The translations under genes and the position numbers were made by a program. A DNA stretch of 64,000 nucleotides from an uncultured Eubacterium sp. Its GTDB lineage: Bacteria; Bacillota; Clostridia; Lachnospirales; Lachnospiraceae. Positions 1 to 64,000 of this stretch are shown here, in pieces. The stretch spans positions 1 through 64,000 of the forward strand of contig CAMUML010000003.1 of NCBI GenBank assembly GCA_947089855.1. The letters run 5' to 3'. Under the pieces are notes generated by a model. It searched no databases, had not been told where the DNA came from, and saw only the letters and a list, made by a program, of their open reading frames with translations. Within the stretch, counting starts at the first letter, position 1; every line of letters starts with the position of its first letter.

Positions 1-28
1 TGTCTCAAAAAGTGTACTTTTTGAGACA
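1..28. repeat. Perfect 13-bp palindrome at window edge
   Basis: TGTCTCAAAAAGT, two bases, then its exact reverse complement. It could be the terminator of a gene left of the window or the tip of an F1-type palindrome, because the copy at 45,779-45,936 also ends in TTTTGAGACAG. The window edge prevents a decision. Confidence 0.6.
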
Positions 29-91
29 GCCCAAACCCGCATAAACCCAGGGGAAAACGATAGAAAATCCCATGAAAGGACGCTATAAACC

Positions 92-1420
92 ATGCCGACA
101 GCCAGGCCATGCAGGACTCTGCGGCAGCAGAATAAGGGGCCAATCCCGCCGGGCGATATGGAACGGCTATTAGATATTGCGAAAGACTGCTGTACCGTAA
201 AAAACTATGTATACCAACGCTATGGCGGCATTAAAAGCTTGCCGAAACTTTATCCAGGCTATACGGTTCAAAATGAAATGACAAATAGCGGCCTGCGGGA
301 GCAGCTTGGTATGCCGTCCGTGTATTTTTACTTGGCGATTTTTGATGCATTGGGCGATATTAAGGGCCAATGGGCCAGGACAAAAGCGGCGGTGCAGGTC
401 CGCTTAAAGCAGAATGAAAATTTTTCTGAGGAAGACAGGCACTACCTGCGCTTCTTATTAAAAGTAAACAATGCATTTGAGCAGGTGCTAAATGGCAAAG
501 CAGTATCGTTAAAGAAAGAACTCCAGGCGCAGTATGAAGCGCTTGCGGCCAGTACCAATACCGGGCAGCTGTGCCGTTGGTTATGCCGCCAGGTGCGCAG
601 GCACCATATAAAGCTGCATACAGATTTTGCCGAAGGGTTTTCCATGACAGAGCGTGCATACCGGTATGGCGACCACGGCATTTATATTTCGGCAAAGGAA
701 AAACGCAAGCGTATTTTTATACCGTTGACGGACAATTGCCAATATAAGCGGCAGCTTTCCGTCAGGCTTTACCCGGAAGAAGGTGGCATTGAGATCCGGG
801 TGCCTGTAGATATAGGAGTCCATCTACATCCGGACTATGAAAACCAGGTAGGCCTGGCATTTGGGATGCATACCATGCTGACGACGCAAGAAGGGCATAC
901 CTATGGGGAGAATCTAGGGGAGTACCAGTCTGCCTATACGGAATGGCTGCGTACACAGTCTGCCAGCTACCGGCGCAACAGGGGCAGCAACCCGGGGCGT
1001 AAGAAATACTATGCAAGGAAGCAGCGCTACGAAGGGCAGCTGCACAGCTACATCAACCAGGAGCTAAACCGTATGCTGAAAACAGAAAAGCCCAAAACCA
1101 TCTATATCCCGAAGCTGCCAAAGCCACAGGCAGGCGGCATAAATAAAAGGGCCAACTATGCGGCTACACTGTGGCAGCGGGGCTATATCCGCAAAAGGCT
1201 TGCACAAAAGTGCTTGGAGGAATCGGTAGAACTGGAGGAGGTCTTTGCGAAAGGCATCAGCAGCGGGTGCAGCCAGTGCGGTGCGGACGGTATCAAACAA
1301 GGGGGACAGTTTACTTGCCCTGTATGTGGTTTATGTGTACAGGAGAAAGTGAATACAGCCCGGAATGTAAAAAAACGTGGGCAGCAAGCCCAGGCCAGCA
1401 AATTGCATGGGAATCTATAG
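92..1420 (+). CDS. TnpB-like RuvC-dead protein (candidate TldR-type RNA-guided repressor)
   Basis: A 442-residue protein with the TnpB (IS200/IS605 OrfB) layout: N-terminal recognition region, then split RuvC and a zinc ribbon near the C-terminus (C393, C396, C409, C412). The three RuvC motifs align but every catalytic acid is replaced. RuvC-I reads VGLAFG, with A256 where Asp belongs. RuvC-II reads IYIPKL, with P340 where Glu belongs. RuvC-III reads QEKVNTARN, with K419 where Asp belongs. The frame is otherwise intact and the zinc ribbon and NTARN context are kept, so the protein looks maintained rather than decayed. No TnpA is present. Nuclease-dead TnpB homologues (TldRs) are known to act as guide-RNA-directed transcription repressors next to fliC or oppF; that role is inferred here. 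The start is uncertain: an upstream ATG at 72 encodes a plausible KGRYKPCR beginning but is out of frame. Confidence 0.85.
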   Translation: MPTARPCRTLRQQNKGPIPPGDMERLLDIAKDCCTVKNYVYQRYGGIKSLPKLYPGYTVQNEMTNSGLREQLGMPSVYFYLAIFDALGDIKGQWARTKAAVQVRLKQNENFSEEDRHYLRFLLKVNNAFEQVLNGKAVSLKKELQAQYEALAASTNTGQLCRWLCRQVRRHHIKLHTDFAEGFSMTERAYRYGDHGIYISAKEKRKRIFIPLTDNCQYKRQLSVRLYPEEGGIEIRVPVDIGVHLHPDYENQVGLAFGMHTMLTTQEGHTYGENLGEYQSAYTEWLRTQSASYRRNRGSNPGRKKYYARKQRYEGQLHSYINQELNRMLKTEKPKTIYIPKLPKPQAGGINKRANYAATLWQRGYIRKRLAQKCLEESVELEEVFAKGISSGCSQCGADGIKQGGQFTCPVCGLCVQEKVNTARNVKKRGQQAQASKLHGNL

Positions 1421-1665
1421 CAATACAAAACGGTCATAAAGGCAGCCGCCCAGATAAGCCTTGGCAGCCGCTGGGGCTTTACCGCAGGGACTGGGCAAAT
1501 GCCTATGATATATAAAAAACAGGCGGCATTAGAAGGCAGCAGGCAGCTGCGCATTGGGTATGCCAGGACCTTGTGAACATGCCAGGCAGCATGAGGTAGC
1601 AGGGAGCGAAGCAGGGATTTTGAACCCGCATTGCCTGGATACAGCAGGCAACCAATATATCTTAT
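1421..1665 (+). ncRNA. Candidate guide RNA region downstream of the dead TnpB
   Basis: About 245 bases without a convincing ORF, directly 3' of the TnpB-like gene, where omega/guide RNAs of TnpB and TldR proteins are encoded. The stretch is GC-rich and full of short inverted repeats. One is a GGG/CCC hairpin around 1,614-1,627. Another is a 7-bp stem, TTGCCTG with CAGGCAA, at 1,631-1,651. DNA becomes AT-rich right after 1,652. I cannot define the scaffold/guide boundary by eye, and no target match was established. Confidence 0.4.
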
Positions 1666-1727
1666 TGAACTATATATTTTATAGAACAGATTTATTTTAA
1701 TGGAAAGTCAAGGGAAAGGCGGACATT

Positions 1728-3035
1728 ATGCGCAGGGCAAAAAGGAAGATGGTATTAGAATTATTTGCATCGGTACAAAAAGCCCATGTGCTTCTTGGAA
1801 AATTGGAAGGCGCGGCAGGCCCGGAAAAGCAGGAGCTGTGTATGCTGTGCCAAAACAGCGCCATGCAGATTGGCAATGAAATCGAGTACTGGGAAGGGAA
1901 AGGTACACAGGCTGTTTCGCTCCTGGAAGCTTACTGTGAAGAAGTTTATCAGTATGCGCAGGGTAACCGGCCATTCAGCCAGCTGGAACAAAGCCTGTTG
2001 CGGGCAGAATTTATCTTCCGGGAAGAAATCCCGGCAGATAAATGGGAAGTGGTGTTCTTTCCATATAATGCGTCGATGTGGGACAGCCTGGCAAGTGTAT
2101 GGAAAGCTGCAGACCAGGATCCGGAATGCAATGCTTTTGTAGTGCCGATCCCGTATTTTGAAAAAAATCCAGACGGTTCCTTTGGGCGGATGCATTATGA
2201 AGGCGGGCAGTTTCCGCCAGATGTCCCGGTGGTCCATTGGGAAGCATACGATGTCAGGAGTCGTTTCCCAGATATTATTTTTATCCATAACCCATATGAT
2301 GAGCATAATTTTGTAACAAGTGTACACCCCGATTACTATGCCAGTGTGCTGAGAAATTTTACAGGCCATTTAGTATATATACCATATTATTTATATGTCA
2401 ATAACGCGGTGGGTCCCGATACGCTGCTTACAAGCGCGGCCTTATATGCGGATTATGTCATTATCCAATCGGAAGAATGCTGCAAAAAATGCATCCAAAT
2501 TTATGATGAATTTATAGAAGAAAATGGGTGCAAGGATATTTTAAAAACCGGCAAAGAAAAATTTCTGCCGTTAGGTTCGCCGATATTGGATGCCGCAGGT
2601 GCATCGCAAGGCGGGTATCCGGTTCCGGACAGATGGAAGGAGATTATCCGAAAGAAAGGCCCAGATGCGAAAATTGTGCTGTATAACACACATATCAGCG
2701 ATGTTATGGGGCCGAATGCCGCACGGTTTTTTCGAAAAATCCGGCAAGTATTAAAGGTATTTCAGTCTCAGGAACAGATTGTGCTGTTATGGCGGCCCCA
2801 TCCACTGACGTGGCAGACGATTCAATCGATGAATCCGGGGGCTTTGCAGGACTACCAGGCGATTGTAGATACTTACCGGCGGGAAGGGTGGGGGATTTAT
2901 GACGATACCCCGCAGATGTACCGGGCGGTGGCAATTTCGGATGCCTATTATGGGGATTGGAGCTCGCTGGTGACTTTGTTCCAGGAGGCGGGGAAGCCGG
3001 TGTTGATGCAGAATTTGGATATAATAGATAATTGA
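1728..3035 (+). CDS. CDP-glycerol glycerophosphotransferase-like protein
   Basis: A 435-residue cytoplasmic protein. The C-terminal third has the GT-B-like features of TagF/TarF polyol-phosphate transferases: LYNTHISD, then RPHPLT, then a D-x-Y-x-G-D-WSSL segment and the closing GKPVLMQN. The N-terminal ~90 residues are helical and unassigned. Family knowledge suggests transfer of glycerol-phosphate or a related group to a glycan; the substrate cannot be read. The protein stops just after the conserved NLDIID segment. The next gene begins with a propeller-like region that, from memory, is sometimes fused to such domains, so this may be half of a split protein. Base composition drops sharply right after the stop. 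Confidence 0.7.
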   Translation: MRRAKRKMVLELFASVQKAHVLLGKLEGAAGPEKQELCMLCQNSAMQIGNEIEYWEGKGTQAVSLLEAYCEEVYQYAQGNRPFSQLEQSLLRAEFIFREEIPADKWEVVFFPYNASMWDSLASVWKAADQDPECNAFVVPIPYFEKNPDGSFGRMHYEGGQFPPDVPVVHWEAYDVRSRFPDIIFIHNPYDEHNFVTSVHPDYYASVLRNFTGHLVYIPYYLYVNNAVGPDTLLTSAALYADYVIIQSEECCKKCIQIYDEFIEENGCKDILKTGKEKFLPLGSPILDAAGASQGGYPVPDRWKEIIRKKGPDAKIVLYNTHISDVMGPNAARFFRKIRQVLKVFQSQEQIVLLWRPHPLTWQTIQSMNPGALQDYQAIVDTYRREGWGIYDDTPQMYRAVAISDAYYGDWSSLVTLFQEAGKPVLMQNLDIIDN

Positions 3036-3078
3036 TGTAGATTTCCTGTGATTTCGGACTGTATAGGGGTGAAATAAA

Positions 3079-4215
3079 ATGGATATACACACAGTAAGTG
3101 CAGTTAGGGTTGAAGATAAGGTATTTTTTTCTGAGTTATATTTTAACGCTTTGTTTTGTATGGATTTAAAGGATTTTAGATTGTCATATATTACAAGTTT
3201 TGAAAAATATCCAAAATATATATCAAATTTATTTCGAAGGCTGCATGTTTTGAATGGTAAGATTTTTTTTATGCCAACTATAGAAAACCAAATTGCAGTA
3301 TATGATATAGAACAAGATATAATGGAATACATAAGCTTGAACAATACCAAAAATGGCTATTTATTAAATGGATATATAAAGAAAAATGATCTTTGGATGA
3401 TTATGGATAACTATCCAAATGATGTGATAAAAGTAGATTTAGGCACAAAAAGAATTTACAAGTCTGGGTTAGATTGGGAGAAGATAGAAGCACAAACTGG
3501 ATATGGTTTGCAAAACATTAGTAAGGAAGATTGTGGGCATATATGTTTGTGTAGCCATATTCAAAATGAAAATTGTTGCATTTCGCTAAAGAAGTTAACA
3601 GGATATTTGGTTATCCATAATTTTTATACTGAAAAATCAGACATTATAAAAGTGCCAGGATATGAAAAATGTAAATTTAGTTCATTATGTATAGATGGAA
3701 AATATATTTGGCTTAGTATTGTGAATGAAAGTATATTGGTCAAATTTGATATGATAGATCATAAGGTACTGGAGGAAATTCATTTTGGTATTCCATTTAA
3801 TATGGAATACATAGAAATGATGGTGAACTACAAAGATAACGTTTTGCTAGTCAGGGAAACAGGTATTTTTTATTATAATAAAGAAAATGGGGAATGGAAA
3901 GAACTGCTATATACAAAAAAACTTTTTTTGTCATGCAGTATTGTTTATGGTAATAGAGTTATTTTTTTGCCACAAATAGGAGGAAAGCTTATACTTTTTG
4001 ACCTCGAAAATAAAGTTATTTATGAGAGGGAATTTCAATGGAATATCCATTTGAATGGTAGCCATTTAATGGATTTATTTGATGGGTATATATATGAGGA
4101 TAGCTGTCATATCAATGATTATCTTAAAATTTTAATTCATTTCAAAGCTGAAAGCAATGAAAAGGGGCTTGCAGCAGGGAGTGCTATTTGGGAATGCTGT
4201 AAAGGCTGGGAATGA
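3079..4215 (+). CDS. Beta-propeller-like protein of unknown function
   Basis: A 378-residue, very AT-rich gene. It shows repeating strands with aromatic-rich turns (KVFFSELYFNALFCMD, GKIFFMP, KYIWLSI, NVLLVRE) spaced 40-50 residues apart, as in a propeller. No catalytic motif or signal peptide is visible. A GGGGTGA ribosome binding site precedes the ATG. It follows the glycerophosphotransferase-like gene by 43 bases and may be its detached C-terminal module. The composition matches the fucosyltransferase gene downstream rather than the gene upstream, so a recombination junction probably lies near 3,036. Confidence 0.6.
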   Translation: MDIHTVSAVRVEDKVFFSELYFNALFCMDLKDFRLSYITSFEKYPKYISNLFRRLHVLNGKIFFMPTIENQIAVYDIEQDIMEYISLNNTKNGYLLNGYIKKNDLWMIMDNYPNDVIKVDLGTKRIYKSGLDWEKIEAQTGYGLQNISKEDCGHICLCSHIQNENCCISLKKLTGYLVIHNFYTEKSDIIKVPGYEKCKFSSLCIDGKYIWLSIVNESILVKFDMIDHKVLEEIHFGIPFNMEYIEMMVNYKDNVLLVRETGIFYYNKENGEWKELLYTKKLFLSCSIVYGNRVIFLPQIGGKLILFDLENKVIYEREFQWNIHLNGSHLMDLFDGYIYEDSCHINDYLKILIHFKAESNEKGLAAGSAIWECCKGWE

Positions 4216-4310
4216 AATGGATACCTTATTTTTCGATATAGTGTAGGTTTAGGAACGGATAAAAAGGAAAAGCAGAATAATGATAATTCTGGGTAATTAA
4301 GGATGATAAA

Positions 4311-5429
4311 ATGAAATTAATTGTTTATGGTTTGGGAAGAGATTATGAAGAGCATGAAAAGTTTATTAGGGACAAATATGAAATTTTAGGTGTTTCAGAT
4401 TCTGATTTAAGTAAAGAAATTAAATACAATGATTTTATAAGAAAAGAAAATATATTAAATCTGGATTTTGATAAGATATTAGTTTGTAGTGAGGATTATT
4501 TTAAAGAAATTAAAAAAGACTTGATATGTTTAGGAATTGATGATCAAAAAATAATAGGTTTAGATGGAAATGTTATAAATTTGAAAGGAAGAGAACCTAT
4601 CATTGTTGTTAAATTAAGTGGCGGAATGGGAAATTTGATGTTTCAATATGCATTTTATTTAAAGCTCAAATTTAATAATATTAATACGCCTATTAAAGTC
4701 GATATTTCATTTTACTACCTGGAGCAAGTACCAGAAGCTTTTCAAATACCGTGGGTTTTTGAACGAATTTTTAATTTAAAACTCCCAATAGCTACACGGG
4801 AAGAAATTGCAGAAAGTAAACGACAAAAAAAGTATTATGAAAAAGAGCTATCTAGTTATGATAAGGAAGTAGCTGATATAAAAGCAGGATATATAGTGGG
4901 ATATTGGCAGACGGCAAAATATTTTAAAGGAATAGAAGGGCAAGTTAGAAAAACGTTTCGATTTGATTTAATGTACCTTTCAAACCGGCAAAAGACGATA
5001 TTAGAAAAAATCAATGGAAGTAAAAATTCCGTGGCAGTTTGGATAAGGCGTGGGGATTATGTAACATCAACAGAGATTAACTCCCTATATGGAAATATTT
5101 GCACAAAAGAGTATTATGACACTGCGATGGAATATATACGCCAAAAATATAAAACTGAAAATTTTTTTATATTTTCAAATGATTCAGATTATGTACAGGA
5201 AAACTATAAAAAATATCCATCAATGACATATGCAGATAATTCTACAGAATTTTGGGATATGAGTATTTATTTGATGTCGCAATGTGATCATATAATCATT
5301 TCTAATAGTACGTTTAGCTGGTGGGCGGCATGGCTGCATGAAAAGGATGGTATCATTATTAGCCCCAAAACATTTATTAATGGTTATACTACTCCTGATA
5401 TGTGGGAAAGAGAATGGATAAGGTTATAG
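4311..5429 (+). CDS. Alpha-1,2-fucosyltransferase (GT11) with N-terminal Rossmann-like module
   Basis: A 372-residue protein. Residues ~1-95 form a Rossmann-like module beginning KLIVYGLGRDYEEH. The remainder is a GT11 fucosyltransferase: GGMGNLMFQYAFYLKL at its start, the donor-binding motif IRRGDYV, a late STFSWWAAWL and a final ISP segment. GT11 enzymes transfer fucose from GDP-L-fucose in alpha-1,2 linkage. That fits Gmd and the Fcl-like reductase about 4-6 kb downstream. A closely similar paralogue lies at 13,950-15,081 but is frameshifted, so this is the only intact copy. A weak AAGGATG lies before the ATG. Acceptor unknown. Confidence 0.88.
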   Translation: MKLIVYGLGRDYEEHEKFIRDKYEILGVSDSDLSKEIKYNDFIRKENILNLDFDKILVCSEDYFKEIKKDLICLGIDDQKIIGLDGNVINLKGREPIIVVKLSGGMGNLMFQYAFYLKLKFNNINTPIKVDISFYYLEQVPEAFQIPWVFERIFNLKLPIATREEIAESKRQKKYYEKELSSYDKEVADIKAGYIVGYWQTAKYFKGIEGQVRKTFRFDLMYLSNRQKTILEKINGSKNSVAVWIRRGDYVTSTEINSLYGNICTKEYYDTAMEYIRQKYKTENFFIFSNDSDYVQENYKKYPSMTYADNSTEFWDMSIYLMSQCDHIIISNSTFSWWAAWLHEKDGIIISPKTFINGYTTPDMWEREWIRL

Positions 5430-5514
5430 ATTTGAAACAACCTGTATCAATTTCGTATGATTAAGAATGAATAATAATGAAATAGGCAGGCATTAAAGCG
5501 AAAAGAGGAAAGAT

Positions 5515-6252
5515 ATGTTAGACGTTGTAAAACAAAAAAGGACAGCTTTAATTATCGGAGGTACAGGGGGTATTGGTAAGGAAGTAATAAAAGCTTTTGT
5601 AAATGCAGATTATCAGGTCTTTTTTACTTATTATAAAAATCATAAGGAAGCTGAAGATTTAGAAAAAAAATACTTTGCAAAAGGCTATCAAGTTGATATT
5701 TCCAATATAGCAGATATAAAGAAGCTATTAGCGGAATTTTGTTTAGATACTTCTAATTTAGATGTTCTGATTTACTGTACAGGTATTTTCGAAGACTCTT
5801 TGATTGAGAATATGTCATTTGAAAGTTGGAATAGAGTTATATCTGTAAATTTGACGGGAGCTTTTTTGTGTGCCCAGGTTATGATTCCTTTATTAAGGAA
5901 AAGCGGTCATGGAAGGTTTCTATGTATTGGATCAGTGATGGGTGAAAGTGGCATATATGGATCATGTAGTTATAGTGCGTCCAAGGCAGGATTAATCGGT
6001 TTGGTAAAAAGCATTGCTTTGGAAAATGCAAAATACGGAGTTACTGCGAATGTGGTTTCACTTGGGTATATTGATACAGGAATGACAAAACAACTATCTA
6101 CTAAAGTACTGGATTATGCAGTAAAGAAGATTCCTATGGGAAAGTTTGGGTCAGCAGAGGATGTTGCAAGAATGATTGTTGACTTGAGTGAAGAACATAC
6201 AGATTATTTTTCTGGCCAGGTTATCAGGATAAACGGGCTACTTTACTTATAG
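5515..6252 (+). CDS. SDR-family 3-oxoacyl reductase (FabG/PhaB-like)
   Basis: A 245-residue short-chain dehydrogenase. It has the cofactor motif GGTGGIG near the N-terminus, the catalytic YSASKAG (Y-x-x-x-K) in mid-protein, and the C-terminal SGQVIRINGL typical of FabG. The family reduces 3-oxoacyl-ACP or acetoacetyl-CoA to the 3-hydroxy form with NAD(P)H. A thiolase follows 35 bases downstream and an acyltransferase after that. I therefore infer reduction of acetoacetyl-CoA to 3-hydroxybutyryl-CoA for decorating a sugar rather than fatty acid synthesis. RBS AGAGGAAAG. Confidence 0.85.
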   Translation: MLDVVKQKRTALIIGGTGGIGKEVIKAFVNADYQVFFTYYKNHKEAEDLEKKYFAKGYQVDISNIADIKKLLAEFCLDTSNLDVLIYCTGIFEDSLIENMSFESWNRVISVNLTGAFLCAQVMIPLLRKSGHGRFLCIGSVMGESGIYGSCSYSASKAGLIGLVKSIALENAKYGVTANVVSLGYIDTGMTKQLSTKVLDYAVKKIPMGKFGSAEDVARMIVDLSEEHTDYFSGQVIRINGLLYL

Positions 6253-6287
6253 GTTAGATAAAAATTTTGATTAGGGGTAATTAACAG

Positions 6288-7463
6288 ATGGCAAAAAGTG
6301 TAGTTGTTAGTTATGCAAGAACTCCTTTTGGCAAGCAGGGAGGGAATCTGGCATCAGTAAAAGCTGTTGATCTAGGGGCAGTGGCTTTAAGGGCAGCGGT
6401 GCAAAAGTGTAACATGAATCCAGATGAAATAGATATGGCGATTATAGGCCAGGCGATTCCAGGAGGGTGTGGCCAGATACCAGCACGCCAAGCTGTATTA
6501 AAAGCCAAACTGCCTGCATCACTTCCTGTTGATGCAGTCAATAAAGTATGCGCGTCAAGTATCAGGGCGGTTACCTTAGCGGATCAGGTTATTCGTTCCG
6601 GAGATGCCAAAATCATATTGACCGGCGGTATGGAAAGTATGAGTAACGTGCCGTTTGCTTCCTTTGACATGAGAAAAGGACGTAAAATGTTTAATACGGA
6701 ATTTGTAGATTTAATGGTAAAAGATGGTTTGTGGGATCCTTTTTATGACTGCCATATGGCAGTACATGGCGGGAAAGTGGCATCGGAATATAATATTACA
6801 AGGGAAATGCAGGATCAATGGGCAGTTGGAAGCCAAAAGAAAGCGCAAAATGCGATTAAAAAGGGATATTTGTGTGAAGAAATTGTACCTGTATTTATTG
6901 GCGACAATAAGTTTATTGAAATGGATGAAGCCCCTAGGGCAGATTCTACAATTGAAAAACTTAGGAAGTTAAAGCCTTTGTTTGTTGAAAATAATACGGT
7001 TACACCAGGAAATGCACCTGGAACAAGTGATGGGGCTTGTGCGTTGCTTATTATGGAACAGTCTGAGGCAGAAAGAAGAAATATAAATTATGAGGCTGTT
7101 ATTCTTGGACACGCTATGTATTCTGAAGATCCTCAGTATATAGCAACGGTGCCCGGACATGCTATTTTTAAACTGCTAAAACAAATGGATCTACAAGTTA
7201 CAGATATAGATCTTTTTGAAATAAATGAAGCTTTTGCAGCCGTAACGCTTGTAAGTGGAAAAATGCTTGGGTGTGATATGGAAAAGGTAAATGTAAATGG
7301 AGGTGCAATTGCTTATGGGCATCCACTTGGTGCATCTGGTGGGAGGATATTAATGTCGCTGATAGGAGAGTTAAAACGGAGGCACTTAAAATACGGAGTT
7401 GCAGCAATTTGTAGTGGAACTGGGCAAGGGGATGCGGTCTTAATCGAAAATTGCCAAAGGTAA
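6288..7463 (+). CDS. Thiolase (acetyl-CoA acetyltransferase)
   Basis: A 391-residue thiolase of full family length. The nucleophile is C88 (NKVCASS), followed by NEAFAA, the catalytic His at ~345 in GHPLGASGG, and the second Cys at ~375 in ICSGTGQGD. The last motif normally reads CxGGGQG, so Ser and Thr here are a mild variation. The family condenses two acetyl-CoA to acetoacetyl-CoA. Its position between a ketoacyl reductase and a left-handed-helix acyltransferase inside a sugar locus suggests that it supplies a C4 acyl donor. No butyrate-pathway genes are nearby. Confidence 0.9.
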   Translation: MAKSVVVSYARTPFGKQGGNLASVKAVDLGAVALRAAVQKCNMNPDEIDMAIIGQAIPGGCGQIPARQAVLKAKLPASLPVDAVNKVCASSIRAVTLADQVIRSGDAKIILTGGMESMSNVPFASFDMRKGRKMFNTEFVDLMVKDGLWDPFYDCHMAVHGGKVASEYNITREMQDQWAVGSQKKAQNAIKKGYLCEEIVPVFIGDNKFIEMDEAPRADSTIEKLRKLKPLFVENNTVTPGNAPGTSDGACALLIMEQSEAERRNINYEAVILGHAMYSEDPQYIATVPGHAIFKLLKQMDLQVTDIDLFEINEAFAAVTLVSGKMLGCDMEKVNVNGGAIAYGHPLGASGGRILMSLIGELKRRHLKYGVAAICSGTGQGDAVLIENCQR

Positions 7464-7492
7464 GCGGAATGTCAGATCTATGGGAGGCTAGA

Positions 7493-8071
7493 ATGGAAGG
7501 GTATTTATCACAAGATGAATTAAAAAAAATAGGATTTAGGAATTTAGGCGAACATGTGCTAATTAGTGAAAAATGCAGTATATATGGAGCTGAACTAATT
7601 TCGATCGGTAATTATGTTAGAATAGATGATTTTTCAATGCTTGTAGGTAATATTGAAATCAAGAATTTCGTACATATATCGCCGTATTGTGGAATTCATG
7701 GTACTGGTGGCGGGAAAGTAGTCTTTGAAGACTACACAGGACTGTCAGCGGGTGCCATGGTATATGCGGCGAGTGATGATTATAGCGGATGTTACATGAC
7801 AAATCCAATGATTCCTGACAAGTTTAGAAAGGTGAAAGCTTGTGATATTTATATCAAAAAACATTCTGTAGTCGGAATTAAGTCTGTATTGCTGCCTGGT
7901 GCATATCTGGATCAAGGGACTGCTGTTGGGGCAATGAGCCTTGTGGTAAGTAGGACAGATCCGTGGTGGATTTATGCTGGTATCCCTTGCAAAAGGATAA
8001 AAAAGCGTAGCCAAAAGGCATTGGAATTAGAAAAAGATTTTATGGAATCAGCGATTCATTATGAGGGGTAA
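7493..8071 (+). CDS. Left-handed beta-helix acyltransferase
   Basis: About 192 residues with hexapeptide-repeat strands (SIYGAELISIGNYVRIDDFSML, then KVVFEDYTGLSAGAMV, VVGIKSVLLPGAYLDQG) ending in the usual YAGIPCKRIKKR. This is the WbbJ/Maa-type CoA-dependent O- or N-acyltransferase fold. The ATG at 7,493 is preferred because GGGAGG lies 5 bases upstream; a TTG at 7,451 or ATG at 7,469 would overlap the thiolase. As the last of the thiolase-reductase-acyltransferase trio it is the natural candidate to place a 3-hydroxybutyryl (or acetyl) group on a sugar. The acyl specificity is inference. Confidence 0.8.
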   Translation: MEGYLSQDELKKIGFRNLGEHVLISEKCSIYGAELISIGNYVRIDDFSMLVGNIEIKNFVHISPYCGIHGTGGGKVVFEDYTGLSAGAMVYAASDDYSGCYMTNPMIPDKFRKVKACDIYIKKHSVVGIKSVLLPGAYLDQGTAVGAMSLVVSRTDPWWIYAGIPCKRIKKRSQKALELEKDFMESAIHYEG

Positions 8072-8074
8072 AAG

Positions 8075-8992
8075 ATGGTATTAGTTACAGGTGCTACAGG
8101 TTTTTTAGGGAAGCGGGTATGCAGGAAATTGGAGGCATCCGGTACGGAGTATGTAAAAACATCGTTAAGTTTGGGGGTTGATCTGCGAAGCCTAAGTCAG
8201 ACGATGGATCTATTCCAGGAAGTACAGCCGGAGTATGTACTGCATTGTGCTTCGCATGTGGGTGGGATCCAGTTTGGGGCAAAGCACCCGGCGGAAATGT
8301 ATTACGACGGGCTGCTGATGCAGGCCAACCTGTTAGAAGCGTGCAGCCGGAACCATGTAAAACGGCTGGTCAACCCGATTTCCAACTGCGCGTACCCTGC
8401 AGATGCAAGGCTGTTCCGTGAAGATGGGTTTTGGGATGGCCCGCTACATAGTTCTGTGCTTGTTTATGGGATGGTACGCAAGATGTCTTATGTCGGCTCT
8501 GTTGCATACCGGAGCCAGCATGGGCTGGATACCGTCAACCTGGTATTGTCTAATATGTATGGCCCGCAGGATCATTTTGAGGAAGAACGTTCCCATGCAT
8601 TGGGCGCCCTGGTTATGAAATTTGTACATGCGAAAGAAAACCGGCTGCCGTCTGTCTGCGTGTGGGGAAGTGGTAAACCTGTGCGCGAATGGCTGCATGT
8701 AGACGACGGGGCGGAAGCAATGGTAAGGGCAATGGGTATTGCCCCGTTCCCTGGGCCTATTAACATTGGGGTTGCCCGCGGCATTTCCATTTGGGGTCTG
8801 GCAGTTATGGTTAAGGAGGCGGTTGGGTACGGGGGCGAAATCGTACTGGATCCGTCAAAGCCGGATGGGGCACCATATAAGACAGTGGATGGGAGCCTTG
8901 GCGAAAAGCTTTTTGGCTGGAAGCCGCAGACCCCGTTGCGGCAGGGGGTAGTGGAAACCGTAGAATGGTACCTTGCAAACCATGAATCTTAA
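8075..8992 (+). CDS. GDP-L-fucose synthase-like extended SDR
   Basis: A 305-residue NAD(P)-dependent epimerase/reductase. It has GATGFLG at the N-terminus and NPISNCAYP in the place of the Fcl GSSCIYP strand. The catalytic-Tyr segment reads YGMVRKM, and MYGPQDHF and VREWLHVDD follow. The layout is that of Fcl/WcaG, which makes GDP-L-fucose from the Gmd product. In the usual Y-x-x-x-K the fourth residue after Tyr is Arg here, with Lys one position later, so activity or register may differ. It starts 3 bases after the acyltransferase. GDP-fucose is needed by the GT11 enzymes on either side. A related GDP-sugar epimerase is the alternative. Confidence 0.7.
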   Translation: MVLVTGATGFLGKRVCRKLEASGTEYVKTSLSLGVDLRSLSQTMDLFQEVQPEYVLHCASHVGGIQFGAKHPAEMYYDGLLMQANLLEACSRNHVKRLVNPISNCAYPADARLFREDGFWDGPLHSSVLVYGMVRKMSYVGSVAYRSQHGLDTVNLVLSNMYGPQDHFEEERSHALGALVMKFVHAKENRLPSVCVWGSGKPVREWLHVDDGAEAMVRAMGIAPFPGPINIGVARGISIWGLAVMVKEAVGYGGEIVLDPSKPDGAPYKTVDGSLGEKLFGWKPQTPLRQGVVETVEWYLANHES

Positions 8993-9005
8993 GGGAGGCA
9001 GCAGG

Positions 9006-9404
9006 ATGGAGGAGATCGTAAAGGGCGGAAAGACCCTTGCAAGGCATATTTTCCCGGAAGATATAAGGGAAGGCCTTAATTTCTTTTCGCAGGAAGGGGA
9101 ATATATCCAGGCGGGGGCATGGAACTACCCAGGCGGGAAGGAGCTTTTGGCACATATCCATAAAAAAGTGCCGCGGACGGCCATGCGGACCTATGAGGTA
9201 TTATATGTAATAAGTGGTTCGCTGCAGGCAACGGTTTATGACCTTGATGGGGCCGTAGCTGGGGAATGGGAAGTAAAAAAAGGTGAGGTGCTTATCCTGC
9301 TGGAATCCGGTCACGGGTATAAAATATTGGAAGATGGAACGAAAGTGCTGGAAGTAAAAAATGGCCCGTACCTTGGCGCGGAAGCCGACAGGTACCGCAT
9401 CTGA
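9006..9404 (+). CDS. Small cupin-like protein
   Basis: About 133 residues with a beta-rich cupin-like core (EVLYVISGSLQATVYD, then GEVLILLESGHGYKIL). The start at 9,006 is chosen for GGGAGG 8 bases upstream; the longer frame would overlap the preceding gene. Metal-binding His residues are not clearly conserved. Cupins of this size in sugar loci include epimerases, isomerases and acyl-transfer helpers. I cannot assign a reaction. Confidence 0.6.
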   Translation: MEEIVKGGKTLARHIFPEDIREGLNFFSQEGEYIQAGAWNYPGGKELLAHIHKKVPRTAMRTYEVLYVISGSLQATVYDLDGAVAGEWEVKKGEVLILLESGHGYKILEDGTKVLEVKNGPYLGAEADRYRI

Positions 9405-9426
9405 CTGGAAAAGGGGGAGTGGGCAA

Positions 9427-10521
9427 ATGGAATTTATAGCGCAGATGGAGCCATCCTTTGATGAAAAGGAGCGGCTGGCAATGGACAGGTATATGTCGTC
9501 GGGCGGCTGGCTGATGGAATTTGAAAAGACAAGGGAATTTGAACGCATGGTTGCAGCATATACAGGTGCGGCATACTGCTCGGCCATGCCAAACGGTACC
9601 ATTAGCCTAGTGGCTGCCCTGCTGGCATGCGGGGTAAAGCCAGGCGATGAAGTAATCGTTCCAGACTATACGATGGTTGCAACCCCAAATGCGGCAGAGC
9701 TGATCGGGGCAAAGGCAGTATTTGTGGATATAGAGCCCGATACGCTCTGCATGGATTTTGAGGGGATGAAACATGCAGTGACGGAAAAAACGAGGGCAGT
9801 AATATTTGTTTCCATCAATGGGAGGTCGCCAGCCAACCTGGAAGAATTCACAGTATTTTGCAAAGGGCATAATATATGGCTGGTGGAGGATGCCGCGCAG
9901 TCCTTGGGCAGCAGGTGTGGCGGGAGGCATCTTGGGACATTTGGCGACATCGGCAGTTTTTCATTTTCTGTGCCAAAGGTTATCACAACGGGCCAAGGCG
10001 GCGCGTTGATAACAAATAATGAAGAGTTGGCTGGGCGTATCAAGAAAATCCGTGATTTTGGGCGTGCAGGCGGTGGCAGCGACCATTACCTGGTAAAAGG
10101 GTGGAACTTTAAGTTTACAGACCTGCAGGCGGTCATTGGCATAGAGCAGATGAAAAAGCTTCCAGGGCGTATCGCGCGCAAAAAGGAAATGGGTGCTGTT
10201 TACCAGGAGAACCTGCAGGGTATCCCAGGGATAAGGCTTGTTCCAACAGACTTGGGGCAGACGGCACCGTGGTTTTTTGATATTTTATGCAGGGAAAGGG
10301 AAAAATTGTATGTGTACCTTAAGGAGCATGGGATAGGTAGCCGTGTATTTTACCCACCACTCCACGCAGAGCCAGCATATGGGCGAAAGGGGGATTTCCC
10401 AGTGGCTGAAAAGATAGCAGCAGAAGGATTATGGCTGCCGTCTTCCATTACTTTGAAAGATAGCCAGATTACATATATCTGTAATACGATACGGGAATTT
10501 TATGAAACGGAAGGGGCATAA
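9427..10521 (+). CDS. DegT/DnrJ/EryC1/StrS aminotransferase, GDP-perosamine synthase-like
   Basis: About 364 residues. It has PLP-enzyme features: the [10 protein letters not shown] strand, the Schiff-base lysine in [14 protein letters not shown], and the [17 protein letters not shown] segment. The N-terminal MEPSFDEKE...SSGGWL resembles PerA, which makes GDP-perosamine (GDP-4-amino-4,6-dideoxymannose) from the Gmd product. The ATG at 9,427 follows AAGGGGGAG and is preferred over an upstream start inside the cupin gene. Gmd starts 5 bases after its stop and ManC follows, a strong argument for a GDP-sugar substrate. The exact amino sugar is inference. Confidence 0.8.
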
Positions 10522-10526
10522 AGGCA

Positions 10527-11567
10527 ATGGATAAGACCGCATTGATCACTGGTATTACAGGCCAGGATGGCTCCTACTTAGCGGATTTCCTGTTAGAAAA
10601 AGGGTACCAGGTACATGGCCTGGTACGTAGGAACAGCCTGCCCAACACACAAAGGATCCATCATATTTTAAATTCAAAATATAACAATGTAAAATTTTTC
10701 CTCCACTACGCAGACATAGCGGATTCTGGGTGCCTGGTACGTTTGATCGGCCAAATAAATCCAGATGAAGTATATAACCTGGCGGCACAGTCCCATGTAG
10801 GCATTTCTTTTGATATGCCTGAGTATACTGCGCAGGTAACGGGTGTATCTACGGTCAGGCTGTTAGAGGCAGTAAGGGCAAGCGGCAAAGATAGCCGGTT
10901 TTACCAGGCATCGACGTCAGAATTGTTTGGTGGGCTAAAGGATACTGCACCACAGAATGAAAGCACCCCTTTTTATCCGAAAAGTCCATATGGGGCTGCA
11001 AAATTGTATTCTTATTGGATAACCGTTAATTACCGGGAATCTTATGATATGTATGCCTGTAATGGGATTTTGTTTAACCATGAATCTCCTAGGCGTGGTG
11101 AAAATTTTGTTACCAGGAAAATTACGCTTGCTGTAGCAAATATACTTGCTGGCAGGCAGGAAAAATTGTCGCTTGGGAACTTAGACGCCAAACGTGACTG
11201 GGGGTTTGCAGGAGATTATGTGGAGGGGATGTGGCTTATGCTCCAGCAGCCGCTGCCAGGGGATTATGTGCTGGCAACAAATGAAACACATACCGTACAG
11301 GAATTTGCCCAGGCAGCATTTCAGGTAGCAGGCATTACCCTGTGCTGGGAAGGAAGCGGAATCAATACAAAAGGGTATGATAAACAAAACGGGCGGCTGC
11401 TGGTAGATATTGACCCTGCTTTATATAGGCCAGCAGAAGTGGAGCTTTTGTGGGGCGACCCAGCAAAAGCAGAACATAAGCTGGGCTGGAGGAGAAACGT
11501 AAGTTTTTCCAACCTTGTTGAAATGATGGTTGAATCGGATATCAAAATGGTAAATTCTGTAAAATAA
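10527..11567 (+). CDS. gmd: GDP-mannose 4,6-dehydratase
   Basis: A 346-residue Gmd of usual length. Visible features are the cofactor motif [35 protein letters not shown], the catalytic STSELFG and [10 protein letters not shown], and [17 protein letters not shown]. It converts GDP-mannose to GDP-4-keto-6-deoxymannose, the branch point for GDP-fucose (via the Fcl-like gene) and GDP-perosamine (via the aminotransferase just upstream). It is tightly packed between the aminotransferase and manC. Confidence 0.96.
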
Positions 11568-11598
11568 GCAACCGTACTAATGAGAGGCAGGCTATGTA

Positions 11599-12909
11599 AT
11601 GAATATCGTACTATTGTCGGGCGGGTCTGGAAAACGTTTATGGCCACTTTCCAATCATGTGCGTTCCAAACAGTTTATAAAAATATTCCGCAAAGCAGAC
11701 GGTTCTTATGAGTCAATGCTGCAAAGGATGTACCGTCAGATTCTTCAGGCTGATCCTGGGGTGTCTGTTACTATTGCTGCACCAAAAGAGCAAGTTTCTG
11801 TAATACATAACCAAATTGGGGATGGGGTTCCTTTATGCTTGGAACCATGCCGCCGGGATACATTTCCAGCGGTTGTGCTTGCGTCTGCTTTCCTGCATGA
11901 CCAGCAAGGGGTTTCAGCGGAAGATGCAGTTGTATTTTGCCCAGTGGATCCATATGTAGAACCCGAATATTTTTTAACGTTGAAGGAATTAGGAAACTTG
12001 GCGGCTATTGGGGATGAAAGCCTAGTACTGCTTGGTATTGAACCAGATTATCCAAGTGAGAAATATGGATATATTATACCAGAAGGGAGTGGGGAACGGG
12101 TTGGTGTGCGTATGTTCAAGGAAAAACCGGGCCGGAAGGAAGCGGAGGGCTATATCCGCCAGGGGGCGCTCTGGAATGGGGGAGCATTTGCATTCCGGTT
12201 GGGATATGGGTTGAAAAAAGCACAGGAACGGATTGGTTTTTCTGATTATGAAACCCTGTCCAGAAAATACGGGGAACTTGAAAAAACTAGTTTTGATTAT
12301 GCGGTTGTGGAAAAAGAAAAAAGTATCCAGGTAGTAAGGTTCCGTGGATATTGGAAAGACCTTGGGACATGGAATACATTGACAGAAACGATGTCGGAAT
12401 ATGTTATGGGGGACGCTGTATTAAGCAGCAGGTGCCAAAATGTCCATGTGGTTAATTCATTAGACATACCTGTTTTGTGTATGGGTTTAAAAAATGCTGT
12501 AGTTGCAGCAGGCCCTGATGGTATTTTAGTATCTGATAAAGAAGAATCCAGCTATATGAAGCCATATGTTGAGGAATTGGACAAACAGGTGCGTTATGCG
12601 GAGAAATCGTGGGGCAGTTACCATGTACTGGATGCTGGGGTTGGCAGCTTAACTGTGAAAGTTACGTTGAATGCAGGCCGACGGATGAACTACCATAGCC
12701 ATGAACGCAGGGATGAGGTATGGATTGTTCTTTCGGGGAAGGGGGCTGCGGTTGTGGATGGGGCAAAACAGATTGTATATACTGGAGATATAGTTAAACT
12801 TCCAGCAGGGTGCAAGCATACGATTGTTGCTGAAACAACGTTACAAGTTATTGAGATACAGCTTGGTGAGGAAATTAGTATACAGGATAAGAAAAAATTT
12901 AATTTTTAA
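11599..12909 (+). CDS. manC: Mannose-1-phosphate guanylyltransferase with C-terminal type II isomerase cupin
   Basis: A 436-residue protein. The N-terminal pyrophosphorylase domain has LSGGSGKRLWPLS and the FKEKPGRKEA signature. The C-terminal cupin has WGSYHVLD, then YHSHERRDEVWIVLSGKG, typical of the mannose-6-phosphate isomerase half of bifunctional ManC/AlgA. It makes GDP-mannose for Gmd. Slightly shorter than many bifunctional enzymes (~470), so isomerase activity is likely but not certain. The gene closes the GDP-sugar block; after its stop the DNA becomes AT-rich. Confidence 0.92.
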   Translation: MNIVLLSGGSGKRLWPLSNHVRSKQFIKIFRKADGSYESMLQRMYRQILQADPGVSVTIAAPKEQVSVIHNQIGDGVPLCLEPCRRDTFPAVVLASAFLHDQQGVSAEDAVVFCPVDPYVEPEYFLTLKELGNLAAIGDESLVLLGIEPDYPSEKYGYIIPEGSGERVGVRMFKEKPGRKEAEGYIRQGALWNGGAFAFRLGYGLKKAQERIGFSDYETLSRKYGELEKTSFDYAVVEKEKSIQVVRFRGYWKDLGTWNTLTETMSEYVMGDAVLSSRCQNVHVVNSLDIPVLCMGLKNAVVAAGPDGILVSDKEESSYMKPYVEELDKQVRYAEKSWGSYHVLDAGVGSLTVKVTLNAGRRMNYHSHERRDEVWIVLSGKGAAVVDGAKQIVYTGDIVKLPAGCKHTIVAETTLQVIEIQLGEEISIQDKKKFNF

Positions 12910-12949
12910 TCAATAGAGTTACCTTTTGGGCTGTGTTTGGAGGAAATCT

Positions 12950-13945
12950 ATGCGGATATATATTTTTGGTGTAGGGGAAGGAAATAATATTGTACGGAAT
13001 TGTTTAAAAAGGAAAGCAGTGATCTGTGGATATATTGATAACAATCAAGCCTTACATGGGCAAAAAATGCATGGGAAAGAAATTGTCGGCCTTCATAGTA
13101 TTAGTAAAAATTATGACGTGATCCTTATATCAATTCAAAAATATCATGCTGTTTATAGCCAACTGCTGAGTGCAGGGATTGAGAAAGAAAAGATCCTGTG
13201 CTTTTATTCCATTTATAGTATTTTTGATAAAAGGTTCCGTAGCTTGTTTAATTTGAGAGATTGGAAAAAAGCAGTATACCATTATAATAGGAAGCGTGTG
13301 AAGCAGTTTTTTTCTCCTTTAGACCCTTATATTAGGGCATCTAATAAATGGATAAATGAACGTGGCGATCAAATATACCGCCTGAATTATGATCTGGATC
13401 CAGAATCAGTCGTATATGATTTGGGTGGCTACCACGGCGATTTTACGCAGGCAATGGTTGATAAATATCATTGCTATGTATGGGTTTTTGAGCCTGTACC
13501 TAAATTTGCAGATTCCATTAAAGAAAGGTTTAAGGACGATCCAAAAGTACATGTATTTTGTATGGGTTTGGCGGAAAAATCATCAAATGAGATATTGTAT
13601 TTTGACGAAGATGGTAGTTCTGTATACAAAAAGGGAAGCCATCATCAAATGAAAATCAAATATTATGCTGCAAAAAAATTTTTTAGAGAACATAAAGTAA
13701 CAAATATAGACTTGATGAAAATTAATATAGAAGGAGGAGAATATGCTTTATTAGAACATCTGATACAAACAGGCGATATAAAGAAAATTAAGAATATACA
13801 AGTACAGTTTCATAATATACCTGGAATACATGCGTGGTACCGGATGATTAAGATATGGATAAAATTGGATTATACACATTATGTAACTTGGAAGTTTAGG
13901 CCATACATATGGGAAAATTGGAGGAAGAGGGTAAACAGGCAATAA
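12950..13945 (+). CDS. FkbM-family methyltransferase with N-terminal Rossmann-like module
   Basis: About 331 residues. Residues 1-90 are a Rossmann-like module (RIYIFGVGEGNNIV, then CGYIDNN). The second half is an FkbM-type SAM methyltransferase: VVYDLGGYHGDFT is the SAM-binding loop, FEPVP follows, and MKINIEGGE is the family's acidic motif. FkbM enzymes O-methylate sugars or other small hydroxyls. The start at 12,950 is set by GGAGGA 5 bases upstream. The next gene begins 4 bases after its stop. The target hydroxyl is not known. Confidence 0.82.
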   Translation: MRIYIFGVGEGNNIVRNCLKRKAVICGYIDNNQALHGQKMHGKEIVGLHSISKNYDVILISIQKYHAVYSQLLSAGIEKEKILCFYSIYSIFDKRFRSLFNLRDWKKAVYHYNRKRVKQFFSPLDPYIRASNKWINERGDQIYRLNYDLDPESVVYDLGGYHGDFTQAMVDKYHCYVWVFEPVPKFADSIKERFKDDPKVHVFCMGLAEKSSNEILYFDEDGSSVYKKGSHHQMKIKYYAAKKFFREHKVTNIDLMKINIEGGEYALLEHLIQTGDIKKIKNIQVQFHNIPGIHAWYRMIKIWIKLDYTHYVTWKFRPYIWENWRKRVNRQ

Positions 13946-13949
13946 CAAT

Positions 13950-15081
13950 ATGAATGATAAACTTAACATTATAGTTTACGGTCTTGGAAGGGATTATTGT
14001 GAACACAAAGAATTTATTGAAAATAAGTATGAAGTGATAGGGGTAACTGATTCTGATTTGAGTAAAAAAACGGAATATAGTAATTTTATCATAAAAGAAG
14101 ATTTATTGAATCTGGATTATGATCGTGTATTGATTTGCAGCGAAAATTATTATGACGAAATAAAAGCAGATCTGGTTGGTCTTGGGATAGATAGACATAA
14201 GATTATTGGGTTGGATGGAAATGTGGTTCATTTGAAAAATAGGGATCCAATTATTGTAGTTAAATTTATGGGCGGAATGGGAAATTTGATGTTCCAATAT
14301 GCATTTTATTTAAAGTTAATGATAAAAAATACCGGGATTCCAGTTAAAGCAGATATTTCATGGTATTTTTTGGAAAGTTCTGTTTCTGCTTTTCAAGTTC
14401 CTTGGGTTTTTGAACGTATTTTCAATTTGAAACTTCCAATAGCTACCATAGAAGAAATTGCAGAAAGCAGACGGCAAGAAAAGTATTTTGAAAAGGAACT
14501 GTCCAGTTATGATCAAAAGGCAGCAAATATCAATGCAGGATATATAAGCGGATATTGGCAGACTTCAAAATATTTTGAAGAGGTTGAAAAGGAAGTTAGA
14601 AAAGCATTTCAGTTTGATCCTAGGTATCTTTCAAATCGGCAAAAAAAAAATATTGGAAAAAATTAATGAAAGCAGAGATTCCGTAGCAGTATGGATTAGG
14701 CGTGGGGATTATGTGACTTCAAAAGAAATTAATGCTTCACATGGTAATATATGTTCCAAAGAGTATTACGATACTGCAATGGAATATATTCGTAAGAAGT
14801 ATAAAACGGATAATTTTTTTATATTTTCTAATGACCATGCCTATGTACAAGAATATTATAGCAAATATCCATCTATGACATATGAGGTTCATTCAACAGA
14901 ATTTTGGGATATGAGTATTTATTTGATGTCACAATGTGACCATATTATTATTTCAAATAGTACGTTTAGCTGGTGGGCTGCGTGGCTGCATAAAAAGATG
15001 GGTACTATTATCAGCCCAGATAAATTTATAAATGGCCATGCGACTCCTGATATATGGGAACAGGGATGGCTGCGGTTTTAA
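13950..15081 (+). pseudogene. Second alpha-1,2-fucosyltransferase (GT11), frameshifted at an A10 run
   Basis: A paralogue of 4,311-5,429 with the same layout: an N-terminal IVYGLGRDYCEH Rossmann module, GGMGNLMFQYAFYLKL, IRRGDYV and STFSWWAAWL. It is split into two frames (13,950-14,666 and a second frame running to 15,081). The break is at ten A residues (14,641-14,650), where the intact copy reads aaaag. Removing one A restores a continuous ~376-residue protein (QKKILEKIN). It may be a real null, a phase-variable or slippage-corrected gene, or a homopolymer read error. Everything downstream of the run is otherwise conserved, which suggests a recent or reversible event. Confidence 0.85.
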
Positions 15082-15106
15082 TTGCATTTGGGAGAGATGT
15101 AAAAGG

Positions 15107-16012
15107 ATGGATAGCAAAGAAATAGAAATAGGCAGATATTGGGATAAACAACAAAAAGAAAAGGTTCAAAAAGCAGGCTGCAGGTTACGGTGGTGGGATT
15201 CGCCGCATATAATCCGGCATTATAATTATAGAGCCTGTGGTAAATATCTGGATGGATGGAATGCGGGGCCATTGCAGATATTGAACTGTATAAAAAATGA
15301 TGCCTGTTTGCAATCCGCAATTTCTATAGGGTGCGGTACAGGGACAAAGGAAATGATGCTGATCGAACAGGGTATTGTCAAAAAATTTATATGCTATGAA
15401 TTATCAGGGCAGCGTATTATAGAAGGCAAAAGGATTGCAGCAGAAAAAGGTATTTCCGATGCGATTGAATTCCATTTAGGTAATTTTTTTTCATCAGATG
15501 ACAATTTAGCTGGAAAGTATGATTTGATTTTTTGGGATAATAGTATCCACCATATGTTGGACACTAGAAGTGCAGTTAGACGTTCAAAAGAAATCTTAAA
15601 AGATGGGGGCTTCTTTTTTTGTAATGATTTTGTAGGTGCCAATAGGTTCCAATGGACGGAGCTGGAATTGGCAATTATAAATGGTATTAGGCTGCAATTG
15701 CCAGAAGATATATTCCAGTCAGGCAACAAAAAATTAAAGCGGTTTGTCCAAAGGCCGGATTTAGATAAAATGATGCAGACGGATTATTCAGAAGCGGCAG
15801 ATTCAGAAAATATCATTCCGTCGGTACAGGATGTATTTCAAGATCCTTTGATTCGGAATATAGGAGGCGTTATTTTTCATACCTGTTTAAATGATATTTT
15901 ACAAAACATACCAGAAAACAGTATATTATTAAATCATTTATTATCTTTGGATGCAGAAGCAGCAGATCATGGTTTTAGCCAATATGCATTTGTTTTGGCA
16001 CAAAAAAAATAA
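15107..16012 (+). CDS. SAM-dependent methyltransferase
   Basis: About 301 residues with a class I methyltransferase core: SIGCGTGTKEMML (motif I), YELSGQRIIEGKRIA (motif II), DLIFWDNSIHHML (motif IV) and ILKDGGFFFCNDFVG. The start at 15,107 is chosen because the longer frame runs into the preceding gene; AGGAT lies next to the start. It lies between the frameshifted fucosyltransferase and a family 2 glycosyltransferase on one strand, so a sugar or glycan methylation role is likely. Substrate unknown. Confidence 0.75.
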   Translation: MDSKEIEIGRYWDKQQKEKVQKAGCRLRWWDSPHIIRHYNYRACGKYLDGWNAGPLQILNCIKNDACLQSAISIGCGTGTKEMMLIEQGIVKKFICYELSGQRIIEGKRIAAEKGISDAIEFHLGNFFSSDDNLAGKYDLIFWDNSIHHMLDTRSAVRRSKEILKDGGFFFCNDFVGANRFQWTELELAIINGIRLQLPEDIFQSGNKKLKRFVQRPDLDKMMQTDYSEAADSENIIPSVQDVFQDPLIRNIGGVIFHTCLNDILQNIPENSILLNHLLSLDAEAADHGFSQYAFVLAQKK

Positions 16013-16027
16013 TACAAAAGGAAAAAT

Positions 16028-17284
16028 ATGGAAAAAGTTCTAATTTCGGTAATTGTGCCAGTATACAACCGGGCAGATACTATTAGAAGGGCGATCAATG
16101 GGATCTTACAACAGACCTATCAAAATTTGGAAGTAATCATTATTGATGATGCGTCTAAGGATTTCACAGATAAAGTAATTGCATCAATAGATGATGCACG
16201 TATTCGATATGTTAGAAATGAAAACCAGCAAGGTGCCAATATTTCAAGGAATATCGGATTAGGATATGCGCTAGGCCGTATCATTGCTTTTTGTGACAGT
16301 GCAGATATATGGATGGCTGATAAATTGGAAAAACAACTGGCACAGCTAAAAAATGAAAATGCAGATATTGTTTTCTGTGCAGAAAAAGTTTTTGTAAAAG
16401 ATACATCCTACATCCTTCCTTTTGCGACACAAAAAGCGTTCATTGAACAAGGCAGGCTTGCGGAACAATTAGCAATTGAAAATTGTGTAGATACATCCAC
16501 ACTTTTTGTGAAGCGGAAGTGCTTTGAGGAAGTTGGCAAATTCAATTTAGAATTGCCAAGGCTTCAAGAATATGAGTGGATGATACGGGCGGTTCAAAAA
16601 TGCAAGGTCAGTTATTTGGATGAAGTACTGGTCCATGCATTTATCAGGGACGACAGTATTACTTCTGACATTTCAAAACTTTTAAAAGCAGTACCAGTTT
16701 TATATAGGGAACATGCTAATTTTTTTGCTTCCTATCAAAAACAGTTTGACCTGCTTTTATCCCCGGTGAAACAGTTGAATCTAAAAAATGCATCATATGA
16801 TGATTATGAAAAGTATTTTCAGTTGCTGGAAGAAACAGTGTCAGGGTTTTATGAAAAGGATGCCATACAATTTTATCAGGAAGTGGCCCGTTTTTTTGTT
16901 GAGAAAGATTATATACGGAACTTTATTGCGGATGAGGCACAAAAAAAACATACCTTTTTACGTTTATTAGAAAATCAAGAACAAGAATTCTATTTGTTCG
17001 GAGCTGGAGAAGCAGCAAGGAAATTATATAGCTTTCTAAAAGGAAAATTTATGGAACATGCTATAAAAGCGATTATTGTTTCTTCTACAAAAAATAATTC
17101 TAAAGCAGATTTTCAAGTTCCGATGTTCGAAATTTTACAATGCGATGAAAAAATTAAGCAGAAACCAGTAATTTTAGCTGTTTCTAAAAATGCAGTTTAT
17201 GATGTTGTATGTAGATTAAGGCGGAATGGTTTTACATATATTATCTGCCTAACCGACCAGGAATGGCAAATAGTAGAAGGATAG
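16028..17284 (+). CDS. Family 2 glycosyltransferase with C-terminal Rossmann-like module
   Basis: A 418-residue protein. Residues 1-~220 are GT2: SVIVPVYNRADTIRRAI, IIDDASKDFT, and CDSADIW in place of the usual D-x-D. There is an EYEWMIRAVQ acceptor-side motif. Residues ~325-418 are a Rossmann-like module beginning EFYLFGAGEAARKLYSFL. The middle is helical. The donor sugar cannot be read. In DxD the first Asp is retained in an S-A-D-I context. The next gene starts 4 bases after the stop and begins with the same type of Rossmann module. Confidence 0.82.
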   Translation: MEKVLISVIVPVYNRADTIRRAINGILQQTYQNLEVIIIDDASKDFTDKVIASIDDARIRYVRNENQQGANISRNIGLGYALGRIIAFCDSADIWMADKLEKQLAQLKNENADIVFCAEKVFVKDTSYILPFATQKAFIEQGRLAEQLAIENCVDTSTLFVKRKCFEEVGKFNLELPRLQEYEWMIRAVQKCKVSYLDEVLVHAFIRDDSITSDISKLLKAVPVLYREHANFFASYQKQFDLLLSPVKQLNLKNASYDDYEKYFQLLEETVSGFYEKDAIQFYQEVARFFVEKDYIRNFIADEAQKKHTFLRLLENQEQEFYLFGAGEAARKLYSFLKGKFMEHAIKAIIVSSTKNNSKADFQVPMFEILQCDEKIKQKPVILAVSKNAVYDVVCRLRRNGFTYIICLTDQEWQIVEG

Positions 17285-17288
17285 AGCT

Positions 17289-18341
17289 ATGGGATTAGTT
17301 ATTTATGGAACTGGGGATTTTGGAAAAAAATTATATTCTATCTTGAAAAAGTGGGAAACCGATATTATTTTTTGCAAGTCTCAAGCAAAGGAAAATGAGT
17401 TGTGCGAAGGACGGGAAGTAATCTGTGTGGAGCAATTGGTTAGCAATACCGATAAGCAGATTCCGATTGTTATTGCAATCAAAGACCGTGCTGCAGTCTC
17501 AAATATCCGTAAAATGCTAATAGAAAAAGGGTTTCTGCCACAATATGTACTAGATATGGGTAGTTTTTTTCAAGAAAATGTAATTGTACAAAGGGATTTG
17601 GAAGATCAAAAAGGAAAAAAGAAGTATTGCCTTGCATGTAAAAACAAAATAGGGGATTTTCGTCCTGCTGGAGAAAATACAGGATTATTTGTACAACATC
17701 ATGTAATTGGTGGTGGATACCGAAAACAGGCCTTATGCCCAATATGTGGTTCATTGGACCGTGAGCGTTGGCAGCATTATGTGATTGAACATGAGACAAA
17801 CATTTTGTCAAAACCTTGCAGGGTACTGCATATTGCACCAGAACCTTCTATTTACCGGTTAATCCGTTTAAATTCACATTGTGATTATTATACTGGAGAC
17901 ATAGGGCTTGGCAGGGCAATGCACCAGGTAGATTTGACACATATTCAATTTTGCGATCATTTCTTTGACTATATCATTGCAAACCATGTGTTTGAACATA
18001 TTTTAGATGAAGGCAGGATGTTTTTAGAAATAAAACGGGTTTTGAAGCCAGAGGGAAAATTGATCTGTTCTTTCCCAGTTTGTATGGATATGGATACATA
18101 TGATAATCCGAAATTATCCAGTAAAAGCGAACGTTTAAAATATTATGGTCAAGAAGACCATGTAAGGCTTTATGGCAGGGATTTTAAAAAACACATTGAA
18201 CAGTATGGATTTCAGGTAGAGGTAAAAAGCCCAATAAGCAAACTTGGTATGGATAAGATTGAAACATATGGGTTGATCGGCGACGATATCATACTAATCT
18301 GTGGAAAATACAGGACGGGGGAAGGGTATGGAAGTGATTAA
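17289..18341 (+). CDS. Methyltransferase with N-terminal Rossmann module and zinc-ribbon-like insert
   Basis: A 350-residue protein with three parts. Residues 1-~95 are a Rossmann-like module (LVIYGTGDFGKKLYSIL). Next, about residues 117-160, two CxxC pairs (CLACKNK and CPICGSLDRER) form a likely zinc ribbon. A class I methyltransferase follows: RVLHIAPEPSIYRLI, YYTGDIG, then DYIIANHVFEHILDE and LKPEGKLICSFPV. This arrangement resembles methyltransferases found in glycan and radical SAM loci. The 3' end overlaps the radical SAM gene by 14 bases, suggesting translational coupling and a shared task. Substrate unknown. Confidence 0.75.
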   Translation: MGLVIYGTGDFGKKLYSILKKWETDIIFCKSQAKENELCEGREVICVEQLVSNTDKQIPIVIAIKDRAAVSNIRKMLIEKGFLPQYVLDMGSFFQENVIVQRDLEDQKGKKKYCLACKNKIGDFRPAGENTGLFVQHHVIGGGYRKQALCPICGSLDRERWQHYVIEHETNILSKPCRVLHIAPEPSIYRLIRLNSHCDYYTGDIGLGRAMHQVDLTHIQFCDHFFDYIIANHVFEHILDEGRMFLEIKRVLKPEGKLICSFPVCMDMDTYDNPKLSSKSERLKYYGQEDHVRLYGRDFKKHIEQYGFQVEVKSPISKLGMDKIETYGLIGDDIILICGKYRTGEGYGSD

Positions 18342-19374
18342 TTATTGGGATGAGTTTGAATACAGTAAATTAAAACTGTTATTAAACAAAGAGAAAATTA
18401 ATTCTATATTAGACGTATGCAACGGACGGAAAATGCTAGATGAAAAATTTCCGATAAGTGTAGAAGTCCATCTGACAGATCATTGTAATTTAAATTGTGA
18501 GTGGTGTACAGACAAAGAGCTGCGCAAAAATGGGGCAACACTGGACTATGAATTGCTAAAACGGTTATTTTGTGAATTTGGTGAATATGGTACCGGAGTA
18601 ACATTAGAAGGGGGCGGTGAGCCAACGTTACATCCTGATTTTCATAGGATTGTAGATATGGGATACCATAGCGGTGTAGATATGGGCTTAATTTCTAATG
18701 GAACAATGGATATTTCTGACTGTGTCCATAAGCTGAATTGGGTACGTATTTCACTTGATTCCAGTACTCCAGAAGAATATGAGAAGGAAAAGGGGACCGA
18801 CCGTTTTGAACAAGTACTGGAAAACCTTGGTAAAATATCGGATGCCAGGAATCCTCAAAAAACATATATCGGGGTTGGTTATGTGCTTACGACAAGAAAC
18901 CAGGGGGATTTAACAGGACTGGTAAATAGGTTGGATGCGCTTGGGGTTGATTATTTGTATTTTAGGCCAGTCGAAGAAATGGATGAGGTAATGCCTTCCC
19001 TGGAAAACCTATTGGATATAAAGAAACATCTGGCTGGCCTGATGAAGGACAAACGGATCAAATATATGTTAAATATCAACGACCGTATCATTGATAAAAA
19101 TGCGGCTTTACCATGTGCAGCACATTCACTGACTTCTATTATACATGCGAATGGTGAAGTGGGGCTATGCGAAAAACGAAGGGGCGGCAATATAATCCTG
19201 GGCAATTTGAATGAAAAAAGCTTTCAGGAAATTTGGGCATCATCTTATCATGAACAGGTTACACAGAAACTATTGAATGCGGATTACCAACAGGGTTGCA
19301 GTGTATGCAGGATTACAGGTTTTAACATGATGTTGGACCGTTTAGAAAAATTGCATACAAAAAATTTTATTTAG
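18328..19374 (+). CDS. Radical SAM protein with SPASM-like C-terminus
   Basis: About 348 residues. The [4Fe-4S] motif CNLNCEWC sits in VHLTDHCNLNCEWCTD, followed by EGGGEPTLHP (the GGE motif) and RISLDSSTPEEYEK. The C-terminal region, with C271 (ALPCAAHS), LCEKRRGG and a closing CSVC pair, resembles a SPASM/Twitch auxiliary cluster site. Such enzymes do radical chemistry on sugars or peptides. The ATG at 18,328 follows GGGGGAAGGG and overlaps the methyltransferase gene. It is followed by a DegT aminotransferase, so the trio could modify a sugar ring. Reaction unknown. Confidence 0.82.
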   Translation: MEVINYWDEFEYSKLKLLLNKEKINSILDVCNGRKMLDEKFPISVEVHLTDHCNLNCEWCTDKELRKNGATLDYELLKRLFCEFGEYGTGVTLEGGGEPTLHPDFHRIVDMGYHSGVDMGLISNGTMDISDCVHKLNWVRISLDSSTPEEYEKEKGTDRFEQVLENLGKISDARNPQKTYIGVGYVLTTRNQGDLTGLVNRLDALGVDYLYFRPVEEMDEVMPSLENLLDIKKHLAGLMKDKRIKYMLNINDRIIDKNAALPCAAHSLTSIIHANGEVGLCEKRRGGNIILGNLNEKSFQEIWASSYHEQVTQKLLNADYQQGCSVCRITGFNMMLDRLEKLHTKNFI

Positions 19375-19386
19375 GGGAGTATAAGA

Positions 19387-20436
19387 ATGATTTTGCCTTT
19401 TGAGGAAGAATACAGAAAAAAATTTTATCATTTACTGGATCAGGTTTTTGAATCAAATTTCTGGTCGGATGGCGGCATGACGGAAGCATTTGAAGAAAAT
19501 TTTGAAGCGTTTACAGGGCTTTCTTCCTGTGCTGTTTCCAGTGGGGGAGCTGGGCTTTTATCGATTTTGGAATATATCGGGGTAAAGGGGTATGACGTTA
19601 TTGTTCCAGCAAATACATTTTGGGCTACTGCTCAGGCAGCAAAAAAGGCGGGGGCTAATGTTATTTATGCCGATTGCAACCGGTCTGACCTTTGCTTAAG
19701 TTACAACGATATGGTAAAGAAAATAACTCCAAATACAAGGGCGGTTATAGTAGTCCACATTGGTGGCCATATTGCATTTGAAATAGAAAAAATAGCATTA
19801 TACTGTAGGGAACATGGAATTGCACTTGTGGAAGATTGCGCACATGCGCATGGGGCAGTATGGAATGGAAAAATGGCTGGCGGATGGGGGATTGCAGGAA
19901 GCTATAGTTTCTATGCAACCAAAACAATGCCGTTAGGGGAAGGCGGGATGATCGTAAGTACAAACAGGGAGCTTATTCGTTGGATGAAGAAATTCCGTAA
20001 TTATGGAAAACAGGTTACAGATGGCAAAACGGTAACGTATCCGTTGAAAGCAGGGTTTAATTACCGGATCAGTGAATTTACTGCGGCGTTGGGAATCGTA
20101 CAATTAGAGCGGATGCCGCGCATTTTGGAATGGAAGGCCATGCTTGCCAGCAAATTTGACCAGATATTTGAAAAACGGGTATTTTTGCCAGATGGGATGC
20201 GGTCGGGATATTATAAATATATTGTTTTTGATTCAGATATAAAAGAGGAAACGGGAAAAGTTTTTAATCATTCGGATTTTGGAAATGAAATAGAAGGGAT
20301 TGCCTGTAGCCTCCCTAATAGTGAATGGGTTGCAAAACACCATAAATGTGCACCAATTTATTACGGCTGGGAAAAAGCCGGGTTGTCTGTGGATGAGATT
20401 AGGAATGAGTTGTTGGATAGTGGGGATGTGGTATGA
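19387..20436 (+). CDS. DegT/DnrJ/EryC1/StrS aminotransferase-like protein
   Basis: A 349-residue PLP-fold protein: ALVEDCAHAHGA, then YSFYATKTMPLGEGG holding the Schiff-base lysine, and AGFNYRISEFTAALG. The protein ends earlier than most family members (about 370-400), but the frame is clean and the stop overlaps the next ATG by four bases. It is probably a second sugar aminotransferase distinct from the PerA-like gene. Its substrate may be the product of the adjacent radical SAM enzyme; that is inference. Confidence 0.8.
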   Translation: MILPFEEEYRKKFYHLLDQVFESNFWSDGGMTEAFEENFEAFTGLSSCAVSSGGAGLLSILEYIGVKGYDVIVPANTFWATAQAAKKAGANVIYADCNRSDLCLSYNDMVKKITPNTRAVIVVHIGGHIAFEIEKIALYCREHGIALVEDCAHAHGAVWNGKMAGGWGIAGSYSFYATKTMPLGEGGMIVSTNRELIRWMKKFRNYGKQVTDGKTVTYPLKAGFNYRISEFTAALGIVQLERMPRILEWKAMLASKFDQIFEKRVFLPDGMRSGYYKYIVFDSDIKEETGKVFNHSDFGNEIEGIACSLPNSEWVAKHHKCAPIYYGWEKAGLSVDEIRNELLDSGDVV

Positions 20437-21530
20437 AGGTAGCTTTTTTAACATTATCAACCAGTATGCATATCAATATAAAGGCAAAATATTTTGAAAG
20501 AGAAGATGATCTTGTTTATTTTTTTGCAATGAAATATAAACATAAATCATCAGATTTGGATGTCCCGCTGGCCTATAAGGAAAATATCCATGTCGTGCAG
20601 CTGTTTCACGAAGATAATGATTATGAACAGGTCATGAAAAATACTTTTAAAATGCTGCATATAATTAGAAAGCATAACATTCAAGTTGTCCATATCATTG
20701 AAATGACTTATGCCGTTTATGCAGTAGCACTTCGTCTTTTTGGTGTCAAAGTTGTAATTGAAAATAATGGTTCGGATGTCATTCTTGCCCCTAAAACGAA
20801 GCAGGTAAAAGACAGATACCGCAGGGCATACCGTTTATGTAATGCAGTAGTGCAGGATTCCGTTGTTGCACAGCAGGCTGGGATGGCGCTTGGGGCTGGA
20901 AAGAAAAACAATTTAGTGATTGAATTGGGGATTGATACAGATCTTTTTAATTTATCGGTGCCGAAAGGGATTTTTCGTAAACAGTATCTCATTCCAGAAG
21001 ATGCCCATGTAATTTTTAGCCCGCGTTCGTTCCGCCCGTTGGGAAATATTAAAGAAATTATTGATACGATAGCCCCTATATTGGAAGCTTTTCCAGATAC
21101 CTATTATGTATTTTGTTCTTATCAGAAGAACTGGAAATATGAAAAGTGGATCGAACGTATCACTAATCATGTAATTTATTTAGGGTATGTCGATAATGAA
21201 AAGGAAATGCCTTATATTTACCGTGATTCTGATATTGTCCTATCCATTCCAAATAGCGATTCGTCGCCCCGGACAGTGTATGAAGCAATGGCCTGTGGAA
21301 GCAATGTGATCGTTTCAGATTTGCCGTGGGTACAGAACCGGTTTGAAAATGGAAAAGATTTATTTGTAGTCCAGCTACATGACAGGCAGGGGCTACTGGA
21401 CGTCATGAAACATATATTGGAAGGGGGTATGCGTGCCGATGGCTGTAAAGCATATGAAAAAATAAAAAGGACATTAGACTATAAAATATCAGAGGAAAAA
21501 CTGCGCTCGCTGTATAAAAGTATTATTTAG
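20433..21530 (+). CDS. Family 4 glycosyltransferase
   Basis: A 365-residue GT-B enzyme. The N-terminal half has VVHIIEMTYAVYAVALRLFGVKVVIENNGSD. The C-terminal half has VIFSPRSFRPLGNIKEII, then a SIPNSDSSPRTVYEAMACG segment corresponding to the GT4 E-x(7)-E region, with the usual VIVSDLPW strand. Start and preceding stop overlap (ATGA). No membrane segment. Sugar donor unknown. Confidence 0.85.
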   Translation: MKVAFLTLSTSMHINIKAKYFEREDDLVYFFAMKYKHKSSDLDVPLAYKENIHVVQLFHEDNDYEQVMKNTFKMLHIIRKHNIQVVHIIEMTYAVYAVALRLFGVKVVIENNGSDVILAPKTKQVKDRYRRAYRLCNAVVQDSVVAQQAGMALGAGKKNNLVIELGIDTDLFNLSVPKGIFRKQYLIPEDAHVIFSPRSFRPLGNIKEIIDTIAPILEAFPDTYYVFCSYQKNWKYEKWIERITNHVIYLGYVDNEKEMPYIYRDSDIVLSIPNSDSSPRTVYEAMACGSNVIVSDLPWVQNRFENGKDLFVVQLHDRQGLLDVMKHILEGGMRADGCKAYEKIKRTLDYKISEEKLRSLYKSII

Positions 21531-21540
21531 AAAGGCAGCC

Positions 21541-22230
21541 ATGATGAAAGAAGAAGAATATTATAAAGAAATATATAGCCGGTTTTGGTTAAAACAGACA
21601 AAGAAATATGGATTAGAAAAATATGTAAAATTTATTATTATGCAGATTTTAAAATCGGATCCAAATTCAGTATTTGAAGTAGGGATAGGAACAGGTTGGC
21701 CGGTTGCCTCTATGCTACAGAAGAAAAAACAAGGGATTCAGATAAGTGGATGTGACATCGCTGAAATCTTAGTAGAGGAAGCAAAAAGGACTTTAAATAT
21801 AGAGGATGGGATTTATACGGGAGGGCTTTTAGATTTAAATATCCAAAAAGAATATGATACTTGCTATTGTGTGAGGACAAGCTGGTATATTTCAGATTTT
21901 CAAAATATCATAAAAGAAATGATTAGGATTACAAAAAAAGATGGATATGTTATATTTGATATTATGGATAGCCTCAGTTTATACCATTTGAAATTAATGT
22001 TGTCAGAAATTTCAGACTCCTTTTTTAAATGGATTGGCATAGAAGTAGAAGCAGCGCCAAAACTAAAATTCTATTCTGCCAGAAAGATGCGGAATATGCT
22101 TAAAAACCAAAAGCTTCCTTATGTATGTTATGGAGAAAGGCAGATTTCTAAAAGCAAGGATTTTTTTAATACACCAAAAAAATTATTTATCTGCAAAATT
22201 ACAGGAAAAGAAAAGGGGATTGTATCGTGA
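21541..22230 (+). CDS. SAM-dependent methyltransferase
   Basis: A 229-residue class I methyltransferase: FEVGIGTGWPVASML (motif I), ISGCDIAEILVEEAK (motif II), then YDTCYCVRTSWYISDF and ITKKDGYVIFDIMD. Two in-frame ATG codons (21,541 and 21,544) follow AAAGGCAGCC; either could be used. It overlaps the next gene by 4 bases. Likely a glycan-locus methyltransferase; substrate unknown. Confidence 0.75.
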   Translation: MMKEEEYYKEIYSRFWLKQTKKYGLEKYVKFIIMQILKSDPNSVFEVGIGTGWPVASMLQKKKQGIQISGCDIAEILVEEAKRTLNIEDGIYTGGLLDLNIQKEYDTCYCVRTSWYISDFQNIIKEMIRITKKDGYVIFDIMDSLSLYHLKLMLSEISDSFFKWIGIEVEAAPKLKFYSARKMRNMLKNQKLPYVCYGERQISKSKDFFNTPKKLFICKITGKEKGIVS

Positions 22231-22703
22231 GGACTGGATTTACAGTGTTATTGTCAGGAATAGCCGGTGCCGTAGCAGGCGCATTTTTGACAGGGAAAAA
22301 AGTATCTAAGCTGGTTAATGCACGCAAAAAGAAGTCAGATGGCCAAGCGGCCACAATGCATTTTTTTAACCAGTGGCTTAGTGCAAAGCAGGCTGGAAAA
22401 TGCCTTGCGGATTATTTTATACAGAATCATTATAAAAAAATAATGGTATATGGGATGGGGTATATTGGCGAGCGTTTTGTAGACGAACTAGAGGAAAGTG
22501 GGATCGAAATTGTTGCAGCAATGGACAGGGATGCTTCATCTATTTTTGCAGATGTCCCGGTAATTGGCGTCGACGTTGAAATACCGGAAGTTGATTGTAT
22601 TGTAGTAACACCGGTGTTTTATTTTGATGAGATTTACCATATGCTAAGGCAGAAAACAGAATATCCAATTGTTTCTATAAAAGATGTTTTAGAAAAAGTA
22701 TAA
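22227..22703 (+). CDS. Stand-alone Rossmann-like module with N-terminal hydrophobic segment
   Basis: A 158-residue protein. Residues ~4-22 are hydrophobic (VLLSGIAGAVAGAFLTG), followed by a lysine-rich stretch, as in a membrane anchor. From about residue 70 there is KIMVYGMGYIGERFVDELEESGIEIVAAMDRD, the same Rossmann-like unit attached to at least seven other proteins in this locus. No catalytic domain is attached. It may be the membrane-associated or scaffolding form of that module. Function unknown. Confidence 0.65.
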   Translation: MRTGFTVLLSGIAGAVAGAFLTGKKVSKLVNARKKKSDGQAATMHFFNQWLSAKQAGKCLADYFIQNHYKKIMVYGMGYIGERFVDELEESGIEIVAAMDRDASSIFADVPVIGVDVEIPEVDCIVVTPVFYFDEIYHMLRQKTEYPIVSIKDVLEKV

Positions 22704-22721
22704 ATGTTTCCAGGGGGGATA

Positions 22722-23909
22722 ATGCTAGTTAGTGTCATAGTTGCAATATATAATAAAGAAAAATATTTAAAAAGGTGTATTGAAAGTATACAAAATCAAA
22801 CATATAAAGATTTAGATATTATATTGGTGGATGATGGTTCTACAGACAAAAGTTTGCAGATATGCAGGAAATATGAACAGGAAGATCATAGAATTAGGAC
22901 TATACATAAAAAGAATGGAGGGCTAGTTACTGCAAGAAAAGCAGGTATTGTATCTGCGAAAGGTGATTATATTGGACACATAGATGGGGATGACTGGGTC
23001 GAAGCCACTTATTTCGAAACTTTAGTGGAGGCTTCCAATAAAGGACAAGTGGATGTAGTAATTGATGGTTTTAAAGAGGATCACGGCGATTGTAGTTTTA
23101 AAAGAAAACACCATTTATTTTGTGGGGTGTACGATAGCGAAAAAATAAAACGTCAGATCTATCCGAAATTGTTCCGGGTCGATGGCGACGGATTCCGTTT
23201 TCTATATCATTCACAGTGGGGAAAATTAATTCGAAAAGAACTGGCCATAAGGAATCAATTGTTGGTTGATGATAGGGCAGTTGGACAAGAGGATGCGTTA
23301 TGTATATATCCGGTATTACTAGAAGCAGATACTGTATGCATCATTGATAATTGTTTATATCATTATGTTTTGTATCCGGATTCCCTTAACACAGGAGCAA
23401 CGAATTGTTCAAAATATTTTGAATATGTAAAATATGCTTATTTTCAATTGCGCGACAGGCTGAAACCGTATTGTGAAAAGGATCAACAATTATTATTAAA
23501 TCTAGAGCAGTATATTTCCTATGAAATTATTAATGGGATAAATAAATATGGGTGCGTAAAGAGTTATTATTATTTATTTCCATATGAATTGATTGAACAA
23601 AGAAGTAAAATTATCTTATATGGTGCAGGTTGTGTTGGAAGGAATTTTTACAAGCAATTAATGAGGAATAAATATTGCGATATTGTATTGTGGGTTGATA
23701 GAAGGTTAGAAGATATTGATGTAAGTTATGCGAATATTGAGGATCCTGCTAAAATCGTTGATATGAAAGGCTATGACTACATTATTGTTGCGGTTGATAA
23801 TAAACTGGTTGCAGATGATATAAGATTACAATTAGAAAATATGTGTATTGATGGCAAGAAGATTATTTGGAAGGCTGGATATTTAGCAGAGTTAGAAGTC
23901 GAGTTTTGA
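22722..23909 (+). CDS. Family 2 glycosyltransferase with C-terminal Rossmann-like module
   Basis: About 395 residues. GT2 N-terminal half: SVIVAIYNKEKYLKRCI, ILVDDGSTDKSL, HIDGDDWVE (the DxD region) and the later QEDALCIYPVL. The C-terminal ~100 residues start SKIILYGAGCVGRNFYKQLM and are the recurrent Rossmann-like module. The ATG at 22,722 is preferred for GGGGGG 3 bases upstream. The gene ends the dense AT-rich operon; 84 bases later a more GC-rich block begins. Confidence 0.85.
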   Translation: MLVSVIVAIYNKEKYLKRCIESIQNQTYKDLDIILVDDGSTDKSLQICRKYEQEDHRIRTIHKKNGGLVTARKAGIVSAKGDYIGHIDGDDWVEATYFETLVEASNKGQVDVVIDGFKEDHGDCSFKRKHHLFCGVYDSEKIKRQIYPKLFRVDGDGFRFLYHSQWGKLIRKELAIRNQLLVDDRAVGQEDALCIYPVLLEADTVCIIDNCLYHYVLYPDSLNTGATNCSKYFEYVKYAYFQLRDRLKPYCEKDQQLLLNLEQYISYEIINGINKYGCVKSYYYLFPYELIEQRSKIILYGAGCVGRNFYKQLMRNKYCDIVLWVDRRLEDIDVSYANIEDPAKIVDMKGYDYIIVAVDNKLVADDIRLQLENMCIDGKKIIWKAGYLAELEVEF

Positions 23910-23993
23910 AAAATTGATAGCCTGGATAAGAAAAAATAGATAGACTAGAGGGTATTCAATGTTTATGGCATAATTTCACTGTAGGGAAACGAA

Positions 23994-26054
23994 ATGAAAA
24001 GATTAGGAATTTTTGTTTTTTACGACAAAGCAGGCATCGTAGACGATTACGTAGTATACCTGCTGCAGAAGATGGAAGGGTACCTGGACCATTTGACTAT
24101 TGTCTGCAATGGACAAGTCACAGGGGAAGGGAAAAAACGCCTGATGAAGTTTTCGAGTGATATACATATCCGGGAGAATACCGGCTATGATGCAATGGCG
24201 TACAAACTGGCCTTGACCGATTACCTTGGCTGGGATGCTGTGCTTCGCTATGAAGAAGTGCTGTTGTTTAACGATACTTTTTTTGGCCCGGTTTACCCGT
24301 TGTCGGAATTGTTTTCCAAAATGGATGCTAGGCAGTGCGATTTTTGGGGGCTGACCTACCATGCCAGGGCCTATGATTATTTTTACGGGACGAATGACAT
24401 CCTACCTGCGCATGTCCATACATATTTTTCTGCTTACCGCAGGCCAGTATTGGAAAGCAGAGCTTTCCAGGATTACTGGGATCAGTTTGACGCTACGGAA
24501 TGGTTTTTTTCGGATGTCGTGCGCCATGAGCAGTTTTTTACGAAATACCTAGAAGATGCAGGCTTCCATTGGAGTACTTATATCGATGCGGCAGAATATA
24601 ATTCAAAAGAACCAGGCAGCAATTTTAACCATTATTATTATATTGCATATGAACTGGTAAGCCGGTACCGCTGCCCATTTATAAAAAGGAAAAATTTTGT
24701 AATCAAGAACATGTCCATGCAAGCCGGGAATATGGGGGAAGATACGGCCAATGCCCTGCATTTTATCGGGTCGGAAACCGGTTATGACACAAATATGATA
24801 TGGGGCAATATCCTGCGCCTGTATAATGTGGCAGAAATAAAAAATGCCCTGCATCTGGATTATATCATTCCGTGGGAAGATGCGCAAGGCTGCAGCGGGC
24901 TGCCCCATACGCTGTTTCGCACAACGGCTGTGGCTGCCCACCTGTATTATGAGGAGTTGCTGGCAAGCTGTATCCAATATTTAAAACAGGTGCCGGAGGA
25001 CATCTACCTGTGCGTTACCACTTCCAAAAAAACAGTTAAGGACGAAGTTGCAGGGGTGTTCCATGCTATGGGGCGCAGGAATTTCGAGGTGCGGCTTGTG
25101 CCAAACCGTGGACGCGACATGGGGGCGCTGCTTGTTGGCTGCGTGGATCTGTTCCGGGATTTTGAGTATGTCTGTTTTGTCCATGATAAAAAAACGAAGG
25201 CATCGGTCGGGCCTGCAACGGTTGGGAAGTCCTTTTTTTATAACCTGTGGGAAAATACGTTAAAAAGCCGTACTTATATCGCCCAGATATTAACGCTTTT
25301 TGATAGGGAGCCGCGCCTTGGGTTTTTAACGGTGCCCCCGCCCATCCATGCAGAATTTTTTGGTTCGGTTGGGCTGGAGTGGCACAATGATTTTGACAAT
25401 ACGGTGCAGCTGGCAGAAAAGCTGGGGCTGAAGGCAAATTTTTCACCGGACATCCCATGTTTTGCATTGGGGAATGCGTTCTGGTGCCGGGCTGATGCCC
25501 TGGCGCCACTGGCAGGCTATGGTTTTGGCTATGGGGATCTGCCAAACGAGCCTTTGCCGCTAGACGGCGCCCTTAACCATGCTCTGGAGCGCATCTACCC
25601 TTATGTGGCGCAGTCGCAGGGGTATTATTCTGGATGTGTGATGAATACGGGCTATGCATCTTTACAGAATACAAATCTGTATTATTTCCTGTCCGGTGTT
25701 TTATCAAAAATACGGGCACAGCAGATGGTTACGGACTACCCTTCGGTTTTCGAGTCCGACATCCTCTCTTACTGCATGGGGAAGCAGAACGTGCTGATTT
25801 ACGGCGCCGGGACGAATGGTATTAAGACGTCGAATATCTTAAGTCAAAACGGCATTCCGGCAAAAGGATTTGTAGTCTCTGACGACCAGCCAAAGCAGCA
25901 GGAAAAAAACGGTTATCCTGTGTACCGTCTGTCAGATATACCGTTTGGAAGGGAAGAAGTGGGGATTGTCGTATCGGTAGCTTATACAAGGGACAGGCGT
26001 GAGATCTTAAGCAATTTAAGACAAAAAGGGTTCCAGGATTATTATCTGGCCTAG
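23994..26054 (+). CDS. RgpF-like rhamnan synthesis F family protein with C-terminal Rossmann module
   Basis: A 686-residue protein. Most of it matches the rhamnan synthesis F (RgpF) pattern: LGIFVFYDKAGIVDDYV near the start, RENTGYDAMAYKLAL, LLFNDTFFGPVYPL, FWGLTYH, and in the second half VRLVPNRGRDMGALL and VCFVHDKKT. RgpF proteins take part in rhamnose-glucose or related polysaccharide assembly. Residues ~598-686, from NVLIYGAGTNGIKTSNIL, are the recurrent Rossmann-like module. Base composition is clearly more GC-rich than the preceding genes. No signal peptide. Confidence 0.85.
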   Translation: MKRLGIFVFYDKAGIVDDYVVYLLQKMEGYLDHLTIVCNGQVTGEGKKRLMKFSSDIHIRENTGYDAMAYKLALTDYLGWDAVLRYEEVLLFNDTFFGPVYPLSELFSKMDARQCDFWGLTYHARAYDYFYGTNDILPAHVHTYFSAYRRPVLESRAFQDYWDQFDATEWFFSDVVRHEQFFTKYLEDAGFHWSTYIDAAEYNSKEPGSNFNHYYYIAYELVSRYRCPFIKRKNFVIKNMSMQAGNMGEDTANALHFIGSETGYDTNMIWGNILRLYNVAEIKNALHLDYIIPWEDAQGCSGLPHTLFRTTAVAAHLYYEELLASCIQYLKQVPEDIYLCVTTSKKTVKDEVAGVFHAMGRRNFEVRLVPNRGRDMGALLVGCVDLFRDFEYVCFVHDKKTKASVGPATVGKSFFYNLWENTLKSRTYIAQILTLFDREPRLGFLTVPPPIHAEFFGSVGLEWHNDFDNTVQLAEKLGLKANFSPDIPCFALGNAFWCRADALAPLAGYGFGYGDLPNEPLPLDGALNHALERIYPYVAQSQGYYSGCVMNTGYASLQNTNLYYFLSGVLSKIRAQQMVTDYPSVFESDILSYCMGKQNVLIYGAGTNGIKTSNILSQNGIPAKGFVVSDDQPKQQEKNGYPVYRLSDIPFGREEVGIVVSVAYTRDRREILSNLRQKGFQDYYLA

Positions 26055-26162
26055 CCGCAGCAGGAGAAGGTGCGCTGGCAAATTAAAATAGGCAGTAATT
26101 GGGCTCCTGGACGCTGTGCCAAAAGCATAAAGGGCAAAAATAGGAAAGGGCAAAACAGTCTG

Positions 26163-27062
26163 ATGGAATTAAGCAAGAAAGTCGAGCTGTCAGGGAGGAA
26201 GCTGCGCAAATTGCAGCTGAACCTGCTGGAAATGCTGGTGGAAACCGACCGTATCTGCCGCAAATACCAGATCAAATATTCTCTTGATGGCGGTACGCTG
26301 CTTGGGGCGGTCCGCCATCAAGGGTTTATCCCGTGGGACGACGATATTGACATTGTCATGCACAGGCGGGAATACCGGAAGTTTTATAGGGCCTGTAAGA
26401 AAGAGCTGGATCGGTCGCGTTTCTTTTTGCAGGAATACCGGACGGATCCCCATTACCGGTGGGGGTATGCGAAACTAAGGCGCCTGGGTACGGAGTTTGT
26501 TAGACTCGGGCAGGGACATTTAAAGAACCGGACTGGAGTTTTTATGGATATTTTTGTCGTAGACAATGTACCAGACGGGTGGCTGGCGCGGAGGGCGCAT
26601 TTTATGGCATGCTTTACGATCCGTAAGCTGCTTTATGCACAGCTGGGCATGGCTAATGAACAATTTTTGCTGATGCGCCTGTTTTACAAGATGTGCTATG
26701 ATACCATACCAAGGGATGCCATTTTCCAATTTCGAAACCGGATTGCGGGTGCCTGTAACCGGAAAAAAACCAGGCTGGTTGCACATATGACCTACCCATA
26801 CCCCAAAAGGGCAAAGTATGGGATGCCAGCGTCCTGTTTTGAAGAAATGGTGGATATGGAGTTTGAAGGCCGCAAGTTCCTCTGTTTTAAGGGCTACCGT
26901 ACCTATCTGGCACTACTGTTTGGCGACTATTTGGCATTGCCGCCGGAAGGCGAGCGTGTGGCGCACCTGGACGCTTCCAAGATCCAGCTATTGGATCCGA
27001 AAGATTTATTTTGCAGGGAAGAACTGGTGCGGCTTGGATGGATAGTGCCTGGAAGCCTTTAA
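26163..27062 (+). CDS. LicD-family phosphotransferase
   Basis: About 299 residues. The LicD core is clear: YSLDGGTLLGAVRHQGFIPWDDDIDIVM, with the DDDID metal motif, and then MDIFVVDNVPDG. LicD proteins transfer phosphocholine or another phospho-alcohol from a CDP-activated donor to a glycan. The CDP-alcohol could come from the TarI/IspD-like enzyme just downstream. The ATG at 26,163 is preferred over a GTG at 26,070 because similarity begins after it, though its RBS is weak. Confidence 0.87.
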   Translation: MELSKKVELSGRKLRKLQLNLLEMLVETDRICRKYQIKYSLDGGTLLGAVRHQGFIPWDDDIDIVMHRREYRKFYRACKKELDRSRFFLQEYRTDPHYRWGYAKLRRLGTEFVRLGQGHLKNRTGVFMDIFVVDNVPDGWLARRAHFMACFTIRKLLYAQLGMANEQFLLMRLFYKMCYDTIPRDAIFQFRNRIAGACNRKKTRLVAHMTYPYPKRAKYGMPASCFEEMVDMEFEGRKFLCFKGYRTYLALLFGDYLALPPEGERVAHLDASKIQLLDPKDLFCREELVRLGWIVPGSL

Positions 27063-27142
27063 AACTGCAGCCGTAACCGGCTAGCCAAGGTGGGTATGGT
27101 ATTTCGATAAGGATAGGGGGTCGTAAGGGAACCGGAAAAAAA

Positions 27143-27152
27143 GGGGGGGGGG
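27143..27152. repeat. G10 homopolymer in the leader of the TarI/IspD-like gene
   Basis: A run of seven A then ten G (27,136-27,152) ends 8 bases before the ATG at 27,161 and contains the ribosome binding site. A tract of this length can change by slippage, which would alter RBS spacing. No second G-rich Shine-Dalgarno is present. Confidence 0.7.
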
Positions 27153-27160
27153 AAGCCATT

Positions 27161-27871
27161 ATGAATATAGCGCTTTTGACTGCTGCTGGGAGCGGTACGA
27201 GGACGCACCAGGATATACCAAAACAGTTTATACATGTCAACAATAAGCCGATCCTGATATATACGCTGGAGGCTTTCCAAAGGCACCCAGGCATTGATGA
27301 AATTTGCGTGTCTATTTTAAAAGGATGGGAAGATATACTGCGGGCCTATGCGAAACAGTTTAATATTACCAAATTAAAGTATATTGCCTATGGCGGGCGC
27401 AACGGGCAGGAGTCCATACATAACGGTATGGAGGAGGTATTAAGGCACCGTTCCTTAGATGATGTAGTTATGGTTCATGACGGGAACCGGCCGATGGTTG
27501 GGCAGGACATTATTACGGATAGCCTTGTCAAATTCCAGGAACATGGGAGTGCGGTCGCTGCGATTCCATGTATGGAGGTGGTATTTACAACACAGGACAG
27601 GGAAGTATCGCAGGATGTACTGGAGCGTGGAGTGCTTGCCAGAACCCAGACGCCGCATACGTACCGGCTGGAAGAACTGTGGGATGCACACCGCCAGGCG
27701 GGGGAAAGGGGGATTTTTGATACACCTGCTTCCTGTGCGTTGATGCATGCGCTTGGAAAAAAGTCTTATTTTTCATTGGGGTCGGAAAAAAATATTAAGA
27801 TCACTACGCTGGACGATATTGAGATTTTTAAAGCGCTGCTAAATGTAAAGCAGGACGAATGGTTGAAATAA
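27161..27871 (+). CDS. IspD/TarI-family cytidylyltransferase
   Basis: A 236-residue nucleotidyltransferase. It shows LTAAGSGTRTHQDIPKQFIHV, the CTP-binding loop with the catalytic Arg/Lys pattern of IspD/TarI, then VMVHDGNRPMV and the closing KITTLDDIEIFKALL. IspD makes CDP-methylerythritol; TarI makes CDP-ribitol. Position beside LicD in a glycan locus favours a CDP-polyol for polysaccharide decoration. No TarJ-type dehydrogenase is seen in the window, so the polyol could be made elsewhere. The normal G-G-G-x-x-R motif reads GSGTR. Confidence 0.82.
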   Translation: MNIALLTAAGSGTRTHQDIPKQFIHVNNKPILIYTLEAFQRHPGIDEICVSILKGWEDILRAYAKQFNITKLKYIAYGGRNGQESIHNGMEEVLRHRSLDDVVMVHDGNRPMVGQDIITDSLVKFQEHGSAVAAIPCMEVVFTTQDREVSQDVLERGVLARTQTPHTYRLEELWDAHRQAGERGIFDTPASCALMHALGKKSYFSLGSEKNIKITTLDDIEIFKALLNVKQDEWLK

Positions 27872-27966
27872 CAGTATAAAATAAAAAAGGATCTTAAATT
27901 TTGTGGATGATTTACGGATTTTGAAGAAATTGTAAAATAGCCTGCTACGGTATTCAACATTAGCAA

Positions 27967-28018
27967 AAAGGCATTACTGATTCTAGGGATATTTGGTTGG
28001 TTAGTAGTGCCTTTATTT
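27967..28018 (+). terminator. Terminator-like hairpin after the glycan locus
   Basis: AAAGGCATTACT pairs with AGTAGTGCCTTT (one G.U) around a ~22-base loop, followed by ATTTTA. It lies 95 bases past the cytidylyltransferase stop. Confidence 0.55.
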
Positions 28019-28153
28019 TAGCATATAAATTAATTAGCTAGACGATTGGTTGGATCGGACGATTGCCGCGTGCCACAGATGTTTATCATCAAATGTTTTT
28101 GATGCATGATGCCATTATCTGGGGCATTGGCCTAATTTTTTAAAGAGTGGTTA

Positions 28154-28257
28154 TATTGCACAATATTAATCCATAAGATAAATCCTGTTATAAAAAAGTG
28201 TAAAACCCTTGGCGGTTCCATAGGCTTTACACTCTGGCTGGTGGTTAATGTGCAATT
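28154..28257. repeat. Nested inverted-repeat element
   Basis: ATTGCACA...TTAA at the left matches TTAA TGTGCAAT at the right. Inside lies a second stem, AGTGTAAA at 28,197 with TTTACACT at 28,226. About 104 bp overall. It may be a degenerate miniature element. No other copy was found by eye. Confidence 0.5.
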
Positions 28258-28321
28258 ATTTACTGGCTGCTATTCTTTGATTTTATCAATGTCTGTCATA
28301 TTTATACCAGTTTACAACTTT

Positions 28322-28438
28322 TTAACATTTTTGAAGCCTGGCAAAACATAGCCCTCCCCAGAGCCGGCCCAGGATCGGGTGTACGCCGAGCTTCCAGTCT
28401 CCGGTTTTGGGGAATTCCAGTTCGAAATCTGTTACGAT
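28322..28438 (-). pseudogene. Possible gene remnant
   Basis: Reading the minus strand gives about 38 open codons with a protein-like composition (TDFELEFPKTGDWKL, then ILGRLWGGLCFARLQKC) but no start, with a stop just upstream. The GC content is above that of the surrounding DNA. It looks like the C-terminal relic of a gene; I do not recognise the family. Confidence 0.3.
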
Positions 28439-28509
28439 TCATGGCCTGGGGGGGGGCCGCTAATAGTAACCCATTTTATAATATAGTTTGCCATGTTGGT
28501 TTTTCTGGC

Positions 28510-28537
28510 TTGAAAATAAGGGATAATCTGGTATAAT
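28510..28537 (+). promoter_or_regulatory. Sigma-A-type promoter for the 60-residue ORF
   Basis: TTGAAA at 28,510-28,515, a 16-base spacer, TATAAT at 28,532-28,537, then an RBS (GGAAGGTGA) and ATG at 28,567. Confidence 0.65.
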
Positions 28538-28566
28538 AGTTAAAAAGGCAAGGAAGGTGATCTGGT

Positions 28567-28749
28567 ATGACAGAAAAAGAAATGATGAAAGTATCAGTAG
28601 AGGAATTTGATCGAATACAAGATTTTATGATGTCATGTGAAAAGGACACGGAAGTATATAAAAAATTAAAAAGACGTTATACGACATTAAAAGTTATATT
28701 GACATCGTCTGGTATTAACCTTACAGAGATTGATTATATAAAGGAATAG
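28567..28749 (+). CDS. Small hypothetical protein (60 aa)
   Basis: A 60-residue, charged, helical protein (MTEKEMMKVSVEEFDRIQDF, ending LTEIDYIKE) with a good RBS (GGAAGGTGA) and a near-consensus promoter 30 bases upstream. No recognised domain, signal peptide or membrane segment. It stands alone between repeat elements, so it is probably expressed as a single gene. Function unknown. Confidence 0.6.
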   Translation: MTEKEMMKVSVEEFDRIQDFMMSCEKDTEVYKKLKRRYTTLKVILTSSGINLTEIDYIKE

Positions 28750-28770
28750 AGGGGTAAAAATTCATTAGTA

Positions 28771-28929
28771 AGGAACTGTCGTGAAATAACTTGTGCAGTT
28801 TGCTGAGGATAAATTTTCGAGAGTGCCCTGCAAAAACCGGAGGCATAGTGGGCTATGTTGAGGATTTTTGCAGGGTGCTATCGGAGATTTAGACCAGCAA
28901 AATGCACAAGTTATTTTGTGACAGTTCCT
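28771..28929. repeat. F1 palindromic repeat, copy A
   Basis: A 159-bp near-perfect palindrome. Outer arms AGGAACTGTCGTGAAATAAC and its complement bound it. The middle arm is GTGCCCTGCAAAAA pairing with TTTTTGCAGGGTGC. The apex is GCATAGTGGGCTATG. Tips and apex are shared with copies at 44,488 and 45,779, while the middle arm differs in sequence but still pairs. Confidence 0.85.
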
Positions 28930-28965
28930 AAGTAAAGCAAGCAGCATAAATAGCTATTGAAAAAA

Positions 28966-29058
28966 GGCTGCTGCAATCCCAGTGGCGTTAGACAATAGGT
29001 AGTCCACAAAGTAGTGCTGCAATCCTACCGGGTTTAAGCCAGTAGGTAGTTCAAAGGT
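28966..29058. repeat. Imperfect tandem repeat, about 47 bp x 2
   Basis: Two adjacent units share GCTGCAATCC, then TTA and AGGTAGT at matching spacing. A third GCTGCTGCAA occurs near 29,308. No coding potential. Confidence 0.5.
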
Positions 29059-29064
29059 AAATAT

Positions 29065-29100
29065 GGTTGATGCGTATAATTTTGTGCGCATCAACCTTTT
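29065..29100. terminator. Rho-independent terminator-like hairpin
   Basis: GGTTGATGCG and CGCATCAACC form a perfect 10-bp stem with a 12-base loop, followed by TTTT. No gene ends immediately upstream, so it may end the small-ORF transcript reading through the F1 repeat. Confidence 0.6.
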
Positions 29101-29134
29101 AATTTGCTGTAACTTATAAATTAAACACTTTATT

Positions 29135-29226
29135 TATACTCACGAGCGGTAAAATTTGCCATATAGCCTTTTGTATTGACGCTCGTGAGTCGGCATTACT
29201 GGCAAATTTTATTGCTCGCCAGTATA
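29135..29226. repeat. F3 repeat, copy A (92 bp)
   Basis: Ends TATACT and AGTATA. TAAAATTTGCCA on the left pairs with TGGCAAATTTTA on the right. In addition ACTCACGAGC near the left end pairs perfectly with GCTCGTGAGT in the middle, so two foldings compete for the left arm. Related units lie at 33,351, 37,351 and 43,673. Confidence 0.75.
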
Positions 29227-29423
29227 AACTACGGATTATCTAGAAGCAGAAGATCAAATTATAGGCATAGCAACCTTTTGCGGAATTTGCTTTGAAATAA
29301 AATAATGGCTGCTGCAAAGTGGGTAGCCGTAAAGTGGTGTAGTGTTATATTAAAGGTGCTTTTTTGCGGCGGCAATATACAAGATTATTAAGAAATTTTG
29401 ACAGGTGAAGGAAGGAGCTGTTT

Positions 29424-30482
29424 ATGCTGCATGTTCAAACGTATCAAGAATGCTTGACAAAAAATATGGCGCAGGTAGAAAGCCTATTGCATACCCTGGC
29501 TGGGAAGCGTATTTTGGTTACTGGTGCGGCGGGCCTGATTGGTTCTGCTATGGTAGATTTTTTGGCGTGTGTACAGGGGCAGATGGATCTTGGCTTATCT
29601 GTTTTTGCTGGGTCTAGGGTACCGGAAAAGATGCAGTCCCGCTTTGGGATGTGGGGCCATGTGCAGGCGCTACGGTACCAGGCGCTGGAACCGCTGCCGT
29701 ACGGGATGCATTTTGACTATATCATCCATTGTGCAAGCAATGCGCATCCTAAGATGTTCCGGGAAGAGCCGGTAGAGACGATGTTGGTTAATTTTATTGG
29801 GATAAACCATATCCTGGATTATGCAAAAGCTAGTGCCGGAAAGTGCCGGGTGTTGTATGTGTCTTCGAGTGAGGTTTACGGAAACCGGACAGGCAGCAGC
29901 CAGCCATGGTATACGGAAGGCCATTATTATGACTTGGATATTTTAAACGCACGTGCGTGCTACCCTTCCAGCAAGCGGGCAGCGGAGACGCTTTGCAGCT
30001 GTTATATACAAGAGTATGGCGTGGATGTAGTAACAGCTAGGCCGGGGCATGTATATGGGCCAACCATGACAGGGACAGACAGCAGGGCATCTTCCAAGTT
30101 TATCCGGGATGTACTGCAAGGCCAGGATATTGTTATGAAAAGCCCTGGCACGCAAATGCGGTCATACTGCTATGTTATGGATTGTATCACAGCATTGCTG
30201 TTTGTTTTGCTAAAAGGGGTGTGCGGGGAAGCGTATAATATCGCAAATGCCGCTTCTACGGCTACAATCCGCCAGTTTGCGGATGAACTGGCTGCGCAGG
30301 CGGGGCGCAAAGTGATATTTGAGGAACCGTCGGATGCAGAGCGCAGGGGGTATAATTTAATGGACATATCTGCACTGGATGCGGGGAAACTGGAGGGCCT
30401 GGGATGGAGCGGGGCGTATCCGCTGCAGGATGGGATACGGGAAACATTGGATATTTTAGGGTATCCCTTTGTAAATTTGTAA
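29424..30482 (+). CDS. NAD-dependent epimerase/dehydratase (extended SDR)
   Basis: A 352-residue sugar-nucleotide SDR: ILVTGAAGLIGSAMVDFL, IIHCASNAHP, YVSSSEVYG, the catalytic YPSSKRAAE (Y-x-x-x-K), and ARPGHVYGPTM. The layout is that of dTDP-glucose dehydratase/UDP-glucuronate decarboxylase relatives. It is separated from the glycan locus by 1.5 kb of repeats. It may supply or modify a sugar for the LicD/cytidylyltransferase pair. AGGAGC precedes the ATG. Substrate not assigned. Confidence 0.85.
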   Translation: MLHVQTYQECLTKNMAQVESLLHTLAGKRILVTGAAGLIGSAMVDFLACVQGQMDLGLSVFAGSRVPEKMQSRFGMWGHVQALRYQALEPLPYGMHFDYIIHCASNAHPKMFREEPVETMLVNFIGINHILDYAKASAGKCRVLYVSSSEVYGNRTGSSQPWYTEGHYYDLDILNARACYPSSKRAAETLCSCYIQEYGVDVVTARPGHVYGPTMTGTDSRASSKFIRDVLQGQDIVMKSPGTQMRSYCYVMDCITALLFVLLKGVCGEAYNIANAASTATIRQFADELAAQAGRKVIFEEPSDAERRGYNLMDISALDAGKLEGLGWSGAYPLQDGIRETLDILGYPFVNL

Positions 30483-30499
30483 TATTTTGCAAAAAATAT

Positions 30500-30528
30500 T
30501 GACAGCCCCTCTGGTAAAGGTTAAACTG
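30500..30528 (+). promoter_or_regulatory. Promoter upstream of nrdR
   Basis: TTGACA at 30,500-30,505, a 17-base spacer, TAAACT at 30,523-30,528. It lies 65 bases before the nrdR ATG. Confidence 0.6.
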
Positions 30529-30592
30529 TGCCTATAAGATTATACCTGCGGCCAGTCCGTCTACAAAGGAAAACCAGAAGGGGAACAAAAAT

Positions 30593-31045
30593 ATGAAATG
30601 TCCGTTTTGCAACAGGGATAACACCAGGGTGATCGATTCCAGGCCCGCAGATGACAACACATCCATACGTCGGCGCAGGCTGTGCGATGTATGCCAGAAG
30701 CGTTTTACGACATATGAAAAGGTTGAAACCATCCCTTTGATCGTTATCAAAAAGGATAATAACAGAGAACAGTATGACCGTTCCAAAATCGAGGCGGGCA
30801 TCTTGCGCGCCTGCCACAAACGTCCAATTTCTATCAATCAGATCAGCAGGCTGGTCGATGAAATTGAAACAGAGGTTTTCAACCTGGAAGAAAAAGAAAT
30901 CCCCAGTACTACGATTGGTGAAATTGTGATGGATAAGCTAAAAGACTTAGAAGCAGTCGCTTATGTGCGGTTTGCATCTGTCTACCGTGAATTTAAGGAC
31001 ATCAATACATTTATGGATGAATTGAAAAAAATTCTGGAAAATTAA
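30593..31045 (+). CDS. nrdR: Transcriptional repressor NrdR
   Basis: A 150-residue protein of exact family length. It has the N-terminal zinc ribbon ([15 protein letters not shown], then [14 protein letters not shown]) followed by the ATP-cone domain beginning [16 protein letters not shown] and the C-terminal [14 protein letters not shown]. NrdR senses adenine nucleotides and represses ribonucleotide reductase genes; none lie in this window. It has its own promoter, and yqeG follows after 8 bases. Confidence 0.97.
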
Positions 31046-31053
31046 GGGGGACC

Positions 31054-31569
31054 ATGCTACAGACATTTTATCCAAATGAATATCTGGATTCGGCCTACCG
31101 CATCGATTTTGACCAGCTCTACCGGCAGGGCTACCGGGGCGTGATTTTTGATATTGACAATACGCTTGTTATGCATGGCGCACCGGCCGATGCAAATGCG
31201 CGGGCATTATTTTCACATTTGAAGCAGACAGGCTGGCGGTGCTGCCTGCTTTCCAATAACAAAGAGCCGCGCGTAAAACTGTTTAACAGGCAGATCCATG
31301 CGGATTATATTTTTAACGCGCATAAGCCGCGGACGGCTAACTATAAAAAAGCAATGGAACGGATGGGTACCGATACACACAGTACACTGTTTGTCGGCGA
31401 CCAGATTTTTACCGATATATGGGGTGCTAACCGGGCAGGTATCCACACTATCTTAGTAAAACCGATCAGCCCCAAAGAAGAAATACAGATTATCCTAAAA
31501 CGGATACCAGAAAAAATAGTACTGCATTTTTATAAGAAAAGGAATGCAAACAGGCAGGAGGTTACGTAA
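31054..31569 (+). CDS. yqeG: YqeG-family HAD phosphatase
   Basis: A 171-residue HAD-IIIA protein. It has the nucleophile motif FDIDNTLVMHG, a LLSNN motif II, KPRTANY holding the lysine, and VGDQIFTDIWGANRAG as motif IV. YqeG-type proteins are common beside housekeeping genes in Firmicutes; the physiological substrate is uncertain, with phosphatidylglycerophosphate phosphatase relatives known. It sits between nrdR and rpiB with near-zero spacing, so the three are probably co-transcribed. Confidence 0.9.
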   Translation: MLQTFYPNEYLDSAYRIDFDQLYRQGYRGVIFDIDNTLVMHGAPADANARALFSHLKQTGWRCCLLSNNKEPRVKLFNRQIHADYIFNAHKPRTANYKKAMERMGTDTHSTLFVGDQIFTDIWGANRAGIHTILVKPISPKEEIQIILKRIPEKIVLHFYKKRNANRQEVT

Positions 31570-31570
31570 G

Positions 31571-32014
31571 ATGAAGATTATTATTGGAAATGACCATGCG
31601 GCTCCGGAAATGAAATGGGAAATTGTAAAATATCTAAAAGAGTTAGGCCATGAACCTATTAATTTTGGTGTAGACAGCCGGGAAAGCTGCAATTATCCAG
31701 ACATTGGCGAAAAGGTAGGGCGCGCGGTGGTAAATGGGGAAGGCGACTGTGGGATTTTGATTTGCGGGACTGGTGTAGGGATTTCCATTGCGGCCAATAA
31801 GGTGAAAGGCGTGCGTGCCGCCGTATGCTCGGATACTACGACTGCAAGGCTGGTAAAACAGCACAACAATGCCAATATTATTGCATTTGGCGCAAGGATC
31901 ATAGGGATAGAAGCAGCAAAAGATATTGTAAAAGCTTATCTGGATGCGGAGTTTGAAGGCGGCAGGCACCAGGATAGGATCAACCTGATCCATGCGATTG
32001 AAGGTTACCATTAG
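31571..32014 (+). CDS. rpiB: Ribose-5-phosphate isomerase B
   Basis: A 147-residue RpiB/LacAB-family isomerase. It shows IIIGNDHAAPEMK at the start, the catalytic Cys in ICGTGVGISIAANKV, and AVCSDTTTARLVKQHNNANI. It interconverts ribose-5-phosphate and ribulose-5-phosphate. The ATG at 31,571 follows AGGAGG and starts one base after the yqeG stop. No lac-type partner subunit is adjacent, which favours RpiB over LacA/LacB. Confidence 0.93.
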   Translation: MKIIIGNDHAAPEMKWEIVKYLKELGHEPINFGVDSRESCNYPDIGEKVGRAVVNGEGDCGILICGTGVGISIAANKVKGVRAAVCSDTTTARLVKQHNNANIIAFGARIIGIEAAKDIVKAYLDAEFEGGRHQDRINLIHAIEGYH

Positions 32015-32030
32015 CGTGTTACTTATGAGG

Positions 32031-32172
32031 CTACTATTCACGGGCCAGGAATGCGCATAAGCTGCGCATTCCGTGAGGACATGATTCAGGAGTGAGGGGC
32101 GATTTTGCGGAGCAAACTTCCAATATCGCCCCGAATGGTTACTATGAGCGGCCCCCAGGCCGTGAATAGTAG
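32031..32172. repeat. F2 miniature element, copy A (142 bp)
   Basis: Inverted ends CTACTATTCACGG(G)CC and GGCCGTGAATAGTAG. Inside are a hairpin GGAATGCGCA/TGCGCATTCC and a GGGGCGAT...ATCGCCCC stem holding the shared motif AACTTCCAAT. About 95% identical to the copy at 34,711-34,852. No matching target duplication is visible here. Confidence 0.85.
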
Positions 32173-32192
32173 GTAATACGATGAAAAAACAG

Positions 32193-32221
32193 TTGAAATA
32201 AAAGGACTTTTATTATATTAT
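32193..32221 (+). promoter_or_regulatory. Promoter of efp
   Basis: TTGAAA at 32,193-32,198, a 17-base spacer and TATTAT at 32,216-32,221, 44 bases before the efp ATG. Confidence 0.6.
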
Positions 32222-32264
32222 ACAAAGAGCGGTTAAATGGATTGAAACAAGGAGGAAATATCGA

Positions 32265-32822
32265 ATGATTTCAGCAGGAGATTTTAGGAACGGAATTACA
32301 ATTGAAGTAGAAGGAAATATTTACCAGATCATTGAGTTTCAGCATGTAAAGCCAGGAAAAGGCGCGGCATTTGTCCGTACGAAATTAAAAAATATCAAGA
32401 GTGGGGGCGTTATTGAAAAAACCTTCCGGCCGACTGAAAAATGCCCGCAGGCGCGTATCGACCGCAAAGATATGCAGTACCTGTACTCGGACGCAGATTT
32501 GTTTTATTTTATGGATGTCGAGACATATGACCAGATTCCGATTGGGGCAGATACGATCGGCGATGCATTAAAATTTGTAAAAGAAAATGATATGGTAAAG
32601 ATATGTTCTTATAACGGCGATGTATTTGCAGTAGAACCGCCGCTGTTTGTCGAACTGGAGGTTTCCGAAACCGAACCTGGCGTTAAAGGCGATACCGCAA
32701 CCGGCGCTACCAAACCTGCAACGGTAGAGACCGGTGCCACTGTATACGTCCCGTTATTTGTAAACCAGGGCGACACCATTAAAATTGATACAAGGACTGG
32801 TGAATATTTATCCAGGGTATAG
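32265..32822 (+). CDS. efp: Elongation factor P
   Basis: A 185-residue protein of exact EF-P length with three beta domains. It has the N-terminal [15 protein letters not shown], the loop [16 protein letters not shown] carrying the lysine (PGKG) that is modified in many bacteria, and the C-terminal [17 protein letters not shown]. It relieves ribosome stalling at polyproline. RBS AGGAGG. Confidence 0.98.
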
Positions 32823-32901
32823 CCCTGGCATATAGTTTTGCATAAAAAACTGGATAGAGGCCGAATCGGATAGGAATATATTTTAAGGCGGGGAGGATAA
32901 T

Positions 32902-33297
32902 ATGCTGACAGTTGGGATCAGTAATGAAATGGAAAAAGAAGTAACAAAAGAAAATACTGCGGCAGCACTTGGCAGTGGAATGCTGGAAGTATTTGCCACA
33001 CCGGCAATGGTCGCTCTGATGGAAGAGACATGCTTAAAGAGCGTGCAGCCAGAACTGGAAGAAGGCTGCGGGACGGTAGGGACTGGATTGACCATCAGCC
33101 ACGTATCGGCGACACCGGTCGGGATGAAAGTTCGCTGCGCCAGCAAATTGGTTGAAGTCGATGGCCGCAAACTTGTATTTGATGTGCAGGCATTTGATGA
33201 AACCGGCCTGATCGGACAGGGGATGCATGAACGGTTTATTATCCAAAGCGATAAGTTTTTAAGCAAAGCACAAAAAAAATTAGAAAAAAGCAAATAA
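32902..33297 (+). CDS. Hotdog-fold thioesterase (FlK-like)
   Basis: A 131-residue hotdog thioesterase of the fluoroacetyl-CoA thioesterase-like family. ATPAMVALMEETC carries the Thr and Glu positions of the active site, followed by TGLTISHVSATPVG and a C-terminal GQGMHERFII. The cellular substrate is unknown; fluoroacetyl-CoA is not implied. GGGGAGGA RBS. A strong terminator follows directly. Confidence 0.85.
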   Translation: MLTVGISNEMEKEVTKENTAAALGSGMLEVFATPAMVALMEETCLKSVQPELEEGCGTVGTGLTISHVSATPVGMKVRCASKLVEVDGRKLVFDVQAFDETGLIGQGMHERFIIQSDKFLSKAQKKLEKSK

Positions 33298-33305
33298 AAA
33301 CCAGC

Positions 33306-33352
33306 AAAAGCCGGTGCAGAAACAGGTAACCGTTTCTGTACCGGCTTTTTTA
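33306..33352 (+). terminator. Rho-independent terminator
   Basis: AAAAGCCGGT-CAGAAAC pairs with GTTTCTG-ACCGGCTTTT around a short loop and runs into six or more T. It lies 8 bases past the thioesterase stop. Its T-run touches the F3 copy that starts at 33,351. Confidence 0.9.
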
Positions 33353-33609
33353 TACCCACGGGCGATAAAGTTGCCATATAGCTTGAGGCAGCAACGCCCG
33401 TGAGCTGGCGCTAATGTTACTTTTCACACCCAGACCAAGCACCCGCTGCTTGGTCTGGGCCAAAGAATGCGGCTTGCCATGCATCCGGCCTTTCGCCAAA
33501 GGCGAACTTCCAATGGGCCGGATGCCGTTACTTTTTACAGCACAGCCGCTTTTTGGCTGGGGTGTGAAAAGTAACGCGCTAATTGGTAAAGTTTATTGCA
33601 CGCTAGTAT
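33351..33609. repeat. F3 repeat, copy B, interrupted by an F2 element
   Basis: The left part (33,351-33,407) and right part (33,576-33,609) together form an F3 unit: ATAAAGTTGCCA pairs with TGGTAAAGTTTAT. The internal pair CACGGGCG with CGCCCGTG takes the place of the CACGAGCG/CGCTCGTG pair of copy A. The F2 element at 33,416-33,575 sits inside it. Confidence 0.7.
33416..33575. mobile_element. F2 miniature element, copy C, with 8-bp target duplication
   Basis: A 160-bp element with perfect 15-bp terminal inverted repeats GTTACTTTTCACACC. It is flanked on both sides by GCGCTAAT (33,408-33,415 and 33,576-33,583). The interior has two further hairpins and the shared AACTTCCAAT. No ORF. The duplication shows it moved as a transposable unit, presumably mobilised in trans. 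Confidence 0.88.
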
Positions 33610-33665
33610 CATTTACGCTTATCTGCATGGATTGATTTTCCATTGCGCTGCCAGTATATGGATTG

Positions 33666-34589
33666 TTAAATATCCAAGTTCAGTTTTGCAATCAAGCTGC
33701 CAAGTGAAGTAGTTGCGGATTCATGGGAAGCATATTCCTGTGCATACCCCGTATCGGTATCCGGCTCGGTTTTCCCTTCTTCTTCCAGGGCACGCATACT
33801 TAACGAAATCTTATTATCGTTTGTATTCCGGATCTTTGCGCGTACTGTCTGGCCAACCTTAAGGACATCCGCAGGTTTACGGATGCGGCGGCTGCTAATT
33901 TGGGATACATGTACTAGCCCGGTCAGCCCATCGCCGATATTGACAAACGCGCCGTAGTTTGTCAGGCTTTCTACTGTACCTTCTACAACGGTGCCCGGCA
34001 CCAGCATGGAAATGCGGTGGTTCCTGGCTTCTTCTTCCCGTTCCCGTAAAACTGATTTAGCGGAAAGCACCAATTTTTCTTTTGCCTTATCTACGGTAAT
34101 TACCCGTACTTCCAGGTCTTTGCCTACCCAAAGGGAAGTATCCTCTACATAGTCCAAGCTTAACTGGGAGGCCGGGATAAACCCGCGTAGCCCCATTGCA
34201 TAAGCAATTACCCCGGCATTTACGGTCTCTTTGACACGGACGTTTAAGATTTCTTGGCTGTCCATCGCTTCTTTGAGCTTTTCCCATCCAACCGTCTGGT
34301 TTGCCTCCTTTTTCGACAGCATGATGTTGCCTTCCCCGTCGTCCATGCGGATGACAGCGGCCTGGATTTCATCGCCTGGATGCAGTTCCTCCATAATCTG
34401 GTAGTCTGGGTCGTCGCTTAAGTCGGCAGCCTTAATAATACCTGGCGCATAATACTTTAAATCCAGCACGGCTTCCTCATCGGATACAGAGATAACCGTT
34501 GCATTCAAAATGTCGCCTTCCTGGATACTGCGGAAGGATGCCTCCAGCTCTTCTTTGTAATCGTCCATTGTTTCCATACGTTCTTCCAT
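33666..34589 (-). CDS. S1 RNA-binding domain protein (short RpsA-like)
   Basis: About 307 residues with three S1 domains: one near 20-90 (GDILNATVISVSDEEAVLDL), one near 105-170 (ILNVRVKETVNAGVIAY), and a canonical one near 190-260 (GTVVEGTVESLTNYGAFVNIGDGLTGLVHVSQIS). The C-terminus is acidic and unstructured. The start at 34,589 is set by AGAAAGGA upstream; a longer frame from 34,637 lacks support. It resembles the Firmicutes YpfD/short S1 proteins rather than the six-domain S1. It is transcribed alone on the minus strand. Confidence 0.9.
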   Translation of the reverse strand: MEERMETMDDYKEELEASFRSIQEGDILNATVISVSDEEAVLDLKYYAPGIIKAADLSDDPDYQIMEELHPGDEIQAAVIRMDDGEGNIMLSKKEANQTVGWEKLKEAMDSQEILNVRVKETVNAGVIAYAMGLRGFIPASQLSLDYVEDTSLWVGKDLEVRVITVDKAKEKLVLSAKSVLREREEEARNHRISMLVPGTVVEGTVESLTNYGAFVNIGDGLTGLVHVSQISSRRIRKPADVLKVGQTVRAKIRNTNDNKISLSMRALEEEGKTEPDTDTGYAQEYASHESATTSLGSLIAKLNLDI

Positions 34590-34710
34590 TGTCAGTTTGT
34601 CCTTTCTAAATTTTATCTTATACTGAATAATGAACAAAAATATTGTATCATGGCTGGGGCGTTTTGGCTAGGGCGTGTTTGAAAATTGCAAGTGGTGGTA
34701 GCTGGCCAGG

Positions 34711-34852
34711 TTACTATTCATGGGCCAGGAATGCGCATAAACTGCGCATTCCGTGAGGACATGATTCAGGAGTGAGGGGCGATTTTGCGGAGCAAACTTC
34801 CAATATCGCCCCGAATGGTTGCTATGAGCGGCCTCCAGGCCGTGAATAGTAA
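34711..34852. mobile_element. F2 miniature element, copy B (142 bp)
   Basis: Same 142-bp structure as copy A with ends (G)TTACTATTCA and TGAATAGTAA(C). Flanking 8-mers CTGGCCAG and CTAACCAG match at 6 of 8 positions, consistent with an eroded target duplication. It occupies the divergent gap between the S1-domain gene and degV. Confidence 0.8.
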
Positions 34853-34870
34853 CCTAACCAGAATTAAAAC

Positions 34871-34899
34871 TTGTAAGTATTTTTCAGGTGTGATACAAT
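34871..34899 (+). promoter_or_regulatory. Promoter upstream of degV-like gene
   Basis: TTGTAA at 34,871-34,876, a 17-base spacer, TACAAT at 34,894-34,899. A second TATAAT at 34,924 lacks a good -35. Confidence 0.5.
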
Positions 34900-35003
34900 G
34901 CTATCCAGGTTAAAATAATGGTGTATAATGTAAAATGAAAAACATTTAGATGGAAATACCATCGGCGGATATACCGTAAAAATAGGAAATGGAGGGCGAT
35001 CAG

Positions 35004-35870
35004 ATGGGCAAGATAGCTGTTGTAACAGATTCAAACAGCGGGATTACGCAGGAAGAAGCAGGGAAGATCGGGATTACCGTACTGCCAATGCCTTTTTATA
35101 TGAATGGGGATACCTATTATGAAGATATAAATTTGACGCAGGAGCAATTTTATCAAAATTTGGAAGAAGGGACGGATATTTCGACTTCGATGCCGGCTGT
35201 TGGAGATGTGACGGATTTGTGGGACCAATTGCTGCTTTCCTATGATGAGATCGTGCATATCCCTATGTCTTCCGGTTTGAGCAGTTCTTGTGAAACGGCG
35301 TTTATGTTGGCGCAGCCTTATGATGGGAAAGTGCAGGTGGTGAATAACCAAAGGATTTCCGTTACGCAAAGGCGTTCTGTGCTGGATGCTTTCCAGCTAG
35401 CGCAGGAGGGGAAGGGTGCGGCAGAGATTAAAGAGATTTTGGAACGGGAAAAGTTTGAATCTTCGATTTATATTATGGTAGACACTTTAAAATATTTAAA
35501 AAAAGGCGGACGTATTACGCCTGCTGCCGCGGCGCTGGGTACTTTGCTGCGCTTAAAGCCCGTATTGCAGATCCAGGGGGAAAAGCTGGATGCTTTTGCA
35601 AAAGCAAGGACGGTAAAACAGGCGAAAAGCATCATGGTGGAAGCGATGAAAAATGACTGCGCAAACCGTTTCCATGACCCAAGCGGCAAAACGATGCATA
35701 TTGATATTGCCTATACCAAGGATTTGGAGGCTGCCCATCTGTTTGAACAGGAAGTTAAAGAAGCATTTCCTGGCCAGCAATGTGTGGTCCATCCATTGTC
35801 TTTAAGTATTTCCTGCCATATCGGGCCAGGGGCGCTGGCAATTGCAGCATCGCATAAAATTGAGGGGTAG
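35004..35870 (+). CDS. DegV-family fatty-acid-binding protein
   Basis: About 288 residues: IAVVTDSNSGITQEEA at the start, the lipid head-group motif with IPMSSGLSSSCETA, and DTLKYLKKGGRITPAAAALGTLLRLKPVL, the DegV signature. DegV/FakB-type proteins bind fatty acids and in some species present them to FakA kinase; no fakA is adjacent. The ATG at 35,004 follows GGAGGG by 7 bases. Confidence 0.93.
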   Translation: MGKIAVVTDSNSGITQEEAGKIGITVLPMPFYMNGDTYYEDINLTQEQFYQNLEEGTDISTSMPAVGDVTDLWDQLLLSYDEIVHIPMSSGLSSSCETAFMLAQPYDGKVQVVNNQRISVTQRRSVLDAFQLAQEGKGAAEIKEILEREKFESSIYIMVDTLKYLKKGGRITPAAAALGTLLRLKPVLQIQGEKLDAFAKARTVKQAKSIMVEAMKNDCANRFHDPSGKTMHIDIAYTKDLEAAHLFEQEVKEAFPGQQCVVHPLSLSISCHIGPGALAIAASHKIEG

Positions 35871-35873
35871 CCC

Positions 35874-35902
35874 TTTACTTATTCTGTCAAGTTGTGTATA
35901 AT
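35874..35902 (+). promoter_or_regulatory. Possible promoter in purA leader
   Basis: TTTACT, 17 bases, TATAAT at 35,897-35,902, just past the degV-like stop and upstream of a terminator-like hairpin. Confidence 0.4.
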
Positions 35903-35928
35903 CAGAAAGTAAAAACGGTTATTTCAGG

Positions 35929-35955
35929 CGGGTTTTTACAACCTGCCTTTTTTAT
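35929..35955 (+). terminator. Terminator between degV-like gene and purA
   Basis: AGGCGGGTT and AACCTGCCT form a 9-bp stem (one G.U) followed by TTTTTT. It ends the degV transcript and could also stop transcripts from the possible promoter at 35,874. Confidence 0.75.
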
Positions 35956-35965
35956 GCGGCCGTTA

Positions 35966-36012
35966 GGGGCTGTGAAAAAAACTTTAACAAGTATACTGCA
36001 AAGTTATTTTTT
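35966..36012. repeat. Short F1-type palindrome in purA leader
   Basis: CTGTGAAAAAAACTTT with AAAGTTATTTTTTCGCGGTTCC resembles the two ends of F1 with the middle deleted. It lies 45 bases upstream of the purA ribosome binding site. Confidence 0.45.
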
Positions 36013-36067
36013 CGCGGTTCCTTAGCCGCACACATAAGAAAATGGCTGATTCATAGGAGGTATGACA

Positions 36068-37348
36068 ATGGTAAAAGCAGTTGTAGGAGCAAACTGGGGG
36101 GACGAAGGAAAAGGCAAGATTACGGATATGCTGGCAGAACATACCGATATTATTGTGCGTTTCCAAGGCGGTGCCAACGCAGGCCATACTATTAAAAATC
36201 ATTATGGCAAATTTTCCCTGCATACGCTCCCATCCGGTGTATTTTATAACCATACAACGAATATTATTGGAAATGGCGTTGCCTTAGACATTTCAAAATT
36301 AATACACGAAATCGAATCCATAACAAGCCAAGGCGTACCGGCGCCAAATATCCTTGTATCTGACCGGGCACAGATTGTAATGAGCTACCATATCCTGCTG
36401 GACCAGTATGAAGAGGAGCGCCTGGGCGGGAAATCGTTTGGTTCCACAAAATCAGGCATTGCGCCATTTTATTCGGATAAATATGCAAAAATCGGTTTCC
36501 AGGTTAGCGAATTATTCGACGAGGCATTGCTGGCAGAAAAAGTGCAGCGTGTCTGCGAGTTGAAAAATGCAATGCTGGAACACCTGTACCATAAACCGTT
36601 ACTGGAAGGGCCACAGATATTACAAGAGCTGCATAGGTACCGGGATATGATCGCACCATATGTAGCAGATACTGCCAGCTTTTTGCAGCAGGCGATAAAA
36701 GACGGCAAAACCGTATTGCTGGAAGGGCAGCTTGGGACGCTGCGTGACCCAGACCACGGGATTTATCCAATGGTAACGTCTTCTTCCACTTTGGCAGGCT
36801 ACGGGGCAATCGGTGCAGGCGTACCGCCTTATGAGATCAAACAAGTCATCACTGTATGCAAAGCATATTCCAGCGCAGTCGGCGCCGGTGAATTTGTTAC
36901 GGAGATATTTGGCGGCGAAGCAGACGATTTAAGGAAACGCGGCGGCGACGGCGGCGAATATGGCGCAACCACTGGGCGCCCGCGCCGGATGGGCTGGTTT
37001 GACTGTGTAGCAAGCAAGTACGGCTGTAGGCTGCAAGGTACGACGGATGTTGCATTTACGGTATTAGATGTCCTTGGCTACTTAGAGGAAATCCCAGTAT
37101 GCGTCGGCTATGAAATCGACGGGGCCGTTACAACAGAATTTCCAACGACAGCCGGGTTGAAGAAGGCAAAGCCGGTATACGAAACGCTGCCGGGCTGGAA
37201 GTGCAGCATTACCGGAATCCGCAACTATGGGGAACTGCCGCAAAACTGCCGCAGGTATATTGAATTTATTGAATCGCAGATTGGTTATCCAATCACAATG
37301 GTTTCCAACGGGCCTAGCCGCGAGGATATTATTTACCGTCATCCATAA
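36068..37348 (+). CDS. purA: Adenylosuccinate synthetase
   Basis: About 426 residues, full length. Key motifs are GANWGDEGKGKITDML (P-loop region with catalytic Asp), FQGGANAGHTI with catalytic His, STKSGIAPFYSDK, EGQLGTLRDPDHGIYP and TTGRPRRMGWFD. It converts IMP plus aspartate to adenylosuccinate with GTP. The start at 36,068 is preferred to the ATG 6 bases earlier because AGGAGG then sits 7 bases upstream. Single gene. Confidence 0.97.
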   Translation: MVKAVVGANWGDEGKGKITDMLAEHTDIIVRFQGGANAGHTIKNHYGKFSLHTLPSGVFYNHTTNIIGNGVALDISKLIHEIESITSQGVPAPNILVSDRAQIVMSYHILLDQYEEERLGGKSFGSTKSGIAPFYSDKYAKIGFQVSELFDEALLAEKVQRVCELKNAMLEHLYHKPLLEGPQILQELHRYRDMIAPYVADTASFLQQAIKDGKTVLLEGQLGTLRDPDHGIYPMVTSSSTLAGYGAIGAGVPPYEIKQVITVCKAYSSAVGAGEFVTEIFGGEADDLRKRGGDGGEYGATTGRPRRMGWFDCVASKYGCRLQGTTDVAFTVLDVLGYLEEIPVCVGYEIDGAVTTEFPTTAGLKKAKPVYETLPGWKCSITGIRNYGELPQNCRRYIEFIESQIGYPITMVSNGPSREDIIYRHP

Positions 37349-37350
37349 AA

Positions 37351-37442
37351 TATACTGGCAGGCACTAAAGTTTGCCAAATAACGCAGGCTCACGGGCGCC
37401 ATTATCTTGAACCATATGGTAAACTTTATCGCTCGTGTGTAT
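37351..37442. repeat. F3 repeat, copy C (92 bp)
   Basis: TATACT to GTATA, the same 92-bp length as copy A. ACTAAAGTTTGCCA pairs with TGGTAAACTTTA. It begins 2 bases after the purA stop and reaches to about 60 bases before the next ORF, so it forms most of that gap. Confidence 0.7.
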
Positions 37443-37502
37443 AGCTTTAGGGTTTTCAAAATACAGCAGACAAATATTCATGAAATAGTACAGGTGTCAA
37501 AT

Positions 37503-38108
37503 ATGATTAAAAATATTATTTTAGATGTAGGGATGGTTCTGGTTGATTTTTGCTGGCAGGATGCATTAAAAAAAATCGGGTTTTCTGGGGAAGTATTCGA
37601 GGCTGTGGCAAATGCCACCGTCCGTTCCCCGTTATGGAATGAATTTGACCGCAGTGTCCAGCCAGATGAAGCGTTGTTGGCTGGTTTTCAAGCAGCAGCG
37701 CCAGGTTATGAAGCACAGGTGCAGATGTTGTGGGAACATATTTCTGATATGATCGTGCAGTACCCCTATGCAAAAAACTGGATACGGTCTTTGAAGGATG
37801 CAGGGCTGCATGTATACATTTTATCCAATTATTCCAGGCGGACCTTCCAGTTGACGCAAAACACTGGCCTGGATTTCCTGCCGCTTACGGACGGTGCGGT
37901 TTTTTCTTTTCAAACGGGCTATATCAAACCGGAAAAGGAGATTTACCATTTTATAATGGAGCAATACGGCTTGCAGCCAGACGAATGCGCCTTTATCGAT
38001 GACAATGCCCCAAACCTGGTTTATCCAAAGAAGGTCGGATGGAGCGTGGTTCAATTTGGGACTTTTGAACAGGTGCAGCAGGAGTTGGATGCACTGCTGC
38101 ACAAGTAA
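37503..38108 (+). CDS. HAD-superfamily hydrolase (YihX-like)
   Basis: About 201 residues: the nucleophile motif ILDVGMVLVDFCW (D-x-G, as in YihX and epoxide-hydrolase N-terminal relatives), ILSNYSRRTFQL as motif II, and KPEKEIYHFI with FIDDNAPNLVYPKKVGW at the end. YihX dephosphorylates glucose-1-phosphate; specificity here is open. The start at 37,503 is chosen because the longer frame runs into repeat copy F3-C. The RBS is weak. Confidence 0.85.
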   Translation: MIKNIILDVGMVLVDFCWQDALKKIGFSGEVFEAVANATVRSPLWNEFDRSVQPDEALLAGFQAAAPGYEAQVQMLWEHISDMIVQYPYAKNWIRSLKDAGLHVYILSNYSRRTFQLTQNTGLDFLPLTDGAVFSFQTGYIKPEKEIYHFIMEQYGLQPDECAFIDDNAPNLVYPKKVGWSVVQFGTFEQVQQELDALLHK

Positions 38109-38149
38109 GCGGTGTTGTTGGTTTATAGGCGGTATATTCTGGATAAGGC

Positions 38150-38284
38150 TTAACGCAGGTAACCAGCCATTTTATTGGCAGTTTCCTGCGTTACGTTTTT
38201 ATTGGGTATCTTGCTGGATGCGTCTGCTTTCTGCAAAAGTTCCCCAAATTCCTTTTCTAAAATGCTGCTTTTGCCATATCCTTT
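38150..38284 (-). pseudogene. Truncated C-terminal relic of an M50 peptidase gene
   Basis: Minus-strand translation gives KEFGELLQKADA and a stop. It is clearly related to the C-terminal KKEFGRC...LLQKADLASGG of the intact gene at 40,212-41,357, with an internal deletion relative to it. It has no start and is cut at 38,284 by the F2 element. The relic and the intact gene are in the same orientation and bracket the SecB-like cassette. Confidence 0.65.
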
Positions 38285-38490
38285 GTTACTATTCACTGAC
38301 TAATATAATTTAATTAAGAAATCCCTTACACAACCTGACCCAGAAAATGCCTAACCAGGAACGTTGTTAATTGTGGCCTCCCGGGCGCCGGATGGGGGCC
38401 GCTGCCTCATACGGTGTCTGGGAGGCCACAATGTAACACCCTATCTGAACGGTTACGCTTAAGTAAATGACATTGGCTGTGAATAGTAAC
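38285..38490. mobile_element. F2-type element, copy D, with near-perfect target duplication
   Basis: GTTACTATTCAC at the left and GTGAATAGTAAC at the right. Flanking 8-mers TATCCTTT and GATCCTTT agree at 7 of 8. The 206-bp interior differs from the other copies: it holds a GTGGCCTCCC/GGGAGGCCAC stem and a 19-mer CTTAAGTAAATGACATTGG (38,458-38,476) that recurs inverted at 41,652. Confidence 0.75.
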
Positions 38491-38653
38491 GATCCTTTTT
38501 ACGCGGTATACTATATATGGAAAGTCAAGACTTTTTTTTGGATAATAGTTGTGCTATTATTCTAATAAGATCATTTGTTAAGACTCGATTTTTTTGAAAA
38601 AATGTGATACGGGATAAGGTTTTATGGAATGGACACAAAAGAGGGTGTGCAAA

Positions 38654-39100
38654 ATGCAGATAGATGAAAGCATATATTTGAAGTTTCCGGCTATATTAAA
38701 AGATAAATTGTTAAAAAAAGAAATTAAACTTCCACAGGCAGTAGAATTTAATTATAAACCAATATTGGCTTATAGGGCAATTGACCGTGAAAAAGAAGAT
38801 TATCGTGCGGTAAGTTTGGAAGATTTTAAATCATATTTTGAGTTGAAAAAAACACCAAAAAATGCAAGAGGAATTAAGAAGGACTGGAGTAAAGATCCCC
38901 ATTACTACGGGGTATCCAGCTTTTTGGATAAGAAAATAGTGGAACAGAAGATGAAATTTCCAAACCCCAAAAAGAAAATGGCAGTAGGAAACATATATAA
39001 AGAGGGTGGTCCTCAGGAGACAAATAGGCAACAACAACATATTTGCTGGTGGCTATTTGAAGATGCTGATGTTAGTGGGTTTAAAATAGAGGAGGGGTAA
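38654..39100 (+). CDS. Unknown protein, first gene of SecB-like cassette (candidate toxin)
   Basis: About 148 residues, basic N-terminus, no signal peptide or membrane segment. Conserved-looking stretches are ILAYRAID, YYGVSSFLDKK and QHICWWLFEDADV. I do not recognise the family. The start at 38,654 is preferred because GAGGGTG precedes it; an ATG at 38,624 is in frame. It is AT-rich compared with flanking housekeeping genes and lies 4 bases before the next gene. In known toxin-antitoxin-chaperone operons a small protein precedes a SecB-like chaperone, so a toxin or antitoxin role is a hypothesis only. Confidence 0.7.
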   Translation: MQIDESIYLKFPAILKDKLLKKEIKLPQAVEFNYKPILAYRAIDREKEDYRAVSLEDFKSYFELKKTPKNARGIKKDWSKDPHYYGVSSFLDKKIVEQKMKFPNPKKKMAVGNIYKEGGPQETNRQQQHICWWLFEDADVSGFKIEEG

Positions 39101-39104
39101 CTGG

Positions 39105-39785
39105 ATGGATAAGGAACTATGTTTTTACATTCAAGGCGATAGGCTTTATTTAGAACAAGTATTAGTTGATTATAATGATATACCAATTTTTTTTGTATGT
39201 AAGGATGAGAATGTAAGATATTACTTAGCTTTATGTACAGATGTAGAAGAATTGAAATACATTGTAATTAACCTTTCGGATGTGGATCTATATCGTTTAT
39301 TACATGGAAAGATACCTATGAGGGATGTATTTACAAAGCAAAAATGTTACTGGGAAATTATATCAGAAGAACAAATAGAATTAGATTCAGTAACTTGTAA
39401 ATCAATAGAAACGATAGATTACTCTGCATTGCCAGATAAAGGCGCATATTTTGAAATATTGACAGATGAAGTATCTTCGTATGTTAAAAGGTTTGACCAG
39501 ATATTTTTGTCAATAGAAAATTTTGAGGTTCCACAACAAGAACTGGATTTTATTGATGGAATTATAAATGAGGGCCTTGGATTTAGCAGCGGATTTGTAG
39601 AAAAATATTTAGAAATATATGATTGCCAGCTGGAACAAAAAGTAATCGTTGGCTTGCAAACAAAATATGTCGATTATGGAGAATATACAAATTTTATTTT
39701 GAAGTCGGATATAGCAATTTCGGATAATATGTGTTCCGAAGAATGGAAGGCATCAGAAATAAATATTTTAGTATATGCAGCATAG
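39105..39785 (+). CDS. Unknown protein, second gene of SecB-like cassette (DUF6575-like)
   Basis: A 226-residue, acidic, AT-rich gene. The N-terminal third (LYLEQVLVDYNDIPIFFVCKD, then RYYLALCTDVEELKYIVINLS, LLHGKIPMRDVF) resembles from memory the DUF6575 family; this assignment is tentative. No enzymatic motif is visible. It is packed between the first gene and the SecB-like gene with gaps of 4 and 10 bases, so the three are almost surely one transcript. Its role could be antitoxin or second effector. Confidence 0.7.
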   Translation: MDKELCFYIQGDRLYLEQVLVDYNDIPIFFVCKDENVRYYLALCTDVEELKYIVINLSDVDLYRLLHGKIPMRDVFTKQKCYWEIISEEQIELDSVTCKSIETIDYSALPDKGAYFEILTDEVSSYVKRFDQIFLSIENFEVPQQELDFIDGIINEGLGFSSGFVEKYLEIYDCQLEQKVIVGLQTKYVDYGEYTNFILKSDIAISDNMCSEEWKASEINILVYAA

Positions 39786-39795
39786 GAGTAGGATT

Positions 39796-40191
39796 ATGCA
39801 AAATAAGGATATATACAGCATTTTAAAATTAAACAAATTGGTTTTTGATAAAATAGAATTTAAAAGGCTGGGTTTTCAAAAGGATAATAAAATAGAATTT
39901 AAAATAAAGTGCAGTATTTCACAAAGGCTGGATACTGATATTTATAAAATTACATTGATCTTAAATGGCTATAAACCTGATGAGTATTCCTTGGAAATCA
40001 TTCTAACTGGTATTTTTGCTATTGAAAATAATCAGGAACTTTCGGAAAAATTAAAAAATGATTTAGTGGGCAAAAATGCAATTGCTATTTTGATGCCATA
40101 CTTAAGAAGCGAAGTATCTTTGTTAACGGCACAGCCTGGGGTAGATTGTGTTGTATTGCCGCCCTTTAATATTAATCAAATGCTGGAATAA
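39796..40191 (+). CDS. SecB-like chaperone
   Basis: About 131 residues. The first strands, LKLNKLVFDKIEFKRLGF, and the C-terminal NAIAILMPYLRSEVSLLTAQPG with VVLPPFNINQML are the SecB signature. Most Firmicutes lack a housekeeping SecB, and SecB-like proteins in such genomes are often part of toxin-antitoxin-chaperone operons (as Rv1957 in Mycobacterium tuberculosis). Here it closes a compact three-gene AT-rich cassette. The ATG at 39,796 follows AGGAGTAGG. Confidence 0.87.
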   Translation: MQNKDIYSILKLNKLVFDKIEFKRLGFQKDNKIEFKIKCSISQRLDTDIYKITLILNGYKPDEYSLEIILTGIFAIENNQELSEKLKNDLVGKNAIAILMPYLRSEVSLLTAQPGVDCVVLPPFNINQMLE

Positions 40192-40211
40192 TAATATGGC
40201 TTGGACGGCTA

Positions 40212-41357
40212 TTATCCCCCACTGGCCAAATCTGCTTTCTGTAAAAGTTCCTGTTCGCTTTCGATCTCGCTGGCGTAAGGGTATGCCAGCGCGCAGCGGC
40301 CAAATTCCTTTTTCCAAAATGCTGCTTTTGCCGCATCCTTTTCATATAGCAAGGACAGGGCATATTCTGTACGGATAACGGACGGAAACTTCCGCATCTG
40401 TTTCATAAACTTTCGCTGCCCCTTGTCCAAAAGCCCCTCGATCTTTTCATAGTCTGCACCTTCCAGAAGGATGCAGTATATGAAATCACAGGTAAGCAGC
40501 TTATCATGCAGGCCGTTGACTGCGGTATCCATTTCCTTTAGTTTTTCAATCAATGGCAGTGCCTGTGCAAATGCATGGGTGTCCATTAACCGGTTTTCAT
40601 AAAATACAGCTAGGGCAGCAACCATGCTATTTCCCATATCCTCGTCTTGTGGAAGGAAAAACCAGTCTTTTGGCATATCTTTGATACGGATGCCGCCTGA
40701 CATCTGCTCATTGACCTTCATCTGAAGCCAGAATGCCCGCATGGACTTTTTGGATTTTTGGATGGACAGGATATTGTAGCCATCATTATCCACTGTCCCT
40801 GCATGCATCGGGATACCATTTAAGCATGCAAACAAAAACCCTGCCATACCTGCTATTAGAAAAATCAGCGGCAGGGCAGGCAGATCCTTGCAGGCAGCAT
40901 AGGCACACAGGAAAAGTGGGGCAGAGGCCAGGTTTAGTAAAGAGCCGCCAAGGTTATACAGGATAAATGGGATACGCCCATTTTCAAATTCCGGAGGGCC
41001 CATTAGGCACTGTCCGCCTGTGCCGGCGAGGGATAGGCGCCGAAGCTTGATTTTCCCATTGTCTACTAGCCACATCCAGCTGCCGATGCGGAATGATGAA
41101 AAACGGTACCCAGACAGCAGGCCAAATATCAGATGCCCTGCTTCATGGATCACAATCTGTAAAAAAATAGACACATACATAGCCAGCAGCAACAGCCCCA
41201 GGACCATTAGAAATTGCCCGAACGGCATATCGCCTGCAATTGAATATGCATACTGCCCAACCAATACACCACAAGCCATACCAAACAGCAGAAAACAGGC
41301 TGTACTTATATAAAGGCCTATTTTTGGTTTCTTTTTGCCTTTACCACAATTTTGCAT
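40212..41357 (-). CDS. M50-family site-2-type zinc metallopeptidase
   Basis: A 381-residue membrane protein. It has two N-terminal hydrophobic segments (LYISTACFLLFGMACGVLVG and FLMVLGLLLLAMYVSIFLQ), then IVIHEAGHLIFGLLSGY with the HExxH zinc motif. Further hydrophobic segments lie at ~145-190. The last ~150 residues are soluble and helical. M50 proteases cleave substrates in or near the membrane. Its stop lies 21 bases from the convergent SecB-like gene. A relic of a related C-terminus is found at 38,150. Confidence 0.85.
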   Translation of the reverse strand: MQNCGKGKKKPKIGLYISTACFLLFGMACGVLVGQYAYSIAGDMPFGQFLMVLGLLLLAMYVSIFLQIVIHEAGHLIFGLLSGYRFSSFRIGSWMWLVDNGKIKLRRLSLAGTGGQCLMGPPEFENGRIPFILYNLGGSLLNLASAPLFLCAYAACKDLPALPLIFLIAGMAGFLFACLNGIPMHAGTVDNDGYNILSIQKSKKSMRAFWLQMKVNEQMSGGIRIKDMPKDWFFLPQDEDMGNSMVAALAVFYENRLMDTHAFAQALPLIEKLKEMDTAVNGLHDKLLTCDFIYCILLEGADYEKIEGLLDKGQRKFMKQMRKFPSVIRTEYALSLLYEKDAAKAAFWKKEFGRCALAYPYASEIESEQELLQKADLASGG

Positions 41358-41399
41358 TTTGCATCTTGGCTCCTTTTCTAACCAGTTTTATAAAATAGC

Positions 41400-41538
41400 G
41401 GACTGCCGCAAGTTAAGTTATTCTGCATATCAGTAAAATTTACCGTATAACCTGACTGCAGGCCGCCAGCCAGTCGCTTTCTTGGTTATATTACGGTACA
41501 TTCTGGCGGTTTGCAGTATATTTTGTGGCAGTTCCTAA
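41400..41538. repeat. F3-related unit flanked by F1-type ends
   Basis: F1-like ends (GGACTGCCGC at the left, GTGGCAGTTCCT at the right) enclose a unit with CAGTAAAATTTACCGTATAACC and TACTGCA...GGCCGCC. A partial copy of the inner unit lies at 47,799-47,850. It is the main content of the gap before the M50 gene, with a 19-mer shared with 38,458 at its far side (41,652-41,670). Confidence 0.55.
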
Positions 41539-41666
41539 CTTTAAAAATGGATTGTTTATTTGCTTATTATACGGCTTGCTTTGTATTTTGGCAATGGTTT
41601 TTACAAGTGGTAATACCATTTCGTGTTGTAACAGTTCAGATAACCCATTGAACCAATGTCATTTAC

Positions 41667-43601
41667 TTAAGAAATAGTATTTGACGGCGGAAGGCAATGG
41701 AAATCCTTGCATACATAAAATGTTGTTTGTTCATTTAATAACGTATAGCCATCCACGGGCGTATCCAAGATCTGTACATCTGCATATAGCGGCAGGCGCG
41801 GAAGTACTGTTTCAGCGGTATCTGGTTTTGCCAGCACAACTGTGATTTTTTGCGGAGGGTATGCATCGTATAGCAATGCGGTTAAAAACATACTGTATCC
41901 AGCTGGATAATGCGCGGCCTGGGCTGATAAAAAAGCCAACTGTTTTTTGGCTTCCTGTTGGTACCGGTTATCAGTTGTTAGCTGTGAAAGCCGCACCAGG
42001 CAGTATGCCAATACAGAATTGCCGCTTGGCATGGCCCCGTCGTAACATTCTTTTGGCTGTGTGATCAGCTGGCTATGCTGTGTACCATACAGGAAAAAAC
42101 CGCCGTCTTTGTCTTCAAATTGTCTGCATGCTTCTTTGCAAAGGGCCTCGGCCCGCGTGAGGTAGCCTGCCTGCCCGGACACTTCATAAAGGCTGATAAG
42201 GGCGGCGGCATCAAAAGCATAATCATCCAAAAAACCTTTGGCCCCGCGTTTCCCATTCCGGTATACGGCATACAACTGCACCCCATCCATCAGGCAGCGG
42301 TTTAGGAAGCGCTGCGCACGTTCCGCTTCTAATAGGTATTTCCTTTGGCCGGCTACCCGGTAAAGGAAAACCAGCGCCGTAACCATAAGGGCGTTCCAGG
42401 AGGTAAGGATTTTATCATCTAAGTGCAGGCTGGACCGTGCCTGCCGGAAACGGTACAGTGCTTTGCGCTCTGCATCAAAACCATCCTCTATGGCATTTCC
42501 ATTTAATAGGTTTGGAATATTTTTCCCTTCAAAATTGCCTTGTTCAGACATTCCAAAATAACTGCAGAACGCGTCGCCTTTCTCCGGTCCGAGGACACGG
42601 CGGATCTCCCCGCATTCCCAGATATAAAACTTTCCTTCTTCCCCTTCGCTGTCTGCATCCTGGGCAGAATAGAAAGCACCGTCTCCATTTGCCATTTCAC
42701 GCAGGACGTATTCTGCAGTCTGTTCCGCGGTCCGCAAAAATTCCTTTTTGCCGCAAGCTTTATAAGCGGCACAATAGGCAATGATTAACAAGGCATTGTC
42801 GTACAGCATCTTTTCAAAATGCGGCACCAGGTAGGCGTCATCCGTTGCATACCGGGAAAACCCATATCCGACCTGGTCAAAAATACCGCCCCTTCGCATT
42901 GCTTCTAAGGTAACAAGGGCCTGCTGCAAAGCAGTATGGTCCTTATTTAAATGTGCATATAAAAGAAGGAAATATAAGTTATGGGGCGTTGGGAATTTTG
43001 GTGCTGTACCAAACCCGCCATGTTTCACGTCAAAACTTTCTGCAAACAGCTGTGCCGCCTGTTTTGCAAGTCCAGTATTGACGGAACCGTCTGATGTGCA
43101 GCTTTTTTGCTGCAAGGCATTGGTAACCTGCTGTGCGGACGCGATTAGTTTTTCTTTTTCCTGCCCCCATTGCGCTGCAATATTTAGCAGCAGGCTGCGG
43201 AAATCTGCCATACCATAACGTGGTTTTGCAGGAAAATAAGTGCCTGCAAAAAAGGGCTTCTGCCCAGGTGTCAAAAAGATGCTCATCGGCCATCCGCCGG
43301 ACCCGGTAAATGCCTGGCAGACCTCCATATATACTGCATCAATATCAGGGCGTTCTTCACGGTCGACTTTAATAGAAATAAAATATTTATTTAATATATC
43401 TGCTATTTCTTTCTCCTCAAAACTTTCATGTGCCATAACGTGGCACCAGTGGCAGGTGCTGTAGCCAATGCTCAAAAATATGGGTTTGCCTTCTGCCTGT
43501 GCCTTTGCAAAAGCCTCTTCGCACCAAGGGAACCAGTCTACCGGGTTATCTGCGTGCTGTAGCAGGTAAGGGCTGGTTTCTTTCCTTAACCGGTTGCTCA
43601 T
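41667..43601 (-). CDS. Thioredoxin-domain protein of the DUF255/YyaL family
   Basis: About 644 residues. The N-terminal ~160 residues are a thioredoxin-like domain with [38 protein letters not shown] (CxxC plus His) and [11 protein letters not shown]. The remainder is an alpha/alpha barrel related to N-acylglucosamine epimerases ([14 protein letters not shown] and [16 protein letters not shown] are typical). Function is not settled for the family. The start at 43,601 follows AGGAGG. The stop codon lies inside the repeated 19-mer at 41,652-41,670, so the last codons may derive from a repeat. Confidence 0.93.
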
Positions 43602-43672
43602 GATGATACCTCCTAATATACCGTTTATCATTTATTCATGATTTTGAGTATTTTACGCAGATGGCTGGGATT

Positions 43673-43739
43673 TATACTGGCAAACACTAAAGTTTGCCAA
43701 ATAACAATCATATGGTAAATTTTATCGCTCGTGCGTATA
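43673..43739. repeat. F3 repeat, copy D (67 bp, shortened)
   Basis: TATACTGGCAAACACTAAAG and ATGGTAAATTTTATCGCTCG, matching copy C at both ends but lacking the middle hairpin. It lies in the gap between the divergent DUF255 and flavodoxin-like genes. Confidence 0.65.
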
Positions 43740-43870
43740 TGTACGAGTTGACGCGCATTCGTAGAGCAAATATTAGGAAAATAGCAGTTGATTTTTTTAT
43801 GTGGTTCGCATATAACTATAAGAAGGGAAAAGCCAAATATGGCAAGCCCCAATCGAAAAGGAGGATACTT

Positions 43871-44488
43871 ATGAACATATTAATGTTGAACGGAAGCCCG
43901 CGCAAAGGCGGCAACACATCCATCGCGTTGCAGGAAATGGAAAACATATTTAAGCAGGAAAATATCCAGACAGAAACCGTACAGGTAGGAAACCAGGCAG
44001 TCAGAGGCTGTATTGCCTGCGGCGCTTGTGCGAAAAAAGGGAAATGTGCGTTTGACGACATTGTAAATGAGATTGCACCGAAATTTGAGCAGGCAGACGG
44101 CCTAGTAATTGCCAGCCCTGTTTATTATGCATCCGCAAATGCGACGTTGATTGCCTGTTTAGACCGCCTGTTTTTTAGTACGCACTTTGACAAGTCTATG
44201 AAAGTAGGGGCTAGTGTTGTTGCTGCAAGGCGGGGCGGCCTGTCGGCAACCTTTGATGAGCTGAATAAATATTTTACCATCTGTGGGATGCCGGTTGCAT
44301 CCAGCCAGTACTGGAACAGTATTCATGGACGGGATAAAGGCGAAGCTGTACAAGATGCCGAAGGGCTGCAGACGATGCGTACTTTGGCACGGAATATGTC
44401 ATTTTTAATAAAAAGTATTGCGCTTGGCAAGGAAGCTTATGGGTTGCCGGCGCGTGAGGCGCAGACGCCTACCAATTTTATACGTTAA
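43871..44488 (+). CDS. NADPH-dependent FMN reductase / flavodoxin-like protein
   Basis: About 205 residues: MLNGSPRKGGNTSIAL is the FMN phosphate loop, and the Cys-rich GCIACGACAKKGKCAFDD and VIASPVYYASANATL follow. This is the iron-sulfur-flavoprotein-like subgroup common in anaerobes; the cysteines could hold a cluster or be redox-active. The start at 43,871 follows AAAAGGAGG. An F1 repeat begins directly after the stop. Confidence 0.88.
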   Translation: MNILMLNGSPRKGGNTSIALQEMENIFKQENIQTETVQVGNQAVRGCIACGACAKKGKCAFDDIVNEIAPKFEQADGLVIASPVYYASANATLIACLDRLFFSTHFDKSMKVGASVVAARRGGLSATFDELNKYFTICGMPVASSQYWNSIHGRDKGEAVQDAEGLQTMRTLARNMSFLIKSIALGKEAYGLPAREAQTPTNFIR

Positions 44489-44625
44489 GGAACTGTAAAA
44501 AAATAACTTTAGCCAAGCTACGCAGGATTTTTCTTCGGGAGTGTAGGGCAAAAGCCAGGCGCATAGCGGGCTATGTAACTGGTTTTTGCCCTGTGCTATT
44601 GGGCTTTTTCTTACGCAGTATGGTC
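44488..44625. repeat. F1 palindromic repeat, copy C (right end altered)
   Basis: AGGAACTG at the left, middle arm GTAGGGCAAAA pairing with TTTTTGCCCTG, apex GCATAGCGGGCTATG. The right outer arm does not match the left one. The repeat supplies the last codons and stop of the minus-strand membrane protein at 44,611. Confidence 0.75.
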
Positions 44626-44892
44626 ATTTCCATGTTTGCCAGGCTGCTTTTTTTCGGATTCCAGGGTGTTTATCGCTTCTTGTAGTTCCTGATTGTCCCG
44701 GCCTTTTGCGAGGCGGTAAATTACGGTGTAGCCCCAGATTAATATAGGGACCAGTATCGTACACATAACGCAAGCCCGGAACAAGACCATAGTACTGCTG
44801 GTATCCAGGATTGCACATAGAAGTGTTGCAGCATACATAAGGGCCAGCAACACAATTCCGGCTATTGCCAGAATACGTTTTATCCGCTTCAT
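44611..44892 (-). CDS. Small two-helix membrane protein
   Basis: A 93-residue protein with two hydrophobic segments (ILAIAGIVLLALMYAATLLCAIL and VMCTILVPILIWGYTVIY) and a charged C-terminal tail. RBS GGGAGG lies upstream on the minus strand. It is the last gene after the amino acid ABC transporter operon and could be co-transcribed with it. No family recognised. Its last residues lie within the F1 repeat, so the original C-terminus may be lost. Confidence 0.6.
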   Translation of the reverse strand: MKRIKRILAIAGIVLLALMYAATLLCAILDTSSTMVLFRACVMCTILVPILIWGYTVIYRLAKGRDNQELQEAINTLESEKKQPGKHGNDHTA

Positions 44893-44946
44893 AGTAACCT
44901 CCCTCGTTCTTTTTCCGTATTATGCTTTTGGTGGAATGGTAACTTG

Positions 44947-45747
44947 TCAGCCCTGTGTAAAACGCGATAAAAACTGTTTTGTGCGTTCTTCCCGCGGATG
45001 TTCCATTACTTCGTGCGCTTCCCCTTGTTCCAGGATTTGTCCGTCGTCCATAAATATAACATGGTTTGCAACGTCCCGGGCAAATGCCATTTCGTGTGTT
45101 ACGATGATCATAGTTGTTTTTTGCTCGGCCAGTTCGCGGATAACACGCAGTACCTCGCCAGTCAGCTCTGGGTCGAGGGCAGAAGTAGGTTCGTCGAAGC
45201 AGAGGATGTCTGGCGTTAAGGCAAGTGCCCGGGCAATTGCTACACGCTGGCACTGCCCGCCGGAAAGCTGGTGCGGATAATTGTGCATCCGGTCGGACAG
45301 CCCCATCTGCGCTAGCAGCTCTTTCGCTTGTAGCTCGATTTCCTGGCGGAGCACCTTTTTTTTGGATTTATAATCTGGTGCTTTGCGGTCCAAAGACTCC
45401 TTAGCAAGCAGTTCTTTGGCAAGCATGACATTTTGAAGGGCCGTATACTGCGGAAACAGGTTAAAAGACTGGAAAACCAGGCCAAAATGCAGCCGTTTCA
45501 TGCGTATATCATGTTCGGTTTGGGAAGATGGGCTTCCTGCATCGTATAATGTTTCCCCGTTGACACGGATAATGCCGTTATCAGGCCGTTCCAAAAAATT
45601 TAGGCACCGCAGCAAGGTCGTTTTGCCGCTGCCGGAGGAACCGATAATCGAAACAGCCTGCCCTTGTTCCAAAGAAAAGCTGATGTCTTTTAGTACTTTG
45701 GTCGGCCCGAAATTTTTCTGGATATGTTCCACTTCTAAAATTGACAT
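44947..45747 (-). CDS. Polar amino acid ABC transporter ATP-binding protein
   Basis: A 266-residue ABC ATPase: Walker A GSSGSGKTTLL, Q-loop VFQSFNLFPQYT, signature LSGGQCQRVAIARAL, Walker B ILCFDEPTSALDPEL and the H-loop VTHEMAFARDV. This is the GlnQ/ArtP/TcyC subtype. It lies downstream of permease and binding-protein genes on the same strand but is separated from the permease by an F1 repeat. Confidence 0.95.
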   Translation of the reverse strand: MSILEVEHIQKNFGPTKVLKDISFSLEQGQAVSIIGSSGSGKTTLLRCLNFLERPDNGIIRVNGETLYDAGSPSSQTEHDIRMKRLHFGLVFQSFNLFPQYTALQNVMLAKELLAKESLDRKAPDYKSKKKVLRQEIELQAKELLAQMGLSDRMHNYPHQLSGGQCQRVAIARALALTPDILCFDEPTSALDPELTGEVLRVIRELAEQKTTMIIVTHEMAFARDVANHVIFMDDGQILEQGEAHEVMEHPREERTKQFLSRFTQG

Positions 45748-45778
45748 ATCAATTTCCCTTTCTTTTTACGGTTGCGTT

Positions 45779-45936
45779 AGGAACTGTCCCGAAATAACTT
45801 ACCGATAGTCCGCAGGATTTTTCTTCGAGCGTGCCACTTAAAAACCAGGCGCATAACGGGCTATGTAACTGATTTTTAAGTGGTGCGCTCGGAGAAAAAG
45901 ACAAGGAATATGGTAAGTTATTTTGAGACAGTTCCT
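45779..45936. repeat. F1 palindromic repeat, copy B, inside an ABC transporter operon
   Basis: A 158-bp palindrome: AGGAACTGTCCCGAAATAAC at the left and its near complement at the right. The middle arm is GTGCCACTTAAAAA pairing with TTTTTAAGTGGTGC, and the apex GCATAACGGGCTATG. It fills almost the whole gap between permease and ATPase genes and touches the permease stop codon. Confidence 0.88.
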
Positions 45937-46622
45937 TACTCAAAATACCCCAGTTTCTTTTCCAGCTTTGCCAGCAGGACAGTAAGGACGCCATTGAAAA
46001 CCAGGTAATAAAGCGCCGTAAAAAACAGCGGCCAGACAGCGCCGGAAATCCCCTGCGAACCCCTTAAAAAAGATTCCCCGGCCCAGATTACTTCCTGCAG
46101 CGCAATGGTACGGGATAAAGAGGTATCTTTTACAAGCGTTATAATCTCATTGGACATAGGCGGTACAATACGTTTAATCATCTGAAGCAGTGTGATCTTG
46201 AAAAAAATCTGGCTTTTGGTCATGCCAAGTACCAGGCCAGCTTCTGTCTGCCCAGAAGGGATGCCTTGTATGCCGCCTCGGTATATTTCAGAAAAATAAC
46301 AGGCATAATTGATAATAAAAGATAACGAAGCAGCGAGGAAGCGGCCAGCTTCCCCGCTTCCCCAGATTGGGTTTTTTAATACTAGCCCCGGAAAAAAGTA
46401 GATGATCAGCAGCTGGATCATAAGCGGGGTTCCACGGATCACCCATACGGCCAGCCGGGTAACATAACGCAGCGGCCTGAAACGTGACATAGAGCCAAAA
46501 GCGATAATAAGCCCCAGCGGAAACGCACCAGCCAATGTAATAAAAAATAGTTTTAATGTCTGTATAAAGCCGACATTCAGCGACCGGACAACAATCGGAA
46601 GCTGTTCCAGAAAAAGGTCCAT
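45936..46622 (-). CDS. Polar amino acid ABC transporter permease
   Basis: A 228-residue HisM/GlnP-type permease with hydrophobic segments throughout and the ATPase-contact EAA-like motif (QTEAGLVLGMTKSQIFFKITLLQ). GTPLMIQLLIIYFFP is typical. One permease gene only, so it probably forms a homodimer. The stop lies at the F1 repeat edge. Confidence 0.93.
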   Translation of the reverse strand: MDLFLEQLPIVVRSLNVGFIQTLKLFFITLAGAFPLGLIIAFGSMSRFRPLRYVTRLAVWVIRGTPLMIQLLIIYFFPGLVLKNPIWGSGEAGRFLAASLSFIINYACYFSEIYRGGIQGIPSGQTEAGLVLGMTKSQIFFKITLLQMIKRIVPPMSNEIITLVKDTSLSRTIALQEVIWAGESFLRGSQGISGAVWPLFFTALYYLVFNGVLTVLLAKLEKKLGYFE

Positions 46623-46649
46623 TTATCTTTCCTGCTTTCTTTTTACCAG

Positions 46650-47582
46650 CTACTGTTTAATTACAGCGGCCTGTACGCCATATTTTTCAGCGCATTTTTC
46701 CAGGCTTCCATCTGCCAGGCTGTCAGCAAAGAAGTCATTTAGTGCTGCAGCAAGGTCCGAGCCTTTGCGGAAACCAACGCCGTATTCTTCGTTATTTAAG
46801 CCGACTGTATAAGTCAGGTTTGCATAGCTGGTGCCCTCGCCTACCATAGCGGCTGCCATCAGGGAGTCGATAATGGCGGCATCGGATGTCCCGGCTGCAA
46901 CTTCCATCAGTGCATCGGACTGCTGTTTCACTGGCGTATAAGTAAGGGAATGTTCTTTTGCCTGCGCTTCCCCTGCGCTTCCTGCTTCTACTGCGAAATT
47001 AAGCTCTTTTAGGCTTTCCACATCCTGATAGCTGTCTGCTTTGTCCGAAGGGACAATCGCAACCTGTGCATTGTTGCAGTATGGATTGGAACATTCCATT
47101 GCACTGGTTACTTCATCGGTCAGCGTCATGCCATTCCAGACACAGTCGATAGTTTTGCCATCTAACTCCAGTACTTTGTTATCCCAGTTGATTTCAATAA
47201 ATTCAACTGCTACGCCAAGGCTTTCTGCAAATGCCGAAGCCATATCGGCATCAAACCCGATCCAGTTGCCATCGGCATCTTTATAGTCCATTGGTTCAAA
47301 GTCTGTAATCCCAACCACAAGCGTCCCTTTGTCTTTTACGTATGCAGCGTCGCTTCCGCTTTCAGTATTGGAGCCGTCGTCCGCGCCGGATGCATCCTTG
47401 CCTTCCCCGTCTTGTGTTTGTGTATCCGTTCCGCTGCCATTGCCTGTATCCCCGCTGCCGTCAGAAGCCGCGCCAGCCGTCCCCGCATCCTTACTGGATG
47501 CTTCGTCTGCATTTCCGCATGCAGCGAGCGAAAAGGTGAGCATCATTGAGAGCGAGAGTGCAAGTAATTTTTTCATTTTCAT
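46650..47582 (-). CDS. Amino acid ABC transporter substrate-binding lipoprotein
   Basis: A 310-residue protein. Lipoprotein signal with lipobox LAAC near residue 21. A ~60-residue Ser/Gly/Asp/Asn-rich linker follows, unusually long. Then comes a type II periplasmic-binding fold (GTLVVGITDFEPMDYKD, GFDADMASAFAESLG, DCVWNGMTLTDE). It captures a polar amino acid for the permease. The start has GAGGAG upstream. First gene of the minus-strand operon. Confidence 0.93.
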   Translation of the reverse strand: MKMKKLLALSLSMMLTFSLAACGNADEASSKDAGTAGAASDGSGDTGNGSGTDTQTQDGEGKDASGADDGSNTESGSDAAYVKDKGTLVVGITDFEPMDYKDADGNWIGFDADMASAFAESLGVAVEFIEINWDNKVLELDGKTIDCVWNGMTLTDEVTSAMECSNPYCNNAQVAIVPSDKADSYQDVESLKELNFAVEAGSAGEAQAKEHSLTYTPVKQQSDALMEVAAGTSDAAIIDSLMAAAMVGEGTSYANLTYTVGLNNEEYGVGFRKGSDLAAALNDFFADSLADGSLEKCAEKYGVQAAVIKQ

Positions 47583-47850
47583 TGTAAATGTCTCCTCTTT
47601 TTTTATTTCTGCTTTTTTATTTCCTTATTATATAAGCGGCGTAAAAACATAGCAAAACATATCCGCATGCGTTGTTTTGCTGGTTTTATGGCCGGATATA
47701 CCTTATGTATGTGAAGTGCCTTTTCAAACACTTCATCATAATAGCAGTTTAGTGGGCCAAAGTCAATAGTGCGGGCTTAAGTATAAAATAAAACAATTTA
47801 TACTGCACACCAGTTAAATTTACAGTATAACCCGACTGCAAGGCCGCCAC
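47583..47850. other. Leader of ABC operon and partial F3-related repeat
   Basis: Inverted repeat AGCAAAAC/GTTTTGCT at about 47,650-47,682 lies upstream of the binding-protein gene on the minus strand and might be an operator. From 47,799 there is a partial copy of the 41,423 repeat (TATACTGCA...TAAATTTACAGTATAACC). Nothing else seen. Confidence 0.35.
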
Positions 47851-47907
47851 AGGAAGAAAAGAAAATTTTAAATCTTATGAATAAGTTGTGCGGTTCTGTC
47901 TATACTA

Positions 47908-48025
47908 TAAGTAATCCAAATGGAGCTTTCCCCCGAAGCTGATATTTGGATTGCATGCAAAAGATACAATAAATACTTTATCCTCCCCAATAGAAAAGCT
48001 GCCTTTATAGGCAGCTTTTCTTTCG
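47908..48025 (+). ncRNA. Candidate structured small RNA with terminator
   Basis: AATCCAAAT (47,913-47,921) pairs perfectly with ATTTGGATT (47,944-47,952), enclosing a second perfect stem AGCTT/AAGCT with loop TCCCCCG. After a ~40-base single-stranded linker with TCCTCCCC comes a perfect 10-bp terminator stem AAAAGCTGCC/GGCAGCTTTT (47,994-48,019) and T-run. TATACT at 47,901 could be its -10. No ORF. The C-rich loop and TCCTCCCC could pair with ribosome binding sites. I do not recognise the RNA class. Confidence 0.6.
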
Positions 48026-48252
48026 TTTATTTTAGCTTTAACCTTTTATTCTGGCATTGCCAGAATTTATGCATGGATGCCAGGAGGGGGGATAAGTAAA
48101 AATAGCCTGCTACATAAAATTTCATAGATTTATAGCAAATTTTTATGGATTAAAACGTCCAAATCTGTTATGGTTAAGATGGCAATGCGATGGAAAAATC
48201 TGGTATAAGCGTTTGCCCAAATCTGGGCAGGCGGATGATATTAGGAGGAAAT

Positions 48253-48858
48253 ATGAGTGGAATGAAAGAAAAATTGCATACCGGGGAGCTTTATCTTCCT
48301 GGGGATGAAGAAATTATGAAGGAGCAGGTAGTTTATCAGGATAAGCTGTGCGAATACAACCTGACGAAACCTTCCGAAGCACAAAAGCGTATGGAACTGC
48401 TGCAGGAAATGTTAGGCGATTGCGGGGAAGGGGTTTATATTGAAGCGCCGTTTTATGCAAATTTTGGCGGTCACCACTGCCATTTTGGAAAGATGGTCTA
48501 TGCCAACTACCATTTGACTTGTGTAGACGATACCCATATCTATGTTGGCGACTATACGATGTTTGGGCCAAATGTAACGGTTGCTACGGCCGGGAACCCA
48601 ATTTTACCAAACCTTCGCCAGCAGCTGTACCAATACAATATGCCGGTCCATATCGGGAAGAACTGCTGGATTGGCGCTGGGGCTATTATCATGCCAGGGG
48701 TTACCATTGGGGATGATACTGTAATCGGTGCTGGCAGTGTGGTCACCAAAGATATTCCAGCAGGCGTAGTCGCCGTTGGCAATCCTTGCCGGGTAATGCG
48801 CAAAATCAATGAACATGACAAAATGTATTATTACAAAGACCGCAAAATTATGGTTTAA
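48253..48858 (+). CDS. Maltose/galactoside O-acetyltransferase family protein
   Basis: About 201 residues of the Maa/LacA family: the N-terminal ~70 residues contain KEKLHTGELYLPGDEE, followed by left-handed helix repeats and the signature IGKNCWIGAGAIIMPGVTIGDDTVIGAGSVV and VGNPCRVMRKI. His and other active-site residues lie in NFGGHHCHFG. It acetylates sugars from acetyl-CoA. The start at 48,253 follows AGGAGG. Confidence 0.92.
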   Translation: MSGMKEKLHTGELYLPGDEEIMKEQVVYQDKLCEYNLTKPSEAQKRMELLQEMLGDCGEGVYIEAPFYANFGGHHCHFGKMVYANYHLTCVDDTHIYVGDYTMFGPNVTVATAGNPILPNLRQQLYQYNMPVHIGKNCWIGAGAIIMPGVTIGDDTVIGAGSVVTKDIPAGVVAVGNPCRVMRKINEHDKMYYYKDRKIMV

Positions 48859-48894
48859 AAGGATAGGGCCTTTGTAAAGAGTTTCAAAAAAGGC

Positions 48895-48923
48895 TTGGAA
48901 AAACGCAAAAGATAAGTTATAAT
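48895..48923 (+). promoter_or_regulatory. Promoter upstream of SEC-C protein
   Basis: TTGGAA at 48,895-48,900, a 17-base spacer, TATAAT at 48,918-48,923. Confidence 0.6.
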
Positions 48924-48996
48924 TATTTTTGTTTCATAATTTGGAAAATTGGAAAAAAACTGCTTTTATGCAGAAGAAAAAGGATGGGATACAGTT

Positions 48997-49503
48997 ATGG
49001 CATTATTAGATGAGTGGAAAAAAATCGCTTATAATGAAAAGGCAAATAAAGGCGAACTCCAAAAGATGTGGCAAAGGTATTTTATGCTGGAAAAAGGGGT
49101 ATATGAAAAACTGCTTGTAAATCCAGACGAAGAAGTAAAAGGGACAGTAAAAGAACTTGCAGAAAAATATGAGTTGAGCATCCTGGATATGACAGGGTTC
49201 CTTGACGGTATTAATGATAGCTTAAAAGAACCCAACCCAATCGAAACAATGGAAGAAGATACCGTTGTAAGCCTTGCTTTTGATAAAGAAAAATTATATA
49301 AAAATATGGTAGATTCCAAAGCGGAGTGGCTTTACGAACTGCCGATGTGGGATGATATATTTGACCCGGATACAAAAAAAGCATTGTACCTGGAGCAGAA
49401 AAAATCTGGCACCGTTGTGGTCGGAAGGAAGATCGGGCGTAATGAACCTTGCCCGTGCGGGAGCGGCAAAAAATATAAATACTGCTGCTTAAATAAAAAA
49501 TAA
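48997..49503 (+). CDS. SEC-C metal-binding motif protein
   Basis: About 168 residues. The C-terminal [19 protein letters not shown] is a complete SEC-C zinc motif as at the end of SecA and in YecA-like proteins. The N-terminal ~140 residues are helical and acidic with no known domain. The start at 48,997 is preferred for AAAGGATGGG upstream; an in-frame ATG at 48,949 exists. Probably a ribosome- or protein-interaction factor, unproven. Confidence 0.85.
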
Positions 49504-49609
49504 CGTTAGAAACAGGCCGTTCTCCGGGGTACGCAAAACGCAGGCCGTTCTGCGCCCCGGAGATTTATCATATAACAAAAACGTTGCCTGGCAGAAAAGG
49601 AGGGTAAAA

Positions 49610-49978
49610 ATGAATTTTAAGATGGTACATGAAAATTTCAACGTGTATGATTTGCAAAAATCGCTGGATTTTTACGGGCAGGCGCTGGGGCTTCGGGAAG
49701 TAAGGCGCAAAGAGGCTGCGGACGGATCTTATATCATTGTTTATCTTGCAGGCCCGCAGCAGGGGTTTGAACTGGAGCTTACCTGGATGCGGGATATGGA
49801 ACGGCCTTATAATTTGGGCGATTGTGAATTCCATCTAGCTTTTGAAGCAGAAGATTACGAGGCGGCACATAAGCTGCATCAAGAGATGGGATGCATCTGC
49901 TTTGAAAATCCGCAAATGGGGATTTATTTTATCAGCGACCCAGATGGCTACTGGCTGGAAATTATACCAAAACATTGA
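49610..49978 (+). CDS. VOC-superfamily (glyoxalase I-like) protein
   Basis: A 122-residue protein with paired beta-alpha-beta-beta-beta units: MVHENFNVYDLQKSLDFYGQALGL with the metal His, FELELTW, then CEFHLAFEAEDYEAAHKL and FISDPDGYWLEIIP with the final Glu. This pattern fits lactoylglutathione lyase-like proteins. Firmicutes members often act on other thiols or are of unknown function. AGGAGGG RBS. Confidence 0.88.
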   Translation: MNFKMVHENFNVYDLQKSLDFYGQALGLREVRRKEAADGSYIIVYLAGPQQGFELELTWMRDMERPYNLGDCEFHLAFEAEDYEAAHKLHQEMGCICFENPQMGIYFISDPDGYWLEIIPKH

Positions 49979-50231
49979 TTTACTTCTTGCATTGCAGCAA
50001 GAAAAGTAATACAATAAAAATATCAATGGGAGGGACAGATTTGTTGATTTTTTACAATCCCATCATATGCGGACGCATTTTTCAAAACTAGTCAAATGGC
50101 TTTTTGTACAATGAGGTAATTGGCCCCAAATAAATGTTCCGCCGGATGAATGGTACTGGTGTACCGAAAGGAAAGGGCTGTGCCAGAATGCATAGCCCGG
50201 ACACAAAAGTAGAAAAAAAGGAGGAATATTT

Positions 50232-52265
50232 ATGAAAGGCCAAAAAGAAAAGGCTGGACATCCACAGAAAAGGATTACAGACGAAATTTTAGTACAAATT
50301 GGCAAAAGTGTAATTGTAGTATTTTTAGTGGTAGCGCTTGTTGGGATAGCTTTGATGTGGTATGCTATTTCGACATCCAGGAAATCGGAATTAACAATGG
50401 AATCGGAGGCTGCAGTTTATGAGATGTCCGGTTTCTTAGGCAAGTATTCCAAAATTGCAGAGCAGCTGGCGGTTAATCCGGACATCCGGCAGGTATTGTC
50501 CGAAACAAAACAGCGGGATGAGATCCTCCTAAATGAAAATATGGGGAGTGTCCGTGAATACCTTTCCAATATTGTAGAAACTGACCCGGAAAATTTTTTG
50601 ACATCCTGGATCGCCGATTTAGATGCCAGTGTTTTAACGCAGTCTGACGGGTTTACGTCTGACGAAGGCTGGGATATTACTGGCCGCCCGTGGTATCCAT
50701 GCATTGAAGCGGGTGAAACAATATTGACTGAACCGTATGTAGATACGGCATCAGGGAAGCTTATTATCAGTGCGGTTGCCCCTTGCTACGATAAGCAGAC
50801 AGGCGATGCGCTTGGCGTGGCCGGGCTTGATATTTCACTGGAACGCCTGCGCAGCGTAATGAGCCATTACAAACTGGGCAATAATGGGTATATCCAGTTA
50901 TTTTCAGCGGGCGGGACGATCATATACCATCCGCAGGAAGATATGATACAAAAAAATATAGAAGAGGTCGATATTTCACAAAATGTCAAGGATGCCGTAG
51001 CAGGGGAAAAAGACGAATTTTTAAAATATAAAATCGGCGGTATTTCGAAATATGGCGTTGTGATGCATGACGAAGTGACAGGGTTTGTCGTAATCAGTAA
51101 CCTGCCGGTTTCCGAATACTATTCGTTTCTTTTTATAACAGTGGCTACGCTGGCAGTGATGTTTATCTTAGGCATATTTATGATTGTGTTAAGCATCCGT
51201 AGAAGCGCCTCTAAGCTGACGAAACCGATTTTAGAGTTAAACCACACGGCACAGCAGCTTGCGGCTGGCGACTTGGATGTAAACCTTGACATAGCAGCGG
51301 AAGACGAAATCGGCCAGCTTGGAGATTCCATTGGCGAAACCGTCAGCCGGTTAAAGGAATATATTGTATACATAGATGAGATTGCAGACGTGCTGGCTGC
51401 GTTTGCAGATGGAAAACTAAATGTAGAGCTGCAAAATGACTATCTGGGCGAGTTCCAGAAAGTAAAAGAGGCCATGCTTAATATTTCCACATCTATGATC
51501 CATGTCATGGAAAATATCCATGAAAGCGCAAATGGGGTTTCCCTTGGCGCATCTGAACTGGCCAATGCTTCCCAGATACTTGCGGAAGGTGCCGGTACAC
51601 AGGCAGCGGCAGTTGAACAGCTCGTAGCGACCAGCATTGCCATTGAAGAACAGGTACAGGAAACACGCAAAGGGGCAGATACTTCTGCAGAAGCTACCGT
51701 ACGTGTAACATCTATGATGGAGCAGAACCAGGATAAGATGAAGCGGATGATGGAAGCAGTGGGAAATATCCGTGAAACGTCCCAGCAGGTAGTAGGCATT
51801 ATCCAGACCATTGAAGAGATCGCAGACCAGACCAACCTGCTGTCCTTAAACGCATCCATTGAAGCAGCACGTGCAGGGGAGGCGGGCAAAGGCTTTGCAG
51901 TAGTAGCGGATGAAATTGGGAAGCTGGCATTGGAAAGCTCAAAAGCTGCAAATATGACCAGGGAATTGATCGGCATCTCTATGGAAGAGATTCAAAAAGG
52001 AAGTTCGATCGCCGATGATGTTATGCATTCCCTGGAAGAATCGGTGGATGCTGTTGGACAGGCAAACAGCATGATCCGCCAGACAGCGGAAAGCGTATCT
52101 ACGCAGGCAGAAAATATGATACAGATCCGTGCCGGCATTGAAGAAATATCTCAGAAAGTAGAAGATAATTCCGCGGCCGCGCAGCAGACGTCTGCAACTT
52201 CGCAGGAGCTTGCATCCCAGGCGGTTGTACTTAATGAATTGGTACAGAAATTTGATCTGGGATAG
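50232..52265 (+). CDS. Methyl-accepting chemotaxis protein
   Basis: A 677-residue chemoreceptor. First membrane helix at ~24-45 ([19 protein letters not shown]). Extracellular dCache-like sensor to ~285 ([27 protein letters not shown]). Second helix ~298-320. HAMP ~325-380. Signalling domain with the hairpin tip [35 protein letters not shown] near 535-570. It reports to CheA/CheW; ligand unknown. The organism is therefore probably chemotactic and flagellated, which bears on the proposed flagellin link of the glycan locus. Confidence 0.95.
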
Positions 52266-52329
52266 GGAAAGCAGCGTGTATAATAAAAAATTAAAAAAAG
52301 GTATTTTTATAGAAAGAAGGCAAGATACT

Positions 52330-52530
52330 ATGAAAAAAATCAAAACATTTTGGGAATCACTTGAAGATGTCACATCCATATCAAAAAGGGAATTATTTTT
52401 AGGTGTTACTACCTGTTTTTTGGCAGGCATCGTGCTGGGCGTATTTTTCGGGCCAAAAAAAACATCGGTTATCGGAAGCTATAATGGAAACGGCCAAGCA
52501 TTAGATGGGGCAGATGAGTTGGAAGAGTAG
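52330..52530 (+). CDS. Small membrane protein (66 aa)
   Basis: About 66 residues: a charged N-terminus, one membrane segment (LFLGVTTCFLAGIVLGVFFG) and a short acidic tail ending DGADELEE. The ATG at 52,330 follows AGAAAGAAGG. It lies 64 bases after the chemoreceptor and before a terminator, so the two are probably co-transcribed. No family recognised. Confidence 0.65.
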   Translation: MKKIKTFWESLEDVTSISKRELFLGVTTCFLAGIVLGVFFGPKKTSVIGSYNGNGQALDGADELEE

Positions 52531-52578
52531 CCATTTTTACCAGAAGGAAATGCCTGGCATATACATGTAAGCATATTC

Positions 52579-52612
52579 CAGGCCCGCCAAAGCATTTTGG
52601 CGGGCCTGTGGT
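52579..52612 (+). terminator. Terminator after the chemoreceptor operon
   Basis: CAGGCCCGCCAAA and TTTGGCGGGCCTG form a perfect 13-bp stem with a 4-base loop followed by TGGTTTT. The U-tract is imperfect. No T-box element is visible between it and thrS. Confidence 0.75.
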
Positions 52613-52648
52613 TTTATAAATTTTAGACGACAGGAGGATGAATAACCC

Positions 52649-54616
52649 ATGCAGATTACATTAAAAGATGGTTCTGTAAAGGAGTATACAGAGGCAAAAT
52701 CTGTATACGATATAGCAAAAAGCATCAGCGAAGGGCTGGCACGCGTGGCATGTGCCGGTGAAATAGATGGGGAAGCCGTAGATTTAAGGACAGTTATTTC
52801 CAAAGACTGCACCTTAAATATTTTAACAGCGAATGACCCGGAAGGTTTAAAAGTAATACGCCATACAGCTTCGCATATTATGGCGGAGGCTGTCAAACGC
52901 CTGTTTCCAGATGCAAAAGTTGCCATTGGCCCGGCTATTGAAAACGGGTTTTACTATGATTTCGACAACCCTCCATTTTCCAGGGAAGATTTGGATAAAA
53001 TCGAATCTGAAATGAAAAAAATCATAAAAGAAGGCCATGAAATCACCCGTTTTACGCTTCCAAAAGAAGAAGCCATCCGTTATATGCAAGAAAGGCAGGA
53101 GCCGTATAAGGTTGAATTGATCGAAGACCTGCCTGCAGACGCTGAAATATCTTTTTATGACCAGGGCGGTTTTGTAGACTTGTGTGCAGGCCCGCATTTG
53201 ATGTCGACAAAAGGCGTAAAAGCATTTAAGCTGATTTCTTCTTCGATGGCATATTGGAGGGGGGACGAACACAAAGCACAGCTTCAGCGTATCTATGCGT
53301 CGGCATTCCAGAAGAAAGAAGAATTGGCGGCTTATCTGGAACATCTGGAAGACATTAAGAAACGGGACCATAACAAGCTTGGCCGGGAAATGGAAATATT
53401 TACGACGGTCGACGTCATTGGGCAGGGGCTTCCATTGTTTGCACCAAAAGGGACGAAGATCATACAAAAACTCCAGCGTTGGATTGAAGACCTGGAAGAT
53501 AACGAGTGGGGCTATGTACGTACACGCACACCGCTTATGGCAAAAAGCGACCTGTATAAAATTTCCGGACATTGGGACCACTACAAGGACGGCATGTTTG
53601 TACTGGGCGATGAAGAAACGGATAAGGAAGTGTTTGCACTACGCCCAATGACCTGCCCATTCCAATATTATATATATAAAAACACCCAAAAATCCTACCG
53701 CGACCTGCCATACCGCATGGGCGAAACGTCTACATTGTTCCGTGCCGAAGATTCCGGCGAAATGCATGGGCTAACACGGGTGCGCCAGTTTACGATTTCT
53801 GAGGGCCATCTGGTGATCCGTCCAGACCAGGCCGAAGAAGAACTAAAAGGCTGCCTGGAGCTGGCTTATTTTACGCTGTCTACGCTTGGGCTGCAAGAAG
53901 ACGTTACCTACCGCCTGTCAAAATGGGATCCGTCAAATAAAGAAAAGTATTTAGGGGACGACGCCTATTGGGAAAATGCACAGGATGCGCTGCGCAAAGT
54001 CCTGCTGGAAAAAGGGCTTCCATTTGTAGAAGCCGACGGGGAAGCCGCCTTTTACGGGCCGAAAATTGACATCCAGGCCAAAAACGTCTATGGGAAAGAA
54101 GATACGATGATCACTATCCAGCTTGACTGTGCGATAGCTGAAAATTTTGATATGTATTATATTGATGAAAATGGCGAAAAAATCCGCCCATATATTATCC
54201 ACCGGACATCCCTAGGCTGCTACGAACGTACCCTTGCATGGCTGATTGAAAAATACGCGGGTAAATTCCCGACCTGGCTGTGTCCGGAACAAGTCCGCGT
54301 GTTGCCAATTTCCGACAAATTTAACGCATATGCTGAAAAAACAGCCGCTACACTTAAGAAAAACGGCATCGATGCAACCGTAGACCGCCGGTCTGAAAAA
54401 ATCGGCTTTAAGATCCGGGCAGCAAGGCTGGATAAACTGCCATACATGCTAGTCGTCGGCCAGCAGGAAGAAGCAGACGGCACAGTATCTGTCCGCAGCC
54501 GTTTTGCCGGCAATGAAGGCGTTCAGCCTTTGGATGCATTTATCGAACAGGTCTGCCGGGAAATCCGTACCAAAGAAATCCGCCAGGAGCTTCCGGAAGA
54601 GGAAAAAGCAAAATAA
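52649..54616 (+). CDS. thrS: Threonyl-tRNA synthetase
   Basis: A 655-residue class II synthetase with TGS domain at the start (ITLKDGSVKEYTEAKSVYDIA). The editing domain has HTASHIMAEAVKRLFPD. The catalytic core has RPMTCPFQYYIY (motif with zinc Cys), RMGETSTLFRAEDSGEMHGLTRVRQFT, then IIHRTSLGCYERTLAWLIEKYAG, and a C-terminal anticodon-binding domain (LCPEQVRVLPIS). RBS AGGAGG. No T-box leader was found in the short upstream gap, unusual for a Firmicutes thrS. Confidence 0.98.
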   Translation: MQITLKDGSVKEYTEAKSVYDIAKSISEGLARVACAGEIDGEAVDLRTVISKDCTLNILTANDPEGLKVIRHTASHIMAEAVKRLFPDAKVAIGPAIENGFYYDFDNPPFSREDLDKIESEMKKIIKEGHEITRFTLPKEEAIRYMQERQEPYKVELIEDLPADAEISFYDQGGFVDLCAGPHLMSTKGVKAFKLISSSMAYWRGDEHKAQLQRIYASAFQKKEELAAYLEHLEDIKKRDHNKLGREMEIFTTVDVIGQGLPLFAPKGTKIIQKLQRWIEDLEDNEWGYVRTRTPLMAKSDLYKISGHWDHYKDGMFVLGDEETDKEVFALRPMTCPFQYYIYKNTQKSYRDLPYRMGETSTLFRAEDSGEMHGLTRVRQFTISEGHLVIRPDQAEEELKGCLELAYFTLSTLGLQEDVTYRLSKWDPSNKEKYLGDDAYWENAQDALRKVLLEKGLPFVEADGEAAFYGPKIDIQAKNVYGKEDTMITIQLDCAIAENFDMYYIDENGEKIRPYIIHRTSLGCYERTLAWLIEKYAGKFPTWLCPEQVRVLPISDKFNAYAEKTAATLKKNGIDATVDRRSEKIGFKIRAARLDKLPYMLVVGQQEEADGTVSVRSRFAGNEGVQPLDAFIEQVCREIRTKEIRQELPEEEKAK

Positions 54617-54653
54617 GCGGCCTGCAAAATACAATCCGTGCCTTTTTTGTTCC

Positions 54654-54697
54654 GATACCAGATTTGGAAAATTATTTCAAATCTGGTATCTTTTTTT
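54654..54697 (+). terminator. Terminator of thrS
   Basis: GATACCAGATTTG and CAAATCTGGTATC, perfect 13-bp stem, then seven T. Confidence 0.92.
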
Positions 54698-54787
54698 CGT
54701 TACATAAGAACCGCCTTTTCACAGATACTATATATGCATTTAAATATTCTGTGCAGGTAAGCACACGAAAGGAAAAAGGAGGAAATC

Positions 54788-55102
54788 ATGCCAAGATTAG
54801 ATTGTAGTGTAGTAAATTGCAGATATAACCAGGACCACGGGTGCGTCCGCGACAATATCAGCGTAGGCGGTGCTGGTGCCAGCAAGACAAGCGAAACCTG
54901 CTGCGACAGTTTTGAGGAAAGGCGCAGCGACACGTTTACCAACAGCACCCAAGAGCCGTCCGAACGGGTCAATATCCGCTGCGAAGCAAAAAAATGCGTA
55001 CACAACGACGACTGCAGCTGCCACGCAGACCGCATTGATGTCGACGGTTCCAATGCTTGCCGTTGTGAACAGACGGTTTGCGGTACGTTCTATTGCAGGT
55101 AA
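54788..55102 (+). CDS. DUF1540 domain protein, two repeats
   Basis: A 104-residue Cys-rich protein with two DUF1540 units: DCSVVNCRYNQDHGCVRDNISV...CCDSF near residues 5-40 and IRCEAKKCVHNDDCSCHADRIDV...CGTFYC near 63-103. The spaced cysteines suggest metal binding or disulfides. DUF1540 proteins are typical of spore-forming Firmicutes; function not established. AGGAGG RBS, single gene after the thrS terminator. Confidence 0.88.
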   Translation: MPRLDCSVVNCRYNQDHGCVRDNISVGGAGASKTSETCCDSFEERRSDTFTNSTQEPSERVNIRCEAKKCVHNDDCSCHADRIDVDGSNACRCEQTVCGTFYCR

Positions 55103-55334
55103 TCTGCATCCGTTCTATTTGGCAGCCGATGGGTTGGGGCTGCGATGCCGCTGCGTAGTGGGAAGCTTAAAGCGGGGCGGCCACCCGGATGCTGCATCCA
55201 GAAGCAGGGTTTTTCTGTGGTACAGCATCCGGAAGGAAAAAACTAAAAGGCCAGTGCAAACCGCAGAAAAATCCAAAAAACTACTTGTATTCTGCCCAAT
55301 TTACGCGTACAATAGAAGAAAGGAGAATCAGAAA

Positions 55335-55895
55335 ATGAGAAAAAAATCACATATAGCACTAGCTCAATATTTGGTACGCGAATCCAGGGATAAAGAGCTG
55401 CAAAAACATAAATATGCGTTTTACCTAGGCAGCATTCTCCCGGATATTAAACCGTCTTTTATATATGAGCGCCACGAAATCGCCCAAACGTTCCCGAAAG
55501 TGCAGGAACAGATCAAGTACCTGTCCGACTTAGAATCAGGCAAGGGGGAAAACGGTACAAAATACTACCGGCATTTGGGCGAAGTTTCCCATTACTTGGC
55601 GGATTACTTTACCTATCCGCACAACCGTAAATTTACCGGAGGTTTTAAGGAACATTGCAGCTATGAGCAGGAGCTGAAAAAGAAGCTGCGCCAGCATATC
55701 GTAAGCGGAAAAGCGGCAAGCCGCAAGAAAAAATATATTGAATTTGCAGCTCCGGAAGCCTTATTTGATTTTGTTAAAAAGTCCCACCAGGATTATCTTT
55801 TGCAGCAGAACACGGTAGAAGGGGATATAAGCCATATCATCCCGATCAACAGCCAGGTTTTAAAGAGTATTACGAAGTTTAAAAAGCAGGCATAA
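55335..55895 (+). CDS. Zinc-dependent phospholipase C-like protein
   Basis: About 186 residues: HIALAQYLVRESRD, the Asp in LGSILPDIKPSF, then YRHLGEVSHYLADYFTYPHN with several His and Asp in the arrangement of the zinc-dependent phospholipase C / S1-P1 family. There is no signal peptide, so it is cytoplasmic or a divergent non-secreted member. AAGGAGAAT RBS; an overlapping longer frame upstream is not supported. Function not established. Confidence 0.8.
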   Translation: MRKKSHIALAQYLVRESRDKELQKHKYAFYLGSILPDIKPSFIYERHEIAQTFPKVQEQIKYLSDLESGKGENGTKYYRHLGEVSHYLADYFTYPHNRKFTGGFKEHCSYEQELKKKLRQHIVSGKAASRKKKYIEFAAPEALFDFVKKSHQDYLLQQNTVEGDISHIIPINSQVLKSITKFKKQA

Positions 55896-56030
55896 TGCCG
55901 GGTCCTTGTTTTAAATTCCAATGGATGTCGAATGTTGTCGACGTGAAATAATTGACATTTTTTGTAAAATAATAGTACAATAAGCGTGTCACGGGAAGTC
56001 AGCCAATACATAACCAAAGTGGTGATTAGG

Positions 56031-56195
56031 ATGAACAAAGAACGTACATTAAGGATAGAAATCGAACAACTTCGAAAGGAATTGAATGAGGCAGCCATCC
56101 GCGACCTGAATTCAGAAGAATGCTTCCGGCTCAGTCTTAAACTGGATGCATTACTGGAAAGGTATTACAATGCGGGCGGTGCGATGCCGCTGTAA
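56031..56195 (+). CDS. Spo0E-like sporulation phosphatase
   Basis: A 54-residue protein: IEIEQLRKELNEAA, then the signature SLKLDALLERYY. In the Spo0E family this helical hairpin carries the S-Q-E-L-D motif and dephosphorylates Spo0A~P; here it reads SLKLD, keeping Ser, Leu and Asp. Too short for many ORF finders but has a RBS-like GGTGATTAGG. It marks a sporulating organism. Confidence 0.8.
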   Translation: MNKERTLRIEIEQLRKELNEAAIRDLNSEECFRLSLKLDALLERYYNAGGAMPL

Positions 56196-56250
56196 TCCGG
56201 AGGGAAAGGGTTGTTTTGGCTGATCTTGTGAAAAAAAGTATGACAGGAGA

Positions 56251-56283
56251 AAAGGCGGCGTGATACCGCCCTTTCTTTTTTTG
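56251..56283 (+). terminator. Terminator-like hairpin after Spo0E-like gene
   Basis: GGCGG and CCGCC enclose a short loop, then CTTTCTTTTTTTG. It separates the Spo0E-like gene from the mra cluster. Confidence 0.6.
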
Positions 56284-56294
56284 TACAAAAATAC

Positions 56295-56323
56295 TTGTCA
56301 AAAACGCCAAATGAGTATATATT
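56295..56323 (+). promoter_or_regulatory. Promoter of the mra cluster
   Basis: TTGTCA at 56,295-56,300, a 17-base spacer, TATATT at 56,318-56,323; start expected near 56,330. Confidence 0.75.
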
Positions 56324-56334
56324 ATATGTTAGGC

Positions 56335-56360
56335 GTGGAGGAAAGTGGATGGAAGTGGTG
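56335..56360 (+). promoter_or_regulatory. MraZ operator: three GTGG repeats at 10-bp spacing
   Basis: GTGGAG (56,335), GTGGAT (56,345) and GTGGTG (56,355), exactly one helical turn apart, just past the predicted transcription start. MraZ proteins bind direct repeats of this kind in their own promoters, so autorepression of the cluster is likely. Confidence 0.8.
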
Positions 56361-56380
56361 GAAAAAAGAGGGTATGTGCG

Positions 56381-56812
56381 ATGTTCATGGGTGAATACAA
56401 TCATACGGTCGATTCCAAAGGCAGGCTGATAGTCCCTTCCAAGTTCAGGGAAAAGCTTGGAGAAGAGTTTGTAGTTACCAAGGGGCTGGATGACTGTTTA
56501 TTTGTTTACCCGTTGGACGAGTGGGCAGCCATTGAAGAAGCTTTCCGTAAAGTACCATTAACCAATAAAAAAGCAAGGGATTTTGTACGTTTTTTCTTTG
56601 CCGGCGCAGCAAGCTGTGAATTAGACAAGCAAGGGCGCATCCTGATCCCACCGGCATTGCGGGCCTATGCAGGTTTAAAAAAAGATATTGTATCCGCAGG
56701 CGTTTTAAACCGTGTGGAAATTTGGGACAAGCAAAAGTGGGATGAAAGCAATACCATTGAAGATATGGATGAAATTGCAGATTATATGGCAGAATTAGGC
56801 GTCAGTATTTAG
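56381..56812 (+). CDS. mraZ: Transcriptional regulator MraZ
   Basis: About 143 residues with two SpoVT/AbrB-like halves: [21 protein letters not shown] at the start and [27 protein letters not shown] in the middle, each with the D-x-x-GR motif. It forms rings that bind the repeats upstream and control the dcw cluster. The start at 56,381 is the one matching the family N-terminus (MFMGEYNH). Confidence 0.96.
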
Positions 56813-56880
56813 GCTGGGCCCGTAGCTGGCTTCCGGTTTTGGAAGGGGTATCGGCTTGGCAGGAAAAGGAAGGGATTTTT

Positions 56881-57834
56881 ATGCAATTTAACCATACTTC
56901 CGTATTGCTGCAGGAAGCAGTAGAACAGCTGCATATCAAGCCGGACGGGGTCTATGTAGACGGCACGTTAGGGGGCGGGGGGCATGCTTATGAAGTGCTG
57001 CGCCGCCTGTCTTTAAAAGGGCGCCTGATCGGTTTTGACCAGGATGCGGATGCCATATGTGCAGCCAAGGGGCGGCTTTCGGAGTTTGGCGGCCGTGTAC
57101 AGGTTATCCATAGCAATTTTTCACAGATGCGTGCGGGGCTTGCAAAACTTGGCATTACAAAGGTAGACGGGATTTTGCTGGACCTGGGCGTTTCTTCGTT
57201 CCAGCTTGATACGCCCGCGCGCGGGTTTACCTACCGGGACAGCCAGGCCCCGTTGGACATGCGTATGGACAGGCGGCAAACGTTAACGGCAAAAGACATT
57301 GTGAACGAATACAGCGAAAAGGAACTTTTTCGGATCATTCGTGATTATGGGGAGGATAAATTTGCGAAGAATATAGCAAAGCATATCGTCAGTACCAGAA
57401 GAGAAAAAGAGATTCTTACCGCAGGGGACCTGTGTGCGGCCATCCGCAGCGCGGTCCCTATGAAGGTGCAAAAGAGCGGCGGCCATCCGGCGAAGCGGAC
57501 GTTCCAGGCAATCCGTATTGAGCTAAACCATGAGCTGGAGGCATTGTCAGGGCATTTGGATGAAATGATCAGCCTGCTGGATGATGGCGGGCGTATTTGT
57601 GTCATTACATTCCATTCCTTGGAAGATAGGATCGTGAAAACGATATTTAAAAAAAATGAACATCCGTGCATCTGCCCGCCTGATTTCCCAGTTTGTGTAT
57701 GCGGCCGGGTTTCCCGGGGCAAAGCGCTGCATAAGCCGATTGTACCGTCCGAAGAAGAATTGAAAATAAATAAACGTTCAAAGAGCGCCAAGCTTCGCGT
57801 ATTTGAACGGAAGGAGCAGTATGAGCAGGAGTAA
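56881..57834 (+). CDS. rsmH: 16S rRNA m4C1402 methyltransferase RsmH
   Basis: About 317 residues: [28 protein letters not shown] (SAM-binding loop), [34 protein letters not shown] and [14 protein letters not shown], then [11 protein letters not shown]. It N4-methylates C1402 of 16S rRNA. The ATG at 56,881 follows AGGAAGGG. The 3' end overlaps the ftsL-like gene by 14 bases. Confidence 0.97.
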
Positions 57835-58312
57835 ACAGCATCGATCTCAGGAAGTCTATACTTATGAAGACGGAAATACCGTCCGACGGTTAGAAGCTGC
57901 ACCCGATTACCACGAAGAACGGAAAAGAAGAAAAGAAGAACGCAAAGACGCAGAACGCAAACGCAGGAGACGGCGTGCGGCACGTAGGAACCGGGAACGG
58001 GCACTGAAAATGAGTGCTGGACATGTGGCATTTTTATCGGTATGTGTAATAGCAGTTGCATTGACGGCAGCCATATATGTAAAACTACAGTCTGACCTGA
58101 TTGTACGCCAAAGGAATATCGAAGCACTGGAAAGGGAAGTATCGGATTTAAAAATAGACAATGACTCCGCTTATAAACGGGTTACTACGTCAGTCAATTT
58201 AAAAAAGATAAAAAAACAGGCGAAAAAATTTGGTATGAAATACCCGTCTGATAAACAGATTATATACTATACGATCGAAAATTCAGATTATATGACACAG
58301 TATACGGATTAG
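57821..58312 (+). CDS. FtsL-like cell division protein
   Basis: A 163-residue bitopic protein: a long highly charged cytoplasmic N-terminus (~65 residues, [20 protein letters not shown]), one membrane helix ([19 protein letters not shown]), then a coiled-coil ([18 protein letters not shown]) and a short tail. Sequence conservation in FtsL is weak; the call rests on topology and position between rsmH and the penicillin-binding protein gene. It probably acts with DivIC in the divisome. Confidence 0.85.
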
Positions 58313-58392
58313 GCACCTTATAGTACCGCTGTATCATAGTTATGGTCCATCGGGCAGGCCATAGGATGCCCTATAAAAGGAAAAGGTGGAAA

Positions 58393-60771
58393 ATGGCAGA
58401 TAGGAGGAAACCAGCAAATACCAATAGGAACCGGCGAAGGGGAAGTACTACAGCGGCAGCTTCCAGAAACAGCAGCCGCCAGGCCGGCAGTACACAAAGC
58501 CGCAGGGCCGGGCGTGCACCGCAAAGCCACAGGGCTGGACGGACACAGCAAAGCCGCAGGGCCAGCCAGGCACCACAAGGCCGTAGGGCTGGACGGGCAC
58601 AGCAAAGCCGCCAGGCTGGCAGAAAAAGCAGCCAGCAGGGGATGGAATATACATATCGGAAAGGCCGTAAAGCCAAGAAAAAGAAACCCGCTCAGAAATG
58701 GATCCGCTTAAGCAGGCGCAACCATGTTAAGATGATGGGTGTATTTTTTTTCATTGTGGCTGCTTTGGCCGGTATGGTAGCCCGGATCATGTATATCCAA
58801 AATAAAGACGGCGACCAGTACCAAAAAATTGTGCTTGCAAATGCAAATTATGACAGTGTCATCCTGCCCTTCCGTAGAGGGGACATTTTAGACCGCAATG
58901 GGGTAGTGCTTGCCACCAGCCTGGATGTCTACAATATTATCCTGGACTGTTCGGTCCTGCTTTCTGATAAAAAATACCTGGAACCGACCATCCAGGCGCT
59001 GATGGAAAGTTTTCCGGACGAGCTTTCCGAAGCAGATATACGTACCTATATCCGGGAAAATCCGGAAAGCAAATATGCCATACTTGCAAAGCATATCCCC
59101 TATGAGGAAGTCCAGGCATTCCAGGAAAAGCAAAAAAGCAAGGATGCAAAGGAGGGCCAAAAAGGGCAGGAAGGCGAAGGTGCAAAGGAGGGCCAAAAAG
59201 GGCAGGAAGGCAAGGATACCGGTACTACGCAGGCCAAGGCAGCAGGCGCAAGTGAAAGCAGCGGTGGGGACGCAGGAAATGGGAAAATAGAAGATACGTC
59301 CAAATATATCCGGGGCGTATGGTTTGAAAAGGAGTACCAGCGTTCTTATCCGTATAAGACGCTTGCAAGTACGGTCATTGGTTTTACAACGGCCGGAAAC
59401 TTAGGTATGGCAGGCTTGGAAAACTACTATGACAGTACGTTGAACGGCACAAACGGCAGGCAGTATGGCTATTTGAATTCGGACAATTCCGTAGAAAAAA
59501 CGATTAAACCCGCAGTAGACGGGAATAATATTGTTACGACGATTGACATGAATATCCAAAGTGTCGTAGAAGCAAAAATCGCAGAATTCGACAAGGCATA
59601 CCGCAACCATGCAAGGGAAGGAGCTGGGGCAGAAAATATCGGCGTCATTGTACAAAACCCAAATACAGGGGCGATTTTGGCAATGGCAGATTCCTACGGC
59701 TACGACCTGTCAGATCCGCGTTCTTTGAAAAAATATTTTACCAAAGAAGAGCTGGCGGCTATGACTGAGGAAGAAGAGTTAAATGCGTTGAATCGGCGGT
59801 GGAACAATTACTGTATTACAGAGACCTACGAACCTGGCTCTACCCAAAAGCCATTGACGGTCGCTGCCGGGCTAGACAGCGGCAAGCTGACAGGGAACGA
59901 GGTATTTGACTGCGACGGGTTTGAAAAAGTGGCGGACCGTACGATACGCTGTGTTGCGAAATATGGGCATGGGCCGGAGACGGTAGAGGGGGCGCTGATG
60001 GATTCGTGCAACGATTCGCTGATGCAGATGGTACGCAGGATTGGCAAAGATATATTTTATGATTACCAGAGTATCTTTGGCATGGGCGCTAAGACAAATA
60101 TTGACCTGCCAGGCGAAGCGGTTACCGAGGGGCTTGTGCGTTCCGCGCAAACGTCGTCTTCGGTTGACCTTGCAACGGCATCGTTTGGCCAGAGTTTTAA
60201 CTGCACAATGATCCAGCTGGTCAGTGCGTTTAGCTCTATTATCAATGGGGGCAGCTACTACCAGCCGCATGTAGTAGAAAAGGTTACCGATGAGAATGGG
60301 AATACAATCGAGGAGGTCAGCCCTAAACTGCTAAAGCAGACCGTTTCCAGGGAAACCAGCGACAAACTGCGCCAATATTTATATGCTACCGTCAATAAAG
60401 GGAGCGCCGCGGTTGCGAAAGTGCCAGGCTATTCTATGGGCGGCAAAACTGGTACTGCTGAGAAAATGGACCGCGAAAAAAAGGAATACCTGGTTTCTTT
60501 TATCGGCTATCTGCCGCAGGAAAACCCGCAGCTGGTGATCTATGCGGTCATTGACACGCCAAACCGGCCTAGGGGCGAAGACCAGGCGCATAGTGTATTT
60601 GCGCAGAACCTGGCACGCGAAATCTTAGAAGAGATCCTGCCGTATATGAATATCTACAAAGATGAAAAGGTCAAAAAAGGCGCATTGACAAAAAAACGGA
60701 CGAATATGTATACCGGCGTAACCGGTTATGAGGCTGCCGCCGCACTTGGCGAGGCGGTAACTTACGATTAA
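58393..60771 (+). CDS. Class B penicillin-binding protein (FtsI/PBP2b-like) with repeat-containing insertions
   Basis: About 792 residues. The N-terminal ~95 residues are Arg/Gln/Ser/Ala-rich with four 9-residue repeats (RAGRAPQSH type). A membrane helix follows (MMGVFFFIVAALAGMVARIMY). The pedestal contains an Ala/Lys/Gly/Gln/Glu-rich insert with two 12-residue repeats (AKEGQKGQEG). The transpeptidase has EPGSTQK (S-x-x-K), DSCND (S-x-N) and GGKTGTAEK (KTG). It cross-links septal peptidoglycan. Start at 58,393 with AGGTGG upstream. No PASTA domain. Second PBP gene follows. Confidence 0.92.
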   Translation: MADRRKPANTNRNRRRGSTTAAASRNSSRQAGSTQSRRAGRAPQSHRAGRTQQSRRASQAPQGRRAGRAQQSRQAGRKSSQQGMEYTYRKGRKAKKKKPAQKWIRLSRRNHVKMMGVFFFIVAALAGMVARIMYIQNKDGDQYQKIVLANANYDSVILPFRRGDILDRNGVVLATSLDVYNIILDCSVLLSDKKYLEPTIQALMESFPDELSEADIRTYIRENPESKYAILAKHIPYEEVQAFQEKQKSKDAKEGQKGQEGEGAKEGQKGQEGKDTGTTQAKAAGASESSGGDAGNGKIEDTSKYIRGVWFEKEYQRSYPYKTLASTVIGFTTAGNLGMAGLENYYDSTLNGTNGRQYGYLNSDNSVEKTIKPAVDGNNIVTTIDMNIQSVVEAKIAEFDKAYRNHAREGAGAENIGVIVQNPNTGAILAMADSYGYDLSDPRSLKKYFTKEELAAMTEEEELNALNRRWNNYCITETYEPGSTQKPLTVAAGLDSGKLTGNEVFDCDGFEKVADRTIRCVAKYGHGPETVEGALMDSCNDSLMQMVRRIGKDIFYDYQSIFGMGAKTNIDLPGEAVTEGLVRSAQTSSSVDLATASFGQSFNCTMIQLVSAFSSIINGGSYYQPHVVEKVTDENGNTIEEVSPKLLKQTVSRETSDKLRQYLYATVNKGSAAVAKVPGYSMGGKTGTAEKMDREKKEYLVSFIGYLPQENPQLVIYAVIDTPNRPRGEDQAHSVFAQNLAREILEEILPYMNIYKDEKVKKGALTKKRTNMYTGVTGYEAAAALGEAVTYD
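58504..58611. repeat. 27-bp tandem repeat in PBP gene (4 units)
   Basis: Four in-frame imperfect 27-bp units encoding RAGRAPQSH, RAGRTQQSR, RASQAPQGR, RAGRAQQSR, with degenerate flanking units. Confidence 0.85.
59146..59217. repeat. 36-bp tandem repeat in PBP gene (2 units)
   Basis: Two nearly identical in-frame units each encoding AKEGQKGQEG plus two residues, in a flexible insertion of the pedestal domain. Confidence 0.85.
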
Positions 60772-60815
60772 ACTTATGCAGCCTGTATGGCCACGCAGTT
60801 ATTTAAAAGATACAT

Positions 60816-60862
60816 AACCTCATAATTGCAGAATAAGTTATAATAACTGCTATTATGAGGTT
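60816..60862 (+). promoter_or_regulatory. Hairpin over the spoVD ribosome binding site
   Basis: AACCTCATAATTGCAG (60,816-60,831) pairs with CTGCTATTATGAGGTT (60,847-60,862), 15 of 16 pairs. The right arm contains GAGG, the only candidate RBS for the ATG at 60,869. The 15-base loop includes TATAAT (60,839-60,844). Transcripts reading through from upstream should hide the RBS; a transcript starting near 60,851 would lack the left arm and expose it. Confidence 0.65.
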
Positions 60863-60868
60863 TGTTTT

Positions 60869-62623
60869 ATGAATGGCACGAAAACGCATAACCGCAAAAA
60901 AATTGTCATTGTCTTTTTTTGTATCTTTTTTGCGATGCTGTTCTTGGCAGGCAGGCTGGTATACTTGATGGTTTTTAAATCTGTGTATTACAGCGGCAAG
61001 GCACAGCAGCTGCACGAAAGGGAGCGTGATATTAAGGCTGCGCGCGGCAAGATCCTAGACCGCAACGGGGAAGTACTGGCGGCCAACCGCAGCGTCTGTA
61101 CGATTTCTGTTATCCACAGCCAGATCAAAGAGCCAAACCGGGTGATAGAGGTACTTTGCAAAGAACTGGAAATGGATGAAGAAACGGTGCGTAAAAGGGT
61201 AGAAAAATTTAGTTCTATTGAGCGGATCAAATCGAACGTACCAAAAGAAACCGGCGATAAGATCCGGAATTACAAGCTTGCCGGTGTGAAGGTGGATGAA
61301 GATTACAAACGTTATTACTTATATGACAGCCTGGCATCCAAAGTGCTTGGGTTTACCGGCGGCGACAACCAGGGGATTATTGGGCTGGAGGTAGTATACG
61401 ACGATAAGCTGATGGGGACCAACGGGCAGATTTTAACGCTTACCGACGCAAGGGGCGTAGAAATCGCAGATGCCGGTGAAACAAGGCGCAACCCGGTTGA
61501 CGGCAACAACCTGCGCACCAGCCTGGATTATAACATCCAGATGTATGCACAGCAGGCAGCGGAGAAGGCCATGCAGGCCAAAGAAGCCGACAGTGTAAGT
61601 ATTGTAGTGATGAAGCCGGCAAACGGCGAAATTATGGCAATGGTCAACCTGCCGGAATTTAACTTAAACGACCCATACCAGCTGCCCGAAGGCACCTCTT
61701 ATTCCAGTCAGGAAGAAAAACAGGAGCTGTTAAACCAAATGTGGCGCAATGGCTGTATCAACGACACCTATGAACCAGGCTCCACTTTTAAAGTGATCAC
61801 AGCCAGCGCGGCGCTGGAGGCAGGCGTGGTTTCCTTAAATGACCATTTTTTCTGCCCCGGCTACAAAATCGTGGAAGACCGCAAGATCCGCTGTGCCAGG
61901 ACTAGCGGCCACGGCGCGCAAAATTTCGTGCAGGGGCTTGGAAATTCCTGCAACCCCGTATTTATTGAGCTGGGGATGCGCCTTGGCGTCGACCAGTATT
62001 ACAAATATTTCAAGCAATTTGGGCTGCTGTCCAAAACGGGCATCGACTTGCCGGGTGAAGCAAGGACGATTATGCATGAAAAAAAGAATATTGGCCAGGT
62101 GGAATTGGCTACGATTTCTTTTGGCCAGTCTTTCCAGATTACACCGGTCCAGCTGGCTGCTACGATTTCTTCCCTGATTAATGGCGGGATGCGTGTGACC
62201 CCCCATTTTGGCATACAGGTCGAAGACCAGGAAGGGAATGTAGTGGAAAAATTTGACTACGGGCCGACAACGCGTATCCTAAGCGAAGAAACATCCGTTA
62301 CCATGCGCGGCCTGCTGGAAAAAGTCGTTTCGGAAGGCGGCGGCCAAAAAGCATATATCGAAGGTTACCAGATTGGCGGAAAAACAGCTACCTCACAGAC
62401 GCTGCCCCGCAGCGCGCACCGCTACATTGCTTCTTTTATGTGCTTTGCCCCGGCCAACGACCCGCAGGTACTATGCCTGGTCATTATCAACAACCCGTCC
62501 GGCGTCTATTATGGCGGCACGATTGCAGCGCCAGTGGCAAAAGAGCTGTTTCAAAATATCCTGCCATATTTGGGGATACCAAAAACAGAAGCGGCTGGCC
62601 AAAAAAGCAGTACGGCAGAATAA
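60869..62623 (+). CDS. spoVD: SpoVD-like class B penicillin-binding protein
   Basis: A 584-residue transpeptidase: membrane helix at ~10-33 (IVIVFFCIFFAMLFLAGRLVYLM), pedestal with LGFTGGDNQGIIGLE, active site EPGSTFKV (S-x-x-K), LGNSCN (S-x-N) and GGKTATSQT, where KTG reads KTA. That variation occurs, as far as I recall, in Clostridial SpoVD-type enzymes. SpoVD makes spore cortex peptidoglycan. It lacks the repeat inserts of the upstream PBP. A C-terminal PASTA domain is not evident. Expression may depend on the hairpin at 60,816-60,862. Confidence 0.85.
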   Translation: MNGTKTHNRKKIVIVFFCIFFAMLFLAGRLVYLMVFKSVYYSGKAQQLHERERDIKAARGKILDRNGEVLAANRSVCTISVIHSQIKEPNRVIEVLCKELEMDEETVRKRVEKFSSIERIKSNVPKETGDKIRNYKLAGVKVDEDYKRYYLYDSLASKVLGFTGGDNQGIIGLEVVYDDKLMGTNGQILTLTDARGVEIADAGETRRNPVDGNNLRTSLDYNIQMYAQQAAEKAMQAKEADSVSIVVMKPANGEIMAMVNLPEFNLNDPYQLPEGTSYSSQEEKQELLNQMWRNGCINDTYEPGSTFKVITASAALEAGVVSLNDHFFCPGYKIVEDRKIRCARTSGHGAQNFVQGLGNSCNPVFIELGMRLGVDQYYKYFKQFGLLSKTGIDLPGEARTIMHEKKNIGQVELATISFGQSFQITPVQLAATISSLINGGMRVTPHFGIQVEDQEGNVVEKFDYGPTTRILSEETSVTMRGLLEKVVSEGGGQKAYIEGYQIGGKTATSQTLPRSAHRYIASFMCFAPANDPQVLCLVIINNPSGVYYGGTIAAPVAKELFQNILPYLGIPKTEAAGQKSSTAE

Positions 62624-62735
62624 TTAAAACCGCCACTTGCAACTCATGGTAAAATCCGATATACTAAACTTTTAACAGCACCTGCAACAAAAATGCATAA
62701 AAAGCCAGTACAACAAATGAAAGAGGGATAAAGTA

Positions 62736-63704
62736 ATGACACAGCAGTTAATGGATTTCCACTATATTTTTGCAGTAATACTCGCATTCGCCATCACGGC
62801 GCTGTTAGGCCCGCTGATGATCCCTATCCTGCGCAGGCTCAAAGTGGGGAATACCGAACGTGAGGAATTAAAGTCCCATCAGAAGAAAACCGGTACGCCG
62901 ACAATGGGCGGGCTGATCATATTGTTTGCAATTATTATTACATCTTTATTTTTTATAAGGAATTACCCGAAGATCGCCCCGATATTGTTTGTTACCGTAG
63001 GGTTTGGGGTGATCGGTTTTTTTGACGATTACCTAAAAGTTGTATTAAAGCGTTCGGACGGGCTGCTGGCATGGCAGAAGATGATTTTAGAAGTTGTGGT
63101 GACTGTCATATTTGCCGTATACCTTGCCAAATTTTCCGATGTACCGCTGACAATGCTGGTGCCGTTTTCCGGCGGGAAGTATGCCGACTTTGGATGGCTG
63201 GCGCTGCCAATCCTGTTTTTGGCCGTAATCGGTACCGTCAACGGCGTTAATTTTACAGACGGCCTGGACGGCCTTGCTTCTAGCGTAACCGTACTGACTG
63301 CAACTTTTTTTAGTGTCGTAGCAGTTGGGACCGGCAGCGGTATTGAGCCGGTTACCTGTGCTGTGGTAGGTGCGCTTCTGGGGTTTTTGCTGTTTAATGT
63401 CTATCCGGCAAGCGTTTTTATGGGGGATACTGGTTCGCTGGCGCTTGGGGGGTTTGTAGCGTCAACGGCTTATATGATGCAGATGCCGATATTTATCTTA
63501 ATCGTCGGGCTGATCTACTGGGTGGAGATCCTCTCCGTTATCATACAGGTTAGCTATTTTAAGCTGACACATGGAAAACGTATTTTCCGTATGGCGCCGA
63601 TCCACCACCACTTTGAACTTTGCGGATGGTCGGAGACGCGGGTAGTGGCAGTATTTTCGATTATTACCACGTTACTATGCCTAGTCGCATATATGGGGCT
63701 ATAA
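62736..63704 (+). CDS. mraY: Phospho-N-acetylmuramoyl-pentapeptide transferase
   Basis: A 322-residue polytopic membrane enzyme: HQKKTGTPTMGG, FGVIGFFDDYLKV (DDY motif), NGVNFTDGLDGLASS (catalytic Asp) and MAPIHHHFELCGWSETRVV. It transfers phospho-MurNAc-pentapeptide to undecaprenyl phosphate, the first membrane step of peptidoglycan synthesis. Confidence 0.98.
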   Translation: MTQQLMDFHYIFAVILAFAITALLGPLMIPILRRLKVGNTEREELKSHQKKTGTPTMGGLIILFAIIITSLFFIRNYPKIAPILFVTVGFGVIGFFDDYLKVVLKRSDGLLAWQKMILEVVVTVIFAVYLAKFSDVPLTMLVPFSGGKYADFGWLALPILFLAVIGTVNGVNFTDGLDGLASSVTVLTATFFSVVAVGTGSGIEPVTCAVVGALLGFLLFNVYPASVFMGDTGSLALGGFVASTAYMMQMPIFILIVGLIYWVEILSVIIQVSYFKLTHGKRIFRMAPIHHHFELCGWSETRVVAVFSIITTLLCLVAYMGL

Positions 63705-63762
63705 AAGCAAATATGGGGCATACACAGGCAGGATACGAATATAGTGCAGGAGGAAAAGGAGC

Positions 63763-64000
63763 ATGATAGATACACAGGGTAAAAAAGTTCTAGTAGTCGG
63801 CACAGGCAAAAGCGGGATTGCAGCGGCTGGCCTGCTGGCAGGTGCTGGGGTTGATACCGTATTATATGACAGCAATGAAAAAGTGTGCAAGGAAGGTATC
63901 TGTGAAAAGGACGAAAAATTGAAAGGGATGCCGGTCTTGCTTGGGGAATTAAAAGAAGCGGATATGGATGCCTTTTCCATTGCGGTTTTAAGCCCTGGCG
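63763..64000 (+). CDS. murD: UDP-MurNAc-L-alanine:D-glutamate ligase, 5' part
   Basis: The first ~79 codons before the window ends: GKKVLVVGTGKSGIAAAGLLAG is the N-terminal Rossmann motif of MurD, followed by DTVLYDSNEK. AGGAGG lies upstream. It follows mraY as usual in Firmicutes dcw clusters. Partial only because the window stops. Confidence 0.9.
   Translation, partial: MIDTQGKKVLVVGTGKSGIAAAGLLAGAGVDTVLYDSNEKVCKEGICEKDEKLKGMPVLLGELKEADMDAFSIAVLSPG

Follow-up and report, generated by a model that had tools for sequence, protein, structure and literature searches.

Nuclease-dead TnpB homologues and an adjacent RNA at switchable glycan operons of Lachnospiraceae: possible RNA-guided regulators

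Work by Wiegand in 2024 reportedly describes TldRs, TnpB-like and nuclease-dead repressors that come in fliC and oppF types. A different kind of regulator is found in Bacteroides, where phase-variable capsule loci carry UpxY/UpxZ. These capsule loci resemble the one described here in having an invertible promoter, a regulator as the first gene and several glycan loci per genome. Their regulator is however not derived from TnpB, and it comes without an RNA of the kind found here.

PMC13418256 describes TldRs as TnpB-like nuclease-dead repressors that silence genes by means of a guide. From Oscillibacter and Flavonifractor, the same source describes csrA-tldR loci that have hin, promoter inversions of about 120 bp and a predicted cross-targeting of flagellin genes. 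Cas12m, according to PMC10442227, has a RuvC domain that does not cut double-stranded DNA, and silences by binding; it shares a non-cutting RuvC with the family below, but is CRISPR-associated.

The window is the whole stretch of 64,000 nucleotides that was analysed. Near its start lies a gene that is like TldR in three ways: a TnpB-derived protein minus its RuvC acids, an adjacent structured RNA, and a tie to surface genes. Unlike the TldRs, its family sits at glycan operons and not at fliC or oppF, which is a comparison of settings. Also unlike them, it has semi-conserved guides, and candidate sites inside the regulated operons where it may bind DNA.

As in the csrA-tldR loci, the bacteria are from the gut and a Hin-type promoter inverton precedes the gene of a dead TnpB, with several loci per genome; for those loci cross-targeting is predicted. 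The differences from that description are the glycan genes and a second type of recombination site with a tyrosine recombinase. Relative to known TldRs, the glycan loci, the second switch type and a possibly code-like guide may be new. No report of a dead TnpB at glycan loci was found in the literature searched, which was short of most subscription papers and preprints.

The reading preferred here, and one that we think reasonably probable, is that phase-variable glycan operons are regulated by an RNA-guided, TldR-like protein, derived from a domesticated TnpB of the IStron kind.

The features of the window are as follows.

2..27, no strand: 26-bp Hin-like (serine-invertase type) recombination site with 12-bp arms and a GT/AC core, like the site pairs at three other copies in the same genome
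92..1420, plus: nuclease-dead TnpB-derived protein (A256, P340, K419), from the open reading frame, profile matches, family alignment and TnpB mapping
1455..1671 (about), plus: structured RNA, read as a homologue of the TnpB omega/guide RNA
1553..1557, plus: ATTGG, 5' half of a proposed pseudoknot, invariant
1652..1656, plus: CCAAT, 3' half of the proposed pseudoknot and scaffold end, corresponding by eye to the CCAG end of the L242/L243 RNA
1657..1676 (may begin at 1656), plus: putative guide, from the RNA end boundary in the dead family and in L242/L243
1728..3035, plus: next gene, cluster c1, 435 aa, no Pfam match
2372..2388, plus: AGTATAT and a target-like 10-mer inside c1 (codons for VYIPYY), a possible target, possibly a coding coincidence
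4311..5429, plus: glycosyltransferase family 11 gene
5515..17284, plus: co-directional genes, a subset of which was tested

The protein and its family

The frame at 92-1420 has 442 codons on the plus strand, starts with ATG and has no internal stops. Its protein passes the cut-off of the Pfam profile Cas12f1-like_TNB (31 bits against 26.3) and stays below that of NCBIfam guided_TnpB (50.4 bits against 100), which makes it a diverged relative of TnpB. Similarity and an intact Cys4 zinc ribbon place it in the TnpB superfamily, with guided_TnpB matching below cut-off only. The RuvC Asp-Glu-Asp that would make it a TnpB nuclease is absent.

The RuvC positions were mapped on three TnpB-like records, titled 'transposase IS605 OrfB', 'IS607 family transposase ISCARN1' and 'zinc ribbon domain-containing protein'. 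In all three, A256 aligns opposite Asp and P340 opposite Glu. K419 is opposite Asp in the Calothrix protein and opposite Gln in the two Thermus proteins. Because both Thermus proteins have Gln there, the third position by itself is not diagnostic; going by this alignment, the third acid is not fixed across all TnpB-like proteins. At the neighbouring position 418, 66 of 81 relatives have Glu, and the others vary.

The genome has four dead-tnpB copies. The other three are intact, and 65-69% identical to the one in the window. Two more TnpB-like partial frames, reaching contig ends, were seen in this genome (G000 C6:103270 and C36:46715, L001 and L002).

Scanning genome contigs gave 172 relatives, 80 of which were kept for analysis. 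Their titles name Lachnospiraceae, Dorea, Sporofaciens, Schaedlerella, Acetatifactor, Hungatella and others, and some say just Clostridia, Clostridiaceae or bacterium. Whole genomes with relatives, the present one included, number 2 of 13 in the genus sample, 18 of 397 in the family sample and 4 of 391 in the class sample; two of these last four keep intact RuvC acids. Sporofaciens musculi has seven full-length dead-tnpB copies (5.4-Mb contig).

Phage and plasmid collections yielded three remote matches each, and viral contigs one relative with the whole module. This IMG/VR contig (L236) has a recombinase-like frame, a dead TnpB with N, P and K at the three positions, the RNA and a c1-like gene.

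Among 81 aligned proteins, position 256 is Ala in 57 and Ser in 24. Position 340 is Val (49), Pro (23), Ala (5), Ile (3) or Met (1), and position 419 Lys (76), Arg (4) or Gly (1). None has an acid at any of the three. A second, partly overlapping set of 74 proteins has no acid there either, with 5, 4 and 5 rows gapped at the three positions and the L132 and L144 rows apparently misaligned.

A dead active site is also what a decaying transposon relic without function would have. That explanation is hardly credible here. In each of the 80 kept loci the frame stays open for 1200 nt or more from the match start, dN/dS is about 0.1 (0.064-0.161 in the 13 pairs tested), and the copies share a covarying RNA and a common setting. 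Judged by these values the family is under purifying selection, and since the RuvC substitutions are common to it, they are not due to chance or decay. An inactivated RuvC in a gene kept by selection is also what characterises TldR.

The earlier note, made on this sequence alone, had described an intact 442-codon TnpB-like frame with A256, P340 and K419, and a kept zinc ribbon. Frame reading and alignments confirm the first, and all four cysteines are present in the window protein and in 81 of 81 aligned proteins. The note mentions neither the recombination site at 2-27 nor the structured RNA at about 1455-1671. The note had proposed a check on whether relatives share substitutions and neighbours. 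The loss of RuvC acids, the RNA, sugar-related genes and purifying selection are indeed all common to them. Scattered decaying copies without conserved neighbours, the case that would have spoken against the note, were not seen; what was found instead is purifying selection and a shared setting.

The RNA and its intact counterparts

The core of the RNA, at 1522-1671, scores 132.8 bits with a covariance model (R1) that has the window among its own sequences, and this is the model's only match in the window. All 81 sources, of which 16 were in the training set, contain a match to the model, and this is always 3' of the gene. The RNA lies directly downstream of the gene in 80 of 80 loci, and the model found none elsewhere in 1.43 Mb at E ≤ 0.01. 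A search of the four own loci with Rfam gave sub-threshold matches at palindromes alone, with none at the RNA and no RF00028. In L043 (11456-11828) and L049 (11716-12050) the RNA match comes in two pieces, as with large insertions in variable hairpins.

A structure of 46 pairs on an 18-row alignment has 92.5% of its cells paired, and 20 of its pairs changed on both sides. Such both-side changes occupy 76 cells, versus 27.6 when shuffled and at most 21 when the structure is slid. The structure that RNAalifold proposes has both-side changes in 20 of 39 pairs. The proposed ATTGG/CCAAT pseudoknot is without covariation support because its sequence is invariant. The end motif of the RNA, which is CCAAT followed by variable letters and usually TTATT, was found in 82 of 84 loci.

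The closest intact relatives found are L242 and L243, in which the GID, E and D motifs are present by eye. A permissive search finds a group I intron (RF00028) at 720-1500 of L242, at 67.9 bits and above the family threshold. An Rfam gathering search of L242 and L243 with fast filters had no match and missed that intron. L243 has, by eye, a similar intron-like stretch. Given the intron and this similar stretch, both look like IStrons. By eye, their insertions are in a dUTPase-like gene and a response-regulator gene, both after GGAG. PMC4227781 describes a group B of IStrons with insertion sites that end in GG, and L242 and L243 are probably of that group.

The IStron-like TnpBs L242 and L243 differ from the dead family in keeping their RuvC acids and, for L242, in the group I intron. 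They are like it in RNA landmarks and in the putative guide boundary. By eye, their 3' RNA and that of the dead family have TACGG..TAG, TGG..CCAAGAC and GCGAA in common. In both relatives the RNA ends in AACCAG, and as the two copies diverge from there on, a guide would start after it. This end appears to correspond to the CCAA(T) of the dead family, whose guide position had first been reached from recurring k-mers at the RNA end, before L242 and L243 were seen.

The covariance model scores the L243 RNA at 12.4 bits (E 0.0088), its best match, which is at the expected place and weak. The L242 RNA, at the expected place too, comes third at 7.1 bits (E 0.27), a score that taken alone is not significant. 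We propose that the dead family descends from a TnpB of the IStron kind that was domesticated in Lachnospiraceae.

Two kinds of switch upstream

The window contig starts at the site at 2-27; the promoter segment and the left site are outside of the window. In the three other copies of this genome, the gene is preceded by a 102-bp segment with an inverted 26-bp site on either side. The site at 2-27 is accordingly labelled here, by its likeness to those pairs, as the putative right-hand site of an invertible promoter. A matching site stands at the end of contig C64, which is probably the left flank of the window locus. As the window begins at a site and C64 ends in one, the fourth segment was probably lost in an assembly gap.

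Counts were taken over the 75 relatives with at least 300 nt of upstream sequence. With a strict rule, 46 of these have Hin-like pairs upstream, versus 0 of 2482 control windows. With a relaxed rule, 59 have such pairs around the promoter segment, versus 5 of 2482. Spacings of the relaxed pairs are mostly 127 or 137-138 bp. The spacings cluster near 127, 137-138 and 146-149 bp, which is about one helical turn apart.

The inner segments align with one another in both orientations. Within one genome, L036 and L047 share their whole 112-bp segment at 96% in reverse, and 160 bp at 94% in reverse, within a region that is otherwise collinear in the plus sense at 84%. By alignment, seven loci have the minority orientation (L047, L054, L061, L078, L089, L092 and L112), and a TTGAC-type promoter, in those where one can be recognised, is directed at the gene. 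At the three own loci the segments are in the majority orientation, with the promoter pointing away from the gene.

Scoring promoter direction by motif is crude, and over 59 loci gives 32 away, 8 towards and 19 undecided; grouping by alignment was therefore preferred. Paired inverted 26-bp sites in both orientations, which define a Hin-type promoter inverton, are present, where the promoter is called by motif alone and the orientations come from comparing loci, not from reads of one strain.

In seven loci a recombinase gene of cluster c18 lies directly upstream. The member tested matches PF00239 and has its catalytic domain at the N-terminus, unlike the TnpA of IS607.

Some candidates were put aside. 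L066 and L068 were dropped as proof of inversion because L066 has an inverted piece of gene upstream, perhaps an assembly artefact. Fold-backs in L093, L095 and L067 were likewise excluded as proof, yet retained in the pair counts. Upstream in L066, L067, L093 and L095 there are inverted copies or fold-backs around the promoter segment that may be assembly artefacts. Elsewhere in the genome, on G000 contig C8, the stretches 5268-6310 and 10433-15421 of L033 have a recombinase gene (PF00239) and then an inverted TATCAAAAAGTGTACTTTTTGATA-type site pair. This pair precedes genes that include, by eye, an EssC-like protein, possibly a phase-variable type VII secretion locus.

Sixteen loci lack Hin-like pairs. 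Ten of them have inverted TTCGCAGA-N9-TCTGCGAA pairs instead, a site for which no control windows were counted. The other six divide into two with a single site of this type and four with neither. Pairs are 1.4-1.5 kb apart in nine loci and 0.4 kb in L062, and 8 of the 10 surround a gene of cluster c12, a tested member of which is a tyrosine recombinase (PF00589).

In L080, L090, L101 and L115 the cassette gene is on the minus strand and the promoter faces the operon; in L077, L085 and L109 the gene is on the plus strand and the promoter faces away. Gene direction and promoter motif thus agree with a flip of the whole cassette in the seven loci that have both. Since Hin-like and TTCGCAGA-N9-TCTGCGAA switches both front dead-tnpB operons, two unrelated switches appear to converge on one operon type.

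So tight a linkage to inversion modules could also mean that the dead TnpB is an accessory factor of promoter inversion, acting on the recombinase instead of on transcription. This is very improbable: the dead tnpB goes with site types of two unrelated kinds, the guide-like sites are on its downstream side, and upstream regions are without guide matches. In a count over 76 loci, 8- to 11-mers of the guides were not enriched in the upstream regions of their own loci.

The operons, the guides and their candidate targets

The gene after the RNA belongs to cluster c1 in 39 of 82 loci. In the window, the genes tested between 5515 and 17284 include a thiolase, an epimerase, a DegT aminotransferase and a GDP-mannose dehydratase, and also a nucleotidyltransferase/mannose-6-phosphate isomerase, a methyltransferase and a glycosyltransferase of family 2. 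Plus-strand frames continue to at least 22230, those beyond 17284 as open reading frames alone. In relatives too, the genes after the RNA are mostly glycan and sugar-related.

The linked csrA and fliC of csrA-tldR loci were not found by a motif scan for CsrA-like or flagellin-like frames in 85 sequences (1.55 Mb), a scan that diverged genes could escape. The suggestion in the earlier note of a TldR-like domestication beside a glycan locus, away from fliC and oppF, is supported by the conserved sugar genes and by the lack of flagellin-like frames in that scan.

This layout brings up the main rival to RNA-guided regulation. Factors of the UpxY or LoaP type let polymerase pass into long operons. 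A dead TnpB might do something similar in cis, as an antiterminator or attenuator: it would bind its RNA on the nascent transcript, and polymerase would pass into the glycan operon, with no DNA targeting at all. The RNA does sit between the dead tnpB and the next gene. Of 80 loci with such a next gene, 79 have it on the strand of the dead tnpB, and there is a median of 8 co-directional genes of at least 150 aa per locus. The sequence after the RNA is in part like an ordinary leader, and no target of the guides was found in the own genome. We nevertheless regard cis antitermination as unlikely, for it leaves unexplained why the RNA ends at the guide boundary of intact relatives, and why guide-like sites are confined to the plus strand behind a GT[AT]TAT flank.

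Those sites are among the grounds for the preferred reading of RNA-guided regulation. After CCAAT, the 82 loci have 18 distinct guide 10-mers; the loci are not independent, as the guides are built from these few. From 17 to 260 nt after the RNA the 10-mers have 15 plus-strand matches and a single minus-strand one; elsewhere, in 1.26 Mb, they have 80 and 69. Directly before the match, GT[AT]TAT is present in 11 of the 15 plus-strand cases near the RNA, and GT.TAT in 12 of the 80 elsewhere. By the time this test was designed, the first of these sites were already known.

Between RNA and next gene there are 12 such intergenic sites, in 10 of the 82 loci; most loci have none. Over 12 genomes the site pattern occurs at 25 places, including 13 just 3' of dead-tnpB genes and on the same strand, and a reversed control pattern at 12. 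Outside dead-tnpB loci the pattern is at control level (12 versus 12), and the comparison is partly circular as these very sites had served to build the pattern.

In loci with c1 after the RNA, a site of similar sequence falls within codons for a VYIPYF-like motif, which may be coincidence. The shared motif is real, but only 1 of 43 c1 sites matches its own guide over 10 nt and there is no same-genome preference, and the c1 sites are kept as possible targets. The window's own guide matches its c1 site at 8 of 14 positions, and no target for it was found in the own genome.

Known TldRs silence genes through a guide (PMC13418256), and guides vary between loci here. The protein could accordingly repress, in the manner of a TldR, unrelated targets at other places in the genome, with the downstream sites as remnants or decoys. 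This is quite unlikely. Searching the whole own genome with the four RNA ends gave a convincing target for none of the four own guides; the best match besides the RNAs themselves is 22 nt at 91% (E 0.2). The repertoire is also narrow, and 18 distinct 10-mers in 82 loci fit a shared target.

The sites were compared with the guides of their own locus and of sister loci in the same genome. The first set holds 12 intergenic sites from ten loci, and none of them agrees with the guide of its own locus over 10 nt. Same-genome sister guides do so in 8 pairs, at 5 of the 11 sites that are in multi-locus genomes. Permutation gives a mean of 2.45 pairs, with p 0.005 for the number of pairs and p 0.05 for that of sites; when 11 nt are required, these become 0.08 and 0.17.

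Taking all loci of 12 genomes, with guides readable in 34 of 44 loci and 15 sites, there are again 8 sister pairs at 5 sites and 0 of 15 self matches. The sister excess is not significant in this set (p 0.11 for pairs and 0.23 for sites). There is no clear excess of guide matches at 12-16 nt in same-genome loci either: 0.70 versus 0.54 hits per pair at 12 nt, and equal numbers at 14-16 nt.

The longest sister match at an intergenic site is 13 nt, in S. musculi, and at a c1 site 14 nt (guide of L106, site of L091). The guides of S. musculi form a directed chain, in which L169 points to L170 and L172, and these two point to L173.

Since own guide and site never match over 10 nt at the intergenic sites and sister guides sometimes do, silencing of sister operons is the likeliest use of the system. 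It is a suggestive lead and not proof. In such a scheme, a promoter that faces its operon would lead to protein and RNA being made together with the glycan enzymes. The protein-RNA complex would then bind DNA, via the 3' end of the RNA, at GT[AT]TAT plus about 10-13 nt. There it would block transcription without cutting. Sister glycan operons would be silenced, and the cell would be biased towards one coat.

One form of this is an RNA-guided commutator, where the short seed of a guide matches the roadblock site of sister operons and not its own, and the active operon silences the others. This version is possible, though we would stop short of calling it probable.

A dead TnpB and its RNA at switchable operons suggest, as far as comparative sequence data go, an RNA-guided choice of surface coat. 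If this is true, a TnpB has been domesticated to arbitrate between the switchable surface coats of gut bacteria, and its guide would resemble a short code more than a free spacer. RNA-guided silencing would then be joined to DNA inversion, and there would be a testable answer to how several phase-variable glycan loci are coordinated in one cell.
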